Shown here one piece after another: positions 1 to 64,000 of a stretch of DNA of 64,000 nt. The position numbers were made by a program, and so were the translations under genes. The stretch comes from Paludisphaera mucosa (GTDB lineage: Bacteria; Planctomycetota; Planctomycetia; Isosphaerales; Isosphaeraceae). The notes under the pieces are model-generated. The model did no database searches and was not told where the DNA came from. It saw only the letters and a program-made list of their open reading frames with translations. Positions within the stretch are counted from its first letter, which is position 1, and each line of letters begins with the position of its first letter. The stretch is from positions 1,178,001 to 1,242,000 of the forward strand of contig NZ_JARRAG010000002.1 of NCBI RefSeq assembly GCF_029589435.1, written 5' to 3'.

Positions 1-200
1 GTCACGTTCCGGATGAAGCTCGTGATGGCGACGTCCACGTCGTGCTGCACGGTCGCGTAGGTCCGGCTGGTGAGGACGAACGCCCCCTTCAGGCCCAGGG
101 TGTTGGCGCCGCCCAGGGCGGCCGGGAACGAGAAGCCGCTCAGGAGGGCGCGCTCTTCCATCGGCGCCAGGCGGTCGGGAACGAATTGATGCTTCTTCAT
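1..200 (-). CDS. N-terminal part of a planctomycetal surface/secreted protein (runs off the window)
   Basis: Only the first 66 codons are inside the window, reading leftwards from the ATG at 200. The protein begins MKKHQFVPDRLAPMEERALL, a basic n-region followed by an LExR-xLLS-like stretch (PMEERALLSG). Motifs of this kind (LEPR-xLL) mark the N-termini of many large secreted or outer-surface proteins in planctomycetes, so export is the likely fate. The start is supported by a purine-rich GGGAGG about 7 bases upstream. The visible remainder (alternating small residues, then TYATVQHDVDVAITSFIRNV) matches no domain I recognise. A related N-terminus occurs in the collagen-like protein at 24774. 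Function unknown. Confidence 0.72.
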   Translation of the reverse strand, partial: MKKHQFVPDRLAPMEERALLSGFSFPAALGGANTLGLKGAFVLTSRTYATVQHDVDVAITSFIRNV

Positions 201-841
201 GTGATTCCCTCCCATGTCAGGACCGGGATCGGGGGGGCGACCTCGCCTCCCCGCACGTCCGGGCGAGCTTCGTCGCGTCCGCCGGACTTGCGAGCGAGCC
301 GCCCGAATCGAGCGGCGTAAACCCCTTCTCATCCTTCTCTCGCCCGCTGGACGGCCACAATTACCACCATGAATAACGCCACGCAATGAGTTTGCGGGTT
401 TTTCTCGATGCGCGCTTAGTCCTTAGGGCGCAGCAGGATAATCATCATAGAATAGAATTGGATGATGACCCGCGAATCCACGCGATGAGCGCATCGCCGT
501 GAATTGCGCGATTGCGCGCCACGCGGGGTCGACGTGGGCCGACGGCCGGCGCCGCCGCAGGACGTTCGACGTCCTCCCGGATCCGGTCGCCCTGGAAGCG
601 GCGAATCTTCGCGGCCGACGCGGGCCCGACCCCCGAAGAGAAGACGCGGAATCTCGGCGCCCTGCGCCCTCGTCTTCGCCGCCGGCCGTCTCTCCCCACG
701 CCGAGGCCCGATCGAGCCTTGATTCATCTGAGGACGCCGTCAAGTATCCCGGAGTTTGGGACATGGCTCGACGATCGGGCCGGAAGGCTGCGTCGCTCGT
801 CGTCCGGGGCGGCCGTCCGGCCCCGGAGGACGGGAGGCCTC
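201..841. other. Intergenic region with no convincing gene
   Basis: This stretch separates the divergent surface-protein gene and the small membrane-protein gene. The part from about 350 to 490 is clearly AT-richer than the surroundings and probably holds the promoter of the leftward gene, but I cannot name a -35/-10 pair. Open frames on both strands here have the Arg/Pro/Ala-rich composition of chance GC-rich frames and show no motif. Confidence 0.5.
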
Positions 842-1435
842 ATGGAGTTGAAGACGCGTCGGCCTCACGACGTTTCGTGCTTCCTTGGCGGGCTCGTCCT
901 CGCCAATACGATCCCCCACATGGCGGCCGGCATCTCGGGGAGCCCGTTCCAGAGCCCCTTCGCGACGCCGCCCGGTGAGGGCCTGTCGTCGGCGACGGTG
1001 GACGTCCTTTGGGGGATGTTCAATCTGGCCGTCGCCTACGTCCTGCTGGTCCGCGTCGGCCGCTTCGAGCTGCGGCGGACGAGGCACGCCCTCGTCGTGG
1101 GCCTCGCCATGCTGCTCTCGGCGCTCCTGCTGGCGAACCGGTTCGGCCGCTTCCACGGGGGCGACCTGCGACCCGAAGGGCCCCGAGCCTCCTGGAGCGC
1201 CGGGGGGCCGACCCGCCGTCGACGACTCGCTGTGACGTCGCCCTTTTTGCGGCGGGCGAACTGCGAGGCGGTTCCTGAAGGTGTTCAGGCGGGGCCCTCC
1301 GACGCCTTCCCCCCTCGCGGGGAAGGCAGACCCCGCAGGGGTCGGATGAGGGGGAAGACGAGCAGACGCACCTGCGGGATTCGCAAGCGAGCGCCACGAG
1401 GGTTCGGAGGGATCTCGTGCTCGTCTTCCCGCTAG
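842..1435 (+). CDS. Small integral membrane protein with altered C-terminus
   Basis: The first 105 residues look like a real membrane protein. A first hydrophobic segment (CFLGGLVLANTIPHMAAGISG) is followed by a conserved-looking PFATPPGEGLSS loop, then a second segment around FNLAVAYVLLV, a third around VVGLAMLLSALLLANRF, and FGRFHGGDL. This pattern recalls an uncharacterised small membrane family with an N-terminal ANT-P-H motif; that assignment is from memory only. GGGAGG sits four bases before the ATG at 842. After about residue 110 the translation turns into Arg/Gly/Pro-rich sequence that runs through the palindromic repeat at 1304-1430 before stopping. The native stop may therefore have been lost, or the gene extended by the repeat. 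Function unknown. Confidence 0.6.
   Translation: MELKTRRPHDVSCFLGGLVLANTIPHMAAGISGSPFQSPFATPPGEGLSSATVDVLWGMFNLAVAYVLLVRVGRFELRRTRHALVVGLAMLLSALLLANRFGRFHGGDLRPEGPRASWSAGGPTRRRRLAVTSPFLRRANCEAVPEGVQAGPSDAFPPRGEGRPRRGRMRGKTSRRTCGIRKRAPRGFGGISCSSSR
1304..1430. repeat. Palindromic interspersed repeat, copy 1
   Basis: Three nested or tandem hairpins can be read. GCCTTCCCC (1304-1312) pairs with GGGGAAGGC (1319-1327). ACCCC (1330-1334) pairs with GGGGT (1338-1342). GGGAAGACGAGCA (1352-1364) pairs with TGCTCGTCTTCCC (1418-1430). The 5' half (CCTTCCCCC, GGGGAAGG, then CGGATGAGGGGG and GACGAGCAG) recurs at 38499-38555 and, inverted and shorter, at 38626-38669. This is a REP- or MITE-like dispersed element; it overlaps the C-terminal codons of the gene at 842. 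Confidence 0.7.
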
Positions 1436-1687
1436 GCGGGGGGCGGATCGATCGCCGGCGTCCGGCGGCCGCCGCCCTCGGCTCACGCCGCCGAACGCCC
1501 CCGGAATCTCGATTTCGAATTGCGCGAGTGGATGTAATGTACTAGATGGGGGACGATCCCGCCTGAACGAGCATGCGGCTGAAGGAGAAAGCAGAGTGAC
1601 GACGAATTCGACAACGCTCGATGGGAATAACGCTTCTCGTATTTCGGACTCAAAATGATGTAAAATCAAGACTTGGGTCGAATCTCA
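1436..1687. other. Intergenic region without recognised gene
   Basis: Sequence between the repeat-extended membrane-protein gene and the terminator of the DUF2207 gene. Composition drops to moderate GC near 1530-1690. No coding pattern, RNA gene or further repeat was recognised. Confidence 0.4.
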
Positions 1688-1718
1688 AATTGGCTCCATT
1701 CGACGAATGAAGCCAATT
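1688..1718 (-). terminator. Hairpin terminator downstream of the DUF2207 gene
   Basis: AATTGGCT (1688-1695) and CATTCG pair with CGAATG and AGCCAATT (1711-1718) around a one-base centre, giving a nearly perfect 15-bp stem with one C/A mismatch. It starts 18 bases after the stop codon of the leftward gene ending at 1736. On the minus strand a short T-rich stretch (TTTGAGATT) follows, so intrinsic termination is plausible though the T tract is weak. Confidence 0.5.
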
Positions 1719-1735
1719 CGAAGCCACCTTTCGGG

Positions 1736-3535
1736 TCACCACGACGAGCCGCCGCCGCCGCCGAATCCGCCGCCCGAGGAGCCGCCGCCGCCGAATCCGC
1801 CGGACGACCAGGAGTAGCCGCCGCCGCGGCCGGAGGATCCGCCGTCGCCGGTGGAGCGGGGCTGGGTGGGGAACGTGCGGTTCATCATCCACATGGAGCG
1901 GTCCATGTCGTTGACGAGGACCCAGGTGGAGAAGTCGTCGGGGTTCGCCGGGCGGTACCAGTCGGGGGGCTGGCGGTAGAGGTCGGCGAACGCCTTGCCC
2001 CAGCGGTCGGACAGGCCGAAGATGATCGCGTACGGCAGGAGCCGCTCGAAGACCCCCCGCCGCTCCTGGTCGCGGAGGTCGTCGACCTCGGCCCGGCGGA
2101 TGTACTCCTCCAGGCCCGCGATCCGCTCCCAGGCGATCCGCCCCTTGCGGGTCTTCCGCGACATGTAGCGGCTCGTCAGGACCACGGTCAGGGCCGAGAG
2201 GATCACGGTCACGACCACCGGCAGGGGGAAGATCCGGTCCAGGATCGCGAGCTGCAGGAGCGCCGCCAGGCCCGTCGCCGCGACCACCGCGATGAGCCCC
2301 AGCGCCAGGAAGCCGGAGCGCACGACCTCGGGGTGGCCGTCGAAGAACCCGGCCTTGTTGAGCGTGCTGTACAGCTCGTTCTTGACCTTCGCCAGCACCG
2401 GGTAGAACTTCTCCTGGAGGTCGCTCAGGAGGACCGAGTCCTCGCCGCCGCGGAAGATCTGGTCGTACAGCCGCTTCTCGAACGGCTTCAGCCCGTCGGA
2501 GCCTCGCAGGCGGACGAACCGGGAGTCGTCGCCGGAGGCGAACCAGCCGCCGCGGGGGACGTCCTCGATCCGCAGGTAGCCGCGGACGGCGAGGTCGATG
2601 ATCGTGGCCGACACGTCCTTGAGGTCGACCCGCTCGTCGACCAGGGTGCCGACCTCGGCCGGCGTGAGGCCGTCGGGGGGCTCGTAGCCGACGACGATCG
2701 TCCCCAGGCCGTGCTGGTCGCGGCCCCGGACGAACCAGGCGAGGAAGCAGAGGGCGGCGGTGATCGGGAAGACGGCGTAGGGGAAGTTGTCGACCAGCCA
2801 CCAGCGCAGCCGCAGCGCGAGTCCGGGCTGGGCGACGGCGTCGGCGGGCATGACGACCTCGACCGTGATCCCCTCGCGGGCGGCGAGCCGGCCGGTCTCG
2901 TACTCGATGGTGCGGGCGTCGACGCGGCGCTTGCGGAACTCGCGGCCCCTGGCCCCGTAGCGGCCCATCCAGGCGTCGTACGAGAGCTGAGAATCGTTGA
3001 GGTCGCGGGGGAGGTGGACCGTGACCCGCGTGTGCTCCATGGGGACCTGCCACTCCGTCCCCGTGGCGTTCCAGCGCAGGACCGCCCGGCCGCCGTCCTC
3101 CCACGCCTGGTTCCCCTCCCAGAGGATGGCGCGCTGGACGTGGTAATGGATGCGGTACCGGTTCCGCCCCTGGACCACCCGCTCGGGGTCGCCGATCCGG
3201 ATGCGGACCAGGTTCGACTCGTACGAGACCGACGTCGCATAGCCCCGGCCCGCGCCGTCGTCCACCCCCAGCAGCCGGAACCGCAGGGCGTACTGGTGCA
3301 GGCCCACGGCGTAGCGGACGGGGATCTCGCGGAGGATGCCGTGCTTCGGGAAGGCGAAGTCGGCGTCGACCGTCTCGACGACGTCGAGGCCCGCGTCGGG
3401 CCGGATCGTGACGTCGACGTCGAAGCCGGCGATCGACCAGCCGTCGTCCCCCTGCGCCCGGGCCGGCGCGGGGGCCGAGGCCGCGACCCCCGCCAGCGCC
3501 AGGGCCGCCGTCAGCAGGCGGGCGGCCCGACCCAT
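1736..3535 (-). CDS. DUF2207 domain membrane protein
   Basis: A 599-residue protein with a signal-peptide-like N-terminus (RAARLLTAALALAGVAASAP, cleavage near AQG) and an extracytoplasmic beta-rich domain typical of DUF2207 (about residues 35-250; DVDVTIRPDAGLDVVE, GILREIPVRY). A transmembrane segment follows (YAVFPITAALCFLAWFVRG, about 265-285), then a cytosolic region with VGYEPPDGLTPAEVGTLVDE, and two more membrane segments near 415-465. The C-terminus is a striking Gly/Ser tail ending FGGGGGSSW. DUF2207 proteins commonly sit beside lemA, as here: the lemA gene ends eight bases upstream, so the pair is almost certainly one operon. The ATG at 3535 is chosen because it opens the signal peptide; the frame stays open further upstream, but there it overlaps lemA. 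Biochemical role unknown. Confidence 0.88.
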   Translation of the reverse strand: MGRAARLLTAALALAGVAASAPAPARAQGDDGWSIAGFDVDVTIRPDAGLDVVETVDADFAFPKHGILREIPVRYAVGLHQYALRFRLLGVDDGAGRGYATSVSYESNLVRIRIGDPERVVQGRNRYRIHYHVQRAILWEGNQAWEDGGRAVLRWNATGTEWQVPMEHTRVTVHLPRDLNDSQLSYDAWMGRYGARGREFRKRRVDARTIEYETGRLAAREGITVEVVMPADAVAQPGLALRLRWWLVDNFPYAVFPITAALCFLAWFVRGRDQHGLGTIVVGYEPPDGLTPAEVGTLVDERVDLKDVSATIIDLAVRGYLRIEDVPRGGWFASGDDSRFVRLRGSDGLKPFEKRLYDQIFRGGEDSVLLSDLQEKFYPVLAKVKNELYSTLNKAGFFDGHPEVVRSGFLALGLIAVVAATGLAALLQLAILDRIFPLPVVVTVILSALTVVLTSRYMSRKTRKGRIAWERIAGLEEYIRRAEVDDLRDQERRGVFERLLPYAIIFGLSDRWGKAFADLYRQPPDWYRPANPDDFSTWVLVNDMDRSMWMMNRTFPTQPRSTGDGGSSGRGGGYSWSSGGFGGGGSSGGGFGGGGGSSW

Positions 3536-3543
3536 GAACGCCC

Positions 3544-4158
3544 TCAAGGCCGTGCCTCCCCTTGCCGGGGCGCCGCCGGAGGCGCGTCGCCGGGGCCGGC
3601 CGCGGCGTCGAACCCGACGCGGGGCGTGGCGCGCTGGGCCTCGTCGATCTGGAAGAAGGGCCGGGGCGCGAACCCGGCCGCCGACGCCACGAGCGACGTG
3701 GGGAAGGCCTCGATCAGCGTGTTCAGGTCGCGGACGACCGCGTTGTAGTACCGCCGGGCGTACTGGACGTTGTTCTCGACGTCGACCAGCGACCGGTGCA
3801 GCTCCTGGAAGTTCCGCCCGGCCTTCAGCTCGGGGTAGGCCTCGGCGATCGCGAACAGCCGGCCGACGGCGCCCGACAGCCCCAGCTCGGTCGCGCCCCG
3901 CTCGGGGACCGTCGCCGCCTGCGCGGCCTGGGTGCGGGCCTGGACGACCCCTTCGAGGGTGCCCGTCTCGTGGCGGGCGTAGCCCTTGACCGTCTCGACG
4001 AGCGCCGGCACGAGGTCCCAGCGCCGCTTGAGCTGGACGTCGATGTCGCTCCACGCCCCGTCCGCACGCCGGCTCAGGCTGATTAGCCGATTGTACGTCC
4101 ACCCCAGGTAGGCCAGGGCCAGCGCCACGACCCCGGCCACAATCCAGAAGACCGTCAC
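3544..4158 (-). CDS. lemA: LemA family protein
   Basis: A single N-terminal membrane anchor (VFWIVAGVVALALAYLGW) is followed by the LemA signature: YNRLISLSRRADGAWSDIDV, then LKRRWDLVPALVETVKGYARHE and FQELHRSLVDVENNVQYARR, ending with the family's YNAVVRDLN and FPTSLVAS motifs. LemA proteins form helical bundles outside the membrane anchor; their cellular role is unsettled. I prefer the GTG at 4158, which places the membrane segment at the very N-terminus as in other LemA proteins; an in-frame ATG at 4209 would add 17 residues. About 204 residues, a normal length. The Ala/Pro-rich last 25 residues are probably disordered. First gene of the lemA-DUF2207 operon. Confidence 0.9.
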   Translation of the reverse strand: MTVFWIVAGVVALALAYLGWTYNRLISLSRRADGAWSDIDVQLKRRWDLVPALVETVKGYARHETGTLEGVVQARTQAAQAATVPERGATELGLSGAVGRLFAIAEAYPELKAGRNFQELHRSLVDVENNVQYARRYYNAVVRDLNTLIEAFPTSLVASAAGFAPRPFFQIDEAQRATPRVGFDAAAGPGDAPPAAPRQGEARP

Positions 4159-4437
4159 CGAAACGCCCCTTTCCCCGCCCCCGAACGACACGACCCGCCA
4201 CGCGTCCATCCTATTCCGCCGCCGCGCCGGGACGAAGGGGGTTCACGCCGTTCCGCCTGGAATCCCGGCCGGCCGGGAGGGGACGGCCGCCTCGGTCGAC
4301 GATCCGCAGCAGGGCCCCCTGCCCCGGCGCCAGCCAGACGCCCTCGCCGCCGAAGGGCCCCGGCCGGCCGCCGTCGGGGGAGGCCTGCTCCAGCCGCGAC
4401 GGCGGCGATTGCAAACGGCGGAGTCGTTGAAGCAGGC
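4159..4437. other. Gap between the M56 and lemA genes
   Basis: Both neighbours read leftwards. A 67-codon frame (4211-4414, minus) could start only from TTG and has no ribosome-binding site. Its translation (GVWLAPGQGALLRIVDRGG in the middle) may be a remnant of a beta-rich tail once attached to the M56 protein, but I cannot support a gene. Confidence 0.35.
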
Positions 4438-6633
4438 TCAGGGCTTGGGGGCGGGCTTCTCCGCCTCGGGCCGTCGGGAATTCTCGGCCAGTTCACTCTC
4501 GATGACCGCGGCGAGGTCGGCGAGGCTGGCGAAGCCGTCCACGACGAGTTCCACCGAACGGTCGGCGCGCCGGACTTGGATCTTGTCCAGGAAGCCCCTG
4601 AGGACCCCGATCCCGAGCGCCTGACTCTTCGTGTGCGGCGGGGTTCGGTCGAGGTCCGCCTGCCACTCGGCGCGGGCCGCGGGTATGGCCGAGTCGATGA
4701 AGCGGCCGACGGCCTGGCTGGCCTCGCCGTCGCGGCAGGCGGCCACGCCGCGGACCGCGAGCGCATCGGCGTCGTCGACGCCCAGCACCCACCGGTCTAC
4801 CCCCTGGAACAGCGGTGCCACATCGCTGGGCCGACCCAGGTCGTATTGCTTGGCGAAGGCGCCGTCCTGGTTGCCGATCACCACCGCGAGGAGGCCACGA
4901 CTGGCCCGCTCCCATTCCGGGCCGCGGAGGTAGTCCGGCGTCGGCGAATCGCCCCGGAGCGCCGAGACGATGGGCATCTCCTCGTCATAGACGATGGTGC
5001 GGTCGTCCAACACGAGCACGCACGGGGCGGGTCCCAGGATATGCCGCCAGGGACCCCGGACCCGGAAGTAGCCGCGGCCGGCTTCGTGTGCCTCATTCAG
5101 TTCGAATCCCCACTGACGGAGAAACTCCGGCCAGTCGAACGGGGCGGTCATGCGGATGGTCGCCCCCCCGAGCGAGAACGCGTGTAAGTCTCCTTCCTCG
5201 GCGTTGCGACCGCGGCCGAAGCGCAGCCCGGCCGTCACCAACTCGATCTCCGACAGGTTGAGCGTTCGACGCCCCGTGGCGGCCGAGCCAGGCTTCAAGG
5301 CCTCGGAGAGTTCGGCGAATCGGGAACTCGGGCCGGGGCGATCCTTGAAAACCCCGTAGGCGTGGGCGAACTCGCCGCTCAGGGCTTCTCTCATGGCGGT
5401 TTCGAGGAGCGACGTATACCGCTGCATGCCGGCGCGGCGGAAGGTCGCGGCCGGTCGGAAGGCGACCAGGCCGCACTTGTCGTCGCCCACGTAGGGGAGC
5501 GCGATGGGCGAGCCGGCCTCTTGGGCCGACGCGGGCGGCGGCTCATCTCCTCGCGCCGGGCCGCGGAGGCTCGCGACTCCGAGGGTCAGTGAGGCGAGGG
5601 CGAGGGCCGTGGCGACTCGCCGGATCCCGACCATCGGCCGGTCGTCGGCGCGGGTTTCGTCCTGTTCACGCAACATGGCGATCCTCCTGATCAGGGTCCC
5701 GCGGCCGGCGAGGAACCCCCTCGCCGCCCATCCCGGGGACCGTCCGTCCTGCATCAAGGCCAGGCGCGAGAGCGCCGCGAGGTAGCTCGCCCGCCCGCCG
5801 GCGAACCGGGCGCCCAGGGCGTCGGCCGCCTGCTCCTGCTGCAACAGCAGCCGGCCCGCGGTCCAGCGGACCATCGGGTGGCAGAAGTGCAAGGCGACGG
5901 CCAGCCGCGCCAGCAGCGCCGTCGCGTAGTCGCCCCGGACGACGTGGGCCAGCTCGTGCGCCAGGACCGCCCGGCGCTCGGCGGGGCTCCACGACCGCCA
6001 GTCGGCCGGCAGCAGGATGACGGGGCGTCGCCATCCCGCCGCGGCCGGTCCCGAGAGGTCGTCCGCCTGCCGCAGCTCGACCGTCCGGGCGCGGCCCATC
6101 GCCGCCGCCAGCTCGTCGAGCAGGGCCCGCATCGCCGGGTCGTCGACGGGTCGGCTGCGGCGTCGGCAGGCCCGGACGGCCGCGAGGCCCAGGGCCAGCC
6201 GGATCAGCCCCAGGCCCGCCCCGGCCAGGGCGGAGGCCGCCAGCCAGGCGCCCCAGGGCCTGCACCGCTCCGCCGGCTCGGAGGCCCCGCGTTCGAGGAT
6301 CCCCCAGGCGACCCGCAGGCTCGCAAGCCGCCACCGCACGCCCGGAGCGGACGGGCCGTCGACGGGGCGGCGCTCGCCCTCGTCCGTCGTCGCATCGACC
6401 CGACCCGGCGCGGCGGACGAGGACCGAGGCGGGGGCTCCGACCGACCGCGGCCGGGGTCCTGGAACCAGGACGCGAGGCTCAGGGCGACGACCATCACCA
6501 GGCCCGCCGTCGCGACCCACGCGCCCGCCGCCGGGCCCCGTCGCGAGGCCCAGGCGTGCAGCGCCAGGGTCGGGGCGAGCACGAGCCCCACCTGGACGGC
6601 GAGCCACGCCAGGGCGATCCCCAGGTCGTTCAT
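4438..6633 (-). CDS. M56 family (BlaR1-like) membrane metallopeptidase with long C-terminal extension
   Basis: The 731-residue protein has N-terminal membrane helices (LGIALAWLAVQVGLVLAPTL; GAWVATAGLVMVVALSLASW), a third near 130-155, and an M56 zinc peptidase domain. HELAH is at residues 226-230, with the third ligand expected in the downstream QQEQAADALGARF. A fourth membrane helix (VATALALASLTLGVASL, about 335-352) leads into about 370 residues of extracytoplasmic sequence I cannot assign. In BlaR1/MecR1 this position holds a penicillin-binding sensor domain; nothing here resembles it (no SxxK/KTG set recognised), so the signal sensed is probably different. Its start codon overlaps the blaI stop codon (ATGA at 6630-6633), so the two are translated together. 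It probably relays an envelope signal by cleaving the BlaI repressor. Confidence 0.85.
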   Translation of the reverse strand: MNDLGIALAWLAVQVGLVLAPTLALHAWASRRGPAAGAWVATAGLVMVVALSLASWFQDPGRGRSEPPPRSSSAAPGRVDATTDEGERRPVDGPSAPGVRWRLASLRVAWGILERGASEPAERCRPWGAWLAASALAGAGLGLIRLALGLAAVRACRRRSRPVDDPAMRALLDELAAAMGRARTVELRQADDLSGPAAAGWRRPVILLPADWRSWSPAERRAVLAHELAHVVRGDYATALLARLAVALHFCHPMVRWTAGRLLLQQEQAADALGARFAGGRASYLAALSRLALMQDGRSPGWAARGFLAGRGTLIRRIAMLREQDETRADDRPMVGIRRVATALALASLTLGVASLRGPARGDEPPPASAQEAGSPIALPYVGDDKCGLVAFRPAATFRRAGMQRYTSLLETAMREALSGEFAHAYGVFKDRPGPSSRFAELSEALKPGSAATGRRTLNLSEIELVTAGLRFGRGRNAEEGDLHAFSLGGATIRMTAPFDWPEFLRQWGFELNEAHEAGRGYFRVRGPWRHILGPAPCVLVLDDRTIVYDEEMPIVSALRGDSPTPDYLRGPEWERASRGLLAVVIGNQDGAFAKQYDLGRPSDVAPLFQGVDRWVLGVDDADALAVRGVAACRDGEASQAVGRFIDSAIPAARAEWQADLDRTPPHTKSQALGIGVLRGFLDKIQVRRADRSVELVVDGFASLADLAAVIESELAENSRRPEAEKPAPKP

Positions 6634-7013
6634 CGTCCCCCCTCCTTCAGGATCTTCTCGAGGACGGCCTTCTCCTCGGCCGTCAGCTTCCGCTCGTCGA
6701 CCAGCCGCCGCAGGAGCTGCGCCCGCGACCCCCGGAAGACCCGGCTGACCAGGTCGCCCAGCAGCCTCCCGGAGACGTCCTCGAACGTCCTCGCCGCGCG
6801 ATAGACGAACGGCCGCTCCGCGTTCACCTGCTCCAGGAACCCCTTCTCCTGCAGGCCCCGGACGAGGTTCGCGATCGTCGCGTACGTCCGGTCCAGCCCG
6901 GCCTCTTCCAGGCGGTCGCGGGCCTCCGCGGCCGTCGCCTCGCCCCGCGACCAGAAGACGTGCATGACCTCCAGCTCCCGCTCCGTCAGGTCCTTCGCCG
7001 GCGGCCTGGCCAT
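6630..7013 (-). CDS. BlaI/MecI family transcriptional repressor
   Basis: 127 residues, the normal length for BlaI. A winged-helix domain begins with LTERELEVMHVFWSRGEATA and continues with TYATIANLVRGLQEKGFLE (recognition region) and PFVYRAARTFEDV. The C-terminal helices that dimerise contain LLRRLVDERKLTAEEKAVL, close to the family consensus. The start at 7013 has a strong GAGGAGGAG ribosome-binding site. The gene leads the operon with the M56 peptidase. By analogy with BlaI it would repress its own operon through an inverted repeat just upstream (7039-7054) and be inactivated by proteolysis. Confidence 0.92.
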   Translation of the reverse strand: MARPPAKDLTERELEVMHVFWSRGEATAAEARDRLEEAGLDRTYATIANLVRGLQEKGFLEQVNAERPFVYRAARTFEDVSGRLLGDLVSRVFRGSRAQLLRRLVDERKLTAEEKAVLEKILKEGGR

Positions 7014-7038
7014 CCCCGCTCCTCCTCGTCCGCGGTGA

Positions 7039-7054
7039 TTTGGATAATCAAATT
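7039..7054 (-). promoter_or_regulatory. Candidate BlaI-type operator
   Basis: ATTTG (7039-7043) and CAAAT (7050-7054) form an inverted repeat with a six-base centre, 26 bases upstream of the blaI start, in a short AT-rich island (7037-7072) inside GC-rich sequence. Position and symmetry fit repressor binding over the promoter, but the half-sites differ from the TACA/TGTA operators of characterised BlaI proteins. Confidence 0.4.
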
Positions 7055-7215
7055 TGGTTCGTCGAATCTAACCGATCGGCCGTCGCCGTCAAGGGGGGAA
7101 GGCTTCCCGTCGCGGTTCGAGCCGGCGGCATGCCGTTCGCGGTATCGTCGGGCTACCTATAATGCGGTTGAGAAGTTCATGCCGGCGACGCGGCCGGGGG
7201 ATGCGGGGGGCGGGA

Positions 7216-8688
7216 ATGTACGACGCGGTGATCGTGGGCGGCGGGATCGGCGGGCTGGCGACGGCGGCGCGGTTGCAGCGGCGGGGGCTCTCGACGATCG
7301 TCCTGGAGGCGCACGGGCAGCCGGGCGGGTGCGCGGGGTACTACCGGCGGCGGGGGTTCTCGTTCGACGTCGGGGCGACGACGCTGGTGGACTTCGGCCC
7401 CGGCGGGGTGGGCGGCGAGCTGCTGGAGGAGATCGGCGCGCCGCCTCTGGCCCGCGACGAGCTGCAAGGCTACGTCGCCTGGATGCCCGACCGCGTCGTG
7501 ACCCTCGACCGCGACCCGGCGGCCTGGGCGGCCGAGCGCGCCCGCGCGTTCGGCGAGACCCCGGCCCACCGCCGCTTCTGGGCCCTGCTCGACCACCTGG
7601 CGGCCGTGTTCTGGCAGGCCAGCCGTCGCGGCGTCAAGCTGCCGATCCGCGGGCCGTCCGACGCGCTTCGGGCCGTGCGATCGCTCGGCCTGGCGAACGT
7701 CGGCCTCGCCCGCTACCTGAACTGGACCCTGGCCGACGCCCTGCGGCGGGAAGGCCTGCAGGACGACCGGCCGCTCGTCGCGCTGCTGGGGATGCTGGTC
7801 GAGAACGCGGTGCACAGCACGGTGGAAGACGCCCCGCTGGTCAACGCCGCGCTCGGCGTCACGATCTGGGGGGCCGGCCAGAGCCGGGTGCGGGGCGGCA
7901 TGCGCGGCTTCTGGAACGGGCTCGTGAGCCGTTACCGGGAACTCGGCGGCGAGCTGCGGGTCGGCCGCGCGGTCGAGCGGGTCGAGGGCCGCGAGGGGGC
8001 CTTCCGGGTCGTCACCCGCCGCGAGACGTTCGATGCGGCGCGGGTCGTGCTGGCCGTCCCGGTCGCGTCGGCCTCGCGGATCGGCCCCCCCGCCCTGGCC
8101 GAGGCGCTCGCGCCCTACCGCCGCCGCGACGACCCCGCGATGGGCGGGGCGATCGTCGTCTTCCTCGGCGTCCCCGAGTCCGAGGTCGCCGGCCAGGTCT
8201 TCCAGCACCACCTGGTCCTGGAAGACTACGACCGGCCGCTGGGCGACGGCAACAACATGTTCATCTCGGCGTCGCCCGCGGGCGACCTCGACACCGCGCC
8301 CGAGGGCTGCCGCGCGGTCGTGATGTCGACGCACTGCGAGCTGTCGCCGTGGGAGGGGCTGAAGCCCGAGGACTACGAGGCGCGCAAGCGGGCGGCCGGC
8401 GATCGCCTGGTCGGCCTCGCCCGCCGCGCCTACCCCGACCTGGGGCGAAACGCCCTCGTCTACGAGGTCGCCACGCCCCGGACGTACGAGCGCTACACCC
8501 GACGGCCCCGGGGGGCCGTCGGCGGCGCGCACTTGACCCTGGCGAACGCCAACCAGAACGCCGTCCCGCACGACGTCGGCGTCGCTGGGATCTGGCTGGC
8601 GGGCGACGGCGTCTGGCCGGGCCTGGGGACCGTCGCCTCATGCGTCGGCAGCCGGATCGTCGCCGACGCCGTCGCCAGGCGGGCCTGA
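7216..8688 (+). CDS. FAD-dependent phytoene-desaturase-like oxidoreductase (CrtI/CrtD type)
   Basis: The protein opens with a classical dinucleotide-binding motif, YDAVIVGGGIGGLATAARLQ, followed by the second FAD contact E..GQPGGCAGYY. It ends with a C-terminal FAD motif (GIWLAGDGVWPGLGTVAS). These features and the length (490 residues) match the NAD(P)/FAD amine-oxidase-like carotenoid desaturases and isomerases; the RRGFSFDVGATTLVDFGPGG stretch is typical. Substrate is uncertain: a carotenoid C-3',4' desaturase, carotenoid isomerase or all-trans-retinol saturase-like activity are all possible, and no other carotenoid gene is nearby. I use the ATG at 7216, preceded by GGGGGGCGGGA; ATGs at 7201 and 7162 would add residues before the FAD motif. 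Convergent with the next gene, eight bases apart. Confidence 0.85.
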   Translation: MYDAVIVGGGIGGLATAARLQRRGLSTIVLEAHGQPGGCAGYYRRRGFSFDVGATTLVDFGPGGVGGELLEEIGAPPLARDELQGYVAWMPDRVVTLDRDPAAWAAERARAFGETPAHRRFWALLDHLAAVFWQASRRGVKLPIRGPSDALRAVRSLGLANVGLARYLNWTLADALRREGLQDDRPLVALLGMLVENAVHSTVEDAPLVNAALGVTIWGAGQSRVRGGMRGFWNGLVSRYRELGGELRVGRAVERVEGREGAFRVVTRRETFDAARVVLAVPVASASRIGPPALAEALAPYRRRDDPAMGGAIVVFLGVPESEVAGQVFQHHLVLEDYDRPLGDGNNMFISASPAGDLDTAPEGCRAVVMSTHCELSPWEGLKPEDYEARKRAAGDRLVGLARRAYPDLGRNALVYEVATPRTYERYTRRPRGAVGGAHLTLANANQNAVPHDVGVAGIWLAGDGVWPGLGTVASCVGSRIVADAVARRA

Positions 8689-8696
8689 TCGCTGGG

Positions 8697-10022
8697 TCAG
8701 AGCCCTTCGACTTCCCAGCCGCCGCGGTATTTCTTGCGGACGAGCGCCGAGGCCTCGGGGACGTTCGCGACCTTGAGCGTCGCGGCGTCCCATTCGAGGG
8801 TCGTCTGGGGGAAGCGGGTGGCGAGGCAGCCGAGCAGGACCATCTCGGTCAGGGGGCCGGCGTAGGCGAAGGGGGCCGAGGCCGCGCCCTCGCCGCGGCA
8901 GGCGTCGAGGAACTGGACGTAGTGGTCGGCGCCGGCGACCTCGGGGAGCTTGACCTCCTTGAACTTGTCCTCGGGCAGCAGGATCGGCGCGTCGATGTAT
9001 GGCGAGTAGAGGACGCCCTCGGTGCCGATGTAGACCGAGCCCTGGCCCGACATCTCATGCTTGCCCAGCAGCGCCTTGACCTCGTCGGACGGCCGGTGCG
9101 CGCCGTTGTACCAGTGCAGCGACAGCTCCTCGGCGGTGTGCGGGGTCGCGGGGAAGACGTAGTGGACGCGGTTGTCCAGGCCCCACGAGTCGGCCCCGGG
9201 GACGTCGCCGTCGGAGCGGACGGATTTGGGCGCCGTGAGGGCGAGGGCCTCGTACACCGGGTCGAGGATGTGGCAGCCCATGTCGCCGAACGTGCCGGTG
9301 CCGAAGTCGAGCCGCTTCCGCCAGTTGCCGGGGTGGTAGTAGCCGGCGAGGAAGGGCCGCGCGCCCGCGACGCCCAGCCAGCCGTCCCAGTTCAGCCCGT
9401 CCGGGACGGGGTCCTGGCGGTCGGGCCGGGGGTCGCGGTCGCCCCAGTCCTTGCCGCTCCAGCTGTGGACCTCCTTCACCTTGCCGATCGCGCCCGAGCG
9501 GATCGCGGCGACGACCTGGCGGTGGACGGGGTGCGAGTGGATCTGGATGCCCATCTGGGTGACTAGCTTAGGCGAGCGGGCGGCGACCTCGGTGAGCCGC
9601 CGGGCCTCGTAGATCGTCTGCGTGAGCGGCTTCTGGCCGTAGACGTGCAGCCCGCGCTGCAGCGCGCTCATGGCGATCGGGGCGTGCATGTGGTCGGGGG
9701 TCGAGACGTTGACGGAGTCGAGCCCCTTCTCCTTGTCGAGCAGCTCGCGCCAGTCCTGGTAGATCTTGACGTCGGGGAAGAGCTTCTTGATCTCGCCGGT
9801 GCGGGAGAGGTCGACGTCGGCCGCGGCGACGAGCTTGAAGTGCTTGCTCGCGGCCAGGCTCTGCACGTCGGCGAGCGCCATGCCCGAGCAGCCGAAGCTG
9901 GCGTGGCGCACGGTCTCGCTCGGCGCGGCGAGGGCGTGCCTGCGGAGGACGGCGGGGGCCGCGAACGCGGCGGCGAGGCCCTTGAGGGCGGCGCGGCGGG
10001 TGGGGCGGGCGGGAGTCGGCAT
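8697..10022 (-). CDS. Tat-exported Gfo/Idh/MocA family oxidoreductase
   Basis: A twin-arginine signal (PTRRAALKGLAAAFAAPAVL) precedes an NAD(P)-binding Rossmann domain (HASFGCSGMALADVQSL, LVAAADVDLSR) and the family's DSVNVSTPDHMHAPIAMSAL / GLHVYGQKPLTQTIYEARRL block, where the lysine of the EKP-type motif is conserved as QKPLT. The C-terminal domain contains GTGTFGDMGCHILDPVYEAL, the variant found in secreted planctomycetal members. Such proteins are thought to oxidise or rearrange sugars in the periplasm with a tightly bound cofactor; the substrate cannot be read here. 441 residues from the ATG at 10022, where GGAG lies eight bases upstream; an ATG two codons earlier (10028) is possible but too close to that site. 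Confidence 0.9.
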   Translation of the reverse strand: MPTPARPTRRAALKGLAAAFAAPAVLRRHALAAPSETVRHASFGCSGMALADVQSLAASKHFKLVAAADVDLSRTGEIKKLFPDVKIYQDWRELLDKEKGLDSVNVSTPDHMHAPIAMSALQRGLHVYGQKPLTQTIYEARRLTEVAARSPKLVTQMGIQIHSHPVHRQVVAAIRSGAIGKVKEVHSWSGKDWGDRDPRPDRQDPVPDGLNWDGWLGVAGARPFLAGYYHPGNWRKRLDFGTGTFGDMGCHILDPVYEALALTAPKSVRSDGDVPGADSWGLDNRVHYVFPATPHTAEELSLHWYNGAHRPSDEVKALLGKHEMSGQGSVYIGTEGVLYSPYIDAPILLPEDKFKEVKLPEVAGADHYVQFLDACRGEGAASAPFAYAGPLTEMVLLGCLATRFPQTTLEWDAATLKVANVPEASALVRKKYRGGWEVEGL

Positions 10023-10125
10023 GAACATGTCTCCGTGCGTTGAGGCGGGGGGCGGGTCCGGGCCATCGTAGGGCCCGCCGGCCGGCGATGCAATGACCGC
10101 CCTCCGCCCGGGCGACGAGCGGGCG

Positions 10126-10641
10126 TCAGGCCGGGCCCAGCCGACGCCGCACGATCGTCGCGTGGTGGCGCTCGTGGCCGACGATGACGTAGGCCAGGGC
10201 CCGGACGCTGATGGTCGCGTCGCTGGCGACGCCGCGACGATCCCACGCCTCCGGGGAAAGGCCTTCGAAGAATCGGACGTGCGACCGGCGGAGCGCCTCG
10301 AACTCGTCCAGCAGGTCGGCCAGGGGTCGGGCGTCGGCCCCGGAGGTTTGGGCGTAGAGGTTCTCGTCGAACCCGGGCAAGGGCGTCGCGTCGGAACGGG
10401 CGAACCGGAGGGCCCGGTAGCCGAACACCCGCTCGGCGTCGATGAGGTGAGCGACCACCTCCTTGATGCTCCACGTGTAGGGCGGGTGCCGTCGCATCGC
10501 CTCGGCGTCGTCGAGCCCGCTCAGCGAGGCGAGCGTCGCCGCGAGTTCCGACCGCAGCGCCGGCAGGACGTCGTCCTCGGGTACGAGCGCGATGTAATCC
10601 CCGAAGTGCGACATGGACTCGTCGGGTTTCGGCGCCGCCAT
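10126..10641 (-). CDS. DinB/YfiT-like putative metal-dependent protein
   Basis: 171 residues forming the four-helix DinB fold: PYTWSIKEVVAHLIDAERVF supplies the first metal-binding histidine and VIVGHERHHATIVRRRL the C-terminal histidine pair, both in the expected places. DinB-like proteins include bacillithiol and mycothiol transferases and many uncharacterised metal-dependent hydrolases; no substrate is implied. The ATG at 10641 is preceded by GAAGGAGGAACC, an excellent ribosome-binding site, so the longer open frame to 10884 is not used. Reads in the same direction as the Gfo/Idh gene, 103 bases upstream of it. Confidence 0.87.
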   Translation of the reverse strand: MAAPKPDESMSHFGDYIALVPEDDVLPALRSELAATLASLSGLDDAEAMRRHPPYTWSIKEVVAHLIDAERVFGYRALRFARSDATPLPGFDENLYAQTSGADARPLADLLDEFEALRRSHVRFFEGLSPEAWDRRGVASDATISVRALAYVIVGHERHHATIVRRRLGPA

Positions 10642-10873
10642 GGTTCGGTTCCTCCTTCGGTCGGGTTCGTGGCCTTCCGAATGATCGCCCGCCCGGGCCC
10701 GCCCGGCAAGGACGACCATCCCGGTTATGAGAGCCTCGACATCATCCCGCCGCCCGAGGTTCGGGCCGCCCGCCGCGGGCCGGGGGTGGCGATCCGACGA
10801 CGCGGAAGCGAGGATGGGATTCGTCCGGCCGCGACGGCCGGCGAGCCTGCAGTCTTTGAACGGCGGTCGAGCG

Positions 10874-12349
10874 ATGAACCCCACCCGCAGCCTTCTCCTC
10901 GCGTCCCTGCTGATCCTGGCCTCCCGTCCCGCCTCGATCGAGGCCGCCCCTCCGCCGGAGCCTAGACCGCCGGTCGCCAGCCCTCGGCAGCTCCGCTGGC
11001 AGGAGCTGGAGACTTACGCCTTCCTCCACTTCGGGCCCAACACGTTCACCGACAAGGAGTGGGGCTACGGCGACGAGTCCCCCGCCCTGTTTCAGCCGAC
11101 CGACTTCGACGCCGACGCGATCGTCGCGAGCCTCAAGGCGGGCGGCCTGCGGGGACTCGTCCTGACGGCCAAGCACCACGACGGCTTCTGCCTCTGGCCC
11201 AGCAAGTTCACCGAGCACTCGGTCAAGAACAGCCCGTGGAAGGGCGGCAAGGGGGACGTCGTCCGCGAGCTTTCCGAGGCCTGCAAGCGCGCGGGGCTGA
11301 GGTTCGGCGTCTACCTCTCGCCCTGGGACCGCAATCATCAAGATTACGGCAAGCCCGAATACGTCGCGTACTACCGCAAGCAGCTCCGCGAATTGCTGAC
11401 GGAGTACGGGCCGATTTTCGAGGTCTGGTTCGACGGGGCCAACGGCGGCGACGGCTACTACGGCGGCGCGCGGACGACGCGGAAGATCGACCCGATCACC
11501 TACTACGGGTGGGACGAGACGATCGCGCTGGTCCGCGAGCTTCAGCCCGACGCCTGCATCTTCAGCGACCTGGGCCCGGACACGCGCTGGGTGGGCAACG
11601 AGTCGGGCGTGGCCGGCGACACCTGCTGGGCGACCTTCGACCCTAAGGGATACGCCGTCGGCAAGACGCCGGGCGAGATCCTCAACGTCGGCATGCGCGA
11701 CGGCCCGGTTTGGCTGCCGGCCGAGGTCGACGTCTCCATCCGTCCCGGCTGGTTCCACCACGCGGCCGAGGACAGGGCGGTGAAGTCGGTCGACCGCCTG
11801 TACAAGCTCTATTTCGACTCCGTCGGCCGGGGCTGCAACCTGATCCTGAACATCCCCCCCGACCGCCGCGGCCGGATCCACGAGTCCGACGCCCGCGCCA
11901 TCAAGGACTGGCGCCGCCGCCTCGACGCGGTCTTCGCGACCGACCTGGCGAAGGGCGCGAAGGCCGCCGCCGACCAATCCCGCGGCGGCGACCCGGCGTT
12001 CGCGGCCGACAAGGCCGTCGACGGCGACCGCGCGACCTACTGGTCGACCGACGACGGCGCGACCACCGCCGAGCTGACGCTCGACCTGGGCAAGCCCACC
12101 ACCTTCGACGTCGTCCGCCTTCGCGAATTCCTCCCCCTCGGCCAGCGCGTCGACGAGGTCGCCGTCGACGCCTGGGACGGCCGCGCCTGGAAGCCGCTCG
12201 CCGCCGCCACCAGCATCGGCGCCCAGCGCCTGATCGCCCTCTCCGAGCCCACCACGACGGACCGCGTCCGCCTCCGCATCGTCAAGGCCGCCGCCTGCCC
12301 CGCGATCTCGGAGTTCAGCCTGTTCTTCAGCCGCGCCGGGAGCCAGTGA
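10874..12349 (+). CDS. Secreted GH29 alpha-L-fucosidase with F5/8-type C domain
   Basis: 491 residues. A signal peptide (SLLLASLLILASRPASIEA) is followed by a GH29 catalytic barrel: YAFLHFGPNTFTDKEWGYG, GLVLTAKHHDGFCLWPSKFT, GLRFGVYLSPWDRNHQDYG, and the WFDGANGG segment in which D187 is the expected nucleophile. CNLILNIPPDRRGRI closes the catalytic domain. The last 120 residues (FAADKAVDGDRATYWSTDDG, LTLDLGKPTTFDVVRLREF) are a discoidin/CBM32-like module that probably holds the enzyme on glycan. It would remove terminal L-fucose from exogenous glycans such as fucoidan or glycoproteins. The ATG at 10874 starts the signal peptide; the frame is open further upstream but with shadow-like composition. 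Confidence 0.92.
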   Translation: MNPTRSLLLASLLILASRPASIEAAPPPEPRPPVASPRQLRWQELETYAFLHFGPNTFTDKEWGYGDESPALFQPTDFDADAIVASLKAGGLRGLVLTAKHHDGFCLWPSKFTEHSVKNSPWKGGKGDVVRELSEACKRAGLRFGVYLSPWDRNHQDYGKPEYVAYYRKQLRELLTEYGPIFEVWFDGANGGDGYYGGARTTRKIDPITYYGWDETIALVRELQPDACIFSDLGPDTRWVGNESGVAGDTCWATFDPKGYAVGKTPGEILNVGMRDGPVWLPAEVDVSIRPGWFHHAAEDRAVKSVDRLYKLYFDSVGRGCNLILNIPPDRRGRIHESDARAIKDWRRRLDAVFATDLAKGAKAAADQSRGGDPAFAADKAVDGDRATYWSTDDGATTAELTLDLGKPTTFDVVRLREFLPLGQRVDEVAVDAWDGRAWKPLAAATSIGAQRLIALSEPTTTDRVRLRIVKAAACPAISEFSLFFSRAGSQ

Positions 12350-12450
12350 GGTCGTTATGACCGAGACGACTCGGCATCCTGCGAGGATCGACGAGCCCGA
12401 CGGATGAATCGCGATCGATGCACGTTCCGGAACCCTTAAGGGCCTGCTTC

Positions 12451-13101
12451 ATGACGGATGAGCCGTCGGATCTGATCCCGCCCCACCACAGCGAATCGCG
12501 CCGCTTTTACGCGAAGTTGAGTGGAGGGCGTGTTCGGTACGAAGCATTCCGCAGCCTGGAGGAGGCCCGCCAGCGTCCCGACGCCGTCGCGATCCTGGAG
12601 TGGTATGATGGTTCCCCGTTGGCCATGTTCCCGGTGCGGAGGATCGCGGCGGACCAGGCGACGCTCGACGACCTGCTCGCCGACCTGGCGGGCCTCGCCT
12701 GGAGGCTGGACGGTAGGACCATGGAAGATCCAGGGCGAGCCGCGCGCGGCCGCGTCTTCTACGAGCCGCAGGCCGTGGTGGCCGGTTATCTTGGTCAGGC
12801 CGTGGAGGACCTCTGGCTCGACGACGATCTGTCCGGGCTGGCCCTGGCGAAAGACGTCGAGGAGGTGTTCCGGGGCGTCTCCCCTCGACTCGAACCCGAA
12901 GCGCTGCGGCGCGTTCCGCTGATCCAGGAGTGGTGGGCGGCCGTCGGGCGCCTGGACGTCGACAAGGTTCGAGCCTGCCTCGAACGCGGCGTCCCGATCC
13001 GAACGCTCCCGATCGGTCGATGCGGACGCCGACGACCGCCGCGGTACGCCGGTCCGTCGCGCGGTCGGCCGGCGAGTCCGACCGCCGGACGCTGGAGATG
13101 A
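12451..13101 (+). CDS. Upstream part of a frameshifted ankyrin-repeat gene
   Basis: This frame codes for about 180 plausible residues: FYAKLSGGRVRYEAFRSLEE, then AILEWYDGSPLAMFPVRRIA and LWLDDDLSGLALAKDVEEVF, ending in an ankyrin-like helix pair (LIQEWWAAVGRLDVDKVRAC, LERGVPI). After about 12995 the translation changes to Arg/Pro/Gly-rich sequence and stops at 13101. The natural continuation lies in other frames: about 13025-13060 in frame 2 (DADDRRGTPVRRAV, an ankyrin loop), then from about 13075 in frame 3, the following entry. The N-terminal region resembles no domain I know. Either the gene is a pseudogene or the sequence has two small errors. Start chosen at 12451; 12418 is an alternative, and neither has a good ribosome-binding site. 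Confidence 0.6.
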   Translation: MTDEPSDLIPPHHSESRRFYAKLSGGRVRYEAFRSLEEARQRPDAVAILEWYDGSPLAMFPVRRIAADQATLDDLLADLAGLAWRLDGRTMEDPGRAARGRVFYEPQAVVAGYLGQAVEDLWLDDDLSGLALAKDVEEVFRGVSPRLEPEALRRVPLIQEWWAAVGRLDVDKVRACLERGVPIRTLPIGRCGRRRPPRYAGPSRGRPASPTAGRWR

Positions 13102-13874
13102 TCCTGGCCGCCGGGGGCCGACTCGGGCTGCGCGAGGCCGTGATCCTGGGAGACGTGGACCTGGCTCGACGGATCCTCGACGCGGATCCGACGATCGACG
13201 TCTCCGGCGACGCCCACTGGTACCATTCCTACCCCTTTCTCATGGTCGCCGCCGAGTTCGGCCGCCCTGAAATGGCCCGTTTCCTGCTCGACCGCGGCGC
13301 GGCCATCGAGGCGACCGACGAAGACGTCGGCTTCACGGCGCTCGGGGTCGCGGCCTGCGTCGGATGCCTGGAAGTCGCCGCCTTGCTCCTGGACCGCGGG
13401 GCCGAGATCGACCATGTGGACGTCCACGGTTTCACGCCGCTGGCGCACGCGGCCGAAAGACGAAAGCTGGACGTCGTCCGCCTGCTGATCGCACGGGGCG
13501 CGCGGCGGGGGATCCTGGACGCCGTACTGCTGGGGGACGCGGCCCGCGTCGCGGCCTTGCTCGCGGAGGTCGATGGACCGGAAGGGCGCGACCTCTACGT
13601 GGTCCAGGCCTGTCGTGAGCTGGCCGTCGCGGCCGGCGACCTGGAGATCCTCGCCCTCCTGCTGGATTCGGACCCTCCTTCCCCATGGGATGACTACGGC
13701 TGCCCGACTTTCCTCGGGTCCGCCGCCGAATCGGGCGGGCTCGACGTCGTCGAACTCCTCGTCTCTCGCGGCTACGACCCGAATCAGCCCGACCGCGACG
13801 GCCTCACCCCCCTGGCCCGTGCGGAGCGCGCCGGCCATTCGGAGGTCGCGGATTACCTGCGGCGGCTGGCGTAG
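13020..13874 (+). CDS. Ankyrin-repeat portion of the frameshifted gene
   Basis: From about residue 22 this frame is a clean ankyrin array. SDRRTLEMILAAGGRLGLRE is followed by repeats built on PFLMVAAEFGRPEMARFLLD, FTALGVAACVGCLEVAALLL and FTPLAHAAERRKLDVVRLLI, a divergent one (LYVVQACRELAVAAGDLEIL), and a last one ending LTPLARAERAGHSEVADYLR. Ankyrin repeats bind other proteins, so a scaffold or inhibitor role is likely, with no clue to the partner. The first 20 residues after the ATG at 13020 (RTPTTAAVRRSV) do not look coding, which supports the view that this is the tail of the gene starting at 12451 and not an independent gene. ATG 13098 is another possible internal start. Confidence 0.65.
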   Translation: MRTPTTAAVRRSVARSAGESDRRTLEMILAAGGRLGLREAVILGDVDLARRILDADPTIDVSGDAHWYHSYPFLMVAAEFGRPEMARFLLDRGAAIEATDEDVGFTALGVAACVGCLEVAALLLDRGAEIDHVDVHGFTPLAHAAERRKLDVVRLLIARGARRGILDAVLLGDAARVAALLAEVDGPEGRDLYVVQACRELAVAAGDLEILALLLDSDPPSPWDDYGCPTFLGSAAESGGLDVVELLVSRGYDPNQPDRDGLTPLARAERAGHSEVADYLRRLA

Positions 13875-14034
13875 GCGGGCCGTCGCGGGCTCGCGTCCGC
13901 GATACCGGGCCGGCCCGCCGGCGTCTTCATTCCGGGTTCGGCGCGTCGTATAGTGCAGGCCGAGGGTCGGGGCGGCGGCGTCTCGGCGTGGTGCAAGGAT
14001 TTCAACGCGTGTTGATGCGGGGAGAGTTCCGGAA

Positions 14035-15585
14035 ATGCTTCGCATGAGAAACCTCCGGGCGGCGGGGCTGGCGGCGGCCGTGGCGGTCGTCGGCGGCTGG
14101 GCCGGGCCGGCGCGGGCGGACGTCAAGCTGCCGGCGATCTTCGGCGACCACATGGTCCTCCAGCGCAGCCTGCCGCTGAACGTCTGGGGCTGGGCCGAGC
14201 CGGGCGAGGACGTCACGGTCAAGTTCCACGGCCAGACGCGGACGACCAAGGGGGGCGGCGACGGCAAGTGGAGCGTCGTCCTGGAGCCGGTGGCGGCCGG
14301 CGGGCCGTTCGAGATGGTCGTCTCGGGCAAGAACACGGTCACGTTCAACGACGTGCTCGTGGGCGAGGTCTGGGTCTGCTCGGGCCAGTCGAACATGCAG
14401 TGGTCGGTGGCCGGCTCGACCGACGCCGACCTGGAGATCGCGGCGGCGAAGTTCCCGAACATCCGGCTGATCTCGGTGCCGCAGGTCGGCACGCAGGAGC
14501 CGCAGAAGGACTTCAAGGGCCAGTGGAAGGTCTGCTCGCCCGAGACCGTTGGGCCGTTCTCGGCGGTCGGCTACTTCTTCGGCCGTCAGCTCTACGAGAC
14601 GCTCGGCGTCCCCGTCGGCCTGATCAACGACGCCTGGGGCGGCTCGGCCTGCGAGGCCTGGGTCCCCCGCGAGAAGCTCGCCGCCGACCCCAAGTACAAG
14701 GACCTGCTCGCCTCGTGGGAAGAGCGCGAGAAGGGCTACGAGGCCGCCAAGAAGGCCTATGAGGACGCCAAGGCCCAGGCCAAGGCCGAGGGCAAGCCCG
14801 GGCCGAAGCCCCAGGACGACCCCGACGGCCTGATGAAGGGGAACCACCGCCCCGGCAACATCTTCAACGGCGTCCTGCTGCCCACCATCGGCTACGGCAT
14901 CAAGGGCGCGATCTGGTACCAGGGCGAGTCCAACGCGGGCCGCGCCTACCAGTACCGCGACCTCTTCCCGCTGATGATCCAGGCGTGGCGCGAGCTGTGG
15001 GGCCAGGGCAACTTCCCGTTCTACTGGGTCCAGCTCGCCGACTTCCTGCCCGAGAAGCCCGAGCCCGGCGACAGCTCGTGGGCCGAGCTGCGCGAGGCCC
15101 AGACGATGACGATCCGGCGCCTGCCCAACACCGGCGAGGCCGTCATCATCGACCTCGGCGAGGCCAAGGACATCCACCCCAAGAACAAGCTGGACGTCGC
15201 CCAGAGGCTCGCCCGCTGGGCCCTGGCCCGCGACTACGGCGTGAACATCCCCTACCAGAGCCCGACCTACAAGGCGATGGAGAAGCACGACGGCAAGGTC
15301 GTGCTGACGTTCGACCACGTCGCCGGCGGCTTCGCGCCCTTCGACGTCGCCGAGCCCCGCGGCTTCGCCATCGCCGGGGCCGACAAGAAGTTCGTCTGGG
15401 CCCAGGCCAAGATCGTCGGCCCGGACAAGATCGAGGTCTGGTCGGACAAGGTCTCCCAGCCCGAGTCCGTGCGCTACGCCTGGGCCGACAACCCTGTCTG
15501 CAACCTCTACAGCGGCGTCGGCCTCCCCCTCACCCCGTTCCGCACCGACGACTGGCCGGGCGTGACGGCGAACGCCACTCGCTGA
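14035..15585 (+). CDS. Secreted sialate O-acetylesterase (SGNH hydrolase)
   Basis: 516 residues with a signal peptide ([17 protein letters not shown]). A beta-rich N-terminal domain opens with [20 protein letters not shown], the hallmark of sialate O-acetylesterases. The catalytic serine lies in [16 protein letters not shown] (about residue 119) and the block-III-like [20 protein letters not shown] follows, as in SIAE proteins. It would deacetylate sialic acids or, more loosely, acetylated hemicellulose sugars in the periplasm. A Lys/Ala-rich helix ([20 protein letters not shown], about 238-260) is inserted between the two catalytic blocks, as in many planctomycetal homologues. GGGGAGAG stands nine bases before the ATG. 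Confidence 0.92.
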
Positions 15586-16078
15586 TCGCGGCGAACGGTC
15601 CAGCCGGGGGCGTCGCCCGGTTTCGCGACGCCCTCCCCGGCCGCCCGGCCCGGCCGTCGAGCCGACCCGCGAGCGTCCCGCCGACCTCGGCGTGCTCGGC
15701 CGAACCCCCGCGCTTCTCGGGTTTCCCGCCCGGCGCGAGTGAGGCGGGCCCGCAACAGCCGCGCGGAAAACGCCTCGGGCCGGCCACGTCGGTTGCTTTC
15801 GACGCCTATTGCGGGGTAGCATTGGGGCATTCCGCATCCTCAATCGTGTTCAGTCGTACGGCCGCGATTCGGCGAGGCTTCTTCGGCTGTGAGGCCGCCT
15901 CACAGCCGTCGATCGACCGATCTCGGCTGCATCCCCGCATCGGCTCGTCCGGCCCGGCTCGGACTCCATCCCGAATTCCTCCGCGGCTTCCACGGATTCG
16001 AAATCGGCGATGCGACGGGCGGCCGCCTCGGTCGTGGGGCGCCCGGTCCAGCTCCGGGCGTCGGGAGTGTCAGGATTC
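15586..16078. other. Intergenic region without recognised gene
   Basis: 493 bases between two rightward genes. A small hairpin (CCGGG at 15604 with CCCGG ending at 15620, followed by TTT) just after the esterase stop could terminate transcription. The rest has no frame with plausible protein composition. The promoter of the glycosyltransferase operon presumably lies between about 15790 and 16050, where the GC content falls. Confidence 0.4.
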
Positions 16079-17371
16079 ATGGGCGTCGAAACCGACTCGC
16101 TTCTGCTCGTGCTGCCCGTCTCCTTCCGTCGCGATCAGGCGGGCCGGCTCCTGTTCGAGTCGCAGGCTTGCAACGGCCTGGAACGCTGGGCCGAGAATTT
16201 CGGGCGCCTCGTGGTCGCCTGCCCGCTGGCCCCGGGGGTCGCCCGGGATGGCGACGAGACTTCCGAAATCTATCTCCCGGTCGACGACCTGCCTTCGCGC
16301 GACCGCATCGAGTTCATCACCCTCCCCACGGCCTACCGCATGCTCGCCTTCGCGAAGGCGTATCGCGGCGCCCGGGCGGCGCTGGCCGCGGCCATCCCCC
16401 GCTGCCAGTATCTCTGCTTTGCGATCGGCGGCCTGTTCGGCGACTGGGCGAGCGTCGCCGCGCTCGAGGCGCACCGCCAGGGGCGGCCCTTCTCGGTGTG
16501 GACCGACCGCGTGGAGCATCAGGTGATCAAGAAGGCCTACCTCGAATCGCGGGGGCCCAGGCGGTTCCTGCGATGGGTCAAGAACAACCTGGTCATCTCG
16601 CCCATGATGGCATCGATGGAGCGCCGCGTGGTCAGCCGGGCCGACCTCGGGCTCTTCCACGGCCGGGACTGCTACGACGGCTACGCGCCCATCAGCCGCC
16701 GACCCTTCGTCGTCCACAACATCCACACGAAGCCCGAGGACCGGATCGATGAGGCCGCGCTGCGCGAGAAGCTCCGCCGGGCGCGGGCCGGCGAACCGCT
16801 GCGGATCGTCTACACCGGCCGGGCCGCGGGCATGAAGGGGCCGCTCGACTGGGTCCGGGTCCTGGCGGACCTGCACGGCCGCGGGGTGGCCTTCCACGCC
16901 ACGTGGCTGGGCGACGGCCCCCTGCTCGCCGAGATGCGCGAGGAGGTCGCGCGGCACGGCCTGGCCGATCGCGTCGACCTGCCGGGGTTCGTCGGCGACC
17001 GGCGGCGGGTGATGCAGGCGATGCGCGACTCGGACCTCTTCCTGTTCTGCCACAAGACGCCGGAATCGCCGCGCTGCCTGATCGAGGCGCTGATCGCGGC
17101 CAGCCCGATCGTCGGCTACGACAGCGCGTTCGCCCGAGACCTGCTCGAAGACTCGGCCGACCTCGCGTTGACCCCCCTCGACGACCCGGACGCGCTGGCC
17201 CGGCGGGTCGCGGGGTTCGACGCCGACCGCCAGGCCCTGGTCGCCCTCATGGAGCGATGCTACGAGCTGGGGGGCCACTACTCGGACCGCGCCGTCTTCC
17301 GGCATCGCAGCGAACTGATCAAGACGTACCTCGGCGTCGGCGACGCCGGACGGGTCGAGGCCGGCGTATGA
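16079..17371 (+). CDS. GT4-type glycosyltransferase
   Basis: 430 residues without a signal peptide. The C-terminal half has the GT-B donor-binding layout: LRIVYTGRAAGMKGPLDWVR (start of the second Rossmann domain), HATWLGDGPLLAEMREEVAR, VDLPGFVGDRRRVMQAMRDS, and the nucleotide-sugar motif region SPRCLIEALIAASPIVGYDS, where an E-x7-E-like pattern is partly kept. This places it near family GT4. The N-terminal half is divergent. The ATG at 16079 has AGGA seven bases upstream. It is followed with four-base overlaps by a tiny frame and then a UDP-sugar epimerase, so it probably builds an exopolysaccharide or surface glycan from the epimerase product. Confidence 0.85.
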   Translation: MGVETDSLLLVLPVSFRRDQAGRLLFESQACNGLERWAENFGRLVVACPLAPGVARDGDETSEIYLPVDDLPSRDRIEFITLPTAYRMLAFAKAYRGARAALAAAIPRCQYLCFAIGGLFGDWASVAALEAHRQGRPFSVWTDRVEHQVIKKAYLESRGPRRFLRWVKNNLVISPMMASMERRVVSRADLGLFHGRDCYDGYAPISRRPFVVHNIHTKPEDRIDEAALREKLRRARAGEPLRIVYTGRAAGMKGPLDWVRVLADLHGRGVAFHATWLGDGPLLAEMREEVARHGLADRVDLPGFVGDRRRVMQAMRDSDLFLFCHKTPESPRCLIEALIAASPIVGYDSAFARDLLEDSADLALTPLDDPDALARRVAGFDADRQALVALMERCYELGGHYSDRAVFRHRSELIKTYLGVGDAGRVEAGV

Positions 17372-17481
17372 GCGACTCGACGGCAAGGGGCGACGGCATG
17401 GGCGGCGGATCGGCGGACGCATCCGGTCGAGGTCGCCCCTCGACGCGGGCCGTCCCGGCTCGCGGGAGGGCGGCGTCATGA
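17368..17481 (+). CDS. Possible 37-residue coupled peptide
   Basis: ATGA overlaps occur at both ends: its ATG (17368) overlaps the glycosyltransferase stop and its TGA overlaps the ATG of the epimerase (17478). The translation is Ser/Gly/Arg-rich (MSDSTARGDGMGGG at the start) with no motif. A translated peptide could couple ribosomes across the junction, but a chance frame is just as likely; a frame with the same composition runs on upstream through the glycosyltransferase gene. Confidence 0.2.
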   Translation: MSDSTARGDGMGGGSADASGRGRPSTRAVPARGRAAS

Positions 17482-18446
17482 AGACCCTGGTCACCGGCGG
17501 CGCCGGGTTCATCGGCTCGCATCTCGTCGACCGCCTGCTCGCCGACGGCGGCGAGGTGACGGTCCTGGACAACTTCGACGCGTACTATCCCGAGGCCCGC
17601 AAGCGGTCGAACCTCGAGGACGCCTCGCGATCGCCGGGCTTCCGCCTGGTCGAGGCCGACATCCGCGACGCCTCGGCGGTCGCCGGCCTGTTCCGCGAGT
17701 TCGCCCCCGACGCCGTCGTCCACCTCGCCGCGCGGGCCGGGGTGAGGCCCAGCATCGAGCAGCCGGCCCTCTACGCCGACGTCAACGTCGTCGGCACCGT
17801 GAACCTGCTGGAGGCCGCCTGCCGGATCGAGCCCCGGCCGAGGTTCGTCTACGCCTCCAGCTCCAGCGTCTACGGCGATCGCGACACGGCCCCCTTCCGC
17901 GAGACCGACTCGGTGGACCTGCCCGTGAGCCCCTACGCCGCTACCAAGAAGGCGTGCGAGCTGCTGGCCCACACCTTCCACCACCTCCACGGCCTGCCCG
18001 TCACCGGGCTCCGGTTCTTCACCGCCTACGGCCCCCGCAACCGGCCGGACCTGGCCATCGCCAAGTTCACCGACCTGATCGATCGAGGTCGGCCCGTCCC
18101 CATGTTCGGCGACGGCTCGACCCGGCGCGACTACACCTACGTCGGCGACATCGTCGCCGGGATCGTCGCCGCGGTCGATCGCTGCCGCTCGCACCAGATT
18201 TACAACCTCGGCAACTCCAGCCCGATCGAGCTGCACGCCATGATCGCGGCGATCGGCGAGGCGCTGGGCAAGGAGCCGATCATCGACCGCCAGCCCGAGC
18301 AGCCGGGCGACGTCCGCCAGACCTTCGCCGACGTCTCGCGCGCCGAGGCCGAGCTGGGCTACCGCCCCAAGACGACCTTCGCCGAGGGCCTCCGCGAATA
18401 CGTCCGCTGGCGGGCCGCAATGCAGGGCCGCCTCGGCGCGGGCTGA
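17478..18446 (+). CDS. NAD-dependent UDP-sugar epimerase (UDP-glucuronate 4-epimerase-like)
   Basis: An extended short-chain dehydrogenase of 322 residues. The cofactor motif TGGAGFIGSHLVDRLL is at residues 6-21, D58 to DAVVHLAARAGVRPSIEQP follows, and the active site has SSSSVYGD with the catalytic Y/K pair in SPYAATKKACE (about residue 153). RFFTAYGPRNRPDLAIAKFT and GDGSTRRDYTYVGDIVAGI are characteristic of the UDP-glucuronate 4-epimerase group and related UDP-glucose epimerases. It would interconvert a UDP-hexuronic acid or hexose for glycan assembly by the glycosyltransferase just upstream. Its ATG overlaps the previous frame's stop; GGGAGGGCGGCGTC provides a strong ribosome-binding site. 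Confidence 0.9.
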   Translation: MKTLVTGGAGFIGSHLVDRLLADGGEVTVLDNFDAYYPEARKRSNLEDASRSPGFRLVEADIRDASAVAGLFREFAPDAVVHLAARAGVRPSIEQPALYADVNVVGTVNLLEAACRIEPRPRFVYASSSSVYGDRDTAPFRETDSVDLPVSPYAATKKACELLAHTFHHLHGLPVTGLRFFTAYGPRNRPDLAIAKFTDLIDRGRPVPMFGDGSTRRDYTYVGDIVAGIVAAVDRCRSHQIYNLGNSSPIELHAMIAAIGEALGKEPIIDRQPEQPGDVRQTFADVSRAEAELGYRPKTTFAEGLREYVRWRAAMQGRLGAG

Positions 18447-18455
18447 GGAGGACCG

Positions 18456-19151
18456 ATGCCCGCACGCCGCCAGGCCGCACCCCCGGCGGGCGCCGAGCCC
18501 TGGGACGCCGACGAGGCCTTCCGGCGGCTGCGCGAGGCGGTGCGCGGGCGTCCCAAGGCGGCGGTCTTCGACCTCCGCGATCGCGGGTTCGGCAGCCCGT
18601 TCGAGGTCCTCGTCGCCAGCCTGATCTCCGCCCGGACCCGCGACGAGACGACCCTCGCGGTCGGCTTGCGGCTCTTCCCGGTCGCGGCGACGCCGGCGGC
18701 GATGGTCGAGCTGGGCGAGGCCCGGCTGGCCGAGCTGATCCGGCCGGCGACCTTCCCCGAGCCCAAGGCTCGCGACGTCGTCGAGCTGTCGCGGCGGATC
18801 CTCGACGGCCACGGCGGCGAGGTCCCGGCGACGATGGAGGGGCTGACGGCCTTCCGCGGGGTCGGGCCCAAGATCGCCGCCCTGACGCTGGCCGCGGCCT
18901 TCGGCGTCCCGATCGTGCCGGTCGACGTCCACGTCCACCGCATCGCCAACCGCTGGGGGCTGGTCGCGACCCGCACCCCCGAGCAGACGATGAGGGCCCT
19001 GGAGGCCGCCCTCCCCGAGCGCTACTGGATCGAGACCAACGAGTTGCTGGTCCCGTTCGGCAAGTTCGTCTGCACGGGCGTCTCGCCCCGGTGCTCGACC
19101 TGCCCGCTGCTGGCGATGTGCCGCCGGGTCGGCGTGACCCAGAGCCGCTGA
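18456..19151 (+). CDS. nth: Endonuclease III-like DNA glycosylase/AP lyase
   Basis: 231 residues with the complete helix-hairpin-helix and iron-sulfur architecture. LTAFRGVGPKIAALTLAAAF carries catalytic K139 and IVPVDVHVHRIANRWGLV catalytic D157. Four cysteines with spacing C-x6-C-x2-C-x5-C (206, 213, 216, 222) form the [4Fe-4S] loop. It removes oxidised pyrimidines and cleaves the abasic strand. The substrate-flipping region reads SLISARTRDE where E. coli Nth has a SAQ motif, so the base-replacing residue differs and substrate preference may be shifted. An N-terminal extension of about 20 residues is Ala/Pro-rich. Starts nine bases after the epimerase stop and probably shares its transcript, though the functions are unrelated. 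Confidence 0.9.
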   Translation: MPARRQAAPPAGAEPWDADEAFRRLREAVRGRPKAAVFDLRDRGFGSPFEVLVASLISARTRDETTLAVGLRLFPVAATPAAMVELGEARLAELIRPATFPEPKARDVVELSRRILDGHGGEVPATMEGLTAFRGVGPKIAALTLAAAFGVPIVPVDVHVHRIANRWGLVATRTPEQTMRALEAALPERYWIETNELLVPFGKFVCTGVSPRCSTCPLLAMCRRVGVTQSR

Positions 19152-19173
19152 GGGGGCCCCGGCCGGCCGGCCG

Positions 19174-22065
19174 TCAGTCGGGCGCGACGGCCCCGCCGCG
19201 GGACCGCCACCAGTCCTTGAGGCGTTTCAGGCGCAGGTGGTTGCGCTCGCGGCCGGTCTGGCTGGCGGCGTCGAAGCCGTCCATGTTGCGCTCGATCTGG
19301 CGGTACTCGACCGGGTCGATGTACCAGTTCAGGGTCTCGACGTTCTGCGAGGCCTGGCCGACCTGGATGGTGTCGCAGGTGAAGACGACGGTCCGGAAGA
19401 AGGCGTCGTCGCCGGTCTCGCGCTTGAAGAGGGCGTGGAGGACCTCCAGGTTCTCGTCGTTGCGGAAGAACATCGACGACTCGCGCGCCATGGCGACCCC
19501 CTGGGCCGGGATGGCGAGCGAGGCGGCCCCGTCGTGGAGCAGGGTGAGGACGTGGGGGATCAGGCCGACGCCCCAGGCGACCCAGTCGTAGAGCGGGACG
19601 CCGCCGGCCTCGACCTCGGCCTGGGGCTTGGACGGCGCGTAGACTTCCTGGTCGAGGATCTTCAGCCGCTTCTCGTTGCGGAAGGCGCGGACCTGGACGA
19701 CCAGCACGCCGGAGGCGTTGCGGCGGAGCCAGTCGCGGTGGCTGTTGATCCAGGCCGAGGCCAGGTTCACGCCGTAGTTGTCGTAATAGCCGGCGTCGAC
19801 TACGTGCCGCGCCGGGAAGGTCGGCAGGGCGACGACCGAGGTGATGAACGGGAAGGTCGCGCTCATCCGCACGGCCGAGGCCAGCCGCAGGTGGTCGAGC
19901 GCCTGGTGCTCGGCGAAGAGCTTGGAGAACTCCATCGACGAGAAGGAGCTGAGGGCCGGGTACTCCAGGTCGTAGTCGTCGACGTCCTTCGCGGTCTTGA
20001 GGCGGCCGTCCTTGTTCTTGGGCTTCCCTTCCAGGTAGCGCCTCATCAGCTCGTCGCGGCTCTCGTCGAGCAGGACGCCGTTGAGGTGGACGGTCAGGTC
20101 GGCCATGGGCAGGTTGCCGATCAGGATGCGGCGGCCGTCCTCGACGAGCATGGGCGAGAAGACGATCGAGGGGATCGCCCCGGCCCGCTCCTTCTCGGCG
20201 AGGTCGCCGAAGGTCTTGCCCAGCTCGGGGGCGTACTCGCGCCAGACGTCCTCCAGCTTGTCGCCCCGGTTGTACACCGCGAACGGCGTGAGGGCGTTGG
20301 GGAGGAAGTCGCGGAAGGCGATCTGCCAGGCGATGGGGCCGAGGAAGTCGGGCTGCCGCCCCCCCTCCTGCAGGACGTGGTCGCCGGCCTTCTCGGCGTG
20401 CAGGGCGACGTAGCGCGCCGCGCCGAGCATGCCGCCGGAGGCCCCGGTGATCAGGCGGGCGTGGCGGTGGAAGCCGGGGAAGGCCTCGTCGAGCTTGCGG
20501 AGGACCGTCTGGGTCCAGACCCCGGCGCGGAGGGCCCCGCCGCTGGTCGTCACCACCACCACGATCGGCTTGCCCGCGCCGGCCGGGCCCGAGCCCGATC
20601 CCGACCCCCCCCAGCGCATGCCGGCCTGCCAGCGGTCCAGGAGCTTCTGGCGGGCCTCGAAGTCGGCGCGGCCCTCGGTGAGCTTGCGCTCCTTCTGGAA
20701 CGCCGCCAGGTCGACGACCCGGGCGTAGGTCTGGGGCTTGGCCTCGCTGAGGCTCAGGTGGTAGCGGTACTGCTCCAGGGGCGTCGGGTAGAGGTCGGGG
20801 CCTCCCGGCGACCCGCCGGCCAGGTCGCGGACCAGCACGTCGTAGTCGAGCATGCCCGAGGCCGCCACCAGGCCCAGGATCGCCGCCGCGGCGATCGCCC
20901 GCGACTTCCAGTGCTGCCGCATCCCCAGCCAGACCAGGAACGTCGCCAGCACGCCCAGCAGGATGCAGAGCGAGAAGGCGGGCGGGAACAGCCGCTGCGT
21001 GGCCGCCGGGAAGACCCAGGCCACAAGGTACAGGATCCCGACGATGATCAGCATGTTCTTGGCGTTGCCCTGCGGGTCGAGCCGGTCGTTGTCCAGCCGC
21101 CAGAGCTGGCCGAAGTCCAGGCGCCGGTGCAGGACCTGCCGCCTCAGCTCGTTGAGCCGGGTCGGGATCCGGGTCGCGACCACCACGAGGGCCGTCGCCA
21201 CGGCCGCCGCCACGCCCAGGATCCATCCCCTCGCCACCACCGTCTGCAGGGCCCCCGAGCGCATCGAGGGGAGCACCGCGGGCAGGGCCAGCATCGTCAC
21301 GATCGGCTGGGCCGCGAAGAACACGAACCAGCCCATCTGCACGCTGGCCGTCGGGCTCTCGGGGACCAGCCGGTCGAGCGCGGGGGGCAGGAAGGCCCGA
21401 AGCGCGTGATCCAGCCGGCCCCAGGCCCGATGCTCGGGATCCTCGCGATGCGCCTCGTAGTCGCTGACGAACAGCAGGTAGAGCATCCAGAACATGAACA
21501 GCGTCACGCCCAGGCCGGCCATGAACTGGTCGCCCCGCTCGGGGCTCCAGAAGAGGCCGGGCATCCCCATGCTGGAGAGCCCGCCGTAGATCATCCAGAG
21601 CACGAACACGACGGTGAGGAGCAGCAGATAGTTCGCCAGGCCGGTGTGGACCGCCCGCCAGAGGATCGGGTACAGCCGCCACGTCGAGACGGCCGTCAGC
21701 CCCAGGACGACGACCAGGATCGTCCACTGCGAGTCGAGGAAGATGCGCGCGACCGTCGGCAGGTTCGAGTCGGCCGCCGACGCCCCCCCCCGCGCGACCG
21801 ACATCAGCTTCTGCGCGTCGACCGAGGGCTTCGGGGGCCCTCCCTGGTCGACCTTGACGCCGTCCGAGGCGAACGACAGGACGAAGCCCAGATACCAGGG
21901 CGCGACGGCCATCACGACCCAGGCGAAGGCCGCCATCCGGAAGCCCCAGCCGTCCCCGCGCCACGGGCGCCCTCCGGTCGTCTCTGCGGCGTCCGCCATG
22001 ATCACGTCATCCTTCATCGATCCCGCGGCGTCGGCGTCCCTGCCGAGTTCCTCACGAATGGTCAC
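19174..22065 (-). CDS. Polytopic membrane protein with C-terminal patatin-like phospholipase domain
   Basis: About 963 residues. The first 430 hold roughly nine hydrophobic segments (for example FAWVVMAVAPWYLGFVLSFA, LLLLTVVFVLWMIYGGLSSM, LIIVGILYLVAWVFPAATQR). A soluble patatin domain follows from about 495. VVVVTTSGGALRAGVWTQTV is the oxyanion loop, LITGASGGMLGAARYVALHA holds the GxSxG nucleophile near residue 541, and VVDAGYYDNYGVNLASAWIN carries the catalytic Asp (DAG/DGG variant, about residue 754). It should hydrolyse acyl lipids at the membrane. A Gly/Ser linker (GGSGSGSGPAGAGK) precedes the domain. The first Met (22065) lacks a clear ribosome-binding site; internal Mets at 22017 and 21999 come before the first membrane helix and are credible alternatives. 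Confidence 0.82.
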   Translation of the reverse strand: MTIREELGRDADAAGSMKDDVIMADAAETTGGRPWRGDGWGFRMAAFAWVVMAVAPWYLGFVLSFASDGVKVDQGGPPKPSVDAQKLMSVARGGASAADSNLPTVARIFLDSQWTILVVVLGLTAVSTWRLYPILWRAVHTGLANYLLLLTVVFVLWMIYGGLSSMGMPGLFWSPERGDQFMAGLGVTLFMFWMLYLLFVSDYEAHREDPEHRAWGRLDHALRAFLPPALDRLVPESPTASVQMGWFVFFAAQPIVTMLALPAVLPSMRSGALQTVVARGWILGVAAAVATALVVVATRIPTRLNELRRQVLHRRLDFGQLWRLDNDRLDPQGNAKNMLIIVGILYLVAWVFPAATQRLFPPAFSLCILLGVLATFLVWLGMRQHWKSRAIAAAAILGLVAASGMLDYDVLVRDLAGGSPGGPDLYPTPLEQYRYHLSLSEAKPQTYARVVDLAAFQKERKLTEGRADFEARQKLLDRWQAGMRWGGSGSGSGPAGAGKPIVVVVTTSGGALRAGVWTQTVLRKLDEAFPGFHRHARLITGASGGMLGAARYVALHAEKAGDHVLQEGGRQPDFLGPIAWQIAFRDFLPNALTPFAVYNRGDKLEDVWREYAPELGKTFGDLAEKERAGAIPSIVFSPMLVEDGRRILIGNLPMADLTVHLNGVLLDESRDELMRRYLEGKPKNKDGRLKTAKDVDDYDLEYPALSSFSSMEFSKLFAEHQALDHLRLASAVRMSATFPFITSVVALPTFPARHVVDAGYYDNYGVNLASAWINSHRDWLRRNASGVLVVQVRAFRNEKRLKILDQEVYAPSKPQAEVEAGGVPLYDWVAWGVGLIPHVLTLLHDGAASLAIPAQGVAMARESSMFFRNDENLEVLHALFKRETGDDAFFRTVVFTCDTIQVGQASQNVETLNWYIDPVEYRQIERNMDGFDAASQTGRERNHLRLKRLKDWWRSRGGAVAPD

Positions 22066-22273
22066 TCACAATGCGGCAGCCCGCCGGGGAAATCAAGGTC
22101 GATCGCGGGCCGGCAGCCCTTCGGCCCATCGGCTTGACGCCGGGAGAGGCCGCTGGTAGGTTCGAGCGAGGACGTTTCCACCCGTTCGAGCCGCCCGCCG
22201 CCCCCATCTCGGGCCGCGCGGCGTCTCAGCCCGGCGTCGCCTTGATGGGCCTGAATCGACGCACCTTCCCCCC

Positions 22274-23383
22274 ATGGCCGACGAACGCATCCGGCGGCAG
22301 ATCGCCTTCCTCGCCGCCCAGCTGATGTACCGAAGGACCGAGTCCGAGTACTTCACCGCCAAGCGCAAGGCCGCCAAGCAGCTCGGGGTCGAGTACCGGT
22401 TCCGGCCCGGCGACCTCCCCTCCAACGCCGAGATCCGCGACCAGATCCAGGCCATGGCCCGGATGCACGAGGGGCCGAAGCGGCTCGACAAGCTCCGCGC
22501 CATGCGGCTGGAGGCGCTCCGCATGATGCGCAAGCTCGCGCGGTTCCGGCCCCGGCTGATCGGCAGCGTCTGGACCGGCCACGTCCGCGAGGGGTCGGAC
22601 ATCGACCTGCACGTCTTCTGCGACTCGCAGGCGCTCGTGACCGACGCGCTCGACGAGCACGGCCTGGCCTACGAGGTGCAGCACAAGCGGATCGTCAAGT
22701 ACGGCGAGGAGCGCGTCTTCACGCACATCCACGTCGACGACCGCTTCCCGTTCGAGCTGACGCTCTACCCCGAGGACAAGGTCCACTACGTCTTCAAGAG
22801 CTCCATCACCGGCAAGCCCATCGAACGGGCCTCGATCGCCGCGCTGGAGGCGTTCCTGAAGGCCGAGGACCCCGAGATCGACCTGGACTTCGAGGTCGAG
22901 CGCGTCGAGGACCACGTCGACCGCTTCGAGCTGTACCGCCTGCTGCTGCGGCCGCTCGAAGCGGTGAAGCAGAACCCCAAGCACCACCCCGAGGGCGACG
23001 CGCTCTACCACAGCCTGCAGGTCTTCGAGCTGGCCCGCGACGAGCGCGGGTACGACGAGGAGTTCCTCCTCGCCGCGCTGCTGCACGACGTCGGCAAGGC
23101 GATCGACCCGTCGAACCACGTCGGCGCGGGCCTGCAAGCCCTGGAAGGGACGATCACCCCGCGGACCGAGACCCTGATCGCCCTGCACATGGACGCCCTG
23201 GCCTACCGCCAGGGGACCCTCGGAGCCCGCGCCCGATCGCGGCTGGAGCAGTCCGAGGAGTTCGAGGACCTGATGCTCCTCCGCGAGCTGGACTCGCGCG
23301 GCCGCCGGCCCGGCGCGATCGTCTGCGAGCTGGACGAGGCCCTGGCCTTCATCCGGGACCTCGCCGAGGAGGACGAGGCGTGA
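22274..23383 (+). CDS. Nucleotidyltransferase fused to an HD phosphohydrolase domain
   Basis: 369 residues. The N-terminal part has a minimal nucleotidyltransferase active site, GSVWTGHVREGSDIDLHVF (GS at 97-98, the DxD pair at 109 and 111), and a third acidic position in FPFELTLYPED. The second half has HD-domain motifs HHPEGDALYHSLQVFELARD and LLAALLHDVGKAIDPSNH, the metal-binding HD pair being LLHDVGK. This layout recalls bacterial tRNA CCA-adding enzymes with HD domains and GlnD-like regulators, but the tRNA-binding head is not apparent. It may be a nucleotide-signalling or RNA-end-processing enzyme. Faces away from the patatin gene and converges with the GT2 gene, 12 bases away. Confidence 0.8.
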   Translation: MADERIRRQIAFLAAQLMYRRTESEYFTAKRKAAKQLGVEYRFRPGDLPSNAEIRDQIQAMARMHEGPKRLDKLRAMRLEALRMMRKLARFRPRLIGSVWTGHVREGSDIDLHVFCDSQALVTDALDEHGLAYEVQHKRIVKYGEERVFTHIHVDDRFPFELTLYPEDKVHYVFKSSITGKPIERASIAALEAFLKAEDPEIDLDFEVERVEDHVDRFELYRLLLRPLEAVKQNPKHHPEGDALYHSLQVFELARDERGYDEEFLLAALLHDVGKAIDPSNHVGAGLQALEGTITPRTETLIALHMDALAYRQGTLGARARSRLEQSEEFEDLMLLRELDSRGRRPGAIVCELDEALAFIRDLAEEDEA

Positions 23384-23395
23384 CCGCAGTCCGCC

Positions 23396-24502
23396 TCACG
23401 CCCGGCCGGCGGCCAGCTTCTCGACGCTGAGCCGTCGGTTGGTCGCGACCTGCCGGGCGAGGTCGGGCGGCATGGTCCCGCGCGCCAGCAGCCGGTCGGC
23501 GACGGCGATCGCCTCGTCGTGGCCGCCGGTGTAGTAGAGCGACACGCCGTATTCCAGCTCCAGCAGGTAGTCGTACACGGTCCGCCAGACGAAGAGCCGC
23601 TGAGGGTCGGGCCGCGGCGCGTCGAGGGCGAAGCGGAAGAACATCCGCGCCGTGTGGAACTCGCGGGCGGCCTGGTAGTGCATCCCGACCTGGTAGAGCG
23701 GCTCGGCGCGGTCGGGCGAGTGCTCGAAGGCGGTCAGGTAGGCCGCCATCACCTCGGGCCAGGGGTCGCCCCGGCGTTCCTTCAGGACGCCGATCTGGAA
23801 GAGCGAGTACCAGACCTCCTCGGCCCACCCGCCCAGCGCCAGCCGGCGCTGGTAGTTCCGGACGGCGAGGTCGACGTCGCCGGCGTCGCGGTAGCTCTGG
23901 GCGAGGTAGAAGACGTAGCGGGCGTCGTCGGGCTCGTCGAGCAGGGCCTTCTCCAGCAGGAGGGCGTCGCGGCGGTAGGTCAACGGGTCGTGGGCCCGCG
24001 CGCCGTCGTGGCTGACGATCGTGCGGAGGCCGGGCAGGTGCGCCTCGGTCCGCGCGGTCGGGCAGGTCAGGTACTCGTGGAGCACGCCCCGATACTTCCA
24101 CGGCAGGGCGCTGCGGACGAGCTGCTTGCGGTGGTAGCAGGTCGAGCCGTAGTGGACCGTCATGTTGTACGAGTCGGCCGCGAGGCTCGGCCGGGCGAAG
24201 CCGTCGTCGATCGCCAGGGTCTCGTCGGCGTCGATGGTGAAGGTGTACGCGCCGCGGTCGCGGGCGGCGGCGAGCACCTCGTTGCGATTGTGGGCGAAGT
24301 CGACCCACGGCCGCTGGAGGAGCGTCCCCGGCAGGTCGCCGAGCGCCTCGCGGATCAGGTCCTGGGTGCCGTCGCTCGAGCCGGTGTCGGCGATCACCCA
24401 CGAGTCGATGAAGGGGCGGACCGACTCCAGGCAGCGGCGGATCACCGGGGCCTCGTCCTTCACGATCATGCCGAGGCAGACGGTCAAATCCTGGGCGTTC
24501 AT
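23396..24502 (-). CDS. GT2 family glycosyltransferase with helical-repeat C-terminus
   Basis: 368 residues. LTVCLGMIVKDEAPVIRRCL, DSWVIADTGSSDGTQDLIRE and YTFTIDADETLAIDDGFARP give the GT-A fold with the DxD-type metal motif (DADE). The C-terminal 180 residues contain TPR-like helices (YVFYLAQSYRDAGDVDLAVR, RAEPLYQVGMHYQAAREFHT), a known combination in bacterial GT2 proteins that act on surface or protein-linked glycans. The ATG at 24502 has GGAGAGGACG in front of it, so the upstream extension of the frame to 25051 is not coding. Acceptor and donor unknown. Confidence 0.88.
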   Translation of the reverse strand: MNAQDLTVCLGMIVKDEAPVIRRCLESVRPFIDSWVIADTGSSDGTQDLIREALGDLPGTLLQRPWVDFAHNRNEVLAAARDRGAYTFTIDADETLAIDDGFARPSLAADSYNMTVHYGSTCYHRKQLVRSALPWKYRGVLHEYLTCPTARTEAHLPGLRTIVSHDGARAHDPLTYRRDALLLEKALLDEPDDARYVFYLAQSYRDAGDVDLAVRNYQRRLALGGWAEEVWYSLFQIGVLKERRGDPWPEVMAAYLTAFEHSPDRAEPLYQVGMHYQAAREFHTARMFFRFALDAPRPDPQRLFVWRTVYDYLLELEYGVSLYYTGGHDEAIAVADRLLARGTMPPDLARQVATNRRLSVEKLAAGRA

Positions 24503-24722
24503 CGTCCTCTCCGGTCGTTGCTTCGGGCCCGCCCGCGGCGCGTCCCGCCCGTGCGGCGACGGGCCGCTCGGACGCCCGATTGGGAGCATACGACGTCCCC
24601 GCCCGGGGATGAACCGGCCGCGGAGAATTCTCGCCGAGGGGCGGGCAATCATGAAAATCCGATCATGTTCGCTTCCGACATCATGACTCGCAAGAAGACG
24701 TTCTAGGGTTCTCGGCAGTTGA

Positions 24723-26273
<1,551 letters not shown>

Positions 26274-26292
26274 TCGCGAGGAGGCCGCCGAC

Positions 26293-26315
26293 GGCCCCGC
26301 GCGAAGGCGGCGGGG
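26293..26315 (+). terminator. Hairpin terminator of the collagen-like gene
   Basis: GCCCCGC (26293-26299) pairs perfectly with GCGGGGC (26309-26315) around a nine-base loop, followed by TCTT. It begins about 20 bases after the stop codon at 26273. Confidence 0.45.
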
Positions 26316-26420
26316 CTCTTGGCGGACCGTCGCGGACGTCGTGCAAAATGGGACGGACGGCGCGACCGGGAAGTCGCGTCGCCCGCTCTATCGTCGATTG
26401 CGCGATTCGATCGGCCGGGC

Positions 26421-26645
26421 TCAGTCGGCCCGGGGCGAGGCCCGCCAGGCGAGGACCGTCGAGGGGATCCAGCGCTCGGGCGCGACGCTGAAGCGGAGGC
26501 AGCCGATCTCGACCTTCAGGCGGCGCACGGTCGTCCGGCAGGAGAGGCAGCCGTCGACGTGCGACCGCAGGGGCGGGGAGGCGACCTCTCCGGCCGCGAT
26601 GGCCAGCAGGTCGCTCTTCTCAGGACATGCGATCGTTCGGCTCAT
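26421..26645 (-). CDS. Small zinc-finger (zf-HC2-like) putative anti-sigma factor
   Basis: 74 residues: SRTIACPEKSDLLAIAAGEV leads to the HxxxCxxC zinc signature HVDGCLSCRTTVRRLKVEIG. This is the anti-sigma zinc-binding fold, but the protein stops soon after and has no membrane helix, so it would be a soluble minimal version. It overlaps the end of the ECF sigma factor gene (26620) by 26 bases and is almost certainly co-translated with it; it would hold that sigma factor inactive. The Met at 26663 is a possible longer start. Confidence 0.72.
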   Translation of the reverse strand: MSRTIACPEKSDLLAIAAGEVASPPLRSHVDGCLSCRTTVRRLKVEIGCLRFSVAPERWIPSTVLAWRASPRAD

Positions 26646-27237
26646 GCTTAAGGTCCTCGTCATAGCGGTGACAGACCTTCTTGACCGCCTGGAGGACCCG
26701 CCAGGAATTGACGTAGACGACGTTCGTCGTCACGTCGAGCGCCCTGGCGACCTCGGCGCCGGGGAGCCCCTTGATCACGGACAGCTCGAAGCAGCTCCAG
26801 ACCCGCGGCGACGAGCGCCGGCGCACCTTCTCGAAGGCGAATTGCAGCACCCGAGTGTGGTGGCTGCGCTCGAACTCCTCGCGCTGGCGATCTTCTTCGT
26901 CCGAGGCCGCGTTCAGCACCTCCTTGACCCAGCCGTCGATCGCCTGCTTCTGGGTCAGGCACCGACGCGCCTGGTCGATGAGCGTGTTGCGGGCCACCGT
27001 GAACAGCCAGGTCCGGAACCGGGTCCGCTCGCGGTCGTAGGTGTGGATCTTCTTGAGCAGCTTCAGGAAGACGTCCTGGATCAGGTCCGAGGCGTCGCTC
27101 TCCTTGAGCCCCTGCTTGCGGAAGTAGCCCAGGAGCATGGGCTTGTAGATCGCGTAGAAGTCTCGCCAGCGGTCGGCGTCACGGTCGAGGATCCCGTCGA
27201 TGATCGAGAACCTCGTCAGGTCGTGAGTGCTGGGCAT
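26620..27237 (-). CDS. ECF RNA polymerase sigma factor
   Basis: 205 residues. Region 2 contains WRDFYAIYKPMLLGYFRKQG, SDASDLIQDVFLKLLKKIHT and the -10 reading segment FRTWLFTVARNTLIDQARRC. Region 4 contains LSVIKGLPGAEVARALDVTT with the helix-turn-helix continuing NVVYVNSWRVLQAVKK. This resembles the planctomycete-specific ECF groups. The next gene encodes a minimal zinc anti-sigma factor. Start chosen at 27237 because region 2 begins about 15 residues later; a frame start at 27324 is possible. A weak candidate promoter lies upstream on the same strand (TTGCGT at 27333-27338 and TATCTT at 27308-27313, spacing 19). Confidence 0.9.
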   Translation of the reverse strand: MPSTHDLTRFSIIDGILDRDADRWRDFYAIYKPMLLGYFRKQGLKESDASDLIQDVFLKLLKKIHTYDRERTRFRTWLFTVARNTLIDQARRCLTQKQAIDGWVKEVLNAASDEEDRQREEFERSHHTRVLQFAFEKVRRRSSPRVWSCFELSVIKGLPGAEVARALDVTTNVVYVNSWRVLQAVKKVCHRYDEDLKHEPNDRMS

Positions 27238-27521
27238 GATGTGAGTCCGGCTGTGACAGGGGAATGGTCCGATGGATTCCGTAGGCACGGCGTCTCTGAC
27301 AGCCGACAAGATACCACGAATCATTGAGTGTAACGCAAGCGAATCCCTGAACGGTGTTCATGACTCGCCCGTCCGTTCCGTCGCCTCCCGAGCCGTCCAA
27401 CCCCACGAATACGCGGCCCGATCGCCGTCCTTACGCCCCGGCGTCGGATTTCGGCGATTTTCGTGTAGAATGGGCGGCCGACGGCGGCGGGTCCGGGATT
27501 CACGGCGGTGCGGGAGGGGCC

Positions 27522-27998
27522 ATGGCGATCGATTCGTTGATCCAGCGCAAGGTGATGGGACGGTTCGCGACCGGCGTGACGGTGGTCACCACCGGCGGCT
27601 CGATGGGGATGCACGGCCTGACGGCCAACGCCGTGACGTCGCTCTCGCTCGACCCCCCCCTGCTCCTGGTCGCCGTCGACAAGCGGTCGCAGACGCTGGA
27701 GTTCCTCAAGGCCAACCGCTGCTTCGCCGTCAACATCCTCCGGCACGATCAGGAGGAGGTCTCCCAGCGGTTCGCCCGGCCCGGCCCGAAGGACTTCCTC
27801 GGCCTCGACCTGACCACCGACGCGACCGAGGCCCCGATCATCGCCGGCTGCCTCGCCTACGCCGACTGCCGCCTGTACGACGTCCTCCCCGGCGGCGACC
27901 ACGAGATCTTCGTGGGCGAGGTCGTCGGCGGCGCAGTGTACGACGGCGGCGACCCCCTCCTCTATTTCGCCGGCGGCTACCGCCGGTTGGCCGACTGA
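27522..27998 (+). CDS. Flavin reductase family protein
   Basis: 158 residues of the DIM6/NTAB split-barrel family. The N-terminus SLIQRKVMGRFATGVTVVTT is diagnostic, followed by GLTANAVTSLSLDPPLLLVA and CFAVNILRHDQEEVSQRFA, with C-terminal HEIFVGEVVGGAVYDGGDPL ahead of LYFAGGYRRL. Such enzymes use NAD(P)H to reduce FMN or FAD for a partner monooxygenase or act alone as FMN-binding reductases. No monooxygenase gene is adjacent; the next gene, one base after the stop, is an MFS carrier, so the substrate may be imported. GGGAGGGGCC precedes the ATG at 27522. Confidence 0.9.
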   Translation: MAIDSLIQRKVMGRFATGVTVVTTGGSMGMHGLTANAVTSLSLDPPLLLVAVDKRSQTLEFLKANRCFAVNILRHDQEEVSQRFARPGPKDFLGLDLTTDATEAPIIAGCLAYADCRLYDVLPGGDHEIFVGEVVGGAVYDGGDPLLYFAGGYRRLAD

Positions 27999-27999
27999 C

Positions 28000-29469
28000 A
28001 TGGACCCGTCGGCCCCCTCCGCAGCGCCCGAAAATCCGCCCTCCCGCGGCCTCGTCCTGGGCCTCGCGCCGGCCCACCTGTGGATCCTGCTCGCCGCCGC
28101 CCTGGGCTGGCTGTTCGACGCCATGGATCAGCGGCTGTTCATCCTGGCGCGCACCCCCGCTCTCCGCGACCTGTCGCCGGGCGTCGACCCCGCGAGCCTG
28201 CCGACGCTCGCCGGCTGGGCCACGGCCCTGTTCATCGCCGGCTGGGCGACCGGCGGCCTGGCCTTCGGCCTGGTCGGCGACCGCTGGGGCCGGGTGCGCA
28301 CGATGGCGCTCACCATCCTGATGTATTCCGTGTTCACCGGCCTCTCCGGCCTGGCGCGATCGTGGCCCGAGTTCGCGGCCTATCGCTTCCTCTGCGGCAT
28401 GGGGATCGGCGGCGAGTACGCGGCGGGCGTCGCCCTCGTGGCCGAGGCCATGCCGGCCCGCGCCCGCGCCTTCTGCCTCGGGCTGGTCCAGGCCGCCTCG
28501 TCGATCGGCGCGATCCTCGGGTCGGGCCTGAGCCTGCTCGTCGGGCCCCAGTCGCGGGTCGGCGGCTACGAGGGCTGGCGCGTGCTCTTCTTCTTCGGCG
28601 TGATCCCCAGCGTCCTGCTCGTCCTTTTGCGGTTCCGCGTCCCCGAGCCCGACCGCTGGATCCGCGCCCGCGACGAGGCCCGCCGCGACCCCCAGCCGGG
28701 TCGGAAGATGGGCGACGTCCGCGAGATCTTCTCCGATCCGAAGCTTCGTCGCCGCACGCTGATCGGCATGGCGCTCGGGATGGTCGGCCAGGTCGGCCTC
28801 TGGAGCATCGGCCTGTACACGCCCGAACTGGTGCGCGACACCCTCTTCCGCCAGCATCGCCGCGAGGTCCAGGCCGAGCTTAAGGCCGGCGGCCGCGACG
28901 CCCTTGCGATCGAGGCGATCGGCAACCAGGACGACCTCGCCCGCGCGTGGGCCGCGCGCACCGGGACCGACGCCGCCCCGCGGCTCGCCGCGTGGAAGGC
29001 CGAGGCCGACGGCTACGTCGGCCGGGGGACGCTGCTGCAGGACGTCGGCTCGTTCTTCGGCGCGCCCTTCTGCACCTGGATCGCGATCCGCTTCGGCCGC
29101 CGCCGGGCCTTCGCGACGGCCTATGCGATGGCGATGGCGTCGGTCTGGCTCGTCTTCGGCGGGATGTCGCGGGGGCCCGACGTCTACTGGATGCTGCCGC
29201 TTTTGGGCTTCTGCACGTGCGGGATCTTCGGCGTGATCGTCGTCTACCTGCCCGAGCTGTACCCGACCCGGCTGCGGACGACCGGCATGGGCTTCTGCTA
29301 CAACATGGCCCGCTACCTCACCGCCACCGGCCCGATCCTGCTGGGGCGGCTGGCGCTCGGCGTCGGCGGCTACTCCCGCGCGGCGCTCTGCATGTCGCTG
29401 ATCTACGTCCTCGGCCTGCTCGTCGTCCCCTTCGCCCCCGAGACCCGCGACCAGCCCCTGCCCGACTGA
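28000..29469 (+). CDS. Major facilitator superfamily transporter (sugar/aromatic acid-porter type)
   Basis: 489 residues. WILLAAALGWLFDAMDQRLF is the typical first helix of the metabolite:proton symporter subfamily, and GLVGDRWGRVRTMALTILMY is the loop 2-3 motif. MGIGGEYAAGVALVAEAMPA corresponds to helix 4-5 and PELYPTRLRTTGMGFCYNMA to the second-half signature of this subfamily. A cytosolic central insert of about 90 residues (RRDPQPGRKMGDVREIFSDP through AARTGTDAAPRLAAWKAEAD) is longer than usual. Substrate unknown; relatives carry aromatic acids, sialic acid or sugars. Starts one base after the flavin reductase stop, indicating coupling. Confidence 0.9.
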   Translation: MDPSAPSAAPENPPSRGLVLGLAPAHLWILLAAALGWLFDAMDQRLFILARTPALRDLSPGVDPASLPTLAGWATALFIAGWATGGLAFGLVGDRWGRVRTMALTILMYSVFTGLSGLARSWPEFAAYRFLCGMGIGGEYAAGVALVAEAMPARARAFCLGLVQAASSIGAILGSGLSLLVGPQSRVGGYEGWRVLFFFGVIPSVLLVLLRFRVPEPDRWIRARDEARRDPQPGRKMGDVREIFSDPKLRRRTLIGMALGMVGQVGLWSIGLYTPELVRDTLFRQHRREVQAELKAGGRDALAIEAIGNQDDLARAWAARTGTDAAPRLAAWKAEADGYVGRGTLLQDVGSFFGAPFCTWIAIRFGRRRAFATAYAMAMASVWLVFGGMSRGPDVYWMLPLLGFCTCGIFGVIVVYLPELYPTRLRTTGMGFCYNMARYLTATGPILLGRLALGVGGYSRAALCMSLIYVLGLLVVPFAPETRDQPLPD

Positions 29470-29485
29470 CGGAGGAGATCCGCAC

Positions 29486-31933
29486 ATGTTCCGACGACGC
29501 CCGACGCTCCTCCTGATGACGCTGCTGCTGGCCGCCGCGGCCTCGGCCGCGGAGCCGATCGAGGTCCGCGAGGGCCTGGTCCTCCCCGGCGGGCGTCGCG
29601 GCCGTCGCGAGGCGATCCCCGCCGACCCGATCGTCGCGCGGATCGTCGCCGGGACGTGGACCCCGCCCCGGGCCGGCGAGGCCGCGGCCTTGGGCGACGA
29701 CCGCGAGCGGAAGTGGGAGCCCGTCCAGGCGCAGGCCGACGGCTTCCCGACGCCCCCGGGCTCGTATCTCGCGATCGACGCCGTCTCGCCCGACGATCGC
29801 GTCGTGATCCTGGAGGCCTCCGGCCACGGCGCGGTCTACGTCGGCGACGAGCCGCACACGGGCGACCCCTACGCGACGGGCTACGTCCGCATCCCGATCA
29901 AGCTGCGAAAGGGCTCCAACCCGCTCCTCTTCCTGGGCGGCCGGGGCCGATCGATCCCGGTGAAGTTCACGCCTCCGAAAGCCGCCGCCCTCCTGAACAC
30001 GGGCGACGCCACCACGCCCGACCTGCTCGATGGCGAGCCGCTGGAGGCCGACGCGGCGGTCGTCGTGCTGAACGCAACCGACGAGATTCGCGACGGCCTG
30101 GCCATCGTCAGCCGGGTCGACGGCGGCCCCGAGGTCCGCACGCCGGTCCCGCTCCTGCCCCCGTTCGCGACACGCAAGGTCCGGTTCGCGATCAAGGCCG
30201 AGCCGAGGTCCGGGACGACCGACCGGCCGCTGGTCGTCCAACTCGTGGAGGGCGAGACGACGCTCGACGAGGCGACGATCCCGCTGCGGTCCCGTCGTCC
30301 CGAACAGGATCGCAAGCGGACGTTCCTCAGCGCGATCGACGGGAGCATCCAGTATTACGGCCACGTCCCGGCCGCGGCCGATGCGGCGGGTGGGAGGCCC
30401 GGCCTGATCCTGACGCTCCACGGCGCCTCGGTCGAGGGGATCGGCCAGGCGGCGGCCTATCGCCCCAAGCCGGGGCTGCACGTCGTCGCGCCGACGAACC
30501 GCCGGCCTTACGGCTTCGATTGGGAGGATTGGGGCCGGAAAGACGCGATCGAGGTCCTCGAAACGACCTCGGAGTTGCTCGGCGTCGACCCCCGACGGAC
30601 TTACCTGACGGGGCATTCGATGGGGGGCCACGGGACCTGGCACCTGGGCGTGACGTACCCCGACCGCTTCGCCGCGATCGCCCCCAGCGCGGGGTGGGTG
30701 AGCATGTTCAGCTACGCCGGCGCCACCCGGCCCGACGCCCCCGACCCGGTCGACGAGCTGATCGCCCGCGCGGCCAACCCCAGCGACACGCTGGGCCTCG
30801 TCCGCAACCTCGCCGGCCTGGGCGTCTACGTCCTCCACGGCGACGCCGACGACAACGTGCCCGTCGCGCAGGCCCGCACCATGCGCGAGCGACTGGCGGC
30901 CTTCCAGCCCGACTTCGCCTATTACGAGCGCCCAGGCGCGGGCCACTGGTGGGGGAACGAATGCGTCGACTGGCCCCCGCTGATCGCCTACTTGCGGGAG
31001 CATGAGCTGAAGCCCGTCGATCAGATCCGCCGCGTGGACTTCGTCACGATGAGCCCCGGCGTCTCGGCCCGTTCGGGCTGGGCGACGATCGAGGCCCAGG
31101 CGAAGGCGATGCGGCCGAGCGCGATCCACCTGGCGTTCGACCCCGAGAAACGCCGCCTCGAGGGGACGACGGAGAACGTCGCCCGGCTGACGCTCGGCGT
31201 CTCCGCCCCGCCGATCGACGTCGTCCTCGACGGCCAGACTCTGAGCGGCGTCGCGCGGGTCGACGCGCCCGGGGCCCCTCGGATCCTGCTCGCCCGTTCG
31301 AAGGAAGGGGCGTGGTCGACCCTGGCCGCCCCGGCGTCGCCGGCGCTCAAGGGTCCGAACCGCTCCGGGCCGTTCAAGGAGGCGTTCAACCGCCGCTTCG
31401 TGCTGGTCTACGGCACGACGGGGACGCCCGAGGAGAACGCCTTGTCGCTGGCCCGCGCCCGCTACGACGCGGAGGTGTTCTGGTACCGCGGCAACGGCTC
31501 GGTCGACGTCGTCGCCGACGTGGCGTTCCTGCACCCGCCGCTGGCCGACGCCTTCCGCGACCGCAGCGTCGTCCTCTACGGCCAGATCATGACCAACGCG
31601 GCCTGGCGTCCGCTCCTGGGCGAGGGCCCGGTCCAGGTCGACCGAGGCGTCGTGCGGGTCGGTGACCGCGAGGTGAAGGGCGACGACCTGGCCTGCCTCT
31701 TCATCCGGCCCCGGCCCGGCAGCGACGTCGCCTCGGTCGGCGTCGTCGCCGGCACCGGTGCCAGGGGGATGCGCCTGTCCGCGACGCTCCCCTACTTCGT
31801 CTCGGGCACCGGCTTCCCCGACCTCGCCATCGTCCGCGGCGGCGACGGGGCGCGACCCCCGCACGCCGTGGCGGCCGGGTACTTCGGAGAGGACTGGGGC
31901 GTCGACTCGGGCGAGTTCGCCTGGCGGGACTGA
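29486..31933 (+). CDS. Secreted alpha/beta hydrolase (prolyl-oligopeptidase-like esterase)
   Basis: 815 residues with a signal peptide (TLLLMTLLLAAAASAAEP). The catalytic domain spans about 290-510: GLILTLHGASVEGIGQAAAY (oxyanion region), RTYLTGHSMGGHGTWHLGVT with the nucleophile in GHSMGG, and GVYVLHGDADDNVPVAQART and PGAGHWWGNECVDW supplying the acid and histidine. It is flanked by beta-rich N- and C-terminal regions I cannot assign. Relatives are secreted peptidases or polysaccharide esterases. It follows the MFS gene by 16 bases with GGAGGAG before its start, so the reductase, carrier and hydrolase probably form one operon that handles a common substrate, which cannot be identified here. 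Confidence 0.85.
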   Translation: MFRRRPTLLLMTLLLAAAASAAEPIEVREGLVLPGGRRGRREAIPADPIVARIVAGTWTPPRAGEAAALGDDRERKWEPVQAQADGFPTPPGSYLAIDAVSPDDRVVILEASGHGAVYVGDEPHTGDPYATGYVRIPIKLRKGSNPLLFLGGRGRSIPVKFTPPKAAALLNTGDATTPDLLDGEPLEADAAVVVLNATDEIRDGLAIVSRVDGGPEVRTPVPLLPPFATRKVRFAIKAEPRSGTTDRPLVVQLVEGETTLDEATIPLRSRRPEQDRKRTFLSAIDGSIQYYGHVPAAADAAGGRPGLILTLHGASVEGIGQAAAYRPKPGLHVVAPTNRRPYGFDWEDWGRKDAIEVLETTSELLGVDPRRTYLTGHSMGGHGTWHLGVTYPDRFAAIAPSAGWVSMFSYAGATRPDAPDPVDELIARAANPSDTLGLVRNLAGLGVYVLHGDADDNVPVAQARTMRERLAAFQPDFAYYERPGAGHWWGNECVDWPPLIAYLREHELKPVDQIRRVDFVTMSPGVSARSGWATIEAQAKAMRPSAIHLAFDPEKRRLEGTTENVARLTLGVSAPPIDVVLDGQTLSGVARVDAPGAPRILLARSKEGAWSTLAAPASPALKGPNRSGPFKEAFNRRFVLVYGTTGTPEENALSLARARYDAEVFWYRGNGSVDVVADVAFLHPPLADAFRDRSVVLYGQIMTNAAWRPLLGEGPVQVDRGVVRVGDREVKGDDLACLFIRPRPGSDVASVGVVAGTGARGMRLSATLPYFVSGTGFPDLAIVRGGDGARPPHAVAAGYFGEDWGVDSGEFAWRD

Positions 31934-31968
31934 CCCGCTCCGAGCCGCGTCCCGCGGTCGATCGCGGA

Positions 31969-34929
31969 TCAGGGCTTGTGGGTAAGCCGCGAATCCTGGC
32001 GGACGGTCCAGGTCCGGGGCGGGTCGCCTTCGAGGGCGACGGCGGCCTCGTAGCCGTCGGCCGTGCGCGTCAGGACGACGGCGGGGAGGCCGGCGGGAGC
32101 GGCGGCGAGGTCGAGAATTTCGAGGCGGTCGGCCCAGGCGCCGTTGTTCCGCTTGTACGCGTTCTGGGCGTGGTAGATCTGCATGAGTCGCCGGCGGGCG
32201 GGCTCGGCCGGGTCGGGGCGGAAGGCCACGGTCGCGCCGCCGGGCTCGGTCCTGGAGAACTGGACGACGCCCCAGGTCTCGGGCCGGTGCATGTCGACGA
32301 CGCCCTGGGGCGACCAGACCCAGTTGTCCTCGGGCGTCTTGGGGACCTTCTTGTACCGGCCGTCGACGATCTCGTGGAGCCACTCCACGCGCGAGAAGTC
32401 CACGCGCCACTGGTCGCCGTCGGCCGGGGGCGCGGGGCGGTCGGCGTGCTCGGCGAGGACCTTCCACGGGAAGGCCAACTCGACGGTCCAGGACTGGTCG
32501 GCGTCGGACGGGTCGTTGATCGTCCCCTGCACGGCCACGCCCTTCTTGAGGCCGGGGATCTCCCAGGCGTTGAGGGCCGGGCCGCCGTCGCGGTAGGGCT
32601 TGGGGAGGTGCAGGTCCCACTCGGTGTTGAGGGCGTTGATCTCGATCTCGTAATACGCGTGGTTGTCGCCGTCGGGGTCGATGAAGACCTCGAAGTCGTT
32701 GTCCTGGAAGATCACCGCGTCGTGCTCGGTGATCGTCCCCCAGACGTGGGGCTCGTCGAGCTTGGCGGCGACGTAGAAATACTCGTCGTCCCAGAGCATC
32801 TTGGCCCGGGTCTCGAACCGGGGGCGGGGCTTGCGGTCGCCCTCGATGTCGACGAACGCGTCGGTCCAGGGGGCGGCCTGCCAGGCGGCCTCGTCGAGCT
32901 TGCCGTCGACGTCGATCGGCCGAGGCGCGCGGTGGGCGACGTAGCCCTTGGGAAGCTCGGCGGCGGCGGCCTTCGGGGCGTCCTTGGGCGACTCGCCGGG
33001 CCTGGCCTCGCCGCTCTTGTCGCGGGGCTTGAGGATCTCGCCGAGGACGTCGGGCTTCGAATCGATGCGGGCCAGCGTCAGGTTCTTGACGCCGTCGCGA
33101 TAGGCGATCGCGAGCGGCCGCAGGCGGTCGCCGTCGGCGAGCAGCAGGTCGACCTTGCCGCGCTCGACGCTGGCGGTCAGGGCGTCGCGCAGGGCGTCGG
33201 CGCTGAAGAGGCGGTCGTTGATCGCGACGACCTTCTGGTCCTTCGCGAGCCCCGCCTTGTCGGCGAGCGAGCCGATGACGATCTCGGTGATGGAGCCGTC
33301 GTCGCCGAAGGCCAGGCCGAGGGAGTGCCTTGCCGCAGCCCCGCCGCCCCCGCCCCGCCGGCCCTTATACGTCGGCGGCGGTCCCGAGCCGAATTCGATG
33401 CGGTAGCCGAGCTTGGCCACGAAGTCGGTCGGCAGGGCGTCGAGCGGCTTCGACACGCGCTCCTCCAGGAACGACTTCCAGTCGTGCTCGGCGACGGCGT
33501 TCAGGGCCGCGACGACGTCCTCGAACGTGTACGGGTCGACCTTCTCGGGACGGGTCGGGCCGCCGAGGAACGCCTTGCAGAAGTCGTCCAGCGACTTCGC
33601 CCCGGCGGTCTTCTCGCGGATCATGGCGTCGATTTCCATCCAGAGCAAGGCCCCTTCCATGTAGTAGTCCTGGCCGCGCCGGAGGGCGTTCCAGTTCGGG
33701 CTCGGGGCGCGGAGGAAGGACGTCGCGGCGGCCGTGTCGTCGAGCGGACGCCAACGCCGGCCGGCCTGAAACATCAGCCCCTCGATCGTGTGGGCGAGCG
33801 TCTTCCTGTAGTCGTCGGGCTTGACCAGGCCCGAGCGGACCATCAGCACCTCGCCCAGGTATTCCGTCAGCCCTTCGTAGACCCAGAGCAGCCGCGTGGC
33901 CATGGGCTGGTGGTAGCTGGCCGTCGCCATGCCGGCCGGCCGGCGGTACTTGCCGCACCAGGAATGGGCGTACTCGTGGGGGATCAGGTTGGCGACCCAG
34001 CCCACCCGGCGGGCGTCGTCGACGAGGTCGCGCTCGCCGACGCCGTTGATGCTCGACGCCAGGTGCTCCAGGCCCAGGTAGCCCAGCTCGTCGCTCAGCG
34101 TGGTCATGAACTGGAACTCGTCGTAATGGCACGACCCGAACAGGGCGCCGGCCTCGCGGACCACCCGGCCGTACTTCGCGATCGTCTCGGGCGAGAGCTC
34201 GAGCGCCTCGGGCGATTCCGACGTGACGTGGAAGAACGCCGGCGGATACGGGCCGACGTCGAGCTTCGTGGTCTTGAAATGCTCGCCGCCGATCAGGGGC
34301 GAGTCGATCAGGTCGACGAGCGAGACGGGCTCGAAGCGGATCAGGCCGGCCTCGTTCGACTTCGCCTTCAGGGCCGTCGCGTGCTTCCAGCCCTCGGGGA
34401 GCCGCGCCGAGAGGGCGACGATCGTCTCGGCGGCCGTCGGCCCTTCCGGGTAGAGGATGCAGGTCGACCAGTTCACGACGCCGACCTGCTTGTTGCCGAA
34501 GGTCAGGTGGCCGCTGGCCTCGATCGTGGCCTCGTTGCAGATCGTGTCGAGCGCGACGCGCAGCTTCGCCGCCCCCTCGGGGGCCTTGCAGACGATCCGG
34601 TACAGCTCCAGGTCGTCGCGCCGCCAGGGGACGACCGCGCCCTCGGGCGTGGTGATGCGGAGCCCGGCGACGGCCTCGTTGGCCCCGCAGGGCTCGTGCG
34701 TGCCGGGGATCCACTTGGGATGCCACAGGGCCAGCTCCGCCCCGGGCTTGCAGGGGACGTCGATCGTGGTATGGACGAGCCGCTTGGGGAGGTCGCGGAG
34801 GTCGACCTCGACGGTCATCGTCGGCTCGCCGGCCCGCGCCGCCGCGACGAGGGCCAGGCCGACCGCCGCCAGCCACGCCGCCGTCCGCCGCCGAAGCCCG
34901 GCCCGAGAAAGATGCTCGATCGAAAACAT
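31969..34929 (-). CDS. M61 glycyl-aminopeptidase-like metalloprotease fused to PDZ and CBM9-like domains
   Basis: 986 residues. A signal peptide (TAAWLAAVGLALVAAARAGE) is followed by the M61 N-terminal beta domain (MTVEVDLRDLPKRLVHTTID; LALWHPKWIPGTHEPCGANE). The zinc site is LIPHEYAHSWCGKYRRPAG, with H318 and H322 of HExxH and the glutamate of WVYEGLTEYLGEVLMVRSG about 30 residues later. A PDZ-like region lies at 545-620 (FGDDGSITEIVIGSLADKAG). From about 660 a family-9 carbohydrate-binding-like module appears (PRPIDVDGKLDEAAWQAAPW; FEVFIDPDGDNHAYYEIEIN), ending near 900. The join is unusual: M61 peptidases normally end after the PDZ. It may cleave glycoproteins or hold the enzyme on glycan. 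ATG 34929 chosen because it opens the signal peptide. Confidence 0.87.
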   Translation of the reverse strand: MFSIEHLSRAGLRRRTAAWLAAVGLALVAAARAGEPTMTVEVDLRDLPKRLVHTTIDVPCKPGAELALWHPKWIPGTHEPCGANEAVAGLRITTPEGAVVPWRRDDLELYRIVCKAPEGAAKLRVALDTICNEATIEASGHLTFGNKQVGVVNWSTCILYPEGPTAAETIVALSARLPEGWKHATALKAKSNEAGLIRFEPVSLVDLIDSPLIGGEHFKTTKLDVGPYPPAFFHVTSESPEALELSPETIAKYGRVVREAGALFGSCHYDEFQFMTTLSDELGYLGLEHLASSINGVGERDLVDDARRVGWVANLIPHEYAHSWCGKYRRPAGMATASYHQPMATRLLWVYEGLTEYLGEVLMVRSGLVKPDDYRKTLAHTIEGLMFQAGRRWRPLDDTAAATSFLRAPSPNWNALRRGQDYYMEGALLWMEIDAMIREKTAGAKSLDDFCKAFLGGPTRPEKVDPYTFEDVVAALNAVAEHDWKSFLEERVSKPLDALPTDFVAKLGYRIEFGSGPPPTYKGRRGGGGGAAARHSLGLAFGDDGSITEIVIGSLADKAGLAKDQKVVAINDRLFSADALRDALTASVERGKVDLLLADGDRLRPLAIAYRDGVKNLTLARIDSKPDVLGEILKPRDKSGEARPGESPKDAPKAAAAELPKGYVAHRAPRPIDVDGKLDEAAWQAAPWTDAFVDIEGDRKPRPRFETRAKMLWDDEYFYVAAKLDEPHVWGTITEHDAVIFQDNDFEVFIDPDGDNHAYYEIEINALNTEWDLHLPKPYRDGGPALNAWEIPGLKKGVAVQGTINDPSDADQSWTVELAFPWKVLAEHADRPAPPADGDQWRVDFSRVEWLHEIVDGRYKKVPKTPEDNWVWSPQGVVDMHRPETWGVVQFSRTEPGGATVAFRPDPAEPARRRLMQIYHAQNAYKRNNGAWADRLEILDLAAAPAGLPAVVLTRTADGYEAAVALEGDPPRTWTVRQDSRLTHKP

Positions 34930-35157
34930 GAACGAAACCCCAGGTGACCATTCGAGGCCCCGCGCCCGAGCGCGCGGAGACGCCCCATCGTAGAGGAAAT
35001 CGCGGCGGAATGAGAGCCGAGTCCGGCCGGGTCGCGCGGCCTCCGGGTTTTCGATTGGCCCCGTGGCGCACCGCCGAGTAATCTGTCCGTCCGGGGTTTC
35101 GCCGCCGGCCCGGACGCCCGGCGCGGCCCCGGGCATCCGCTCAGGAAGGGGCGTCGT

Positions 35158-37392
35158 ATGGATGAGTTCGCGCGCGAGCCGGCGGAGGTCGGCGATCCGG
35201 AGCACGATGAGGAGGTCTTCGGGATCGAGCCCGACCCCGTCCCGTTCACGCCCGAGCAGGTGCGCGCGGCGTTCCGCGGGGCGATCCCGCCCAAGCGGCT
35301 GCCGGCCTCGTACCGGCTCTGGACGCTGGTCGTGGCCTGCGTGATGGTGACGCTGCCGCTCATCTACCTGGCGATCGTGGGCTTCGCGGTCTATGCGATG
35401 TACTGGCACGCGACCCGCAACCACGTGGTTTTCCAGTCCGTCCGCGGCAAGGCGGCCGCGGTGGCGTACTTCGGGCCGCTGGTCGTTCTGGGGACGGTCG
35501 TCCTCTTCCTGGCGAAGCCCCTGTTCGCGAAGCGGGCCGAGCGAGGCCGCCGGCGGTCGATCGGCCGCGACGAGGAGCCGGCCCTGTTCGCGCTGGTGGA
35601 CGGCGTCTGCAAGGCGGTCGGCGCCCCGCTGCCGGTGCGGATCGACGTCGACTGCGAGGTGAACGCGGCGGCGGGGGCCGAGCGCGGCCTGATCTCGCTG
35701 CTGCGGAGGCGGCTGGTCCTGAGGATCGGCCTGCCCCTGGTCGCGGTCTTCGAGGCCGACCAGTTCGCCGGGGTGCTGGCCCACGAGTTCGGCCACTTCG
35801 CGCAGTCCGCGGGGATGAGCCTGAGTCGCGTCATCCGGTCGGTCAACGCCTGGTTCGCCCGGGTGGTCTACGCCCGCGACGAATGGGACGAGGCCCTCGT
35901 CGAATGGTCGAAGTCGGGCAACCTCTACACGATCATCCTGGGGAACCTCGCCCGATCCCTGGTGTGGGCGACGCGGGGGATCCTGCGCGGCCTGATGTAC
36001 GTGGGCCACGCGGTGAGCTGCACGATGTTGAGGCATATGGAGTTCGACGCCGACCGCTGCGAGGCGCTCCTGACGGGCTCGGCGACCTTGGCCTCAAGGA
36101 GGAGGCGGGTCCGGGTCGCCCTGATGGCGCAGGGCGGGGCGATGAGCGACGTTTCGGAGAGCTGGCGGGCGGGCCGGCTGCCGGACGACCTGCCCCGGCT
36201 CATCGAGGCCAACCTCCCCCAGATCTCGGACGCCGCGATCCGCTCGCTCGAGGATTCGCTCGCCGCCGAGAAGACCGGGGTCTTCGACACCCACCCCGCC
36301 GACAGGGACCGGATCGCGGCCGCGCTGCGGATCGACGCGACGGGCGTCTTCCACCTGGAAGGGCCGGCGACGGCCTTCTTCCGCGACTTCGAAGCCCTCT
36401 CGCGCGCGGCGACGGCCCACCACTACCGGGGCCTGCTGGGCGAGGGGTTCGAGCCCGAGCGGCTCCAGCCGTACCGGGAGGTCGTGCGCGGGGTGGAGGA
36501 CTTGCAGGCGGATTACAAGTCCTTCCAGCGGGTCTGTCCGGCCTCGCCGCTCTTCCACCGGCCGATCCCGCTCCCGGCCGAGCCGCCGTCCGTCGCGGAG
36601 GAGACGGACGCGGCGCGCGAGGAGCTGGAGCGGCTGCGCGGCGAGCAGGCGGCGGCCCGCGGCGAGCACGACGCGCTCGCCGCCGCGGAGCGGGAGGCCC
36701 TGGGGCTTCGGGTCTCGGCCCAGGCGGCGCAGGCGATGCTGGCCGCCGGCTTCCGATTCCGCCCGGCCGACTACGGGCTGACGAGCGTCACGGACGAGGC
36801 CGCCCGCTCGGCCCTCGACGCGATCGACCGGGGCGTCCGCGAGCGCTCGCCGGCCCTCGACGGGTATGACCAGCTCTGCGCGCGGAGGATGACCCTGGCC
36901 CTCGGCCTGCTCGACCGCGACGACGCGGCGATCGACGAGGCCGAGGCCGCCCGCGCCGAGGTCGGCGCCCTCTACCCGTTCGCGTCGGAACTGACGGCGC
37001 GCGCCTGGCCGGCCCTGTGCGCGATGCTCCAGGCGCGGGGCGTGCTGAGGTCGATCCTCGGGAGCTTCGAGGGGAACGAGCGGGACGACGCCCTGCGCCG
37101 GGCCATCCTCGCCGCGGCCGAGGACCTGCACTCGCGCCTCGGCGGGCTGAACGCCGCGATCGGCGACGACCTGACGTATCCGTTCGAGGCGTCCCGGCCG
37201 GGGATCTCGACGGCCGACCACGTCCTCCCCGTGGTGCCGGACGAGAACGACGTCGGCGGCCTCTTGCAGGCGGCCGAGCAGGCGGGCGAGCGGCTCCATC
37301 GCACGTACATCCGGGCCCTGAGCCGGCTGTCGGCGATCGTCGAGCGCGTCGAGGCGCGTCTCGGCCTGCCGCCGCTGGCCATGGACGAATGA
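35158..37392 (+). CDS. M48 family membrane metalloprotease with long C-terminal region
   Basis: 744 residues. Two membrane helices (LWTLVVACVMVTLPLIYLAI; AAAVAYFGPLVVLGTVVLFL) precede the peptidase, which has VLAHEFGHFAQSAGMSLSRV (HEFGH, H209) and the third ligand in MEFDADRCEALL. The M48 family degrades misfolded or signalling membrane proteins. The 380 residues after about 320 contain TGVFDTHPADRDRIAAALR, which is common in such planctomycetal M48 proteins, followed by Ala/Glu-rich, probably coiled-coil sequence (REELERLRGEQAAARGEHD). AGGAAGGGG precedes the ATG at 35158. Divergent from the M61 gene, with 228 bases between the two start codons. Confidence 0.88.
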   Translation: MDEFAREPAEVGDPEHDEEVFGIEPDPVPFTPEQVRAAFRGAIPPKRLPASYRLWTLVVACVMVTLPLIYLAIVGFAVYAMYWHATRNHVVFQSVRGKAAAVAYFGPLVVLGTVVLFLAKPLFAKRAERGRRRSIGRDEEPALFALVDGVCKAVGAPLPVRIDVDCEVNAAAGAERGLISLLRRRLVLRIGLPLVAVFEADQFAGVLAHEFGHFAQSAGMSLSRVIRSVNAWFARVVYARDEWDEALVEWSKSGNLYTIILGNLARSLVWATRGILRGLMYVGHAVSCTMLRHMEFDADRCEALLTGSATLASRRRRVRVALMAQGGAMSDVSESWRAGRLPDDLPRLIEANLPQISDAAIRSLEDSLAAEKTGVFDTHPADRDRIAAALRIDATGVFHLEGPATAFFRDFEALSRAATAHHYRGLLGEGFEPERLQPYREVVRGVEDLQADYKSFQRVCPASPLFHRPIPLPAEPPSVAEETDAAREELERLRGEQAAARGEHDALAAAEREALGLRVSAQAAQAMLAAGFRFRPADYGLTSVTDEAARSALDAIDRGVRERSPALDGYDQLCARRMTLALGLLDRDDAAIDEAEAARAEVGALYPFASELTARAWPALCAMLQARGVLRSILGSFEGNERDDALRRAILAAAEDLHSRLGGLNAAIGDDLTYPFEASRPGISTADHVLPVVPDENDVGGLLQAAEQAGERLHRTYIRALSRLSAIVERVEARLGLPPLAMDE

Positions 37393-37449
37393 TCCGGGCA
37401 TAATCACGCCTGCGGATGATTTCGTCTCGCTCGGCCCAAAGGAAGCATC

Positions 37450-38475
37450 ATGAACGTTCGGATCGCCACGCCGGCCGCCCTGTCCTTGTTCCTCCTCGCG
37501 ACCGCGTGCGTCGCGCAGGAGGCCGCGCCGGCGGAGAAGCCGTTGCGGGCCGGGCTCATCGGGCTCGACACCTCGCACGCGGTCGCCTTCACCAAGCTCT
37601 TGAACGACCCCAAGTCGCCCCCCGAGGTGGCCGGCGTCCGCGTCGTCGCGGCGTTCCCCGGCGGCAGCCCGGACGTCCCGTCCAGCCGCGACCGCGTCCC
37701 CGAGTACACCAAGGCCCTCAAGGAGACCTACGGCGTCGAGATCGTCGACTCGATCGACGCCCTGCTGGAGAAGGTCGACGTCGTCCTGCTGGAGAGCGTC
37801 GACGGCCGCCCCCACCTGGAGCAGGCGAAGCCCGTCTTCAAGGCCCGCAAGCCGGTGTTCATCGACAAGCCGGTCGCCGGCAGCGTGGCCGACGCGATCG
37901 CGATCTTCGCCCTGGCCAAGGAGACGGGCACGCCGGTCTTCTCCAGCTCGGCCCTGCGGTTCTCGCCCGGGATCGCCGCGATGCGCGCGGGCAAGCTCGG
38001 CGCGGTGGCCGGCTGCGACGCCTACAGCCCCTGCGAGCTGGAGGAGCACCACCCGGACCTGTTCTGGTACGGCGTCCACGGCGTCGAGACCCTCTTCACG
38101 ATCATGGGGACCGGCTGCGAAGCCGTCTCGCGGACGACGACGCCCGGCTCCGACGTGGCCGTCGGCGTCTGGAAGGGCGGCCGGATCGGCACCTTCCGCG
38201 GCATCCGCGACGGCGCGCCGCACGACTTCGGCGCGACGGTCTTCGGCGCCAAGGGGATCGGCCAGAGCGGCGGCTACGTCGGCTACCAGCCCCTGGTCGG
38301 CGAGATCGTCAAGTTCTTCAAGACCGGCCAGGCCCCCGTGAGCCCCGAGGAGACGCTCGAGATCTTCGCCTTCATGGAGGCCGCCGACGAGAGCAAGCGC
38401 CAGGAAGGCCGCCCCGTGACCATCCCCAGCGTCCTCGCCAAGGCCCAGGCCGAGGTCGCCTCGCGCGGCAAGTGA
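37450..38475 (+). CDS. Secreted Gfo/Idh/MocA-like oxidoreductase
   Basis: 341 residues. A signal peptide (PAALSLFLLATACVAQE) replaces the Tat signal seen in the paralogue at 8697. RAGLIGLDTSHAVAFTKLLN is a Rossmann start in which the usual GxGxxG is loosened to GLIGLD, and DVVLLESVDGRPHLEQAKPV with KPVFIDKPVAGSVADAIAIF is the cofactor/active-site block (DKP lysine conserved). The C-terminal half has HHPDLFWYGVHGVETLFTIM, the planctomycetal signature. Substrate unknown; with the altered glycine loop, cofactor affinity may differ. AAAGGAAGCATC precedes the ATG. The gene is followed at once by a dispersed repeat pair. Confidence 0.87.
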   Translation: MNVRIATPAALSLFLLATACVAQEAAPAEKPLRAGLIGLDTSHAVAFTKLLNDPKSPPEVAGVRVVAAFPGGSPDVPSSRDRVPEYTKALKETYGVEIVDSIDALLEKVDVVLLESVDGRPHLEQAKPVFKARKPVFIDKPVAGSVADAIAIFALAKETGTPVFSSSALRFSPGIAAMRAGKLGAVAGCDAYSPCELEEHHPDLFWYGVHGVETLFTIMGTGCEAVSRTTTPGSDVAVGVWKGGRIGTFRGIRDGAPHDFGATVFGAKGIGQSGGYVGYQPLVGEIVKFFKTGQAPVSPEETLEIFAFMEAADESKRQEGRPVTIPSVLAKAQAEVASRGK

Positions 38476-38498
38476 CGCGCGTCGCCTCATCATCCAGC

Positions 38499-38555
38499 CC
38501 TTCCCCCGTCGCGGGGGAAGGCGGCCCGTAGGGCCGGATGAGGGGGAGACGAGCA
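38499..38555 (+). repeat. Palindromic interspersed repeat, copy 2
   Basis: CCTTCCCCC (38499-38507) pairs with GGGGGAAGG (38513-38521) and GGCCC with GGGCC after it; CGGATGAGGGGGAGACGAGCAG completes the match to copy 1 at 1304. It begins 24 bases after the stop of the Gfo/Idh gene and may also end its transcript. Confidence 0.72.
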
Positions 38556-38625
38556 GGGAGGCCGGTGGAGTTTGTGTTTACCCTGATCGACTCGCTTTCG
38601 ACGTCCTCTCCCGCCTTGACGGTAT

Positions 38626-38669
38626 CCCTCATCCGGCCTTCGGCCACCTTCTCCCACAAGGGGAGAAGG
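38626..38669 (-). repeat. Palindromic interspersed repeat, shorter inverted copy 3
   Basis: CCCTCATCCGGCC (38626-38638) is the reverse complement of the GGCCGGATGAGGG core of copy 2. It is followed by a GGCC TTC GGCC hairpin and CCTTCTCCC with GGGGAGAAGG. Copies 2 and 3 are in opposite orientation, about 70 bases apart, making a small composite palindrome between two genes. Confidence 0.65.
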
Positions 38670-38762
38670 ACGGTTCGCGACGGCCCTCGGTCCGCATCAC
38701 CCCTCTGCTCCTCAATCCTCTCTTGATACCGATCCAAGCTCGTCGATGGAGCCTCTGAACTG

Positions 38763-40070
38763 ATGACGGAACCTTCCGAGTCACCGACGCGCGTCCGGTT
38801 CGGCGTTCTGGCGTTCCTGGCGGCGATGACGTTCGTGCTGTACCTGGACCGGGTCTGCATCGGCCAGGCGGCGCCGAGGATTCAGGAGGAGCTGGGGATC
38901 TCGGACACGCGGATGGGCTGGGTGTTCTCGGCGTTCAGCCTGTCGTACGTGTTGTTCGAGATCCCGACGGGTCGGTGGGGGGACCGCTACGGGTCGCGCG
39001 GGGTGCTCACGCGGATCGTGGTCTGGTGGTCGATCTTCACGGCCCTGACGGGGGCGGCGGGGGGGCTCGTCGGCCTGCTGGCGATCCGCTTCCTGTTCGG
39101 GGCGGGCGAGGCCGGGGCCCTGCCGAACTCGGCGCGGGTGCTGCGGGTCTGGTTCTCGGACGCCAGCCGGGGGCGGGCGCAGGGGCTGATCACGACGGCC
39201 ATGATGCTGGGCGGGACGCTGGCGCCGGTGGTCAGCCAGCGGCTCATCGACGGCCTCGGCTGGCGGGCGACGTTCTGGGCGTTCGGCCTGGTGGGGCTGG
39301 CCTGGGCCGCGGCCTTCTACGTCTGGTTCCGCGACGACCCCGACTCGCACCCGGGTGTGAACGGGGCCGAACGCCGGTTGATCGCCGACGGCCGAGGCGG
39401 CGAGGACGTCTCGCGGACCCACTCGCCCATCCCCTGGCCGCTGGTCTTCCGCTCGGCCGATATCTGGCTGCTGGGCGGGGCGATGATCACGATGGCGGCG
39501 ATCTACAACCTCCTGATCGCCTGGTACCCCAAGTACCTGCAGGCGGCGCGGGGGGCCTCGGCGGGCGACTCGGCGAACCTCGCCAGCCTGGTCCTGGGCG
39601 CGGGGGCCGTCGGCTGCCTGTTCGGGGGCTGGCTGACCGACCGGCTGACCAACGGCCGCGTCGGCCGGCGCTGGGGCCGGACGCTCCAGTGCGTCCTCGG
39701 CGCGGCGCTCGCCGCCGGGGCCCTGGCGGCGAGCCTGTCGGTCGACTCGCCGGGGCTCTCGGCCGCGTTCGTCGCCCTGGCCTGCTTCGGCGTCCAGATC
39801 CAGGTCCCCGCCTGGTGGGCCGCCGCAACCCAGGTCAGCGGCCGGCACGTCGGGGCCCTGTTCGGGCTCATGAACATGATCGGCAACGTGGGCGGGATCG
39901 TCTCGCCGTCGTTCCTCGGCTGGTTCGTCGACGCGATGAAGGCGGCCGGCCGCACGGGCCGCGACCAGTGGGATCCGGGATTCTGGATCTACGTCGGCGT
40001 GGCGCTCGTCGGGATGGTCCTTTGGGCCCTGGTCGACCCGCGACGGGTCGTGGGCGAGGCCGTCGCCTGA
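38763..40070 (+). CDS. MFS transporter of the anion:cation symporter family
   Basis: 435 residues, twelve hydrophobic segments. FLAAMTFVLYLDRVCIGQAA and ISDTRMGWVFSAFSLSYVLF followed by EIPTGRWGDRYGSRGVLTRI match the ACS (hexuronate, glucarate, phthalate) branch almost word for word. WYPKYLQAARG is the expected helix 7-8 loop and FGGWLTDRLTNGRVGRRWGR the repeated second-half motif. Likely substrate is a sugar acid such as glucarate or a uronate, which would fit a degrader of uronic-acid polysaccharides, but the sequence does not settle it. Ribosome-binding site GGAG lies about 12 bases before the ATG. Convergent with the ABC transporter gene, 38 bases apart. Confidence 0.9.
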   Translation: MTEPSESPTRVRFGVLAFLAAMTFVLYLDRVCIGQAAPRIQEELGISDTRMGWVFSAFSLSYVLFEIPTGRWGDRYGSRGVLTRIVVWWSIFTALTGAAGGLVGLLAIRFLFGAGEAGALPNSARVLRVWFSDASRGRAQGLITTAMMLGGTLAPVVSQRLIDGLGWRATFWAFGLVGLAWAAAFYVWFRDDPDSHPGVNGAERRLIADGRGGEDVSRTHSPIPWPLVFRSADIWLLGGAMITMAAIYNLLIAWYPKYLQAARGASAGDSANLASLVLGAGAVGCLFGGWLTDRLTNGRVGRRWGRTLQCVLGAALAAGALAASLSVDSPGLSAAFVALACFGVQIQVPAWWAAATQVSGRHVGALFGLMNMIGNVGGIVSPSFLGWFVDAMKAAGRTGRDQWDPGFWIYVGVALVGMVLWALVDPRRVVGEAVA

Positions 40071-40083
40071 CGGCCCCCCCTCG

Positions 40084-40104
40084 CCTTCTCCCGGGGGGCG
40101 AAGG
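40084..40104. terminator. Hairpin between convergent MFS and ABC transporter genes
   Basis: CCTTC (40084-40088) pairs with GAAGG (40100-40104) and CCC with GGG inside it, with one mismatch. It sits in the short gap between two convergent stop codons (40070 and 40109), where a two-way terminator is expected. It resembles the CCTTCTCCC hairpin of the dispersed repeats. Confidence 0.4.
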
Positions 40105-40108
40105 AGGG

Positions 40109-42052
40109 TCACTCGCCGCCGAGGCTTTGCAGCTCGACCATGTCGCGGTAGGGGCCGGCGGCGGCCATCAGGTCCTCGTGGGCGCCGGCCTCGACGACGA
40201 CGCCGTCTTCGAGGACGAGGATGCGGTCGGCGTTCTTGATGGTGCTCAGGCGGTGGGCGATCACGAACGAGGTCCGGCCCTTCAGGAGCCGGCCCAGGCT
40301 CTGCTGGATCAGCCGCTCGCTCTCGCTGTCGAGGTTGCTGGTGGCCTCGTCGAGGATGAAGATGCGGGGGTCGGCCAGGATCGCCCGCGCGATCGCCAGC
40401 CGCTGGCGCTGGCCGCCGCTCAGGCGCACCCCGCGCTCGCCGATGACGGTCTCGTAGCCCTCGGGCAGGCGCTCGATGAACTCGGCGGCGTTGGCGGCCT
40501 CGGCGGCCTCGAGGATCTTGGCGCGGGTGGCGGAGCGGTCGCCATAGCTGATGTTCTCGGCGATGGTGCCGTCGAACAGGAAGACGTCCTGCTCGACCAC
40601 GCCCAGGAGCCGGCGGTAGCTCTCGACGTCGTACTCCGGCAGGGGGACGCCGTCGAGCCGGACCGCGCCGAGCGTCGGGTCGTAGAACCGCGCGACCAGG
40701 TTGCAGAGCGTCGTCTTGCCCGACCCGCTGCGGCCCACCAGCGCGATCGTCTCGCCCGGCTCGATCTCCAGGTCCACGTCGCGGATGACCATGCGGTCGG
40801 ATCCGGGGTAGGCGAACGAGACGTCCTCCAGGGTGATGCGGCCCTCGACCCGGCCCTTCTCGACCCGTCGCACGCCGGGCCGGTCGGCCATCTCGCGGGG
40901 CTCGGCCAGCAGGTCGAGCACGCGGTCGAAGCCCGAGAGGTTGTTCTGGAACTGGGTCACGCTCGTCGCCAGGACGGCCATCGGCTCCAGCAGCATCGTC
41001 AGGTAGACCAGGAACATCATCATGTCGCCCAGCGAGAGCCGGCCCGACAGGACCTGCGAGCCGCCGTAGTACAGCAGCGCCACCGAGGCCAGCGGCACCA
41101 GCAGTTCCCAGATCAGCTCGACGACCCGCGAGACCCACCAGACGAACAACTCCAGGCGGGCCATCAGGTGGTTCTCGATCATGAACCGCGTCGACTCGCT
41201 CTTCTGGCGGCCGAAGGCGCGGACGACCCGCATGCCGCCGAAGACCTCGGTCGCCTCGGCGTCGATCTGCTGGCGCTTCTTGCGGACCTCGCGGTAGATC
41301 GGCCGGATGCGGCGGTTCCAGAAGCGGTCCGAGACGTAGAGCAAGGGCAGCAGCACGACCGCGCCGGCCAGCAGCCGCCAGTCGACCCAGGCCAGCACGA
41401 GCAGGCCGCCGGCGAACTGGACGACGGCCCGCCAGGGGTTGTAGATCATGCTGAAGAGCAACTCGCCGACGCCGCCGGCGTCCTCGCGGAGCAGGCTCGA
41501 CGCGCCGCCCGACTTCAGCGCGTAGACCCGGTGCAGCGGCAGCCGCATGGCGTGGTCGTAGACCTTGCGGCGGACGTCGATCTGGACCCGCTTGGTCGTC
41601 CGCGTCGCGATCCAGCGGCTCCAGAGGCCGACCAGGGTCGCCAGCACCGTCACGCAGGCGACCACCCCGACCAGAAGCTGCAGCCGATGGGTGGGCGATT
41701 CGGGGATCGCGACCGGCGACCACCTCGCGACGGAGTCGGGGATCGGCCGGCCCAGCAGGACGTAGTCGATCGCGGCCTTGGTGGCGGCCGGGGGGACCAG
41801 CCTCAGCACCGTGGCGAGCGACAGGGTGGCCAACGCCAGCGCGATCGTCGCGCGGCGGCCGTACAGCAGCCGGTACAGCTCGCGGTACAGCTCGGGGAGC
41901 GAGCGGTGCCGCAGGGCCGGGTGGTTGCGGTTCCGGTCGTCGAGCGGGGCCTCCTCGGGCTTGCGCCTCAGGGCCTCGCGCTGGGATCGGATGAACGACC
42001 GGAATCCCCGACGGCTGCCGGGCCAGTGGTGGTGGGAGGAGTTCGAGGGCAT
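40109..42052 (-). CDS. ABC transporter, fused permease and ATPase (MsbA/LmrA type exporter)
   Basis: 647 residues. A six-helix exporter domain (about 60-370; includes ATIALALATLSLATVLRLVP and MMMFLVYLTMLLEPMAVLAT) is fused to one ATPase domain. Walker A is GRSGSGKTTLCN near residue 437, the signature RLSGGQRQRLAIARAILADP, Walker B FILDEATSNLDSESERLIQQ, and the switch histidine lies in SFVIAHRLSTIKNADRILVL. It acts as a homodimer or with a partner not seen here. Substrate could be lipid, peptide or drug. A 50-residue basic N-terminal extension precedes the first helix. AAGGATCAGG is placed just before the ATG at 42052. Divergent from the next gene. Confidence 0.93.
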   Translation of the reverse strand: MPSNSSHHHWPGSRRGFRSFIRSQREALRRKPEEAPLDDRNRNHPALRHRSLPELYRELYRLLYGRRATIALALATLSLATVLRLVPPAATKAAIDYVLLGRPIPDSVARWSPVAIPESPTHRLQLLVGVVACVTVLATLVGLWSRWIATRTTKRVQIDVRRKVYDHAMRLPLHRVYALKSGGASSLLREDAGGVGELLFSMIYNPWRAVVQFAGGLLVLAWVDWRLLAGAVVLLPLLYVSDRFWNRRIRPIYREVRKKRQQIDAEATEVFGGMRVVRAFGRQKSESTRFMIENHLMARLELFVWWVSRVVELIWELLVPLASVALLYYGGSQVLSGRLSLGDMMMFLVYLTMLLEPMAVLATSVTQFQNNLSGFDRVLDLLAEPREMADRPGVRRVEKGRVEGRITLEDVSFAYPGSDRMVIRDVDLEIEPGETIALVGRSGSGKTTLCNLVARFYDPTLGAVRLDGVPLPEYDVESYRRLLGVVEQDVFLFDGTIAENISYGDRSATRAKILEAAEAANAAEFIERLPEGYETVIGERGVRLSGGQRQRLAIARAILADPRIFILDEATSNLDSESERLIQQSLGRLLKGRTSFVIAHRLSTIKNADRILVLEDGVVVEAGAHEDLMAAAGPYRDMVELQSLGGE

Positions 42053-42149
42053 CCTGATCCTTATCGCGGCGCCTCGGGCCGCTTATCCTGATGGGGGTCT
42101 CCGGGCGACACTCCTATTGTAAGACCCTGACGGCGGACGGCGAGGGGAG

Positions 42150-44405
42150 ATGGACACGAAGGTTCGGAACGGGCTGTTCGGCGCCGCCACCCTGGGGGCC
42201 TCGGGGCTGCTCTTCGCGGTCCAGCCGATGATCGGCAAGATGCTGCTGCCGGCCTTCGGCGGGACGCCGGGGGTCTGGAACGCGTGCATGCTGTTCTTCC
42301 AGGCGGCCCTGCTGGTCGGCTACGCCTACGTCCACGCGACCTCGGCCCTGCTGGGCGTCCGGGGCCAGGCGGTCCTGCACGGCCTGCTCTCGATCGCGGC
42401 GCTGGGGTTCCTGCCGATCCTGATCCCGCTCGACCGCTCGCCCCCCACGGCCGGGGCCTGGGGGCCGGGGCTCTGGGTGTTCGGCCTGCTGGCGACGACC
42501 GTCGGGCCGCCGTTCGTCCTGATCGCCGCGACCTCCCCCCTGCTCCAGCGCTGGTACGCCTCGCCCGGCGGCCGCGACCCGTTCGTCCTGTACGCCGCGA
42601 GCTGCGCGGGCAACCTGGCGGCGCTGGCGGCCTATCCGCTGCTGATCGAGCCCCTGTCCACCCTGGGATGGCAGACGCGGGCCTGGTCGGCCGGGTTCGG
42701 GGCCGCGACCACGGCCACGCTCCTCTGCGCCGTCGCGGCCGACCGGCGTCCGGTCGGGGTGGCCGTCGAGGAGCCCGGCGGGACCGTCGGCCGCACCTCC
42801 TGGCGCGAGTTCCTGACCTGGACGGCCCTGGCCTCGGGGCCCGTCGTCTGGCTGCTGGCGCTGACGACGCACCTGACTTCCGAGCTGGCGCCGATGCCCC
42901 TGCTCTGGACGATCCCGCTGGGCATGTACCTGGTCACGTACATCCTGGCCTTCGCCGGCGTGGGGGAGCGGTGGGCGAGGCGGCTCGCGCCGACGTTCCC
43001 CTGGCTGGCGACGGCGCTGACGCTGGTGCTCGCCGCCGGCTTCGTGCACCCGCCCTGGATGCCGCTCCACCTCGCGACGTTCTTCGTCGCGGCCCTGCTC
43101 GGCCACAGCCGGCTGGCGGCGATCCGCCCCGAGCCCGGCCGGCTGACGACGTTCTACCTGGCGATCGGCCTCGGCGGGGCGCTCGGGAGCCTCTTCTGCG
43201 CGATCCTCGCCCCGTGGCTGTTCGACCGCATGGTCGAGTACCCCCTCGTCGTCTTCGCGTCCTGCATGGCGCTCGCCTGGCCCTCAGGCCGTCGCCTGCG
43301 CGGGGAGCTGCCGATCCCGATCCTGATCTTCCTGGCGACCTGGGTGCTGACGAGCTGGCCCGACCTCCGCGACGCGACGGCCGGCGTGCTGGTCGCCATG
43401 CTGGCGGCGGGCCTGGGCGTGCTGGCGGTGTGGGAGTCGGGCTCGCGGCCCTTGCGGTTCGCCCTGACGCTGGGGGCCGTCTTCCTGGCGGGCGGCCTGG
43501 CGCCCGACCCGGGGGGCGAGGTGATCCGCCGCGGCCGGAACTTCTTCGGCCGGCTCCGGGTCCTGTACGACGCCAAGGCGGACGTCCGCCGGCTGATGCA
43601 CGGCAGCACCCTGCACGGCCAGCAGAGCCTGGCCCCGGGGCTGCGTGAGGAGCCCTCGACCTACTTCACCCGCTCGGGCCCGATCGGCGAGATGTTCGCC
43701 GCGGCGGGGTCGACCCTGGACCGGCCCGGGACGCGGGTGGCGGTCGTCGGCCTGGGGACGGGGACGCTGGCCTGCTACGCCCGGCCGGGCCAGGCCTGGA
43801 CGTTCTACGAGATCGACGACGCGGTGGCCCGGGTCGCCGAGGACCCCGCCTGCTTCACCTACCTGGCCGACGCCCGCCGCCGCGGGGCCTCCGTCGCGGT
43901 CGTCGAGGGGGACGCCCGCCTCCGCCTGGCCGACGCCCCCGACGCCGGCTTCGCGCTGATCGTCCTGGACGCCTTCAGCTCCGACGCCGTCCCCGTCCAT
44001 CTCCTCTCCCGCGAGGCCGTCGCCCTCTACCGCCGCAAGCTGGCCCCCGGCGGCGTCCTGGCGTTCAACCTGTCCACCAACTTCCTCGACCTGGACCTCT
44101 TAATGGCCCGCCAGGCGCTCGACGCCGGCCTCGCCTGCCGCGTCCGCCACGACCGCGAGGTCCCCGCCGCCGCCGTCGAGGCCGGCAAACGCCCCTCTAT
44201 CTGGGCGCTCATGGCCGAGTCCGAAGCCCTCCCCCCCCTGCCCCCCGACTGGTCCGCCCCTCGCGCCCGGCCCGGCTCGTCCCCCTGGACCGACGACTAT
44301 TCCGACCTCGCCTCGTACCTCATCCTCGGCCGCCGCCGATCGGGTTCCTTTGGGTCCGTTGGTCCTGCGCCGGAGCCCATTCCCGACACTCGTAAAACGC
44401 CGTGA
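42150..44405 (+). CDS. Membrane-anchored spermidine-synthase-like protein
   Basis: 751 residues. The N-terminal 450 are hydrophobic (TLGASGLLFAVQPMIGKMLL is the first helix; FGLLATTVGPPFVLIAATSP follows), giving about ten or more membrane segments. The C-terminal 250 form a Rossmann methyltransferase-like fold of the spermidine synthase type: VAVVGLGTGTLACYARPGQA (nucleotide-binding), WTFYEIDDAVARVAEDP (the acidic cofactor residue), and FALIVLDAFSSDAVPVHLLS (catalytic loop in spermidine synthases is DxxD; here LDAFSSD). This fused family is widespread in planctomycetes and its reaction is unproven. The last 20 residues are probably extra; homologous sequence would end near YLILGRRR. GGGGAG is just upstream of the ATG. 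Confidence 0.88.
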   Translation: MDTKVRNGLFGAATLGASGLLFAVQPMIGKMLLPAFGGTPGVWNACMLFFQAALLVGYAYVHATSALLGVRGQAVLHGLLSIAALGFLPILIPLDRSPPTAGAWGPGLWVFGLLATTVGPPFVLIAATSPLLQRWYASPGGRDPFVLYAASCAGNLAALAAYPLLIEPLSTLGWQTRAWSAGFGAATTATLLCAVAADRRPVGVAVEEPGGTVGRTSWREFLTWTALASGPVVWLLALTTHLTSELAPMPLLWTIPLGMYLVTYILAFAGVGERWARRLAPTFPWLATALTLVLAAGFVHPPWMPLHLATFFVAALLGHSRLAAIRPEPGRLTTFYLAIGLGGALGSLFCAILAPWLFDRMVEYPLVVFASCMALAWPSGRRLRGELPIPILIFLATWVLTSWPDLRDATAGVLVAMLAAGLGVLAVWESGSRPLRFALTLGAVFLAGGLAPDPGGEVIRRGRNFFGRLRVLYDAKADVRRLMHGSTLHGQQSLAPGLREEPSTYFTRSGPIGEMFAAAGSTLDRPGTRVAVVGLGTGTLACYARPGQAWTFYEIDDAVARVAEDPACFTYLADARRRGASVAVVEGDARLRLADAPDAGFALIVLDAFSSDAVPVHLLSREAVALYRRKLAPGGVLAFNLSTNFLDLDLLMARQALDAGLACRVRHDREVPAAAVEAGKRPSIWALMAESEALPPLPPDWSAPRARPGSSPWTDDYSDLASYLILGRRRSGSFGSVGPAPEPIPDTRKTP

Positions 44406-44422
44406 AAACCGAGGTTTTACGG
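44400..44422 (+). terminator. Hairpin overlapping the stop codon of the spermidine-synthase-like gene
   Basis: CCGT-G-AAAACC (44400-44410) pairs with GGTTTTACGG (44413-44422) around a two-base loop, with one bulged G; the TGA stop (44403-44405) lies within the left arm. A T6 run (44472-44477) follows further on. It may stop transcription directly at the end of the gene. Confidence 0.4.
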
Positions 44423-44582
44423 AGTTCCAGCCCGCCCGAGAGATTGGCTTGGTTGGTCGATTTCGCGACGATTTTTTCGGCTTCCCCGACTCTCCTCGCC
44501 GCCCTCGCCCACCCGTTCCGTCGTCTTCGACCGCATGCTCCCACTACCGGGATTATGCGCCAGATTGGGCGGATTCGAACGT

Positions 44583-46931
44583 TCAGGGGGCGGCCGGCTT
44601 CGTCGCTTCGCGCCGTTCCAGTTCGGCGAGGGCGGCCCGCTCGGTGGCGGTGCGGGGGCCGCGTTCCTTGATCTTGCGGAGCATGGCCGCGGCCTCGTCG
44701 ACGCGGCCGGCCAGGAGCCGGTCCAGGGCCACCCAGCATTGCGCCTCGGACCGGTCGCGATCGTCGGGCGCGGCGTCCAGGAGGGCCTCCGAAGTCAGGT
44801 CGCCGCGGAGGTATTCGATCACCGGGTACGGCCAGCCCCCCTCCTCGGCCTCCTCGGCGGCCTCGTCCAGCAGGGCCCTGGCCGCGGCGTGGTCCTTGGC
44901 CCTCGTCGCGGCGAGGCTGCCGACGATCGCGGCGTCGATGGGATCGCGGCCCCTCCAGCCCGTCGCCTCGATCGTCTCGCGGGCGTCGGCGACGGCCTCG
45001 GGGCGACCGGCGGCGAACCGCGCCAGGACCTTCGCGAATCGCACCTCGGGGCCGGTGCCCCGGCGCACCGCCGCGTCGAAGTCGGCGGCGGCCCCGTCGT
45101 GGTCCTTCAGCAAGGACCGGGAGATCCCGCGGCATTGGTAGGCATAGGCGTCCTCGGGGTCGAGGCGGATCGCCGCGTCGAAGTCGACGATCGCGCCGGC
45201 GTCCTGGCCCTTGTTGCCCATCGCCTTTCCCCGCTCGCGATAGGCCTCAGCGAAATTCGGTTCGAGACGGATCGCGACGTCGAAGTCGGCGATCGCCTTG
45301 TCGTACTCCTCCTTCCTGGACCGGACATGGCCGCGGTACAGGTAGGCCTGTGGGTCGTCCGCATCGAGTCGCAGGGCCTGGTCGAGGTCGGCGAGGGCTC
45401 CATCGTCGTCCCGGAGCTTGAAGCGGATCCAGCCGCGGGCGACGAGGGCCTTCGCGTCTTCAGGATTGCGGCGCAAGACCTCGTCATAGTCGCCGAGCGC
45501 CTCGGCGTACATACCCTTGCCGAGCCGGAGGGCGCCGCGTTCGGCGTGGGCGTCGACGATCGCGGGATCGAGCCGGATGGCGGCGTCGTAGTCGCTGAGG
45601 GCCCCGTCCGGGTCCGATCGCTCGACCCGGAGCTTCGCCCGATTGGCGTAGACCGCCGCCGACTCGGACCCGAGCCGGATCGCCTCGTTCAAGTCGGCGA
45701 GCGCGGCGTCGTACAACTCCCTCGTAAAGCGGACGTAGCCGCGAAACGCGTAGGCGTCGGGGCCCGTAGGGTCGGCCGCGATCGCCGCATCGCAATCGGC
45801 GATCGCGCCGTCGAGGTCGCCCTCGTCCTGCCGAGCGTAGGCTCGTCCGACGAGGGCGGCGGGGTCGCCGGGCCGGAGCCGCAAGGCCTCGCCATAGTCG
45901 GCGATCGCCTTATCGCGGTCTTTCATCGCCGAATGGGTCGCGGCTCGATGAAAGAAGGAGTCGGGATCGTGCGGCGCGCGGCGGATCGCCTCATCGTAGT
46001 CGGCGAGGGCTTCGCCCGGCCGGCCCTTGCGGATGCGGATGCCGGCGCGTTCGGCATAGACGCCCGGGAGGTCGGGTTCCAACTCGACGGCCCGATCGTA
46101 GTCGGCGAGCGCGCCGTCCAGGTCCGACCTCTCGGCGCGGATGCGGGCCCGATTGCCGAAGACGGCAGCGTCCCTGGTCCCGAGGCGGACGGCCTCGTCG
46201 TAGTCGGCGACCGCCGCCTCCGCCTCGCCCTTCTGCCGGCGGGCGAAGCCGCGGAGGGCGTAAATGGACGCGTCGGTCGCGCCGAGGCGGATCGCCTCAT
46301 CGCAATCCGCGATCGCACCATCTTGATCGCCCTGAAAGCCGCGGATCACGGCTCGTCGGACGCGCGCCCCGGCGAGATCGGGGCCGAGGCGGATCGCCTC
46401 GTCATAGTCGGCGAGGGCCTTGTCACGCTCGTCCTTCGCAGCCCAGGAGAGGCCGCGGCCGTACCAGGCCGCCGCGGATTCCGGGTCGAGGCGGAGGGCC
46501 TCGGAGAAGTCGGCGACGGCCTCGTCGTACTCCTTGCGCAGGAGCCGGACGCCGCCGCGGCGCGTGAAGAGCCGGCCGTCTTCGGGCTTCAGGCGGATCC
46601 GTTCGGTGTAGACGGCGACGGCCTCGGCCAGGGGGACGACGTCGCCCGCCTTCGCCCACCCCTCGGGGCCGCCGCCCTCGGCGACGAGGCGGAGCCGCCC
46701 GCCGTCGACGCGATCGATCGTGTGAGCGATCAGGGCCCGCCGTCGCTCGTCCTGGGACGGCATCGCGCCCGCCGCCCCGTCGGCCTGCAGCTCGGCCCCG
46801 TCCTCCAGGACCACGACCTGGCCCACGCGGGCGTCCCGCGCCTCCTCCGCCCCGGCGATCGGGCACGCGGTGAGGATCGCGGCGCAGACCGCGACCGACG
46901 ACCAAGCTGCAAGCGGCCTTCGCGCGGGCAT
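44583..46931 (-). CDS. Secreted protein of 15 tetratricopeptide repeats
   Basis: 782 residues. A signal peptide (SSVAVCAAILTACPIAGAEE) and a short N-terminal domain (VGQVVVLEDGAELQADG; LRLVAEGGGPEGWAKAGDVV) precede 15 tandem 34-residue TPRs from about 119 to 628, each close to the consensus W/Y-x-GRG...A-x-ADYDEAIRLDP. The 150-residue C-terminal part is helical without clear TPR motif (ARETIEATGWRGRDPIDAAI; ALLDEAAEEAEEGGWPYPVI). TPRs bind other proteins; a periplasmic scaffold is likely. The very regular spacing shows recent tandem expansion. A degraded relative with the same N- and C-terminal domains lies immediately upstream (47060-49362), so this is one of a duplicated pair. No ligand can be inferred. 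Confidence 0.9.
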   Translation of the reverse strand: MPARRPLAAWSSVAVCAAILTACPIAGAEEARDARVGQVVVLEDGAELQADGAAGAMPSQDERRRALIAHTIDRVDGGRLRLVAEGGGPEGWAKAGDVVPLAEAVAVYTERIRLKPEDGRLFTRRGGVRLLRKEYDEAVADFSEALRLDPESAAAWYGRGLSWAAKDERDKALADYDEAIRLGPDLAGARVRRAVIRGFQGDQDGAIADCDEAIRLGATDASIYALRGFARRQKGEAEAAVADYDEAVRLGTRDAAVFGNRARIRAERSDLDGALADYDRAVELEPDLPGVYAERAGIRIRKGRPGEALADYDEAIRRAPHDPDSFFHRAATHSAMKDRDKAIADYGEALRLRPGDPAALVGRAYARQDEGDLDGAIADCDAAIAADPTGPDAYAFRGYVRFTRELYDAALADLNEAIRLGSESAAVYANRAKLRVERSDPDGALSDYDAAIRLDPAIVDAHAERGALRLGKGMYAEALGDYDEVLRRNPEDAKALVARGWIRFKLRDDDGALADLDQALRLDADDPQAYLYRGHVRSRKEEYDKAIADFDVAIRLEPNFAEAYRERGKAMGNKGQDAGAIVDFDAAIRLDPEDAYAYQCRGISRSLLKDHDGAAADFDAAVRRGTGPEVRFAKVLARFAAGRPEAVADARETIEATGWRGRDPIDAAIVGSLAATRAKDHAAARALLDEAAEEAEEGGWPYPVIEYLRGDLTSEALLDAAPDDRDRSEAQCWVALDRLLAGRVDEAAAMLRKIKERGPRTATERAALAELERREATKPAAP

Positions 46932-47597
46932 GATCCGGCTCCTCTCGCGTCATCCTCACCGTGGCGAGATGAAGATATCGCAAAGCGCCGCCCGGCCGCC
47001 TTCGAAAAATTACCGATCTTACTGGGTTCGGCATCGGAGGGCGGGCGGCTTCACGTTCGTCATGCCGCATCGTCTCTGGGGGCGGCCGGCTTCGGCTCGT
47101 CCTGCTTTTCCGGCTCGGCGACGGCGAGGACGGACTGCGGGTATCTCGGCGAGCCCCGGTCGTGGATCCATCGAAAGTTCGCGCGGGCCTCGTCGATGCG
47201 GCCTTTCAGGTGCCGATCGAAGCCGAGGCGGCAGCGAAACTCCGTCTCCTGGTCGGCGTCGGCCGCCAGGGCGAGGAGGGCCTTCTCGTCGATCTCGCCC
47301 CGGTCGCAGCGGACGACGGGACGGGGCCCGAGCGACCGTTCGGCCTTGCGGTCGGCCGCGTCGAGCATCGCCCGAGCCGCGTCGGCCTGGCCGATCCGAC
47401 GCCGACAAGGCGGCCGAGGGGCGCCGCGTAGGTCGAGATCGCGCTCTTCCAGCCGTCGGCCCGGATCGTCGCGCGGGCGTCGTCGAGGACCTCGGCCCGA
47501 CCCTGCGAAAGCGCCACAAGCGTCTTGCCGTACTGCGGGCGGTCGACCCTTCGGCGACGACCCAGTGCCAGGGCCCGTTCGCTTGCTTGACGTCTTA

Positions 47598-47614
47598 GAA
47601 ACTATCTCAGAACC
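47598..47614 (+). repeat. Left terminal inverted repeat of the IS element
   Basis: GAAACTATCTCAGAACC, exact reverse complement of the right end at 49107-49123. The preceding TTA (47595-47597) is the left copy of the target duplication. Confidence 0.9.
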
Positions 47615-47723
47615 TCGCAATGCATTGGGCTGCCCCATCGCATGCGCATCATGTTAGCATCAGGGCTGGTTCTGCGCGGCCCGGGTCCGCAGAGTTTCCT
47701 CGTTAGGCGGCGGAGGCCCTCTC

Positions 47724-48164
47724 GTGGACCGATGGCTTCTCGAACACGACTGCGATGAGGAGATCTACACGCTGCCTACGGCCGATGACACCGAGATCGA
47801 GCGGGTGGTCGGCATGTTCGACGGGCGGCGCACGTTCTATTGCTGCCTCTCCGACACCGGCGACGAAAGCTGCCTCTGGTGCGTCGGCGAGCCTGACCGG
47901 CGGCTCATCGAAGGGCGGCTCATCGAAGGGGGCAACGTCCGCCACTTCGTCCTCCGCCATCGGCTCGGCGGGGGCCGAGTCGCCGATCCGCTGCGACACG
48001 GTGCCGGTCCGGCCGATGTGGTCGAGGTCGCCCCGTCCGATGTGTTCACACCCGCGGAGGTTTTATCGATCTTCCGGGCCTTCCACCGTCGTAGGGAGAT
48101 CCCGAGCGACTGCGAGGTGGTGGACGGCGTACGCCTCTTTGGAGCAAATTCATTCGGGGCCTAA
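47724..48164 (+). CDS. IS passenger gene; possible Imm1-like immunity protein
   Basis: 146 residues starting at a GTG with a strong GGAGG eight bases upstream. LPTADDTEIERVVGMFDGRR, FYCCLSDTGDESCLWCVGEP, a beta-strand-rich middle and DVFTPAEVLSIFRAFHRRRE, IPSDCEVVDGVRLF give the outline of Imm1-type immunity proteins (two short helices around a sheet, glycine-rich turns, a helix ending in F-x-F/H and an acidic end). That match is by eye and weak. It is not a recognised transposition protein. A 15-base direct repeat makes RLIEG occur twice in a row (about 47898-47927), a recent duplication. No toxin gene is present. If it is an immunity protein, the IS spreads orphan immunity; otherwise its role is unknown. 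Confidence 0.7.
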   Translation: MDRWLLEHDCDEEIYTLPTADDTEIERVVGMFDGRRTFYCCLSDTGDESCLWCVGEPDRRLIEGRLIEGGNVRHFVLRHRLGGGRVADPLRHGAGPADVVEVAPSDVFTPAEVLSIFRAFHRRREIPSDCEVVDGVRLFGANSFGA

Positions 48165-48253
48165 ATGGCCTCCTAACCTTCTCCTGGGAAGGAGCGTAGA
48201 TGAGTGCATAAAACCACCTCTGCTCCGATTTCTGCACCAGGAGAAGCGCTCGA

Positions 48254-49060
48254 ATGGGACGGAACCGTCCTCAGGATAAGCCCCTCGACACAATCTGGGA
48301 AATCGACGACGAACTCTGGCGCCGCATCGAAGCGATCCTCTCGGAAGATGCTCCGCCCACGCCGAAAGTTCATGGCGGACGCCCGCGAATCAATTGGCGA
48401 GCCGCCATTGACGGGATTATCTTCCGCCTCCGCACCGGATGCCGGTGGAATAAGCTCCCCGAGCGGTTTGGCGATGACAGTTCGATCCACCGCTGGTTCC
48501 AACGATGGTGCCGCAATGGCGTCTTTGAGCGCATCTGGGCCGTGCTCGTCGAGGCGTGCGACGAATTGGGCGCTGTGAGCTGGAAATGGCAAGCAGCGGA
48601 CGGGCGGCTGGGCAAGGCCCGGTTCGGGGGGGAAGAGACGGGCCCGAACCCGACCGACCGGGCCAAGCCGGGGACGAAGCAGAGCCTGCTGGTCGAGGCC
48701 GACGGCGGCCCGCTAGCGGCCGTGATCGCCGGGGCAAACGTGCCGGATTTCAAGCTACTCGCCGAGACGCTCGAGGCGGTAGTCGTCGAGCGACCCGACC
48801 CGGGCGAAGTCGAGCAGCACGTGTGCCTGGACGCCGGCTACGACAACGAGCCGAGTCGTGAGGTCGTCGAGCGGCACAAGTACATCGGTCACATCCGTCC
48901 AGCCCGCCCGGGTCCCCGTCCGGGTCGGCGTCCCGGTCGCCGCAAGGCCCGGCGCTGGGTGGTGGAGAGGACGCTAGCGTGGCTGTCGAAGTGCCGGGCG
49001 TTGCTGGTCCGCTACGACAAACACGACGAGAACTACCTGGGGCTGATCCAACTGGCCTGA
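48254..49060 (+). CDS. IS5-family DDE transposase
   Basis: 268 residues. The N-terminal DNA-binding part (IWEIDDELWRRIEAILSEDA; GGRPRINWRAAIDGIIFRLR; TGCRWNKLPERFGDDSSIHR) is the DUF4096-type domain common in IS5 transposases. The catalytic triad can be placed as D116 (WQAADGRLGKA), D193 (CLDAGYDNEPSREVV) and E239 (RWVVERTLAWLSKCRALLVR), the last in the Y/W-x-VERT signature. Length and motifs are complete, so the enzyme is probably active. AGGAGAA lies nine bases before the ATG at 48254. Confidence 0.93.
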   Translation: MGRNRPQDKPLDTIWEIDDELWRRIEAILSEDAPPTPKVHGGRPRINWRAAIDGIIFRLRTGCRWNKLPERFGDDSSIHRWFQRWCRNGVFERIWAVLVEACDELGAVSWKWQAADGRLGKARFGGEETGPNPTDRAKPGTKQSLLVEADGGPLAAVIAGANVPDFKLLAETLEAVVVERPDPGEVEQHVCLDAGYDNEPSREVVERHKYIGHIRPARPGPRPGRRPGRRKARRWVVERTLAWLSKCRALLVRYDKHDENYLGLIQLA

Positions 49061-49106
49061 AGCCTGTTATGGTACCGGCGACTTCACCGGATTAAGGCCT
49101 CATAAC

Positions 49107-49123
49107 GGTTCTGAGATAGTTTC
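49107..49123 (-). repeat. Right terminal inverted repeat of the IS element
   Basis: GGTTCTGAGATAGTTTC, exact reverse complement of 47598-47614; followed by the second TTA of the target duplication (49124-49126). Confidence 0.9.
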
Positions 49124-49537
49124 TTAGATCCGGTGAGCGGCCTGGCGTTTGCCGCGGGCGAGGTTCTTGCCGCGCCCTCCCCGTCGTCGAAGGGCTTGCC
49201 GTCGACGCGGAGGACCGCGCCGTACTGGGTGATCAACCGCTTGCCGCCCCGGGGCCTCCTGGGGGCGGCCGCCCGCTGGGCTTCCGCCGAGGGCGTGACG
49301 AGGAGGGCGGCCGAGGCCGGCGGGAGGAGACGGACGCCGAGCGGGGACGGGCGGACGGGCATGGGCGGATCCCTCGATCAGGCGACGGGCTCTCGCCGGC
49401 ACGCGTCGGTCGTCGGATCAGCCTGATCGGATGGAGGTGGGCGGACGACGTCCTAACGGCGTTCCACGCGGCCGGTGCGCAGGGGGCGGGTCGGCTTCTT
49501 CATGACGGCCCCTTGGCGCCGAACCGCGTCAGCGGAA

Positions 49538-50434
49538 TTACGCCGCCCTCCTCGCGGCCCAGACTCGCCGCACGATGAGGATGGCGAGCAGCCCCAGCGT
49601 CAGCAGCCCGGGCACTACGCCCTCGGGGAGGGGCGACGCGAATGGCGGCGGCGGCTCGTTGACGAGGGTGTGGACGCCCATCGCCAGGAACAGGTTTCCC
49701 GATGCCAGATAGATCCCGGCCAACACCAAACCCACAGCGAACTGGACGAGCATGTAGATCGCGGGGACGCCGTGCGCCACGTTGACCGGAATGTGGATCG
49801 CGGTGAAGACGCCTTGCGACAGCACGAGGGCGACCGCGAGGCATGCCGCCGGGCGGCCGGGGAGCTTGCGGGCGGCCAGGAGATGAATCTGGGGGAAGAA
49901 GAATCCTCGGTACATGACCTCCTCGAAGAACGCGTTCCCGAGGAACTGGGCGATCCAAAGGCCGGCCGCCGCAGGCCAGGTCCCCGAGGACCACGCGGAG
50001 CTCCCGGCGAGCGGCATGCCTTGCTTCCACGCGGCGGCGGCCTGGACCGTCGTGGCGATCAGGAAGATCGCAAGCGTCCCCGCGACCCCGGCCGGCAGGC
50101 GCTTCGGATCGAGGCCCAGCGCGACCGGCCGCTGTCCGAACCCGAAGATCAGCACGCCGCCCACGAAGACGACGAGGTTGAGGACGTTCGCCGACAGGGT
50201 GAGGTTGAGGAGGCCGCCGGTCGCCTGGGCCAATCGCCAGGCGGGGTGAAACCAGCGCTGGGGATCGCGAAAGGCGAAGAAGATCAGACAGGCGTTCCCG
50301 CACGCAAGTAGCACGGCGAGGCCGAGGAGGGCCGTCGCCGGCACCGGTCGAGGCCGAGGGGTCGCCAGTGGCCAATGCAGGGGCGGCCCGCCTGGTCTCG
50401 CTTCCGTCCCGTGGCGGGCTACATCCGTCGGCAT
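49538..50434 (-). CDS. CPBP family intramembrane glutamic protease
   Basis: 298 residues with about seven membrane segments (TALLGLAVLLACGNACLIFF; VLNLVVFVGGVLIFGFG; TLAIFLIATTVQAAAAW). The ABI/CPBP active site is present: NAFFEEVMYRGFFFPQIHLL contains EExxxR, LSQGVFTAIHIPVNVAHGVP the second conserved histidine, and LFLAMGVHTLVNEP the third motif. Relatives process CAAX-type proteins or serve as bacteriocin self-immunity. The ATG at 50434 is preceded by GGAGGATCTA, an excellent ribosome-binding site; an in-frame GTG at 50449 is less likely. It stands alone between the IS-damaged TPR region and a YciI-like remnant. Confidence 0.9.
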   Translation of the reverse strand: MPTDVARHGTEARPGGPPLHWPLATPRPRPVPATALLGLAVLLACGNACLIFFAFRDPQRWFHPAWRLAQATGGLLNLTLSANVLNLVVFVGGVLIFGFGQRPVALGLDPKRLPAGVAGTLAIFLIATTVQAAAAWKQGMPLAGSSAWSSGTWPAAAGLWIAQFLGNAFFEEVMYRGFFFPQIHLLAARKLPGRPAACLAVALVLSQGVFTAIHIPVNVAHGVPAIYMLVQFAVGLVLAGIYLASGNLFLAMGVHTLVNEPPPPFASPLPEGVVPGLLTLGLLAILIVRRVWAARRAA

Positions 50435-50460
50435 TAGATCCTCCAGCACTACTGCACCAC

Positions 50461-50700
50461 TTATGCCTGATGCATCACAGGTCGGGACTCAAGGTCGAAT
50501 CCCTTGAAGTCCGCCACGCCGCCGGCTGCCATGCCGGCTTGGCCCTCCATGAACGGGCCGCCCAGCACGATCCTGCCCTGGGCGTGGCACTCTTCGTATT
50601 GGACGTGGTCCCGGAACTCGGGTTGCTCGTTGTAGGGGGGCCCCTCGACCCGCATCGGGCCTGGATTCGAAGATGCGACGTAGCAGGTGGGGCCCTCCTG
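50461..50700 (-). pseudogene. Remnant of a YciI-like gene
   Basis: Reading leftwards, this frame gives YVASSNPGPMRVEGPPYNEQ, then EFRDHVQYEECHAQGRIVLG and GPFMEGQAGMAAGGVADFKG, recalling YciI-related proteins of the form NPGPMR...EH..Y...L...G.vvlGGP. It stops at 50461, before the final strand and helix of that family, and no start codon or ribosome-binding site precedes the recognisable part. Probably a truncated fragment rather than a working gene. Confidence 0.5.
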
Positions 50701-51088
50701 GTCGAGCAGGGTTGCATACCCCTTCAAGCTGCGGCGGCGGTGCGATCGGCGACGGTGTCGTATGGCCGCGAACCGCCCCGGCATCTTCCCAGGCGGGTAT
50801 CGGGGCTGCAACCACTCGCCGTTGAAGGCGATGCGCTCCGCTCAGCACCCGACCTCCTGAGGGCGACGCCCCCGGCCCGGACTGCCGCCGGCTCGAAAAG
50901 ACGCAGGCCCGGCCTCTCACCCGCCCTGCCCTATCAACCTCCCCGGCGGCACCGCCGACCCCGCCCCTGGCGGAACGAACGCCGTGAGTGCGAACACCCT
51001 CTGAGGCAGCCCGCGATCGGCACGCACGTCCAGGCCGGTCAGCCCGCTCGTCAGATGTCGAGCGCGTCACCCCGCGGGCGCGGGCGGC
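50701..51088. other. Intergenic region, probably gene decay
   Basis: About 390 bases between the YciI-like remnant and the hydrolase gene. No reading frame with sensible composition or start. Given the IS and two pseudogenes nearby, this may be eroded coding sequence. Confidence 0.35.
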
Positions 51089-52927
51089 TCAGTTTCCCAG
51101 GTGGAGGCGCAGGATGCGTCGGACCTCGGCGGCGGCCTCGGGGGCGTCGTTGATCAGGTGGCTGCCACGGATCATGATCTCGGATTCGGCGCCCTCGACG
51201 TGGGCGCTCTCGTAGGGGACCACGCCGTCGGTCCAGAAGCGGGGCGGGGCTTCGGGGAAGAGGTTGGCGACGATCGAGTGGTAGGGGACCCCGGGGGCGA
51301 TCCGCAGCTCGGAGAGGGCGGTCAAGATCGGGCTCTCCCACTCCAGGTTGTCGATGCTGGTCGGGGGCCGGCGGCGGTACGCGGGCTGGAGCACGTCCGG
51401 CCCGTTCAGGGCGAGGACCTCGGCGTGGAGCGCCTGGGGGGCGCCGGCCCGGGAGATGAGCGACGAGCTGAGGCGGCCGACGACCTGGTTGGCCGTGTTG
51501 CTCCCGCGGTGGGGGGCGGCGACGAACACGACCCGGCGGATCGAGGGCTCGGGCTCGAAGTAGATGACGCGGGAGAGCGCCTCGCGCGTTTCGGGCGACA
51601 GGGCCACCTGCTCCAGCGGACGGGTGAGCAGGCCCTGCTCCAGCCTCCGGCCGCTGCTCTGCACGAGCTGCTTGCTCAGGACGCCGCCCAGGCTGTGGCC
51701 GACGACGACCATCTGGTCGAGGGCGGGGTCGGCGCGGCCCGGGTCGACGGCCTCGCGCAGCTCGTGGAGGGCCTGGCGGACCCGCGCGGCCGAGAACATG
51801 AGCGGGGCGCCCGTCGGATAGTACGCATACCAGAATTGATAACGCTCGCGGATGAGCGGGTCGGCCTCGAGGTCGTTGGTCATCTTCATCCAGGCGTCCG
51901 GGCTGGACCAGAGCCCGTGGACGAACAGGACCGGGATCTTGCCGGGCCGATACGGCGCGCCCATGAAGATCCCCGGCGCCGTGTTGTACGAGGTGGGCCT
52001 GAGCAGGCCGCCCCACCGGAGCTGCTGCAAGGTCGAGTTGAGGACCTGGTGGACGAGCGGCGTGGTCAGGTCCGCCGCCAGCGGCGCGGCCGGCGCGCCC
52101 GGGGCCGGGACGACGGTCGTCTCCTGGATCGGGTCGTGCAGGGCGAGCGTCGCCGGCTGGGATCGCCAGGCCCCGCCGCGGAGCGGCCCGTTCGGGGACA
52201 GGACGGCCGTCGCCGGGAGCCGGAGCCGCTCGGGCAGGAAGCGGTCGGGGACCGCCTTCCGGTCGGGGAAGCGGGTCAGCGCCACGAGCGGGACGCCCAG
52301 CCCCTCGCGGCCGACGTGGTCGATGTTCTTGACCCGGAAGTCGGCGGCGACCCAGAGCTCGTGGCAAGGGATCTCGGGGCCCCCCGGCGACCACGGGGCG
52401 ACGGCGACCCCCGAGGCGGCGAGCCGCTCCCGCCAGGCGACTTCGACCACCTCGGCCCCCGAGCCCGTCGAGCTGCGCGAGCCCGAGGCCGAGCCGCGGA
52501 CCAGTTCCTCGACCGCGTGGTCGTGCAGGTCGCAGGCCCGGAGGTAAAGCGCCGAGGGGGGATCCGCCGGCCCGGCCGAGGCCAGGGCGAACGCGGAATA
52601 GGCCGCGGCGTCGCGGAACCAGGGGAGCGCGGCGACCGGGTCGCGGCGGGCCAGGCGCGAGCCGATCGCGTCGGCCTCGTCGGCGAGCGCCAGCAGCCGC
52701 CCGGGATCGAGGACGTCCGATGCCTCGACCTGGGCCGCCGCCTGCGAATACGCGAATTCCTCCGAAGACGTCGCGGCGGCCGATCCCGGGATGCAGCCCA
52801 GGACGCGCGTATAGGCGGCCTTGATCGCGCGGGACGGCCGCTCCTTGATGCTGGGAGCGTGGCATCCCGGCGCGGAGGCCGCGCCCAGGAGGAACAGGAT
52901 GATGTGGACCCGAGATCTGGTACGCAC
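51089..52927 (-). CDS. Lipoprotein-like alpha/beta hydrolase
   Basis: 612 residues from the GTG at 52927. The N-terminus is a membrane-targeting stretch (RSRVHIILFLLGAASAPGCH) with a cysteine after small residues, a weak lipobox. The C-terminal half is an alpha/beta hydrolase: IPVLFVHGLWSSPDAWMKMT (oxyanion HG), MVVVGHSLGGVLSKQLVQSS with the nucleophile in GHSLGG, VVFVAAPHRGSNTANQVVG, and a terminal histidine in IMIRGSHLINDAPEAAAE. The layout resembles triacylglycerol lipases and PGAP1-like esterases. An ATG at 53059 with AAGGGGGC before it would add 44 residues ahead of the membrane segment and is a real alternative. Divergent from the cytochrome gene. Confidence 0.82.
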   Translation of the reverse strand: MRTRSRVHIILFLLGAASAPGCHAPSIKERPSRAIKAAYTRVLGCIPGSAAATSSEEFAYSQAAAQVEASDVLDPGRLLALADEADAIGSRLARRDPVAALPWFRDAAAYSAFALASAGPADPPSALYLRACDLHDHAVEELVRGSASGSRSSTGSGAEVVEVAWRERLAASGVAVAPWSPGGPEIPCHELWVAADFRVKNIDHVGREGLGVPLVALTRFPDRKAVPDRFLPERLRLPATAVLSPNGPLRGGAWRSQPATLALHDPIQETTVVPAPGAPAAPLAADLTTPLVHQVLNSTLQQLRWGGLLRPTSYNTAPGIFMGAPYRPGKIPVLFVHGLWSSPDAWMKMTNDLEADPLIRERYQFWYAYYPTGAPLMFSAARVRQALHELREAVDPGRADPALDQMVVVGHSLGGVLSKQLVQSSGRRLEQGLLTRPLEQVALSPETREALSRVIYFEPEPSIRRVVFVAAPHRGSNTANQVVGRLSSSLISRAGAPQALHAEVLALNGPDVLQPAYRRRPPTSIDNLEWESPILTALSELRIAPGVPYHSIVANLFPEAPPRFWTDGVVPYESAHVEGAESEIMIRGSHLINDAPEAAAEVRRILRLHLGN

Positions 52928-53350
52928 GACGGAGCCCGATTGTGAAGGGCCGCGGAAGCGAGAAGTCGCGGCCGAGGGATCGAGGCGACTTCGCCTCGAA
53001 GGGGTGCAGCGCGACGATTTCGAACCATCCGAGGCCCGGCCGTTCGAAATCTGGGCCATGCCCCCTTGATATCGCCCCGAAACGCCGTCGACTTGAGGGA
53101 TTTTCGGGACTCGCCGGTTTCTGAAGGATGGAAGGCCTTGGCTCGTCCCGGCGCGAGGATTTTGCTGGAGCCGGACTCCCGCCGGAAACGAAGTAGCCTT
53201 GAGACGCCGGACCACGTACGATGGACGCTCCTTGAACGGATGTTCGACTTCGAAGATCGAGACGCCCGGTCGACCTGACCGGGCCGCGCGGCCGGCCCCT
53301 CTCCATGGCCGGCCGGGATCGCCTGGACCCTTCCCGGAGGTCGAAGCCGC
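52928..53350. other. Divergent promoter region
   Basis: 423 bases between the leftward hydrolase and the rightward cytochrome gene. The left 130 bases are open in the hydrolase frame (possible start at 53059). The rest shows no gene; the promoters of both genes should be here, but I cannot place the boxes. Confidence 0.4.
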
Positions 53351-55879
53351 ATGGTCCTCGTCCCGCGGACATGGTCGCGATGGCTCGGAGCGGCGGCGTG
53401 CGCGGCGATGGCCGCGCTGGGCGCCGGTGCGTCGGCTTCCGCCGAGGGCGACGCGGCCGACCCGCGCGTCGAGGCGGAACGGACGCGGTTCTTCGAGCAG
53501 GAGGTCCGGCCCCTGCTGGTCGCCAAGTGCCAGTCGTGCCACGGGCCCGACAAGCAGAAGGGCGGCCTGAGGCTCGACTCGCGCGAGGCCCTGCTGCGCG
53601 GGGGCGAGACCGGCGCGGTGGTCGAGCCGGGGAAGCCGGGCGAGAGCCCGCTCGTCCAGGCCGTGCGCTACGAGGGGCTCGAAATGCCCCCGACGGGGAA
53701 GCTCGAAGCCGCCCAGGTCGCCGCGCTGGCGAGATGGGTCGCCGACGGCGCCGCTTGGCCCGCCGGGACGACTCCGGCCGATGCGCCCCGGCCCGCGAAG
53801 GTCGAGAAGGCCGACGGCTCGTTCTGGTCGTTCCGGCCCCTGAAGGACGTCGCCCCGCCCGACCCCCAGGCGCTCGCCGGGACGCCGTGGGACGGCTGGG
53901 CGCGGAACCCGATCGACGGGTTCGTGCTGAAGGGCCTGCTCGAAAGCGGACTGACCCCCGCGCCCGAGGCGTCGAAGCTTGCCCTCGTCCGCCGCGCGAC
54001 GTTCGACCTGATCGGGCTGCCGCCGACCCCCGAAGAGGTCGACGGCTTCCTCGCCGACGACCGGGCCGACGCCTACGAGCGGCTCGTCGATCGGCTGCTG
54101 GCCTCGCCGCGCTACGGCGAGCGCTGGGGGCGGCACTGGCTCGACGTCGTCCGCTACGCCGAGTCCGACGGCTACAACGCCGACGCCTATCGCCCCGAGG
54201 CCTGGCGCTACCGCGACTACGTCGTCCGCTCGCTCGACGCCGACAAGCCCTACGACCGCTTCCTCGCCGAACAGGTCGCCGGCGACGAGCTGGATCCATC
54301 CGACGTCGACGCCCGGATCGCCACCGGCTTCCTCCGGCTGGGCCCGTACGAGGCCAACCAGCGGAACGTCCGGGGCCAGTGGGCCGACATCCTCAACGAG
54401 ATCACCGACGTCGTCGGCGAGGCCTTCCTCGGCCTGAGCGTCGGCTGCGCCCGCTGCCACGACCACAAGTTCGACCCCATCGCCCAGGCCGACTACTACC
54501 GCCTCCAGGCCTTCTTCACGCCGATCCTCCCCGTCGACTCCGTCCCGCTCTGGACCGACGCCCAGAAGGCCGAGCACGACGCGAAGCTCGCCGTTTGGGA
54601 GCAGGCCACGGCCGAGATCCGCGGCAGGATCGCCGATCTGGAGAAGCCCTACCGAGACAAGCTGGCCCACGACATCGTGGCCAAGTTCACCCCCGACCTC
54701 CAGGCGCTGCTCGACCGGGCCGACGCCGAGATCCCGCCCTACGACCGCCAGATCAAGGCGCTGGCGTACCGCCAGGTGGTCCTCGACCGCGACGAGAAGC
54801 CCATCGCCGGCACGATCAGGCCCGAGGATCGGCCGCGGTGGCAGGCGATGATCGACGATCTGAAGAAGTCCGACGCGATCAAGCCCGCCCCCCTGCCCGT
54901 CGCGCTCGGCGTGCGGGACGTCGACCCCGAGGCCCCGCCGACCCGGATCCCCGGGAACCGCAGGGCGGCCGAGCCGATCGATCCGGGCTTCCCGTCGGTG
55001 CTCGACCCGTCGTCGGCGACGATCGCCCCGCCCCCCGCCGCGCCCGGCTCGACGGGGCGTCGGCTGGCGCTGGCGGAGTGGCTCAACCGGCCCGACAACC
55101 CGCTGACGACCCGCGTCGTGGTGAACCGCGCCTGGCAGCATCACTTCGGCCGGGGGATCGTGGCGACCTCGAACGACTTCGGCAAGCTCGGCGAGGCCCC
55201 GTCGCACCCCGAGCTGCTCGACTGGCTGGCGCGGCGGTTCGTCGCCGACGGCCGACGGTTCAAGCCCCTGCACCGGCTGATGGTCACGTCGGCCGCGTAC
55301 CGCCAGTCGGCCTTCCGCCCCGAGAGCGAGGCCGAGGCCGCCCGCCTGGTCGACCCGGGGAACCGCCTGCTCTGGAAGCGGCCCGTGCGGCGGCTGGAAG
55401 CCGAGGCGATCCGCGACGCCATGCTGTCGGCCTCGGGCGAGCTGGCGGACGTCCGCGGCGGCCCCGCCGGCGACGCCAAGGGGCCCCGGCGGTCGGTCGA
55501 CTGCAAGGTCGTCCGCAACACCCGCGACCCGGTCCTCGACGCCTTCGACGCCCCCGACGCCTTCAACAGCGCGGGGCTGCGGAACACCACCACGACCGTC
55601 AACCAGACGCTGCTCCTGATCAACGGCCCCTGGGCCCTCGATCGGGCCAAGGCCCTGTCCGTGCGGCTGGATCGGCTCACGGCCGGGACGCCCGACGCCC
55701 AACGGGCCCGCGACCGCGCCCGGATCGTCCGGGGTTTTCGGCTGACCGTCGGCCGCGAGCCCGACGACGACGAGACGGCCGCCGGCCTGGCGTTCCTCGA
55801 CCGGGCGAACAAGGCCCTGGCGCTCGTCGACTATTGCCACGTCCTGCTGAACGCCAGCGAATTCCTCTATGTGGATTGA
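53351..55879 (+). CDS. Planctomycete cytochrome with DUF1549 and DUF1553 domains
   Basis: 842 residues. A signal peptide (LGAAACAAMAALGAGASASA) precedes a PSCyt1-type haem site, VRPLLVAKCQSCHGPDKQKG, with C60-x2-C63-H64. The DUF1549 domain follows (about 175-385), including RRATFDLIGLPPTPEEVDGF, YGERWGRHWLDVVRYAESDG and VGCARCHDHKFDPIAQADYY, the last a second CxxCH. A coiled, charged linker leads to DUF1553 from about 560 (NRPDNPLTTRVVVNRAWQHH; FNSAGLRNTTTTVNQTLLLI). Such proteins are found in large numbers in planctomycetes, usually next to DUF1501 genes as here, and are linked to polysaccharide breakdown, with electron transfer or an oxidative step suspected but not shown. GGAGG lies before the ATG. 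Confidence 0.93.
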   Translation: MVLVPRTWSRWLGAAACAAMAALGAGASASAEGDAADPRVEAERTRFFEQEVRPLLVAKCQSCHGPDKQKGGLRLDSREALLRGGETGAVVEPGKPGESPLVQAVRYEGLEMPPTGKLEAAQVAALARWVADGAAWPAGTTPADAPRPAKVEKADGSFWSFRPLKDVAPPDPQALAGTPWDGWARNPIDGFVLKGLLESGLTPAPEASKLALVRRATFDLIGLPPTPEEVDGFLADDRADAYERLVDRLLASPRYGERWGRHWLDVVRYAESDGYNADAYRPEAWRYRDYVVRSLDADKPYDRFLAEQVAGDELDPSDVDARIATGFLRLGPYEANQRNVRGQWADILNEITDVVGEAFLGLSVGCARCHDHKFDPIAQADYYRLQAFFTPILPVDSVPLWTDAQKAEHDAKLAVWEQATAEIRGRIADLEKPYRDKLAHDIVAKFTPDLQALLDRADAEIPPYDRQIKALAYRQVVLDRDEKPIAGTIRPEDRPRWQAMIDDLKKSDAIKPAPLPVALGVRDVDPEAPPTRIPGNRRAAEPIDPGFPSVLDPSSATIAPPPAAPGSTGRRLALAEWLNRPDNPLTTRVVVNRAWQHHFGRGIVATSNDFGKLGEAPSHPELLDWLARRFVADGRRFKPLHRLMVTSAAYRQSAFRPESEAEAARLVDPGNRLLWKRPVRRLEAEAIRDAMLSASGELADVRGGPAGDAKGPRRSVDCKVVRNTRDPVLDAFDAPDAFNSAGLRNTTTTVNQTLLLINGPWALDRAKALSVRLDRLTAGTPDAQRARDRARIVRGFRLTVGREPDDDETAAGLAFLDRANKALALVDYCHVLLNASEFLYVD

Positions 55880-55900
55880 CGGCCGGGAGGGGGTGTCCCC

Positions 55901-57358
<1,458 letters not shown>

Positions 57359-57380
57359 CCGCCGCGTCCGGGGACGACCG

Positions 57381-58136
57381 ATGGACGAGCCGCGGACGAT
57401 CTCGAAGAAAGCCTACTTTCGGCTCACGATGGCGCTGACCCTGCTGACCTGCGCCGTGGCGACCCTTGCCGCCAACGTCCTGGTCAGCGCGTGCGGAGGT
57501 CGGATCGAACCGGGCCTGCTGGCCGGCCTGACCGGGCTCTACATCATCCTCGCTCGCGCCCTGGCCGAGTGGATCCTCCGCCTGCGCGACCTGACCCGGC
57601 GCGGGACCTCCGTCGAGATTCACGCCCGATCTCTCTTCGGCCCGACCGAGGACGTCGCGCCGGGGGAGACGGTCGAGGCCCGCGTCCCCCCGGGAACTCT
57701 CCTCTTCCTCCTGTGCGGCGCGCCGGTCATGGTCCTGATCTGCTACGCCGGCGCGTGGGTTTTCGAGGAGCAAATCTGGATGCGATGCCTCTCGATCGGC
57801 ATGGGTTTCTTCTTCCTGGCCTGCTTCGTCGAGAACATCGTGGATTACGGGAAGCCCATCGCCCGGGTCGACGCCGACGGCGTGAACGGCTATCCGTCCC
57901 ATCGGGCCCTCTGGCGGCGGTTCGTCCCCTGGTCCGACGTGTACAGTTGCGAGGTCCAGACGCTGAACGACACCTTCGGCAAGCCGATCCTGCTGCGGCC
58001 CGTGTTGAAGGGGCGTCACGGCGAGAAACTCATGGCGTTGTGCCTGTTCTACACCCCGATGGTGGAGCAGGAACGGATCGTGAAGGCGATCAAGACGAGG
58101 CTGCCGGAGACCGAGGTCGACGCCTGGCTGACCTGA
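57381..58136 (+). CDS. Hypothetical membrane protein
   Basis: 251 residues with four hydrophobic segments: LTMALTLLTCAVATLAANVL, GLLAGLTGLYIILARALAEW, then after a short loop LFLLCGAPVMVLICYAGAWV and IGMGFFFLACFVENIVDYG. The C-terminal 100 residues (RVDADGVNGYPSHRALWRRF; VPWSDVYSCEVQTLNDTFGK) are soluble and resemble the PH-like domains of bacterial membrane proteins, where a W-x-D motif opens the strand. No family recognised with confidence. It follows the DUF1501 gene by 22 bases and may be the last gene of that operon. Confidence 0.78.
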   Translation: MDEPRTISKKAYFRLTMALTLLTCAVATLAANVLVSACGGRIEPGLLAGLTGLYIILARALAEWILRLRDLTRRGTSVEIHARSLFGPTEDVAPGETVEARVPPGTLLFLLCGAPVMVLICYAGAWVFEEQIWMRCLSIGMGFFFLACFVENIVDYGKPIARVDADGVNGYPSHRALWRRFVPWSDVYSCEVQTLNDTFGKPILLRPVLKGRHGEKLMALCLFYTPMVEQERIVKAIKTRLPETEVDAWLT

Positions 58137-58297
58137 GATGCGACGCGGGCACCTGCGGGAGCACGCGGCCGGCCCGTCGGATCGTTGACGCGGCCACGGC
58201 CGGGGTGGAGAATCTCCGGGGTCGCTCCTCCCCACCGGCCCGCGCGCCGACCGTCGCGCGGGCGTCCCCGCCGAGCCTGCACCCCCGGAGCCCCCCC

Positions 58298-61200
58298 ATG
58301 CGGCCCATCCTCATCGCCCTTGCGCTCGCGGCGACGGCCCTCGGAGCGGCCGTCGCCGACGACGCGCCGATGACCTTGCACGAGCAGCGGCGCGTCCCCT
58401 CCGCCGGCCGGCCCGACGCCTACGAGGTCGTCCAGAAGACGGCGAGCTGGCGGCCCTCGAAGACGGCCCTGATCGTCTGCGACATGTGGGACGAGCACTG
58501 GTGCAAGGGGGCGACCCGGCGCTGCGGCGAGCTGGCCCCGGTGCTGAACCAGGTCGTGGCCGCCGCCCGCAAGAAGGGCGTGCTGATCGTCCACTCGCCC
58601 AGCGGCTGCATGGACGCCTACAAGGACCACCCCGCGCGGCTGCGGGCGAAGTCGGCCCCGAAGGCCGCCGACCTGCCGAAGGACATCGGCGCGTGGTGCT
58701 ACAAGATCCCCTCGGAGGAGCGCGGCGAGTACCCCGTCGACCAGGCCGACGGCGGCTGCGACGACGGGCCGCGATGCGCCGAGCGGACCGCCTGGAAGTC
58801 GCAGGACCCGAGGATCGAGATCCGCGACGAGGACGCGATCAGCGACTCGGGCGAGGAGGTCTGGAACCTGCTGGCGAGCCGCGGGGTCGAGCACGTCATG
58901 CTGACGGGCGTTCACACGAACATGTGCGTGCTCGGCCGCCCGTTCGGCCTCCGCAACCTGGCGAAGAACGGCAAGGACGTCGTCCTGATCCGCGACCTGA
59001 CCGACACGATGTACAACTCGCGGCGGCCGCCCTACGTCTCGCACTTCGAAGGCACGGCGCGGGTCGTCGAGCACATCGAGAAGTTCGTCTGCGCGACGAT
59101 CACGTCGACCGACCTGACCGGCCGCCCGGCCTTCGCCTTCAAGCCCGACGACCGCCCCCGCGCCGTGTTCCTGATCGGCGACGACGAGTACAAGACCGCC
59201 GAGACGCTCCCGGCCTTCGCCCAGACCGAGCTGGAGCCGGCCGGCGTGCGCTGCACGTTCGCGATCGCCGACCCCAAGGCGCCCAACGACTTCCCCGGCG
59301 TCGAGGCGCTCGACGACGCCGACCTGCTCTTCGTCAGCGCCCGCCGACGCGCGCCGACGGATGCTCAGATGAAGATCATCCGCCGCTTCGTCGAGGCCGG
59401 AAAGCCGGTCGTCGGCATCCGCACCGCCAGCCACGCCTTCGACACCCGAGGGACGGCCCCGGCCGGCCACGCCGAATGGACGACGTTCGACCCCGACGTC
59501 CTGGGCGGCCACTACACGGGCCACCACGAGAACGGCGTCGAGCCGACGATCGCCCTCGCCGAGCACGCCAAGGGCCACCCGATCCTCGACGGCGTCGAGC
59601 CCGGCTTCCGCAGCCCCGGCTCGCTCTACAAGGCCGGCCCGCTCGCGGCGACGACGATCCCGCTGCTGATCGGCGCGATCGAGGGCCACCCCGCCGAGCC
59701 CGTCGCCTGGGTCAACCTCAAGGGCCGGTCTCGGGTTTTCTACACGTCGCTCGGCGCGCCGGGCGACTTCGAGACGCCCGCCTTCCGACGCCTCTTGCGC
59801 AACGCGGTCTTCTGGGCGCTCGACCGGCCTGCGCCCGTCGCCGCGATCGCGCCGCCGCCGTTCAAGGTCCCCGACGACCTGGCGGTCGACCTGGTGCTCG
59901 CGGAGCCGATCGTCCGTCAGCCGTTGAACATCCATTTCGACGAACGGGGCCGGATGTGGGTCGTGCAGTACGCCCAGTATCCCGACCCCGCCGGGCTGAC
60001 GATGCTCAGCCGCGACGGCGTCTGGCGCGTGGTGTACGACAAGGTCCCGGTCGCCCCGCCGAACCACGTCCGCGGCCTGGACCGGATCTCGATCCACGAG
60101 GACGTCGACGGCGACGGGACGTACGACCGCCACAAGACGTTCGTGCAGGGCCTGAACATCGCGACGTCCGTCGCCGTCGGCCGCGAGGGGGTCTGGGTCC
60201 TCAACCCGCCCTACCTCCTCTTCTACCCCGACCGCGACGGCGACGACGTCCCCGACGGCGACCCCGAGGTCCGACTGCAGGGCTTCGGCATGGAAGACTC
60301 GCATTCGGTCGTCAACAGCCTGACCTGGGGCCCCGACGGCTGGCTCTACGCGGCGCAGGGGAGCACGGTCTCGGGCCGGGTCATGAGGCCCGGTCAGGAG
60401 GGCGAGCCCACGCGTTCGCTCGGCCAGCTCATCTGGCGCTATCACCCCGAAAAGCGTCTTTACGAGGTCTTCGCCGAGGGGGGCGGCAACGCGTTCGGGG
60501 TCGAGATCGACGCCAAGGGGCGGGTCTTCTCGGGCCACAACGGCGGCGACACCCGCGGGTTCCACTACGTGCCGGGCGGTTATCTGCAAAAAGGGTTCGA
60601 CAAGCACGGGCCGCTCTCCAACCCCTACGCCTTCGGCTACTTCCCGGCCATGAAGCACGACAAGACCCCGCGCTTCACGCACGACTTCACGATCTACGAA
60701 GGGGGCCGGTTCCCGAAGAAGTACGACGGCGTGCTGTTCGGCGTCGCCCCCCTGCTCCATCACGTGGTCATGAGCGAGGTGATCCCGGACGGCTCGACCT
60801 TCCGCACCCGCGACGTCGGCTTCGCCATGGAGTCGGAAGACCCGATGTTCCGCCCGGTCGACGTCACCCTCGGCCCCGACGGCGCGCTCTACGTCGCCGA
60901 CTGGAACGACGCCCAGGTGAACCACTACCGCAACCACGAAGGCCTGGTCGACCAGGCCACCGGCCGCATCTACCGCATCCGCGCCCGCGATGCGAAGCCC
61001 ACCGGCCCGCTCCCCGACCTGGGCACGCTCACCGCGCCCGAACTGATCGACCGCCTCGACGACCCCAACCGCTGGGTCCGCCAGACCGTCCTCCGCCTGC
61101 TCGGCGATCGGCCCCGGAGTTCTCAGGAGGTGGTCCCCGAGCTGCGCCGTCGCCTCGCGGCGCGGACGGGCCAGCCGGCCCTCGAGGCGCTCTGGGCGCT

Positions 61201-62779
61201 CAACCTGATCGGCGGGCTCGACGAGGCTTCGACCCTGACGGCGCTACGCCACGAGGACACGTTCGTGCGGACCTGGGCGGTGCGGCTGGCCTGCGAGTCT
61301 GATCACCTGCCGACGTTCCCCGGCGGTAAGCCGTCGACCGCATCGGTTCCCTATCATGTGACCGGCCCGGTCGCCGCGGCCCTTGTCGATCTGGCCAGGA
61401 ACGACCCCCGTGTCGAGGTCCGCAGCCAGCTGGCGTCCTCGGCGCGCAGGTTGGACTCCGGGGGCTGGTTCCAGATCCTGAAGAACCTCGCGAGGCGGGG
61501 CGAGGACGTCGGCGATCCGTACGTCCCCCTGCTGATCTGGTGGGCGATCGAAGCGCGTGTGGCGGACGATCCCGGCTCCGTCCTCCTGCTGTTCCAGGAC
61601 CCGGCGATGTGGGACGCGCCGATCTCCGTCTCGACGCTCCAGGAGCGCTTGATGCGCCGCTTCGCCGCCGAGGGGGGGCAGAAGAACCTGAGCTATTGCG
61701 AGAAGCTCCTTTTGCTGGCGCCGGAGCCCCCGCACGCCGCCCGGCTGATGGCCGGGCTGGAGGCGGCCTACGTGGGACGCTCGACCGCGGGCCTCCCCTT
61801 CAGGCTGGCCGACGCGCTGGAGACGTTCGGCAGGTCGTCCGTCGTGACGGGGCTGCGTCGGGCCAGGCCCGAGGCGGTCGCCGAGGCGACGAAGCTCCTG
61901 TCCAGCCCCGACGGCGACCGCGAGAAGCAGCTGCAGTACCTCCGCGTGCTGGGCGAGGTCCGCATCGACGCCTGCCGCCCGGCGGTCCAGGCGCTCGCCC
62001 TGAACTCGCCGGTGAACCCGATCCGCTCGGCGGCGCTCTCGGCGCTGGCGGTTTTCGACGACCCCGAGATCGCGGGCGAGGTGCTGAAGACCTATCCGTC
62101 GCTCCCCGACGACGTGCTCGCCTCGGCGTGGAACCTCCTCGCCACCCGGCGGGCGTGGGCCGCGACCTTTTTGGAGGCGGTCGCCGCCGGCCGGATCGAC
62201 GCGAAGACGATCCCCCGCGAGGCCGTCGCCCGGTTCCGCGCCTTGAAAGATCCGAAGGTCGAGGAGATGGCCGCCCGCGCGTTCGGCGCGAGCGAGCCGG
62301 CCGGGGCGTCGACCCGCAAGGACCGGATCACCGCGCTCTCCGGGGTCGTCCGCGCCGGCGGCGGCACGCCCAAGGCGGGCCGGGCCATCTTCCACGAGCG
62401 TTGCGAGCGCTGCCACGCCCTGTTCGGCAAGGGGGGGAAGGTCGGGCCCGAGTTGACCACGTTCCGCCGCGACGACCTCGACTCGGTCTTGCTGGCGATC
62501 GTCGACCCCTCGGCCGAGATCCGCGAGGGCTACGTCGCCTACGCCCTCGCCACGACCGACGGCCGCGTCCTGTCCGGCGTCTGCGCCGACCAGGATCCGC
62601 GCATCGTCGTCCTCCGCTGCGCCGACGGCGAGGAGCGGACGTTCGCCCGCGAGGACGTCGAGTCGTTCGACCCCTCGAAGGCCTCCATCATGCCCGACGG
62701 CCTGCTCGACGACCTGAGCGACGCCCAGGTCCGCGACCTGCTCTCGTACCTTCGCGTCAGCCAGCCGATCATCGATTAA
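58298..62779 (+). CDS. Five-part fusion: isochorismatase-like hydrolase, ThuA, PVC-type dehydrogenase, HEAT repeats, cytochrome c
   Basis: 1493 residues in one frame. A signal peptide (1-20) precedes an isochorismatase-like domain: TALIVCDMWDEHWC with D62 and LTGVHTNMCVLGRPF with catalytic-type C210. From about 286 a ThuA-like domain (AVFLIGDDEYKTAETLPAFA; FDPDVLGGHYTGHHENGVEP) runs to 510. A beta-propeller dehydrogenase of the PVC membrane-bound type follows (about 522-1010: PLNIHFDERGRMWVVQYAQY; MFRPVDVTLGPDGALYVADW). HEAT-like repeats follow to about 1330. A C-terminal cytochrome c site is C1369-x2-C-H1373, in FHERCERCHALFGKGGKVGP. Dehydrogenase, HEAT and haem together are a known planctomycetal arrangement; the isochorismatase head is an added feature. 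It may oxidise a sugar or nitrogen compound in the periplasm. Start 58298 has GGAG upstream. Confidence 0.88.
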   Translation: MRPILIALALAATALGAAVADDAPMTLHEQRRVPSAGRPDAYEVVQKTASWRPSKTALIVCDMWDEHWCKGATRRCGELAPVLNQVVAAARKKGVLIVHSPSGCMDAYKDHPARLRAKSAPKAADLPKDIGAWCYKIPSEERGEYPVDQADGGCDDGPRCAERTAWKSQDPRIEIRDEDAISDSGEEVWNLLASRGVEHVMLTGVHTNMCVLGRPFGLRNLAKNGKDVVLIRDLTDTMYNSRRPPYVSHFEGTARVVEHIEKFVCATITSTDLTGRPAFAFKPDDRPRAVFLIGDDEYKTAETLPAFAQTELEPAGVRCTFAIADPKAPNDFPGVEALDDADLLFVSARRRAPTDAQMKIIRRFVEAGKPVVGIRTASHAFDTRGTAPAGHAEWTTFDPDVLGGHYTGHHENGVEPTIALAEHAKGHPILDGVEPGFRSPGSLYKAGPLAATTIPLLIGAIEGHPAEPVAWVNLKGRSRVFYTSLGAPGDFETPAFRRLLRNAVFWALDRPAPVAAIAPPPFKVPDDLAVDLVLAEPIVRQPLNIHFDERGRMWVVQYAQYPDPAGLTMLSRDGVWRVVYDKVPVAPPNHVRGLDRISIHEDVDGDGTYDRHKTFVQGLNIATSVAVGREGVWVLNPPYLLFYPDRDGDDVPDGDPEVRLQGFGMEDSHSVVNSLTWGPDGWLYAAQGSTVSGRVMRPGQEGEPTRSLGQLIWRYHPEKRLYEVFAEGGGNAFGVEIDAKGRVFSGHNGGDTRGFHYVPGGYLQKGFDKHGPLSNPYAFGYFPAMKHDKTPRFTHDFTIYEGGRFPKKYDGVLFGVAPLLHHVVMSEVIPDGSTFRTRDVGFAMESEDPMFRPVDVTLGPDGALYVADWNDAQVNHYRNHEGLVDQATGRIYRIRARDAKPTGPLPDLGTLTAPELIDRLDDPNRWVRQTVLRLLGDRPRSSQEVVPELRRRLAARTGQPALEALWALNLIGGLDEASTLTALRHEDTFVRTWAVRLACESDHLPTFPGGKPSTASVPYHVTGPVAAALVDLARNDPRVEVRSQLASSARRLDSGGWFQILKNLARRGEDVGDPYVPLLIWWAIEARVADDPGSVLLLFQDPAMWDAPISVSTLQERLMRRFAAEGGQKNLSYCEKLLLLAPEPPHAARLMAGLEAAYVGRSTAGLPFRLADALETFGRSSVVTGLRRARPEAVAEATKLLSSPDGDREKQLQYLRVLGEVRIDACRPAVQALALNSPVNPIRSAALSALAVFDDPEIAGEVLKTYPSLPDDVLASAWNLLATRRAWAATFLEAVAAGRIDAKTIPREAVARFRALKDPKVEEMAARAFGASEPAGASTRKDRITALSGVVRAGGGTPKAGRAIFHERCERCHALFGKGGKVGPELTTFRRDDLDSVLLAIVDPSAEIREGYVAYALATTDGRVLSGVCADQDPRIVVLRCADGEERTFAREDVESFDPSKASIMPDGLLDDLSDAQVRDLLSYLRVSQPIID

Positions 62780-63513
62780 CCCGACCCGAGATCCGACGCG
62801 GCTTCCAGGATCCGCCGCACCTTCTCGGCCCGCACGCCCGTCCAGTCCAGGGCGGAGCCGTCGCGGGTCGTGAAGGTGCAGGGGCTTTTGATCACGTCGA
62901 CGGCGGCCGAGCCGAGGTGGACCTCGTGGGCCCCCGTGCGGCGGACGATCTCGAGCAGGTTCGCGACCGAGAGCCGGCCGGCGACGAGGACGCCGATGCG
63001 GTCGCCGGCCGTCGCGACGAGCCGGGCGAGAGCGTCGACGCCCTCCTCGGCCGAGGGCCGGCCGCCCGAGGTCAGGACGCGGTCGACGCCCAGCTCGATC
63101 AGGGTTTCGAGCGCCTCGTCGAGGTCGGGCGTCTGGTCGAACGCCTTGTGGAAGGTCACGCTCATCGGCCGGGCCAGCTCGACGAGCCGCGCGGTCGCCT
63201 CGCGGTCGATCGTGCCGTCGCGCAGGAGGATCCCGAAGACGACGCCCGACGCCCCCATCCGCAGGGCGACGTCGACGTCGTCGCGCATCGCGGCCAGCTC
63301 GGACGCGTCGGGCGTGAAGTCGCCGGCCCGGACGCGGATCAACACATGCACCGATATCGATAGGATGCGGCAGGCCTCGGCGATCGTCCCCGCGCCCGGG
63401 GTCGTGCCGCCGACTTCGAGGCGGTCGCACAGCTCGACCCGGTCCGCGCCCCCCGCCTCGGCCTCGATGGCCGAGCGCAGGTCGCCGACGCAGATCTCGA
63501 CAAGCGGGCGCAT
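62776..63513 (-). CDS. cutC: CutC family protein
   Basis: 245 residues from the ATG at 63513. The beta/alpha barrel of CutC is complete: PLVEICVGDLRSAIEAEAGG, ADRVELCDRLEVGGTTPGAG, SVHVLIRVRAGDFTPDASEL, GVVFGILLRDGTIDREATAR and MSVTFHKAFDQTPDLDEALE, ending with RVLTSGGRPSAEEGVDALAR. CutC was named for copper tolerance in E. coli, but the link is disputed and the reaction is not known. An upstream ATG (63555) overlaps the TGA of the preceding gene (ATGA), which would couple the two; the family's usual start is MRPLVEICVG, at 63513. Its stop codon overlaps the stop of the convergent fusion gene (TTAA, 62776-62779). Confidence 0.9.
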   Translation of the reverse strand: MRPLVEICVGDLRSAIEAEAGGADRVELCDRLEVGGTTPGAGTIAEACRILSISVHVLIRVRAGDFTPDASELAAMRDDVDVALRMGASGVVFGILLRDGTIDREATARLVELARPMSVTFHKAFDQTPDLDEALETLIELGVDRVLTSGGRPSAEEGVDALARLVATAGDRIGVLVAGRLSVANLLEIVRRTGAHEVHLGSAAVDVIKSPCTFTTRDGSALDWTGVRAEKVRRILEAASDLGSG

Positions 63514-63551
63514 GCGACTCGTTTCCCCCCGATCGGTCGCGACGCTCTCTC

Positions 63552-64000
63552 TCATCGTTTCCCGCGCGGCAGGAAGTTGGTCTTCGCCAGGTCGACGACC
63601 TCGTCGCCCCGGCCGCCGATGACGGCGCGGATGAGGTACAGGCTGAATCCCAGGGCCTGCGAGGCCGTGATCGACGGCGGCATGGCCAGCTCCTGACGGT
63701 TGACGACGACGTCGACGAGCGCCGGGCCGTCGTGGGCGAAGGCCTGCTGGAGAGCCGGGCGGACGTCCTCGGGGTCCTCGACACGGAGGCCGAGGATGTC
63801 GGCCGACTGCGCGAGCTTGGCGAAGTCGGGGTTGACCAGGTCGGTGCCGTAGTCGAGCAGGCCGGCGGCCTTCATCTCCAGCTCGACGAAGCCGAGCGAG
63901 CCGTTGTTGAAGACGACGATCTTCGCCGGCAGCTTGAGCTGGCGGAGCGTCAGCAGGTCGCCCAGCAGCATGGCCAGGCCGCCGTCGCCGCTCAGGCTGA
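63552..64000 (-). CDS. C-terminal part of a thiamine-diphosphate enzyme (pyruvate oxidase/acetolactate synthase type)
   Basis: The last 149 codons of a gene entering from the right edge. LSGDGGLAMLLGDLLTLRQL is the TPP-binding motif (GDG-x26-NN, the Asn pair being VVFNNGSLGFVELEMKAAG). The stretch LVNPDFAKLAQSADILGLRV, EDPEDVRPALQQAFAHDGPA and LVDVVVNRQELAMPPSI matches pyruvate oxidase PoxB closely, more than acetolactate synthase. PoxB decarboxylates pyruvate to acetate and CO2 and passes electrons to ubiquinone at the membrane. The last 40 residues include a typical amphipathic tail (FSLYLIRAVIGG), which in PoxB binds lipid. It overlaps the possible cutC start at ATGA (63552-63555). Confidence 0.87.
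   Translation of the reverse strand, partial: SLSGDGGLAMLLGDLLTLRQLKLPAKIVVFNNGSLGFVELEMKAAGLLDYGTDLVNPDFAKLAQSADILGLRVEDPEDVRPALQQAFAHDGPALVDVVVNRQELAMPPSITASQALGFSLYLIRAVIGGRGDEVVDLAKTNFLPRGKR

Follow-up and report, generated by a model that had tools for sequence, protein, structure and literature searches.

What task could bring together, in one chain, an isochorismatase-like head, a ThuA domain, a dehydrogenase-like propeller, HEAT repeats and a haem domain behind an export-type leader? The question is raised by a gene of Paludisphaera mucosa (Planctomycetota, Isosphaeraceae; host genome 8.2 Mb), found on the forward strand at 58298..62779 of the window, by which we mean the whole 64,000-nucleotide stretch of contig NZ_JARRAG010000002.1 that was analysed. 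A preliminary description of this DNA had read the gene as one continuous frame holding a signal peptide and five domains, and had suggested that a single enzyme hydrolyses and then oxidises a substrate.

The first of these claims holds. From ATG 58298 to the stop codon at 62777-62779 (+), the gene is a complete frame of 1493 amino acids without internal stop, in which a signal peptide, an isochorismatase-fold head, a ThuA domain, a DUF7133/TIGR02604 propeller, HEAT repeats and a CxxCH haem domain follow one another in this order. All profiles searched domain by domain (Isochorismatase, ThuA, DUF7133, HEAT_2, Cytochrom_C, TIGR02604 and TIGR02603) scored over their cut-offs. Upstream, the frame remains open as far as a GTG at 57491; translation probably begins at ATG 58298, and an ATG start with a hydrophobic leader recurs in the other five Paludisphaera genomes. 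The leader itself, MRPILIALALAATALGAAVADDAP (about aa 1-20, 58298..58357, +), resembles a Sec-type signal peptide with a putative cleavage site, has a hydropathy peak, and is similar across the genus. The same frame is present in six of the six genomes of the genus examined, and is complete in the other five (L046-L050), with open frames of 1494-1538 aa. Within the genus, dN/dS was below 1 for every domain, with a maximum of 0.83 (haem domain against L050), these being approximate values from a simple Nei-Gojobori calculation under strong GC bias. The fused gene is conserved under purifying selection.

The first domain (aa 22-282, 58361..59143, +) matches the Isochorismatase profile PF00857 over aa 56-238 (58463-59011) at 39.5 bits (cut-off 27), in agreement with the earlier assignment of an isochorismatase-like head with D62 and C210. 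An AlphaFold2 model of head and ThuA was confident (mean pLDDT 94), and the solved folds nearest to the modelled head were those of RutB (Z 18.5; superposition over 176 residues, rmsd 3.2), triuret hydrolase (17.9) and biuret hydrolase (17.5). RutB, the triuret hydrolase TrtA and the biuret hydrolase BiuH are Asp-Lys-Cys hydrolases, and they share with the head the fold and the positions of Asp and Cys. Eight residues are unchanged in 122 of 122 aligned heads, a set that excludes ten loci taken as repeat genomes and matches of at most 150 bits (L092 and L093 among them): D62 at the triad aspartate position (58481..58483, +), H67, R75, R91, H99, D179 (58832..58834, +), which by comparison with canonical paralogues of the same genome lies near the site of the absent triad lysine, H206 in the GVHTNMC motif (58913..58915, +), and C210 at the nucleophile position (58925..58927, +).

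Unlike RutB, TrtA and BiuH, the head has no conserved lysine, carries an export leader and is fused. At column 177, the expected place of the triad lysine, Lys occurs in 11 of the 122 heads, and a wider scan found it in at most 16 at any of columns 174-180 and in at most 57 at any of columns 155-192. Because hhalign, run on heads against canonical paralogues, aligned the second half only, this column was fixed by a backward count from the GxxTxxC motif; on this count, the own-genome paralogue L001 carries K opposite D177 of the head, the loop alignment being uncertain by about two residues. The head also has three extra residues after CVL relative to paralogues in its own genome. As judged from these alignments, it is an isochorismatase-fold protein with an altered catalytic site, and its reaction may thus differ from amide hydrolysis. 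The exported cysteine hydrolase of the preliminary description accordingly stands as to its fold, its export-type leader and its fusion; in the canonical sense of that name it is unsupported, since the triad position shows no conserved lysine.

Such a site raises the alternative of a pseudo-enzyme, that is, a sugar-binding or structural domain that has kept the isochorismatase fold. The 111 heads without a lysine at the expected column would fit this, as would the observation that in the scanned relatives the best Pfam stretch mostly covered the profile's C-terminal part. However, the invariance of all eight residues goes beyond what a scaffold needs, and the head evolves under constraint like that of the other domains (dN/dS 0.24-0.43 within the genus, by the same approximate calculation, and inside their range). 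We consider an inactive head unlikely.

The ThuA domain that follows (aa 284-512, 59147..59833, +) matches PF06283 over aa 329-507 (59282-59818) at 49.6 bits (cut-off 33.4), and its model matches ThuA-like structures at Z 19.7-21.5 (4e5v, 21.5; 1t0b, 20.1). The Cys of class I glutamine amidotransferases is absent from its elbow, the consensus of 59 sequences reading IGIRTASHAF in the stretch that we take to be the nucleophile elbow. The propeller (aa 522-897, 59861..60988, +) scores 233.4 bits against DUF7133 (cut-off 27) and 259.3 bits against TIGR02604 (cut-off 122.2; best stretch aa 593-896). The model of propeller and HEAT repeats was poor (mean pLDDT 67.2), and on this model the top structural matches of the propeller were AA12 (Z 17.1), the PQQ sugar dehydrogenase 3a9g (17.0) and, at a comparable score, DFPase (16.8). 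AA12 and the soluble PQQ sugar dehydrogenases together (6h7t, 3a9g, 2ism, 1cru) matched the low-confidence propeller at Z 14.4-17.1; in a Foldseek search with the propeller-HEAT model, clathrin and other helical-repeat proteins ranked above the sugar dehydrogenases. In contrast to these enzymes, the fused protein has its haem within the same polypeptide, C-terminal to the HEAT repeats. PqqE did not reach its cut-off in any of the 45 family genomes, nor in any of 14 control genomes, so that this search had no positive control; PQQ might also be taken up from outside.

The HEAT-repeat region (aa 905-1345, 61010..62332, +) is helical in the model and matches HEAT_2 in two stretches, the best at aa 914-996 (41.3 bits, cut-off 27.7). 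The C-terminal haem-binding domain (aa 1358-1486, 62369..62755, +) matches TIGR02603 at 109.4 bits (cut-off 68.15) and, over aa 1359-1417, Cytochrom_C at 24.8 bits (cut-off 21.3). Its CERCH motif (C1369-H1373, 62402..62416, +) confirms the haem site that had been placed at C1369. The domain is shared with Kustd1711, a diheme cytochrome of Kuenenia (7zs0), as are the CxxCH and an axial-type Met, although Kustd1711 has two haem sites and no match to the other domains. M1465 (62690..62692, +) aligns with the Kustd1711 Met that mutant structures 7zs1 (title: M292C) and 7zs2 replace by Cys and His, respectively, and is likely to be the second axial haem ligand. The alignment to Kustd1711, together with the position of M1465 at the methionine replaced in these two mutants, bears out the earlier view that the haem domain is suited to electron transfer. 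A TIGR02604 propeller and a TIGR02603 haem domain with CxxCH, both over cut-off, characterise the protein as a PVC-type dehydrogenase-cytochrome.

The complete five-domain frame was found in 10 of 45 family genomes, namely that of the window, five others of its genus, and one genome from each of four other genera (G014, G018, G021, G024). Contig-cut pieces of the fusion occur in four more (G019, of which L232 is a second piece, G022, G023 and G025). Seventeen family genomes have a head-ThuA frame without the dehydrogenase part (contig-cut in L067), five have ThuA ahead of the head, two have the head alone (contig-cut in one of them), and seven have no close head. Across 392 sampled genomes of the phylum, the head was present in 63 at E up to 1e-35, and five-domain frames besides that of the window were found in G242, G246, G282 and G369, with frames cut at one end in G424 and G022. 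The fusion, full or contig-cut, was also seen in at least six of the best 80 of 583 relatives (L094, L095, L096, L123, L140, L141), five of these being the same contigs as in G032, G021, G018, G025 and G246. A comparison of fused and separate genes across planctomycetes, as the preliminary description had envisaged, thus places the fusion in the whole genus, in four more genera and in other planctomycete families; the commonest setting of the head is with ThuA in a smaller protein. The head occurs in 46 of the 49 sampled planctomycete genomes that have the dehydrogenase group, and this group in 46 of the 63 that have the head, ancestry being a confounder of both counts.

In the P. mucosa genome, 36 stretches match all or part of the fused protein, a count that includes the protein itself and often takes in several stretches of one gene. 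Among them is a second, stand-alone head (L078:6633-7607, C2:4394767; open frame of 325 aa, 49-50% identity), which has counterparts in all six Paludisphaera genomes, and these fall within one clade of stand-alone heads. Three heads (L110, L111, L164) lie on contigs labelled Actinomycetota, Acidobacteria and Chitinophagaceae, by transfer or mis-binning.

Did the parts come together once? A tree built from 47 dehydrogenase domains calls for five changes of the fused label, of which starred branches force two, and a single clade of fused dehydrogenases was rejected (p-AU 0.0065; 19 rows, with L232 as fused, a group picked after the tree was seen). On a quick tree of 128 heads, where the contig-cut L054 is scored as fused, the label requires six changes, of which starred branches force five. 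Both trees leave out repeat genomes, and the dehydrogenase tree also leaves out domains below 380 bits or covering fewer than 330 residues. With one fused clade rejected, a single origin of the fusion is unsupported. The parts are also found as separate, adjoining genes. In L204, the ATG of the dehydrogenase lies ten bases beyond the head-ThuA stop, and in two Aquisphaera loci, L073, whose contig is also that of A. insulae L163, and L074, the order on one strand runs from head-ThuA through an MFS transporter and an enolase-superfamily gene to the dehydrogenase. Label changes on the trees and these adjoining arrangements indicate that the parts of the fusion were joined or split several times; an early fusion followed by repeated splits fits as well as repeated fusion. 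In four loci of one genus (L252-L255), a distance of 10-12 kb separates head-ThuA from a dehydrogenase gene, and in L253 a GH5-like gene lies in between; the dehydrogenase gene bears a ThuA in L253-L255 and is cut in L252.

The partners of the head in related proteins are mostly of a carbohydrate-related kind. Heads are fused to SMP-30/gluconolactonase-like propellers (L162, L155, L256, L258), to an acetyl-xylan-esterase-like domain (L257, the match being just under cut-off), and to NPCBM and chitobiase-C-terminal domains (L092, L093), and two more come with weakly matched galactose-binding-like domains (L166, L170); in five other scanned relatives (L137, L144, L157, L135, L252) no further named domain was found. 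A beta-galactosidase/GH2-like domain, matched weakly, stands ahead of the propeller in six of seven scanned orthologues (L204, L207, L208, L216, L222, L227; not found in L205), passing a cut-off in L207 only, and a second scan found it before the propeller in one of two (weakly in L141, not in L209). One 1503-aa frame (L113:9866-14374) joins a head to an HZS_alpha middle domain and an FGE-sulfatase domain.

Within the window, the neighbours of the fused gene are PSCyt1-DUF1549-DUF1553, DUF1501 and CutC genes, none of them sugar-related. We set DUF1549 and DUF1501 aside as functional partners: both lie in the stretches examined from four of the five other genomes of the genus and neither in the L049 stretch, while other genera have them at 24-47% identity or lack them. 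A wider stretch of the L049 contig (L094) has a DUF1549 gene about 10 kb away. The CutC gene is convergent with the fused gene, sharing four bases with it at the stops (62776-62779), and CutC also adjoins the head gene in L051, L055, L057 and L058. On the same strand upstream, 57381-58136 encodes a 251-aa protein with no Pfam match, for which the loci searched held a counterpart beside the fused gene only in L046.

Other genes were found near the head in relatives. The MFS transporter of Aquisphaera best matches a D-galactonate transporter model, with a score under the cut-off, and its enolase-superfamily neighbour matches MR_MLE_C and no NCBIfam model. Genes of this enolase superfamily adjoin ThuA-head genes in L087 and L088 and lie near the fused gene in L213. 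As a fixed partner, the enolase-superfamily gene was rejected: copies of at least 64% identity were present in 36 of the 45 family genomes, yet lay within about 10 kb of a head in only four of the 36, and the genus Paludisphaera has only a relative of 35-40% identity. An SDR resembling KduD/gluconate 5-dehydrogenase occurs in eight head-ThuA loci (the query's included, the other seven at 67-81% identity, with three of these seven about 3-4 kb from the head); the two SDRs scanned fell under the cut-offs of the models that carry these names. The MFS and the SDR are each linked to the head in a minority of loci. Among the other scanned neighbours, no family was matched in L086, L157 and L169, and L152 has DUF1549/DUF1553 proteins.

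Experimental work gives a few points of comparison. One experimentally tested member was found under the family names in the text available, Lac161_ORF7 from a Chthoniobacter-like metagenome clone, which hydrolysed lactose when purified, with a Km of 1.8 mM (PMC5342196); a second paper, PMC7823827, contains a mention. By its reported domains, Lac161_ORF7 resembles the fused protein in its TIGR02604 propeller, HEAT repeats and haem domain with CxxCH, and differs in that the available part of the report gives three domains, with neither isochorismatase nor ThuA (PMC5342196). In Caulobacter, lactose 3-dehydrogenase LacABC is described in the accessible text as oxidising a disaccharide in the periplasm, after which a separate, proposed periplasmic hydrolase, a DUF1080 protein, acts (PMC9007349). 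By reported function, LacABC and the DUF1080 protein are a precedent for oxidation followed by hydrolysis, there encoded by separate genes. According to the part of PMC6683767 available, thuA and thuB of the thuEFGKAB operon take part in palatinose and trehalose degradation, and a 2013 paper cited there ties the operon to 3-keto derivatives, by its title; ThuA is common to this operon and the fused protein, being a separate gene in the former. The head and the five-domain fusion were not found described in the accessible text of the open-licence literature, among the matches listed.

With confidence just short of even, we favour a reading in which the fused protein is an exported, multi-step sugar-oxidising machine whose head and ThuA domains process the substrate or its oxidised product. 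Outside the cytoplasm, the DUF7133 propeller would oxidise a sugar or glycoside and hand electrons to the protein's own C-terminal c-type haem, from which they would reach the respiratory chain. The compound handled by head and ThuA would be the same one, most probably once it has been oxidised to a lactone or keto-sugar, and the sugar-acid-like product of this step would be imported and broken down. We infer the enzymatic activity of each domain, the substrate, the order of the steps and the fate of the product from several lines of evidence. These are the domains and haem site, with top propeller matches that include AA12 and PQQ sugar dehydrogenases as well as DFPase at much the same score; the union of head-ThuA with one and the same dehydrogenase group in several parts of the trees, along with the neighbouring genes of L204 and Aquisphaera; the gluconolactonase-like, esterase-like, NPCBM and galactose-binding-like partners and the GH2-like domain before the propeller; the galactonate-type MFS, MR_MLE_C gene and KduD-like SDR near heads in relatives; and both the lactose hydrolysis reported, in the text available, for Lac161_ORF7 and the presence of the head in nearly all sampled genomes with the dehydrogenase group.

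Several of the same observations also weigh against the sugar-oxidising reading. The neighbours in the window are not sugar genes, the MFS and SDR links are in the minority with models under cut-off, and the enolase-superfamily gene is near the head in few genomes and has only a distant relative in the window's genus. PqqE was over cut-off nowhere, controls included, the propeller matches come from a low-confidence model for which helical-repeat proteins ranked higher, ancestry confounds the co-occurrence of head and dehydrogenase, and the dehydrogenase tree forces two changes only.

The order given in the preliminary description, in which cleavage of an amide, ureido or ester bond by the head comes before oxidation of the resulting product by the propeller, is an improbable alternative. 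The head folds nearest to ureidoacrylate, triuret and biuret amidohydrolases and is N-terminal in the chain, and the seventeen family genomes with head-ThuA and no dehydrogenase part imply that the module can stand unfused. However, the triad lysine of such enzymes is not conserved, the partner domains and those neighbours that can be named are mostly carbohydrate-related, and several of the seventeen genomes have a dehydrogenase of 64-73% identity elsewhere. Chain order, moreover, says nothing on reaction order, and ThuA comes before the head in five family genomes. That the protein 'hydrolyses and then oxidises' was therefore not borne out, the neighbours in relatives fitting oxidation first at least as well.

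Less probable still is that the domains are tethered only for co-export or stoichiometry, each with its own substrate. This would account for L057 and L058, where head-ThuA lies beside CutC with the dehydrogenase part absent, as against the fused L055 of the same genus, also beside CutC, and for the many orthologues of each part that are unlinked; yet the same parts are joined at several places in the trees and recur as gene neighbours, which is unexpected for unrelated steps. Finally, the chance that sequencing or assembly fused two genes is negligible, and we rule it out: third-codon-position GC is 0.86-0.99 in each of fifteen 300-base blocks, so evenly high that there is no break at about 59150 or 59860, the two junctions for which the preliminary description had wanted continuity confirmed, and five further genomes have the same frame.

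The sugar-oxidising reading leaves room for a bolder one, which we hold to be doubtful while worth stating. The head may represent a new catalytic class within the isochorismatase fold, exported, lysine-less and sugar-acting, with an Asp/His/Cys site. Together with ThuA, it would form a portable module that planctomycetes have repeatedly plugged onto oxidising or lactone-opening propellers, and the one chain seen here would perform oxidation, opening of a ring or bond, and electron transfer in a sugar-acid route outside the cytoplasm that has not otherwise been described. An active head, if true, would be new chemistry on a familiar fold. For the family at large, the recurrent fusions link TIGR02604-type proteins with a defined module and, as far as some relatives go, with genes of a sugar-acid type as well. 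Species bearing the module are in culture (Aquisphaera, Singulisphaera, Paludisphaera), and its function is thus directly testable.
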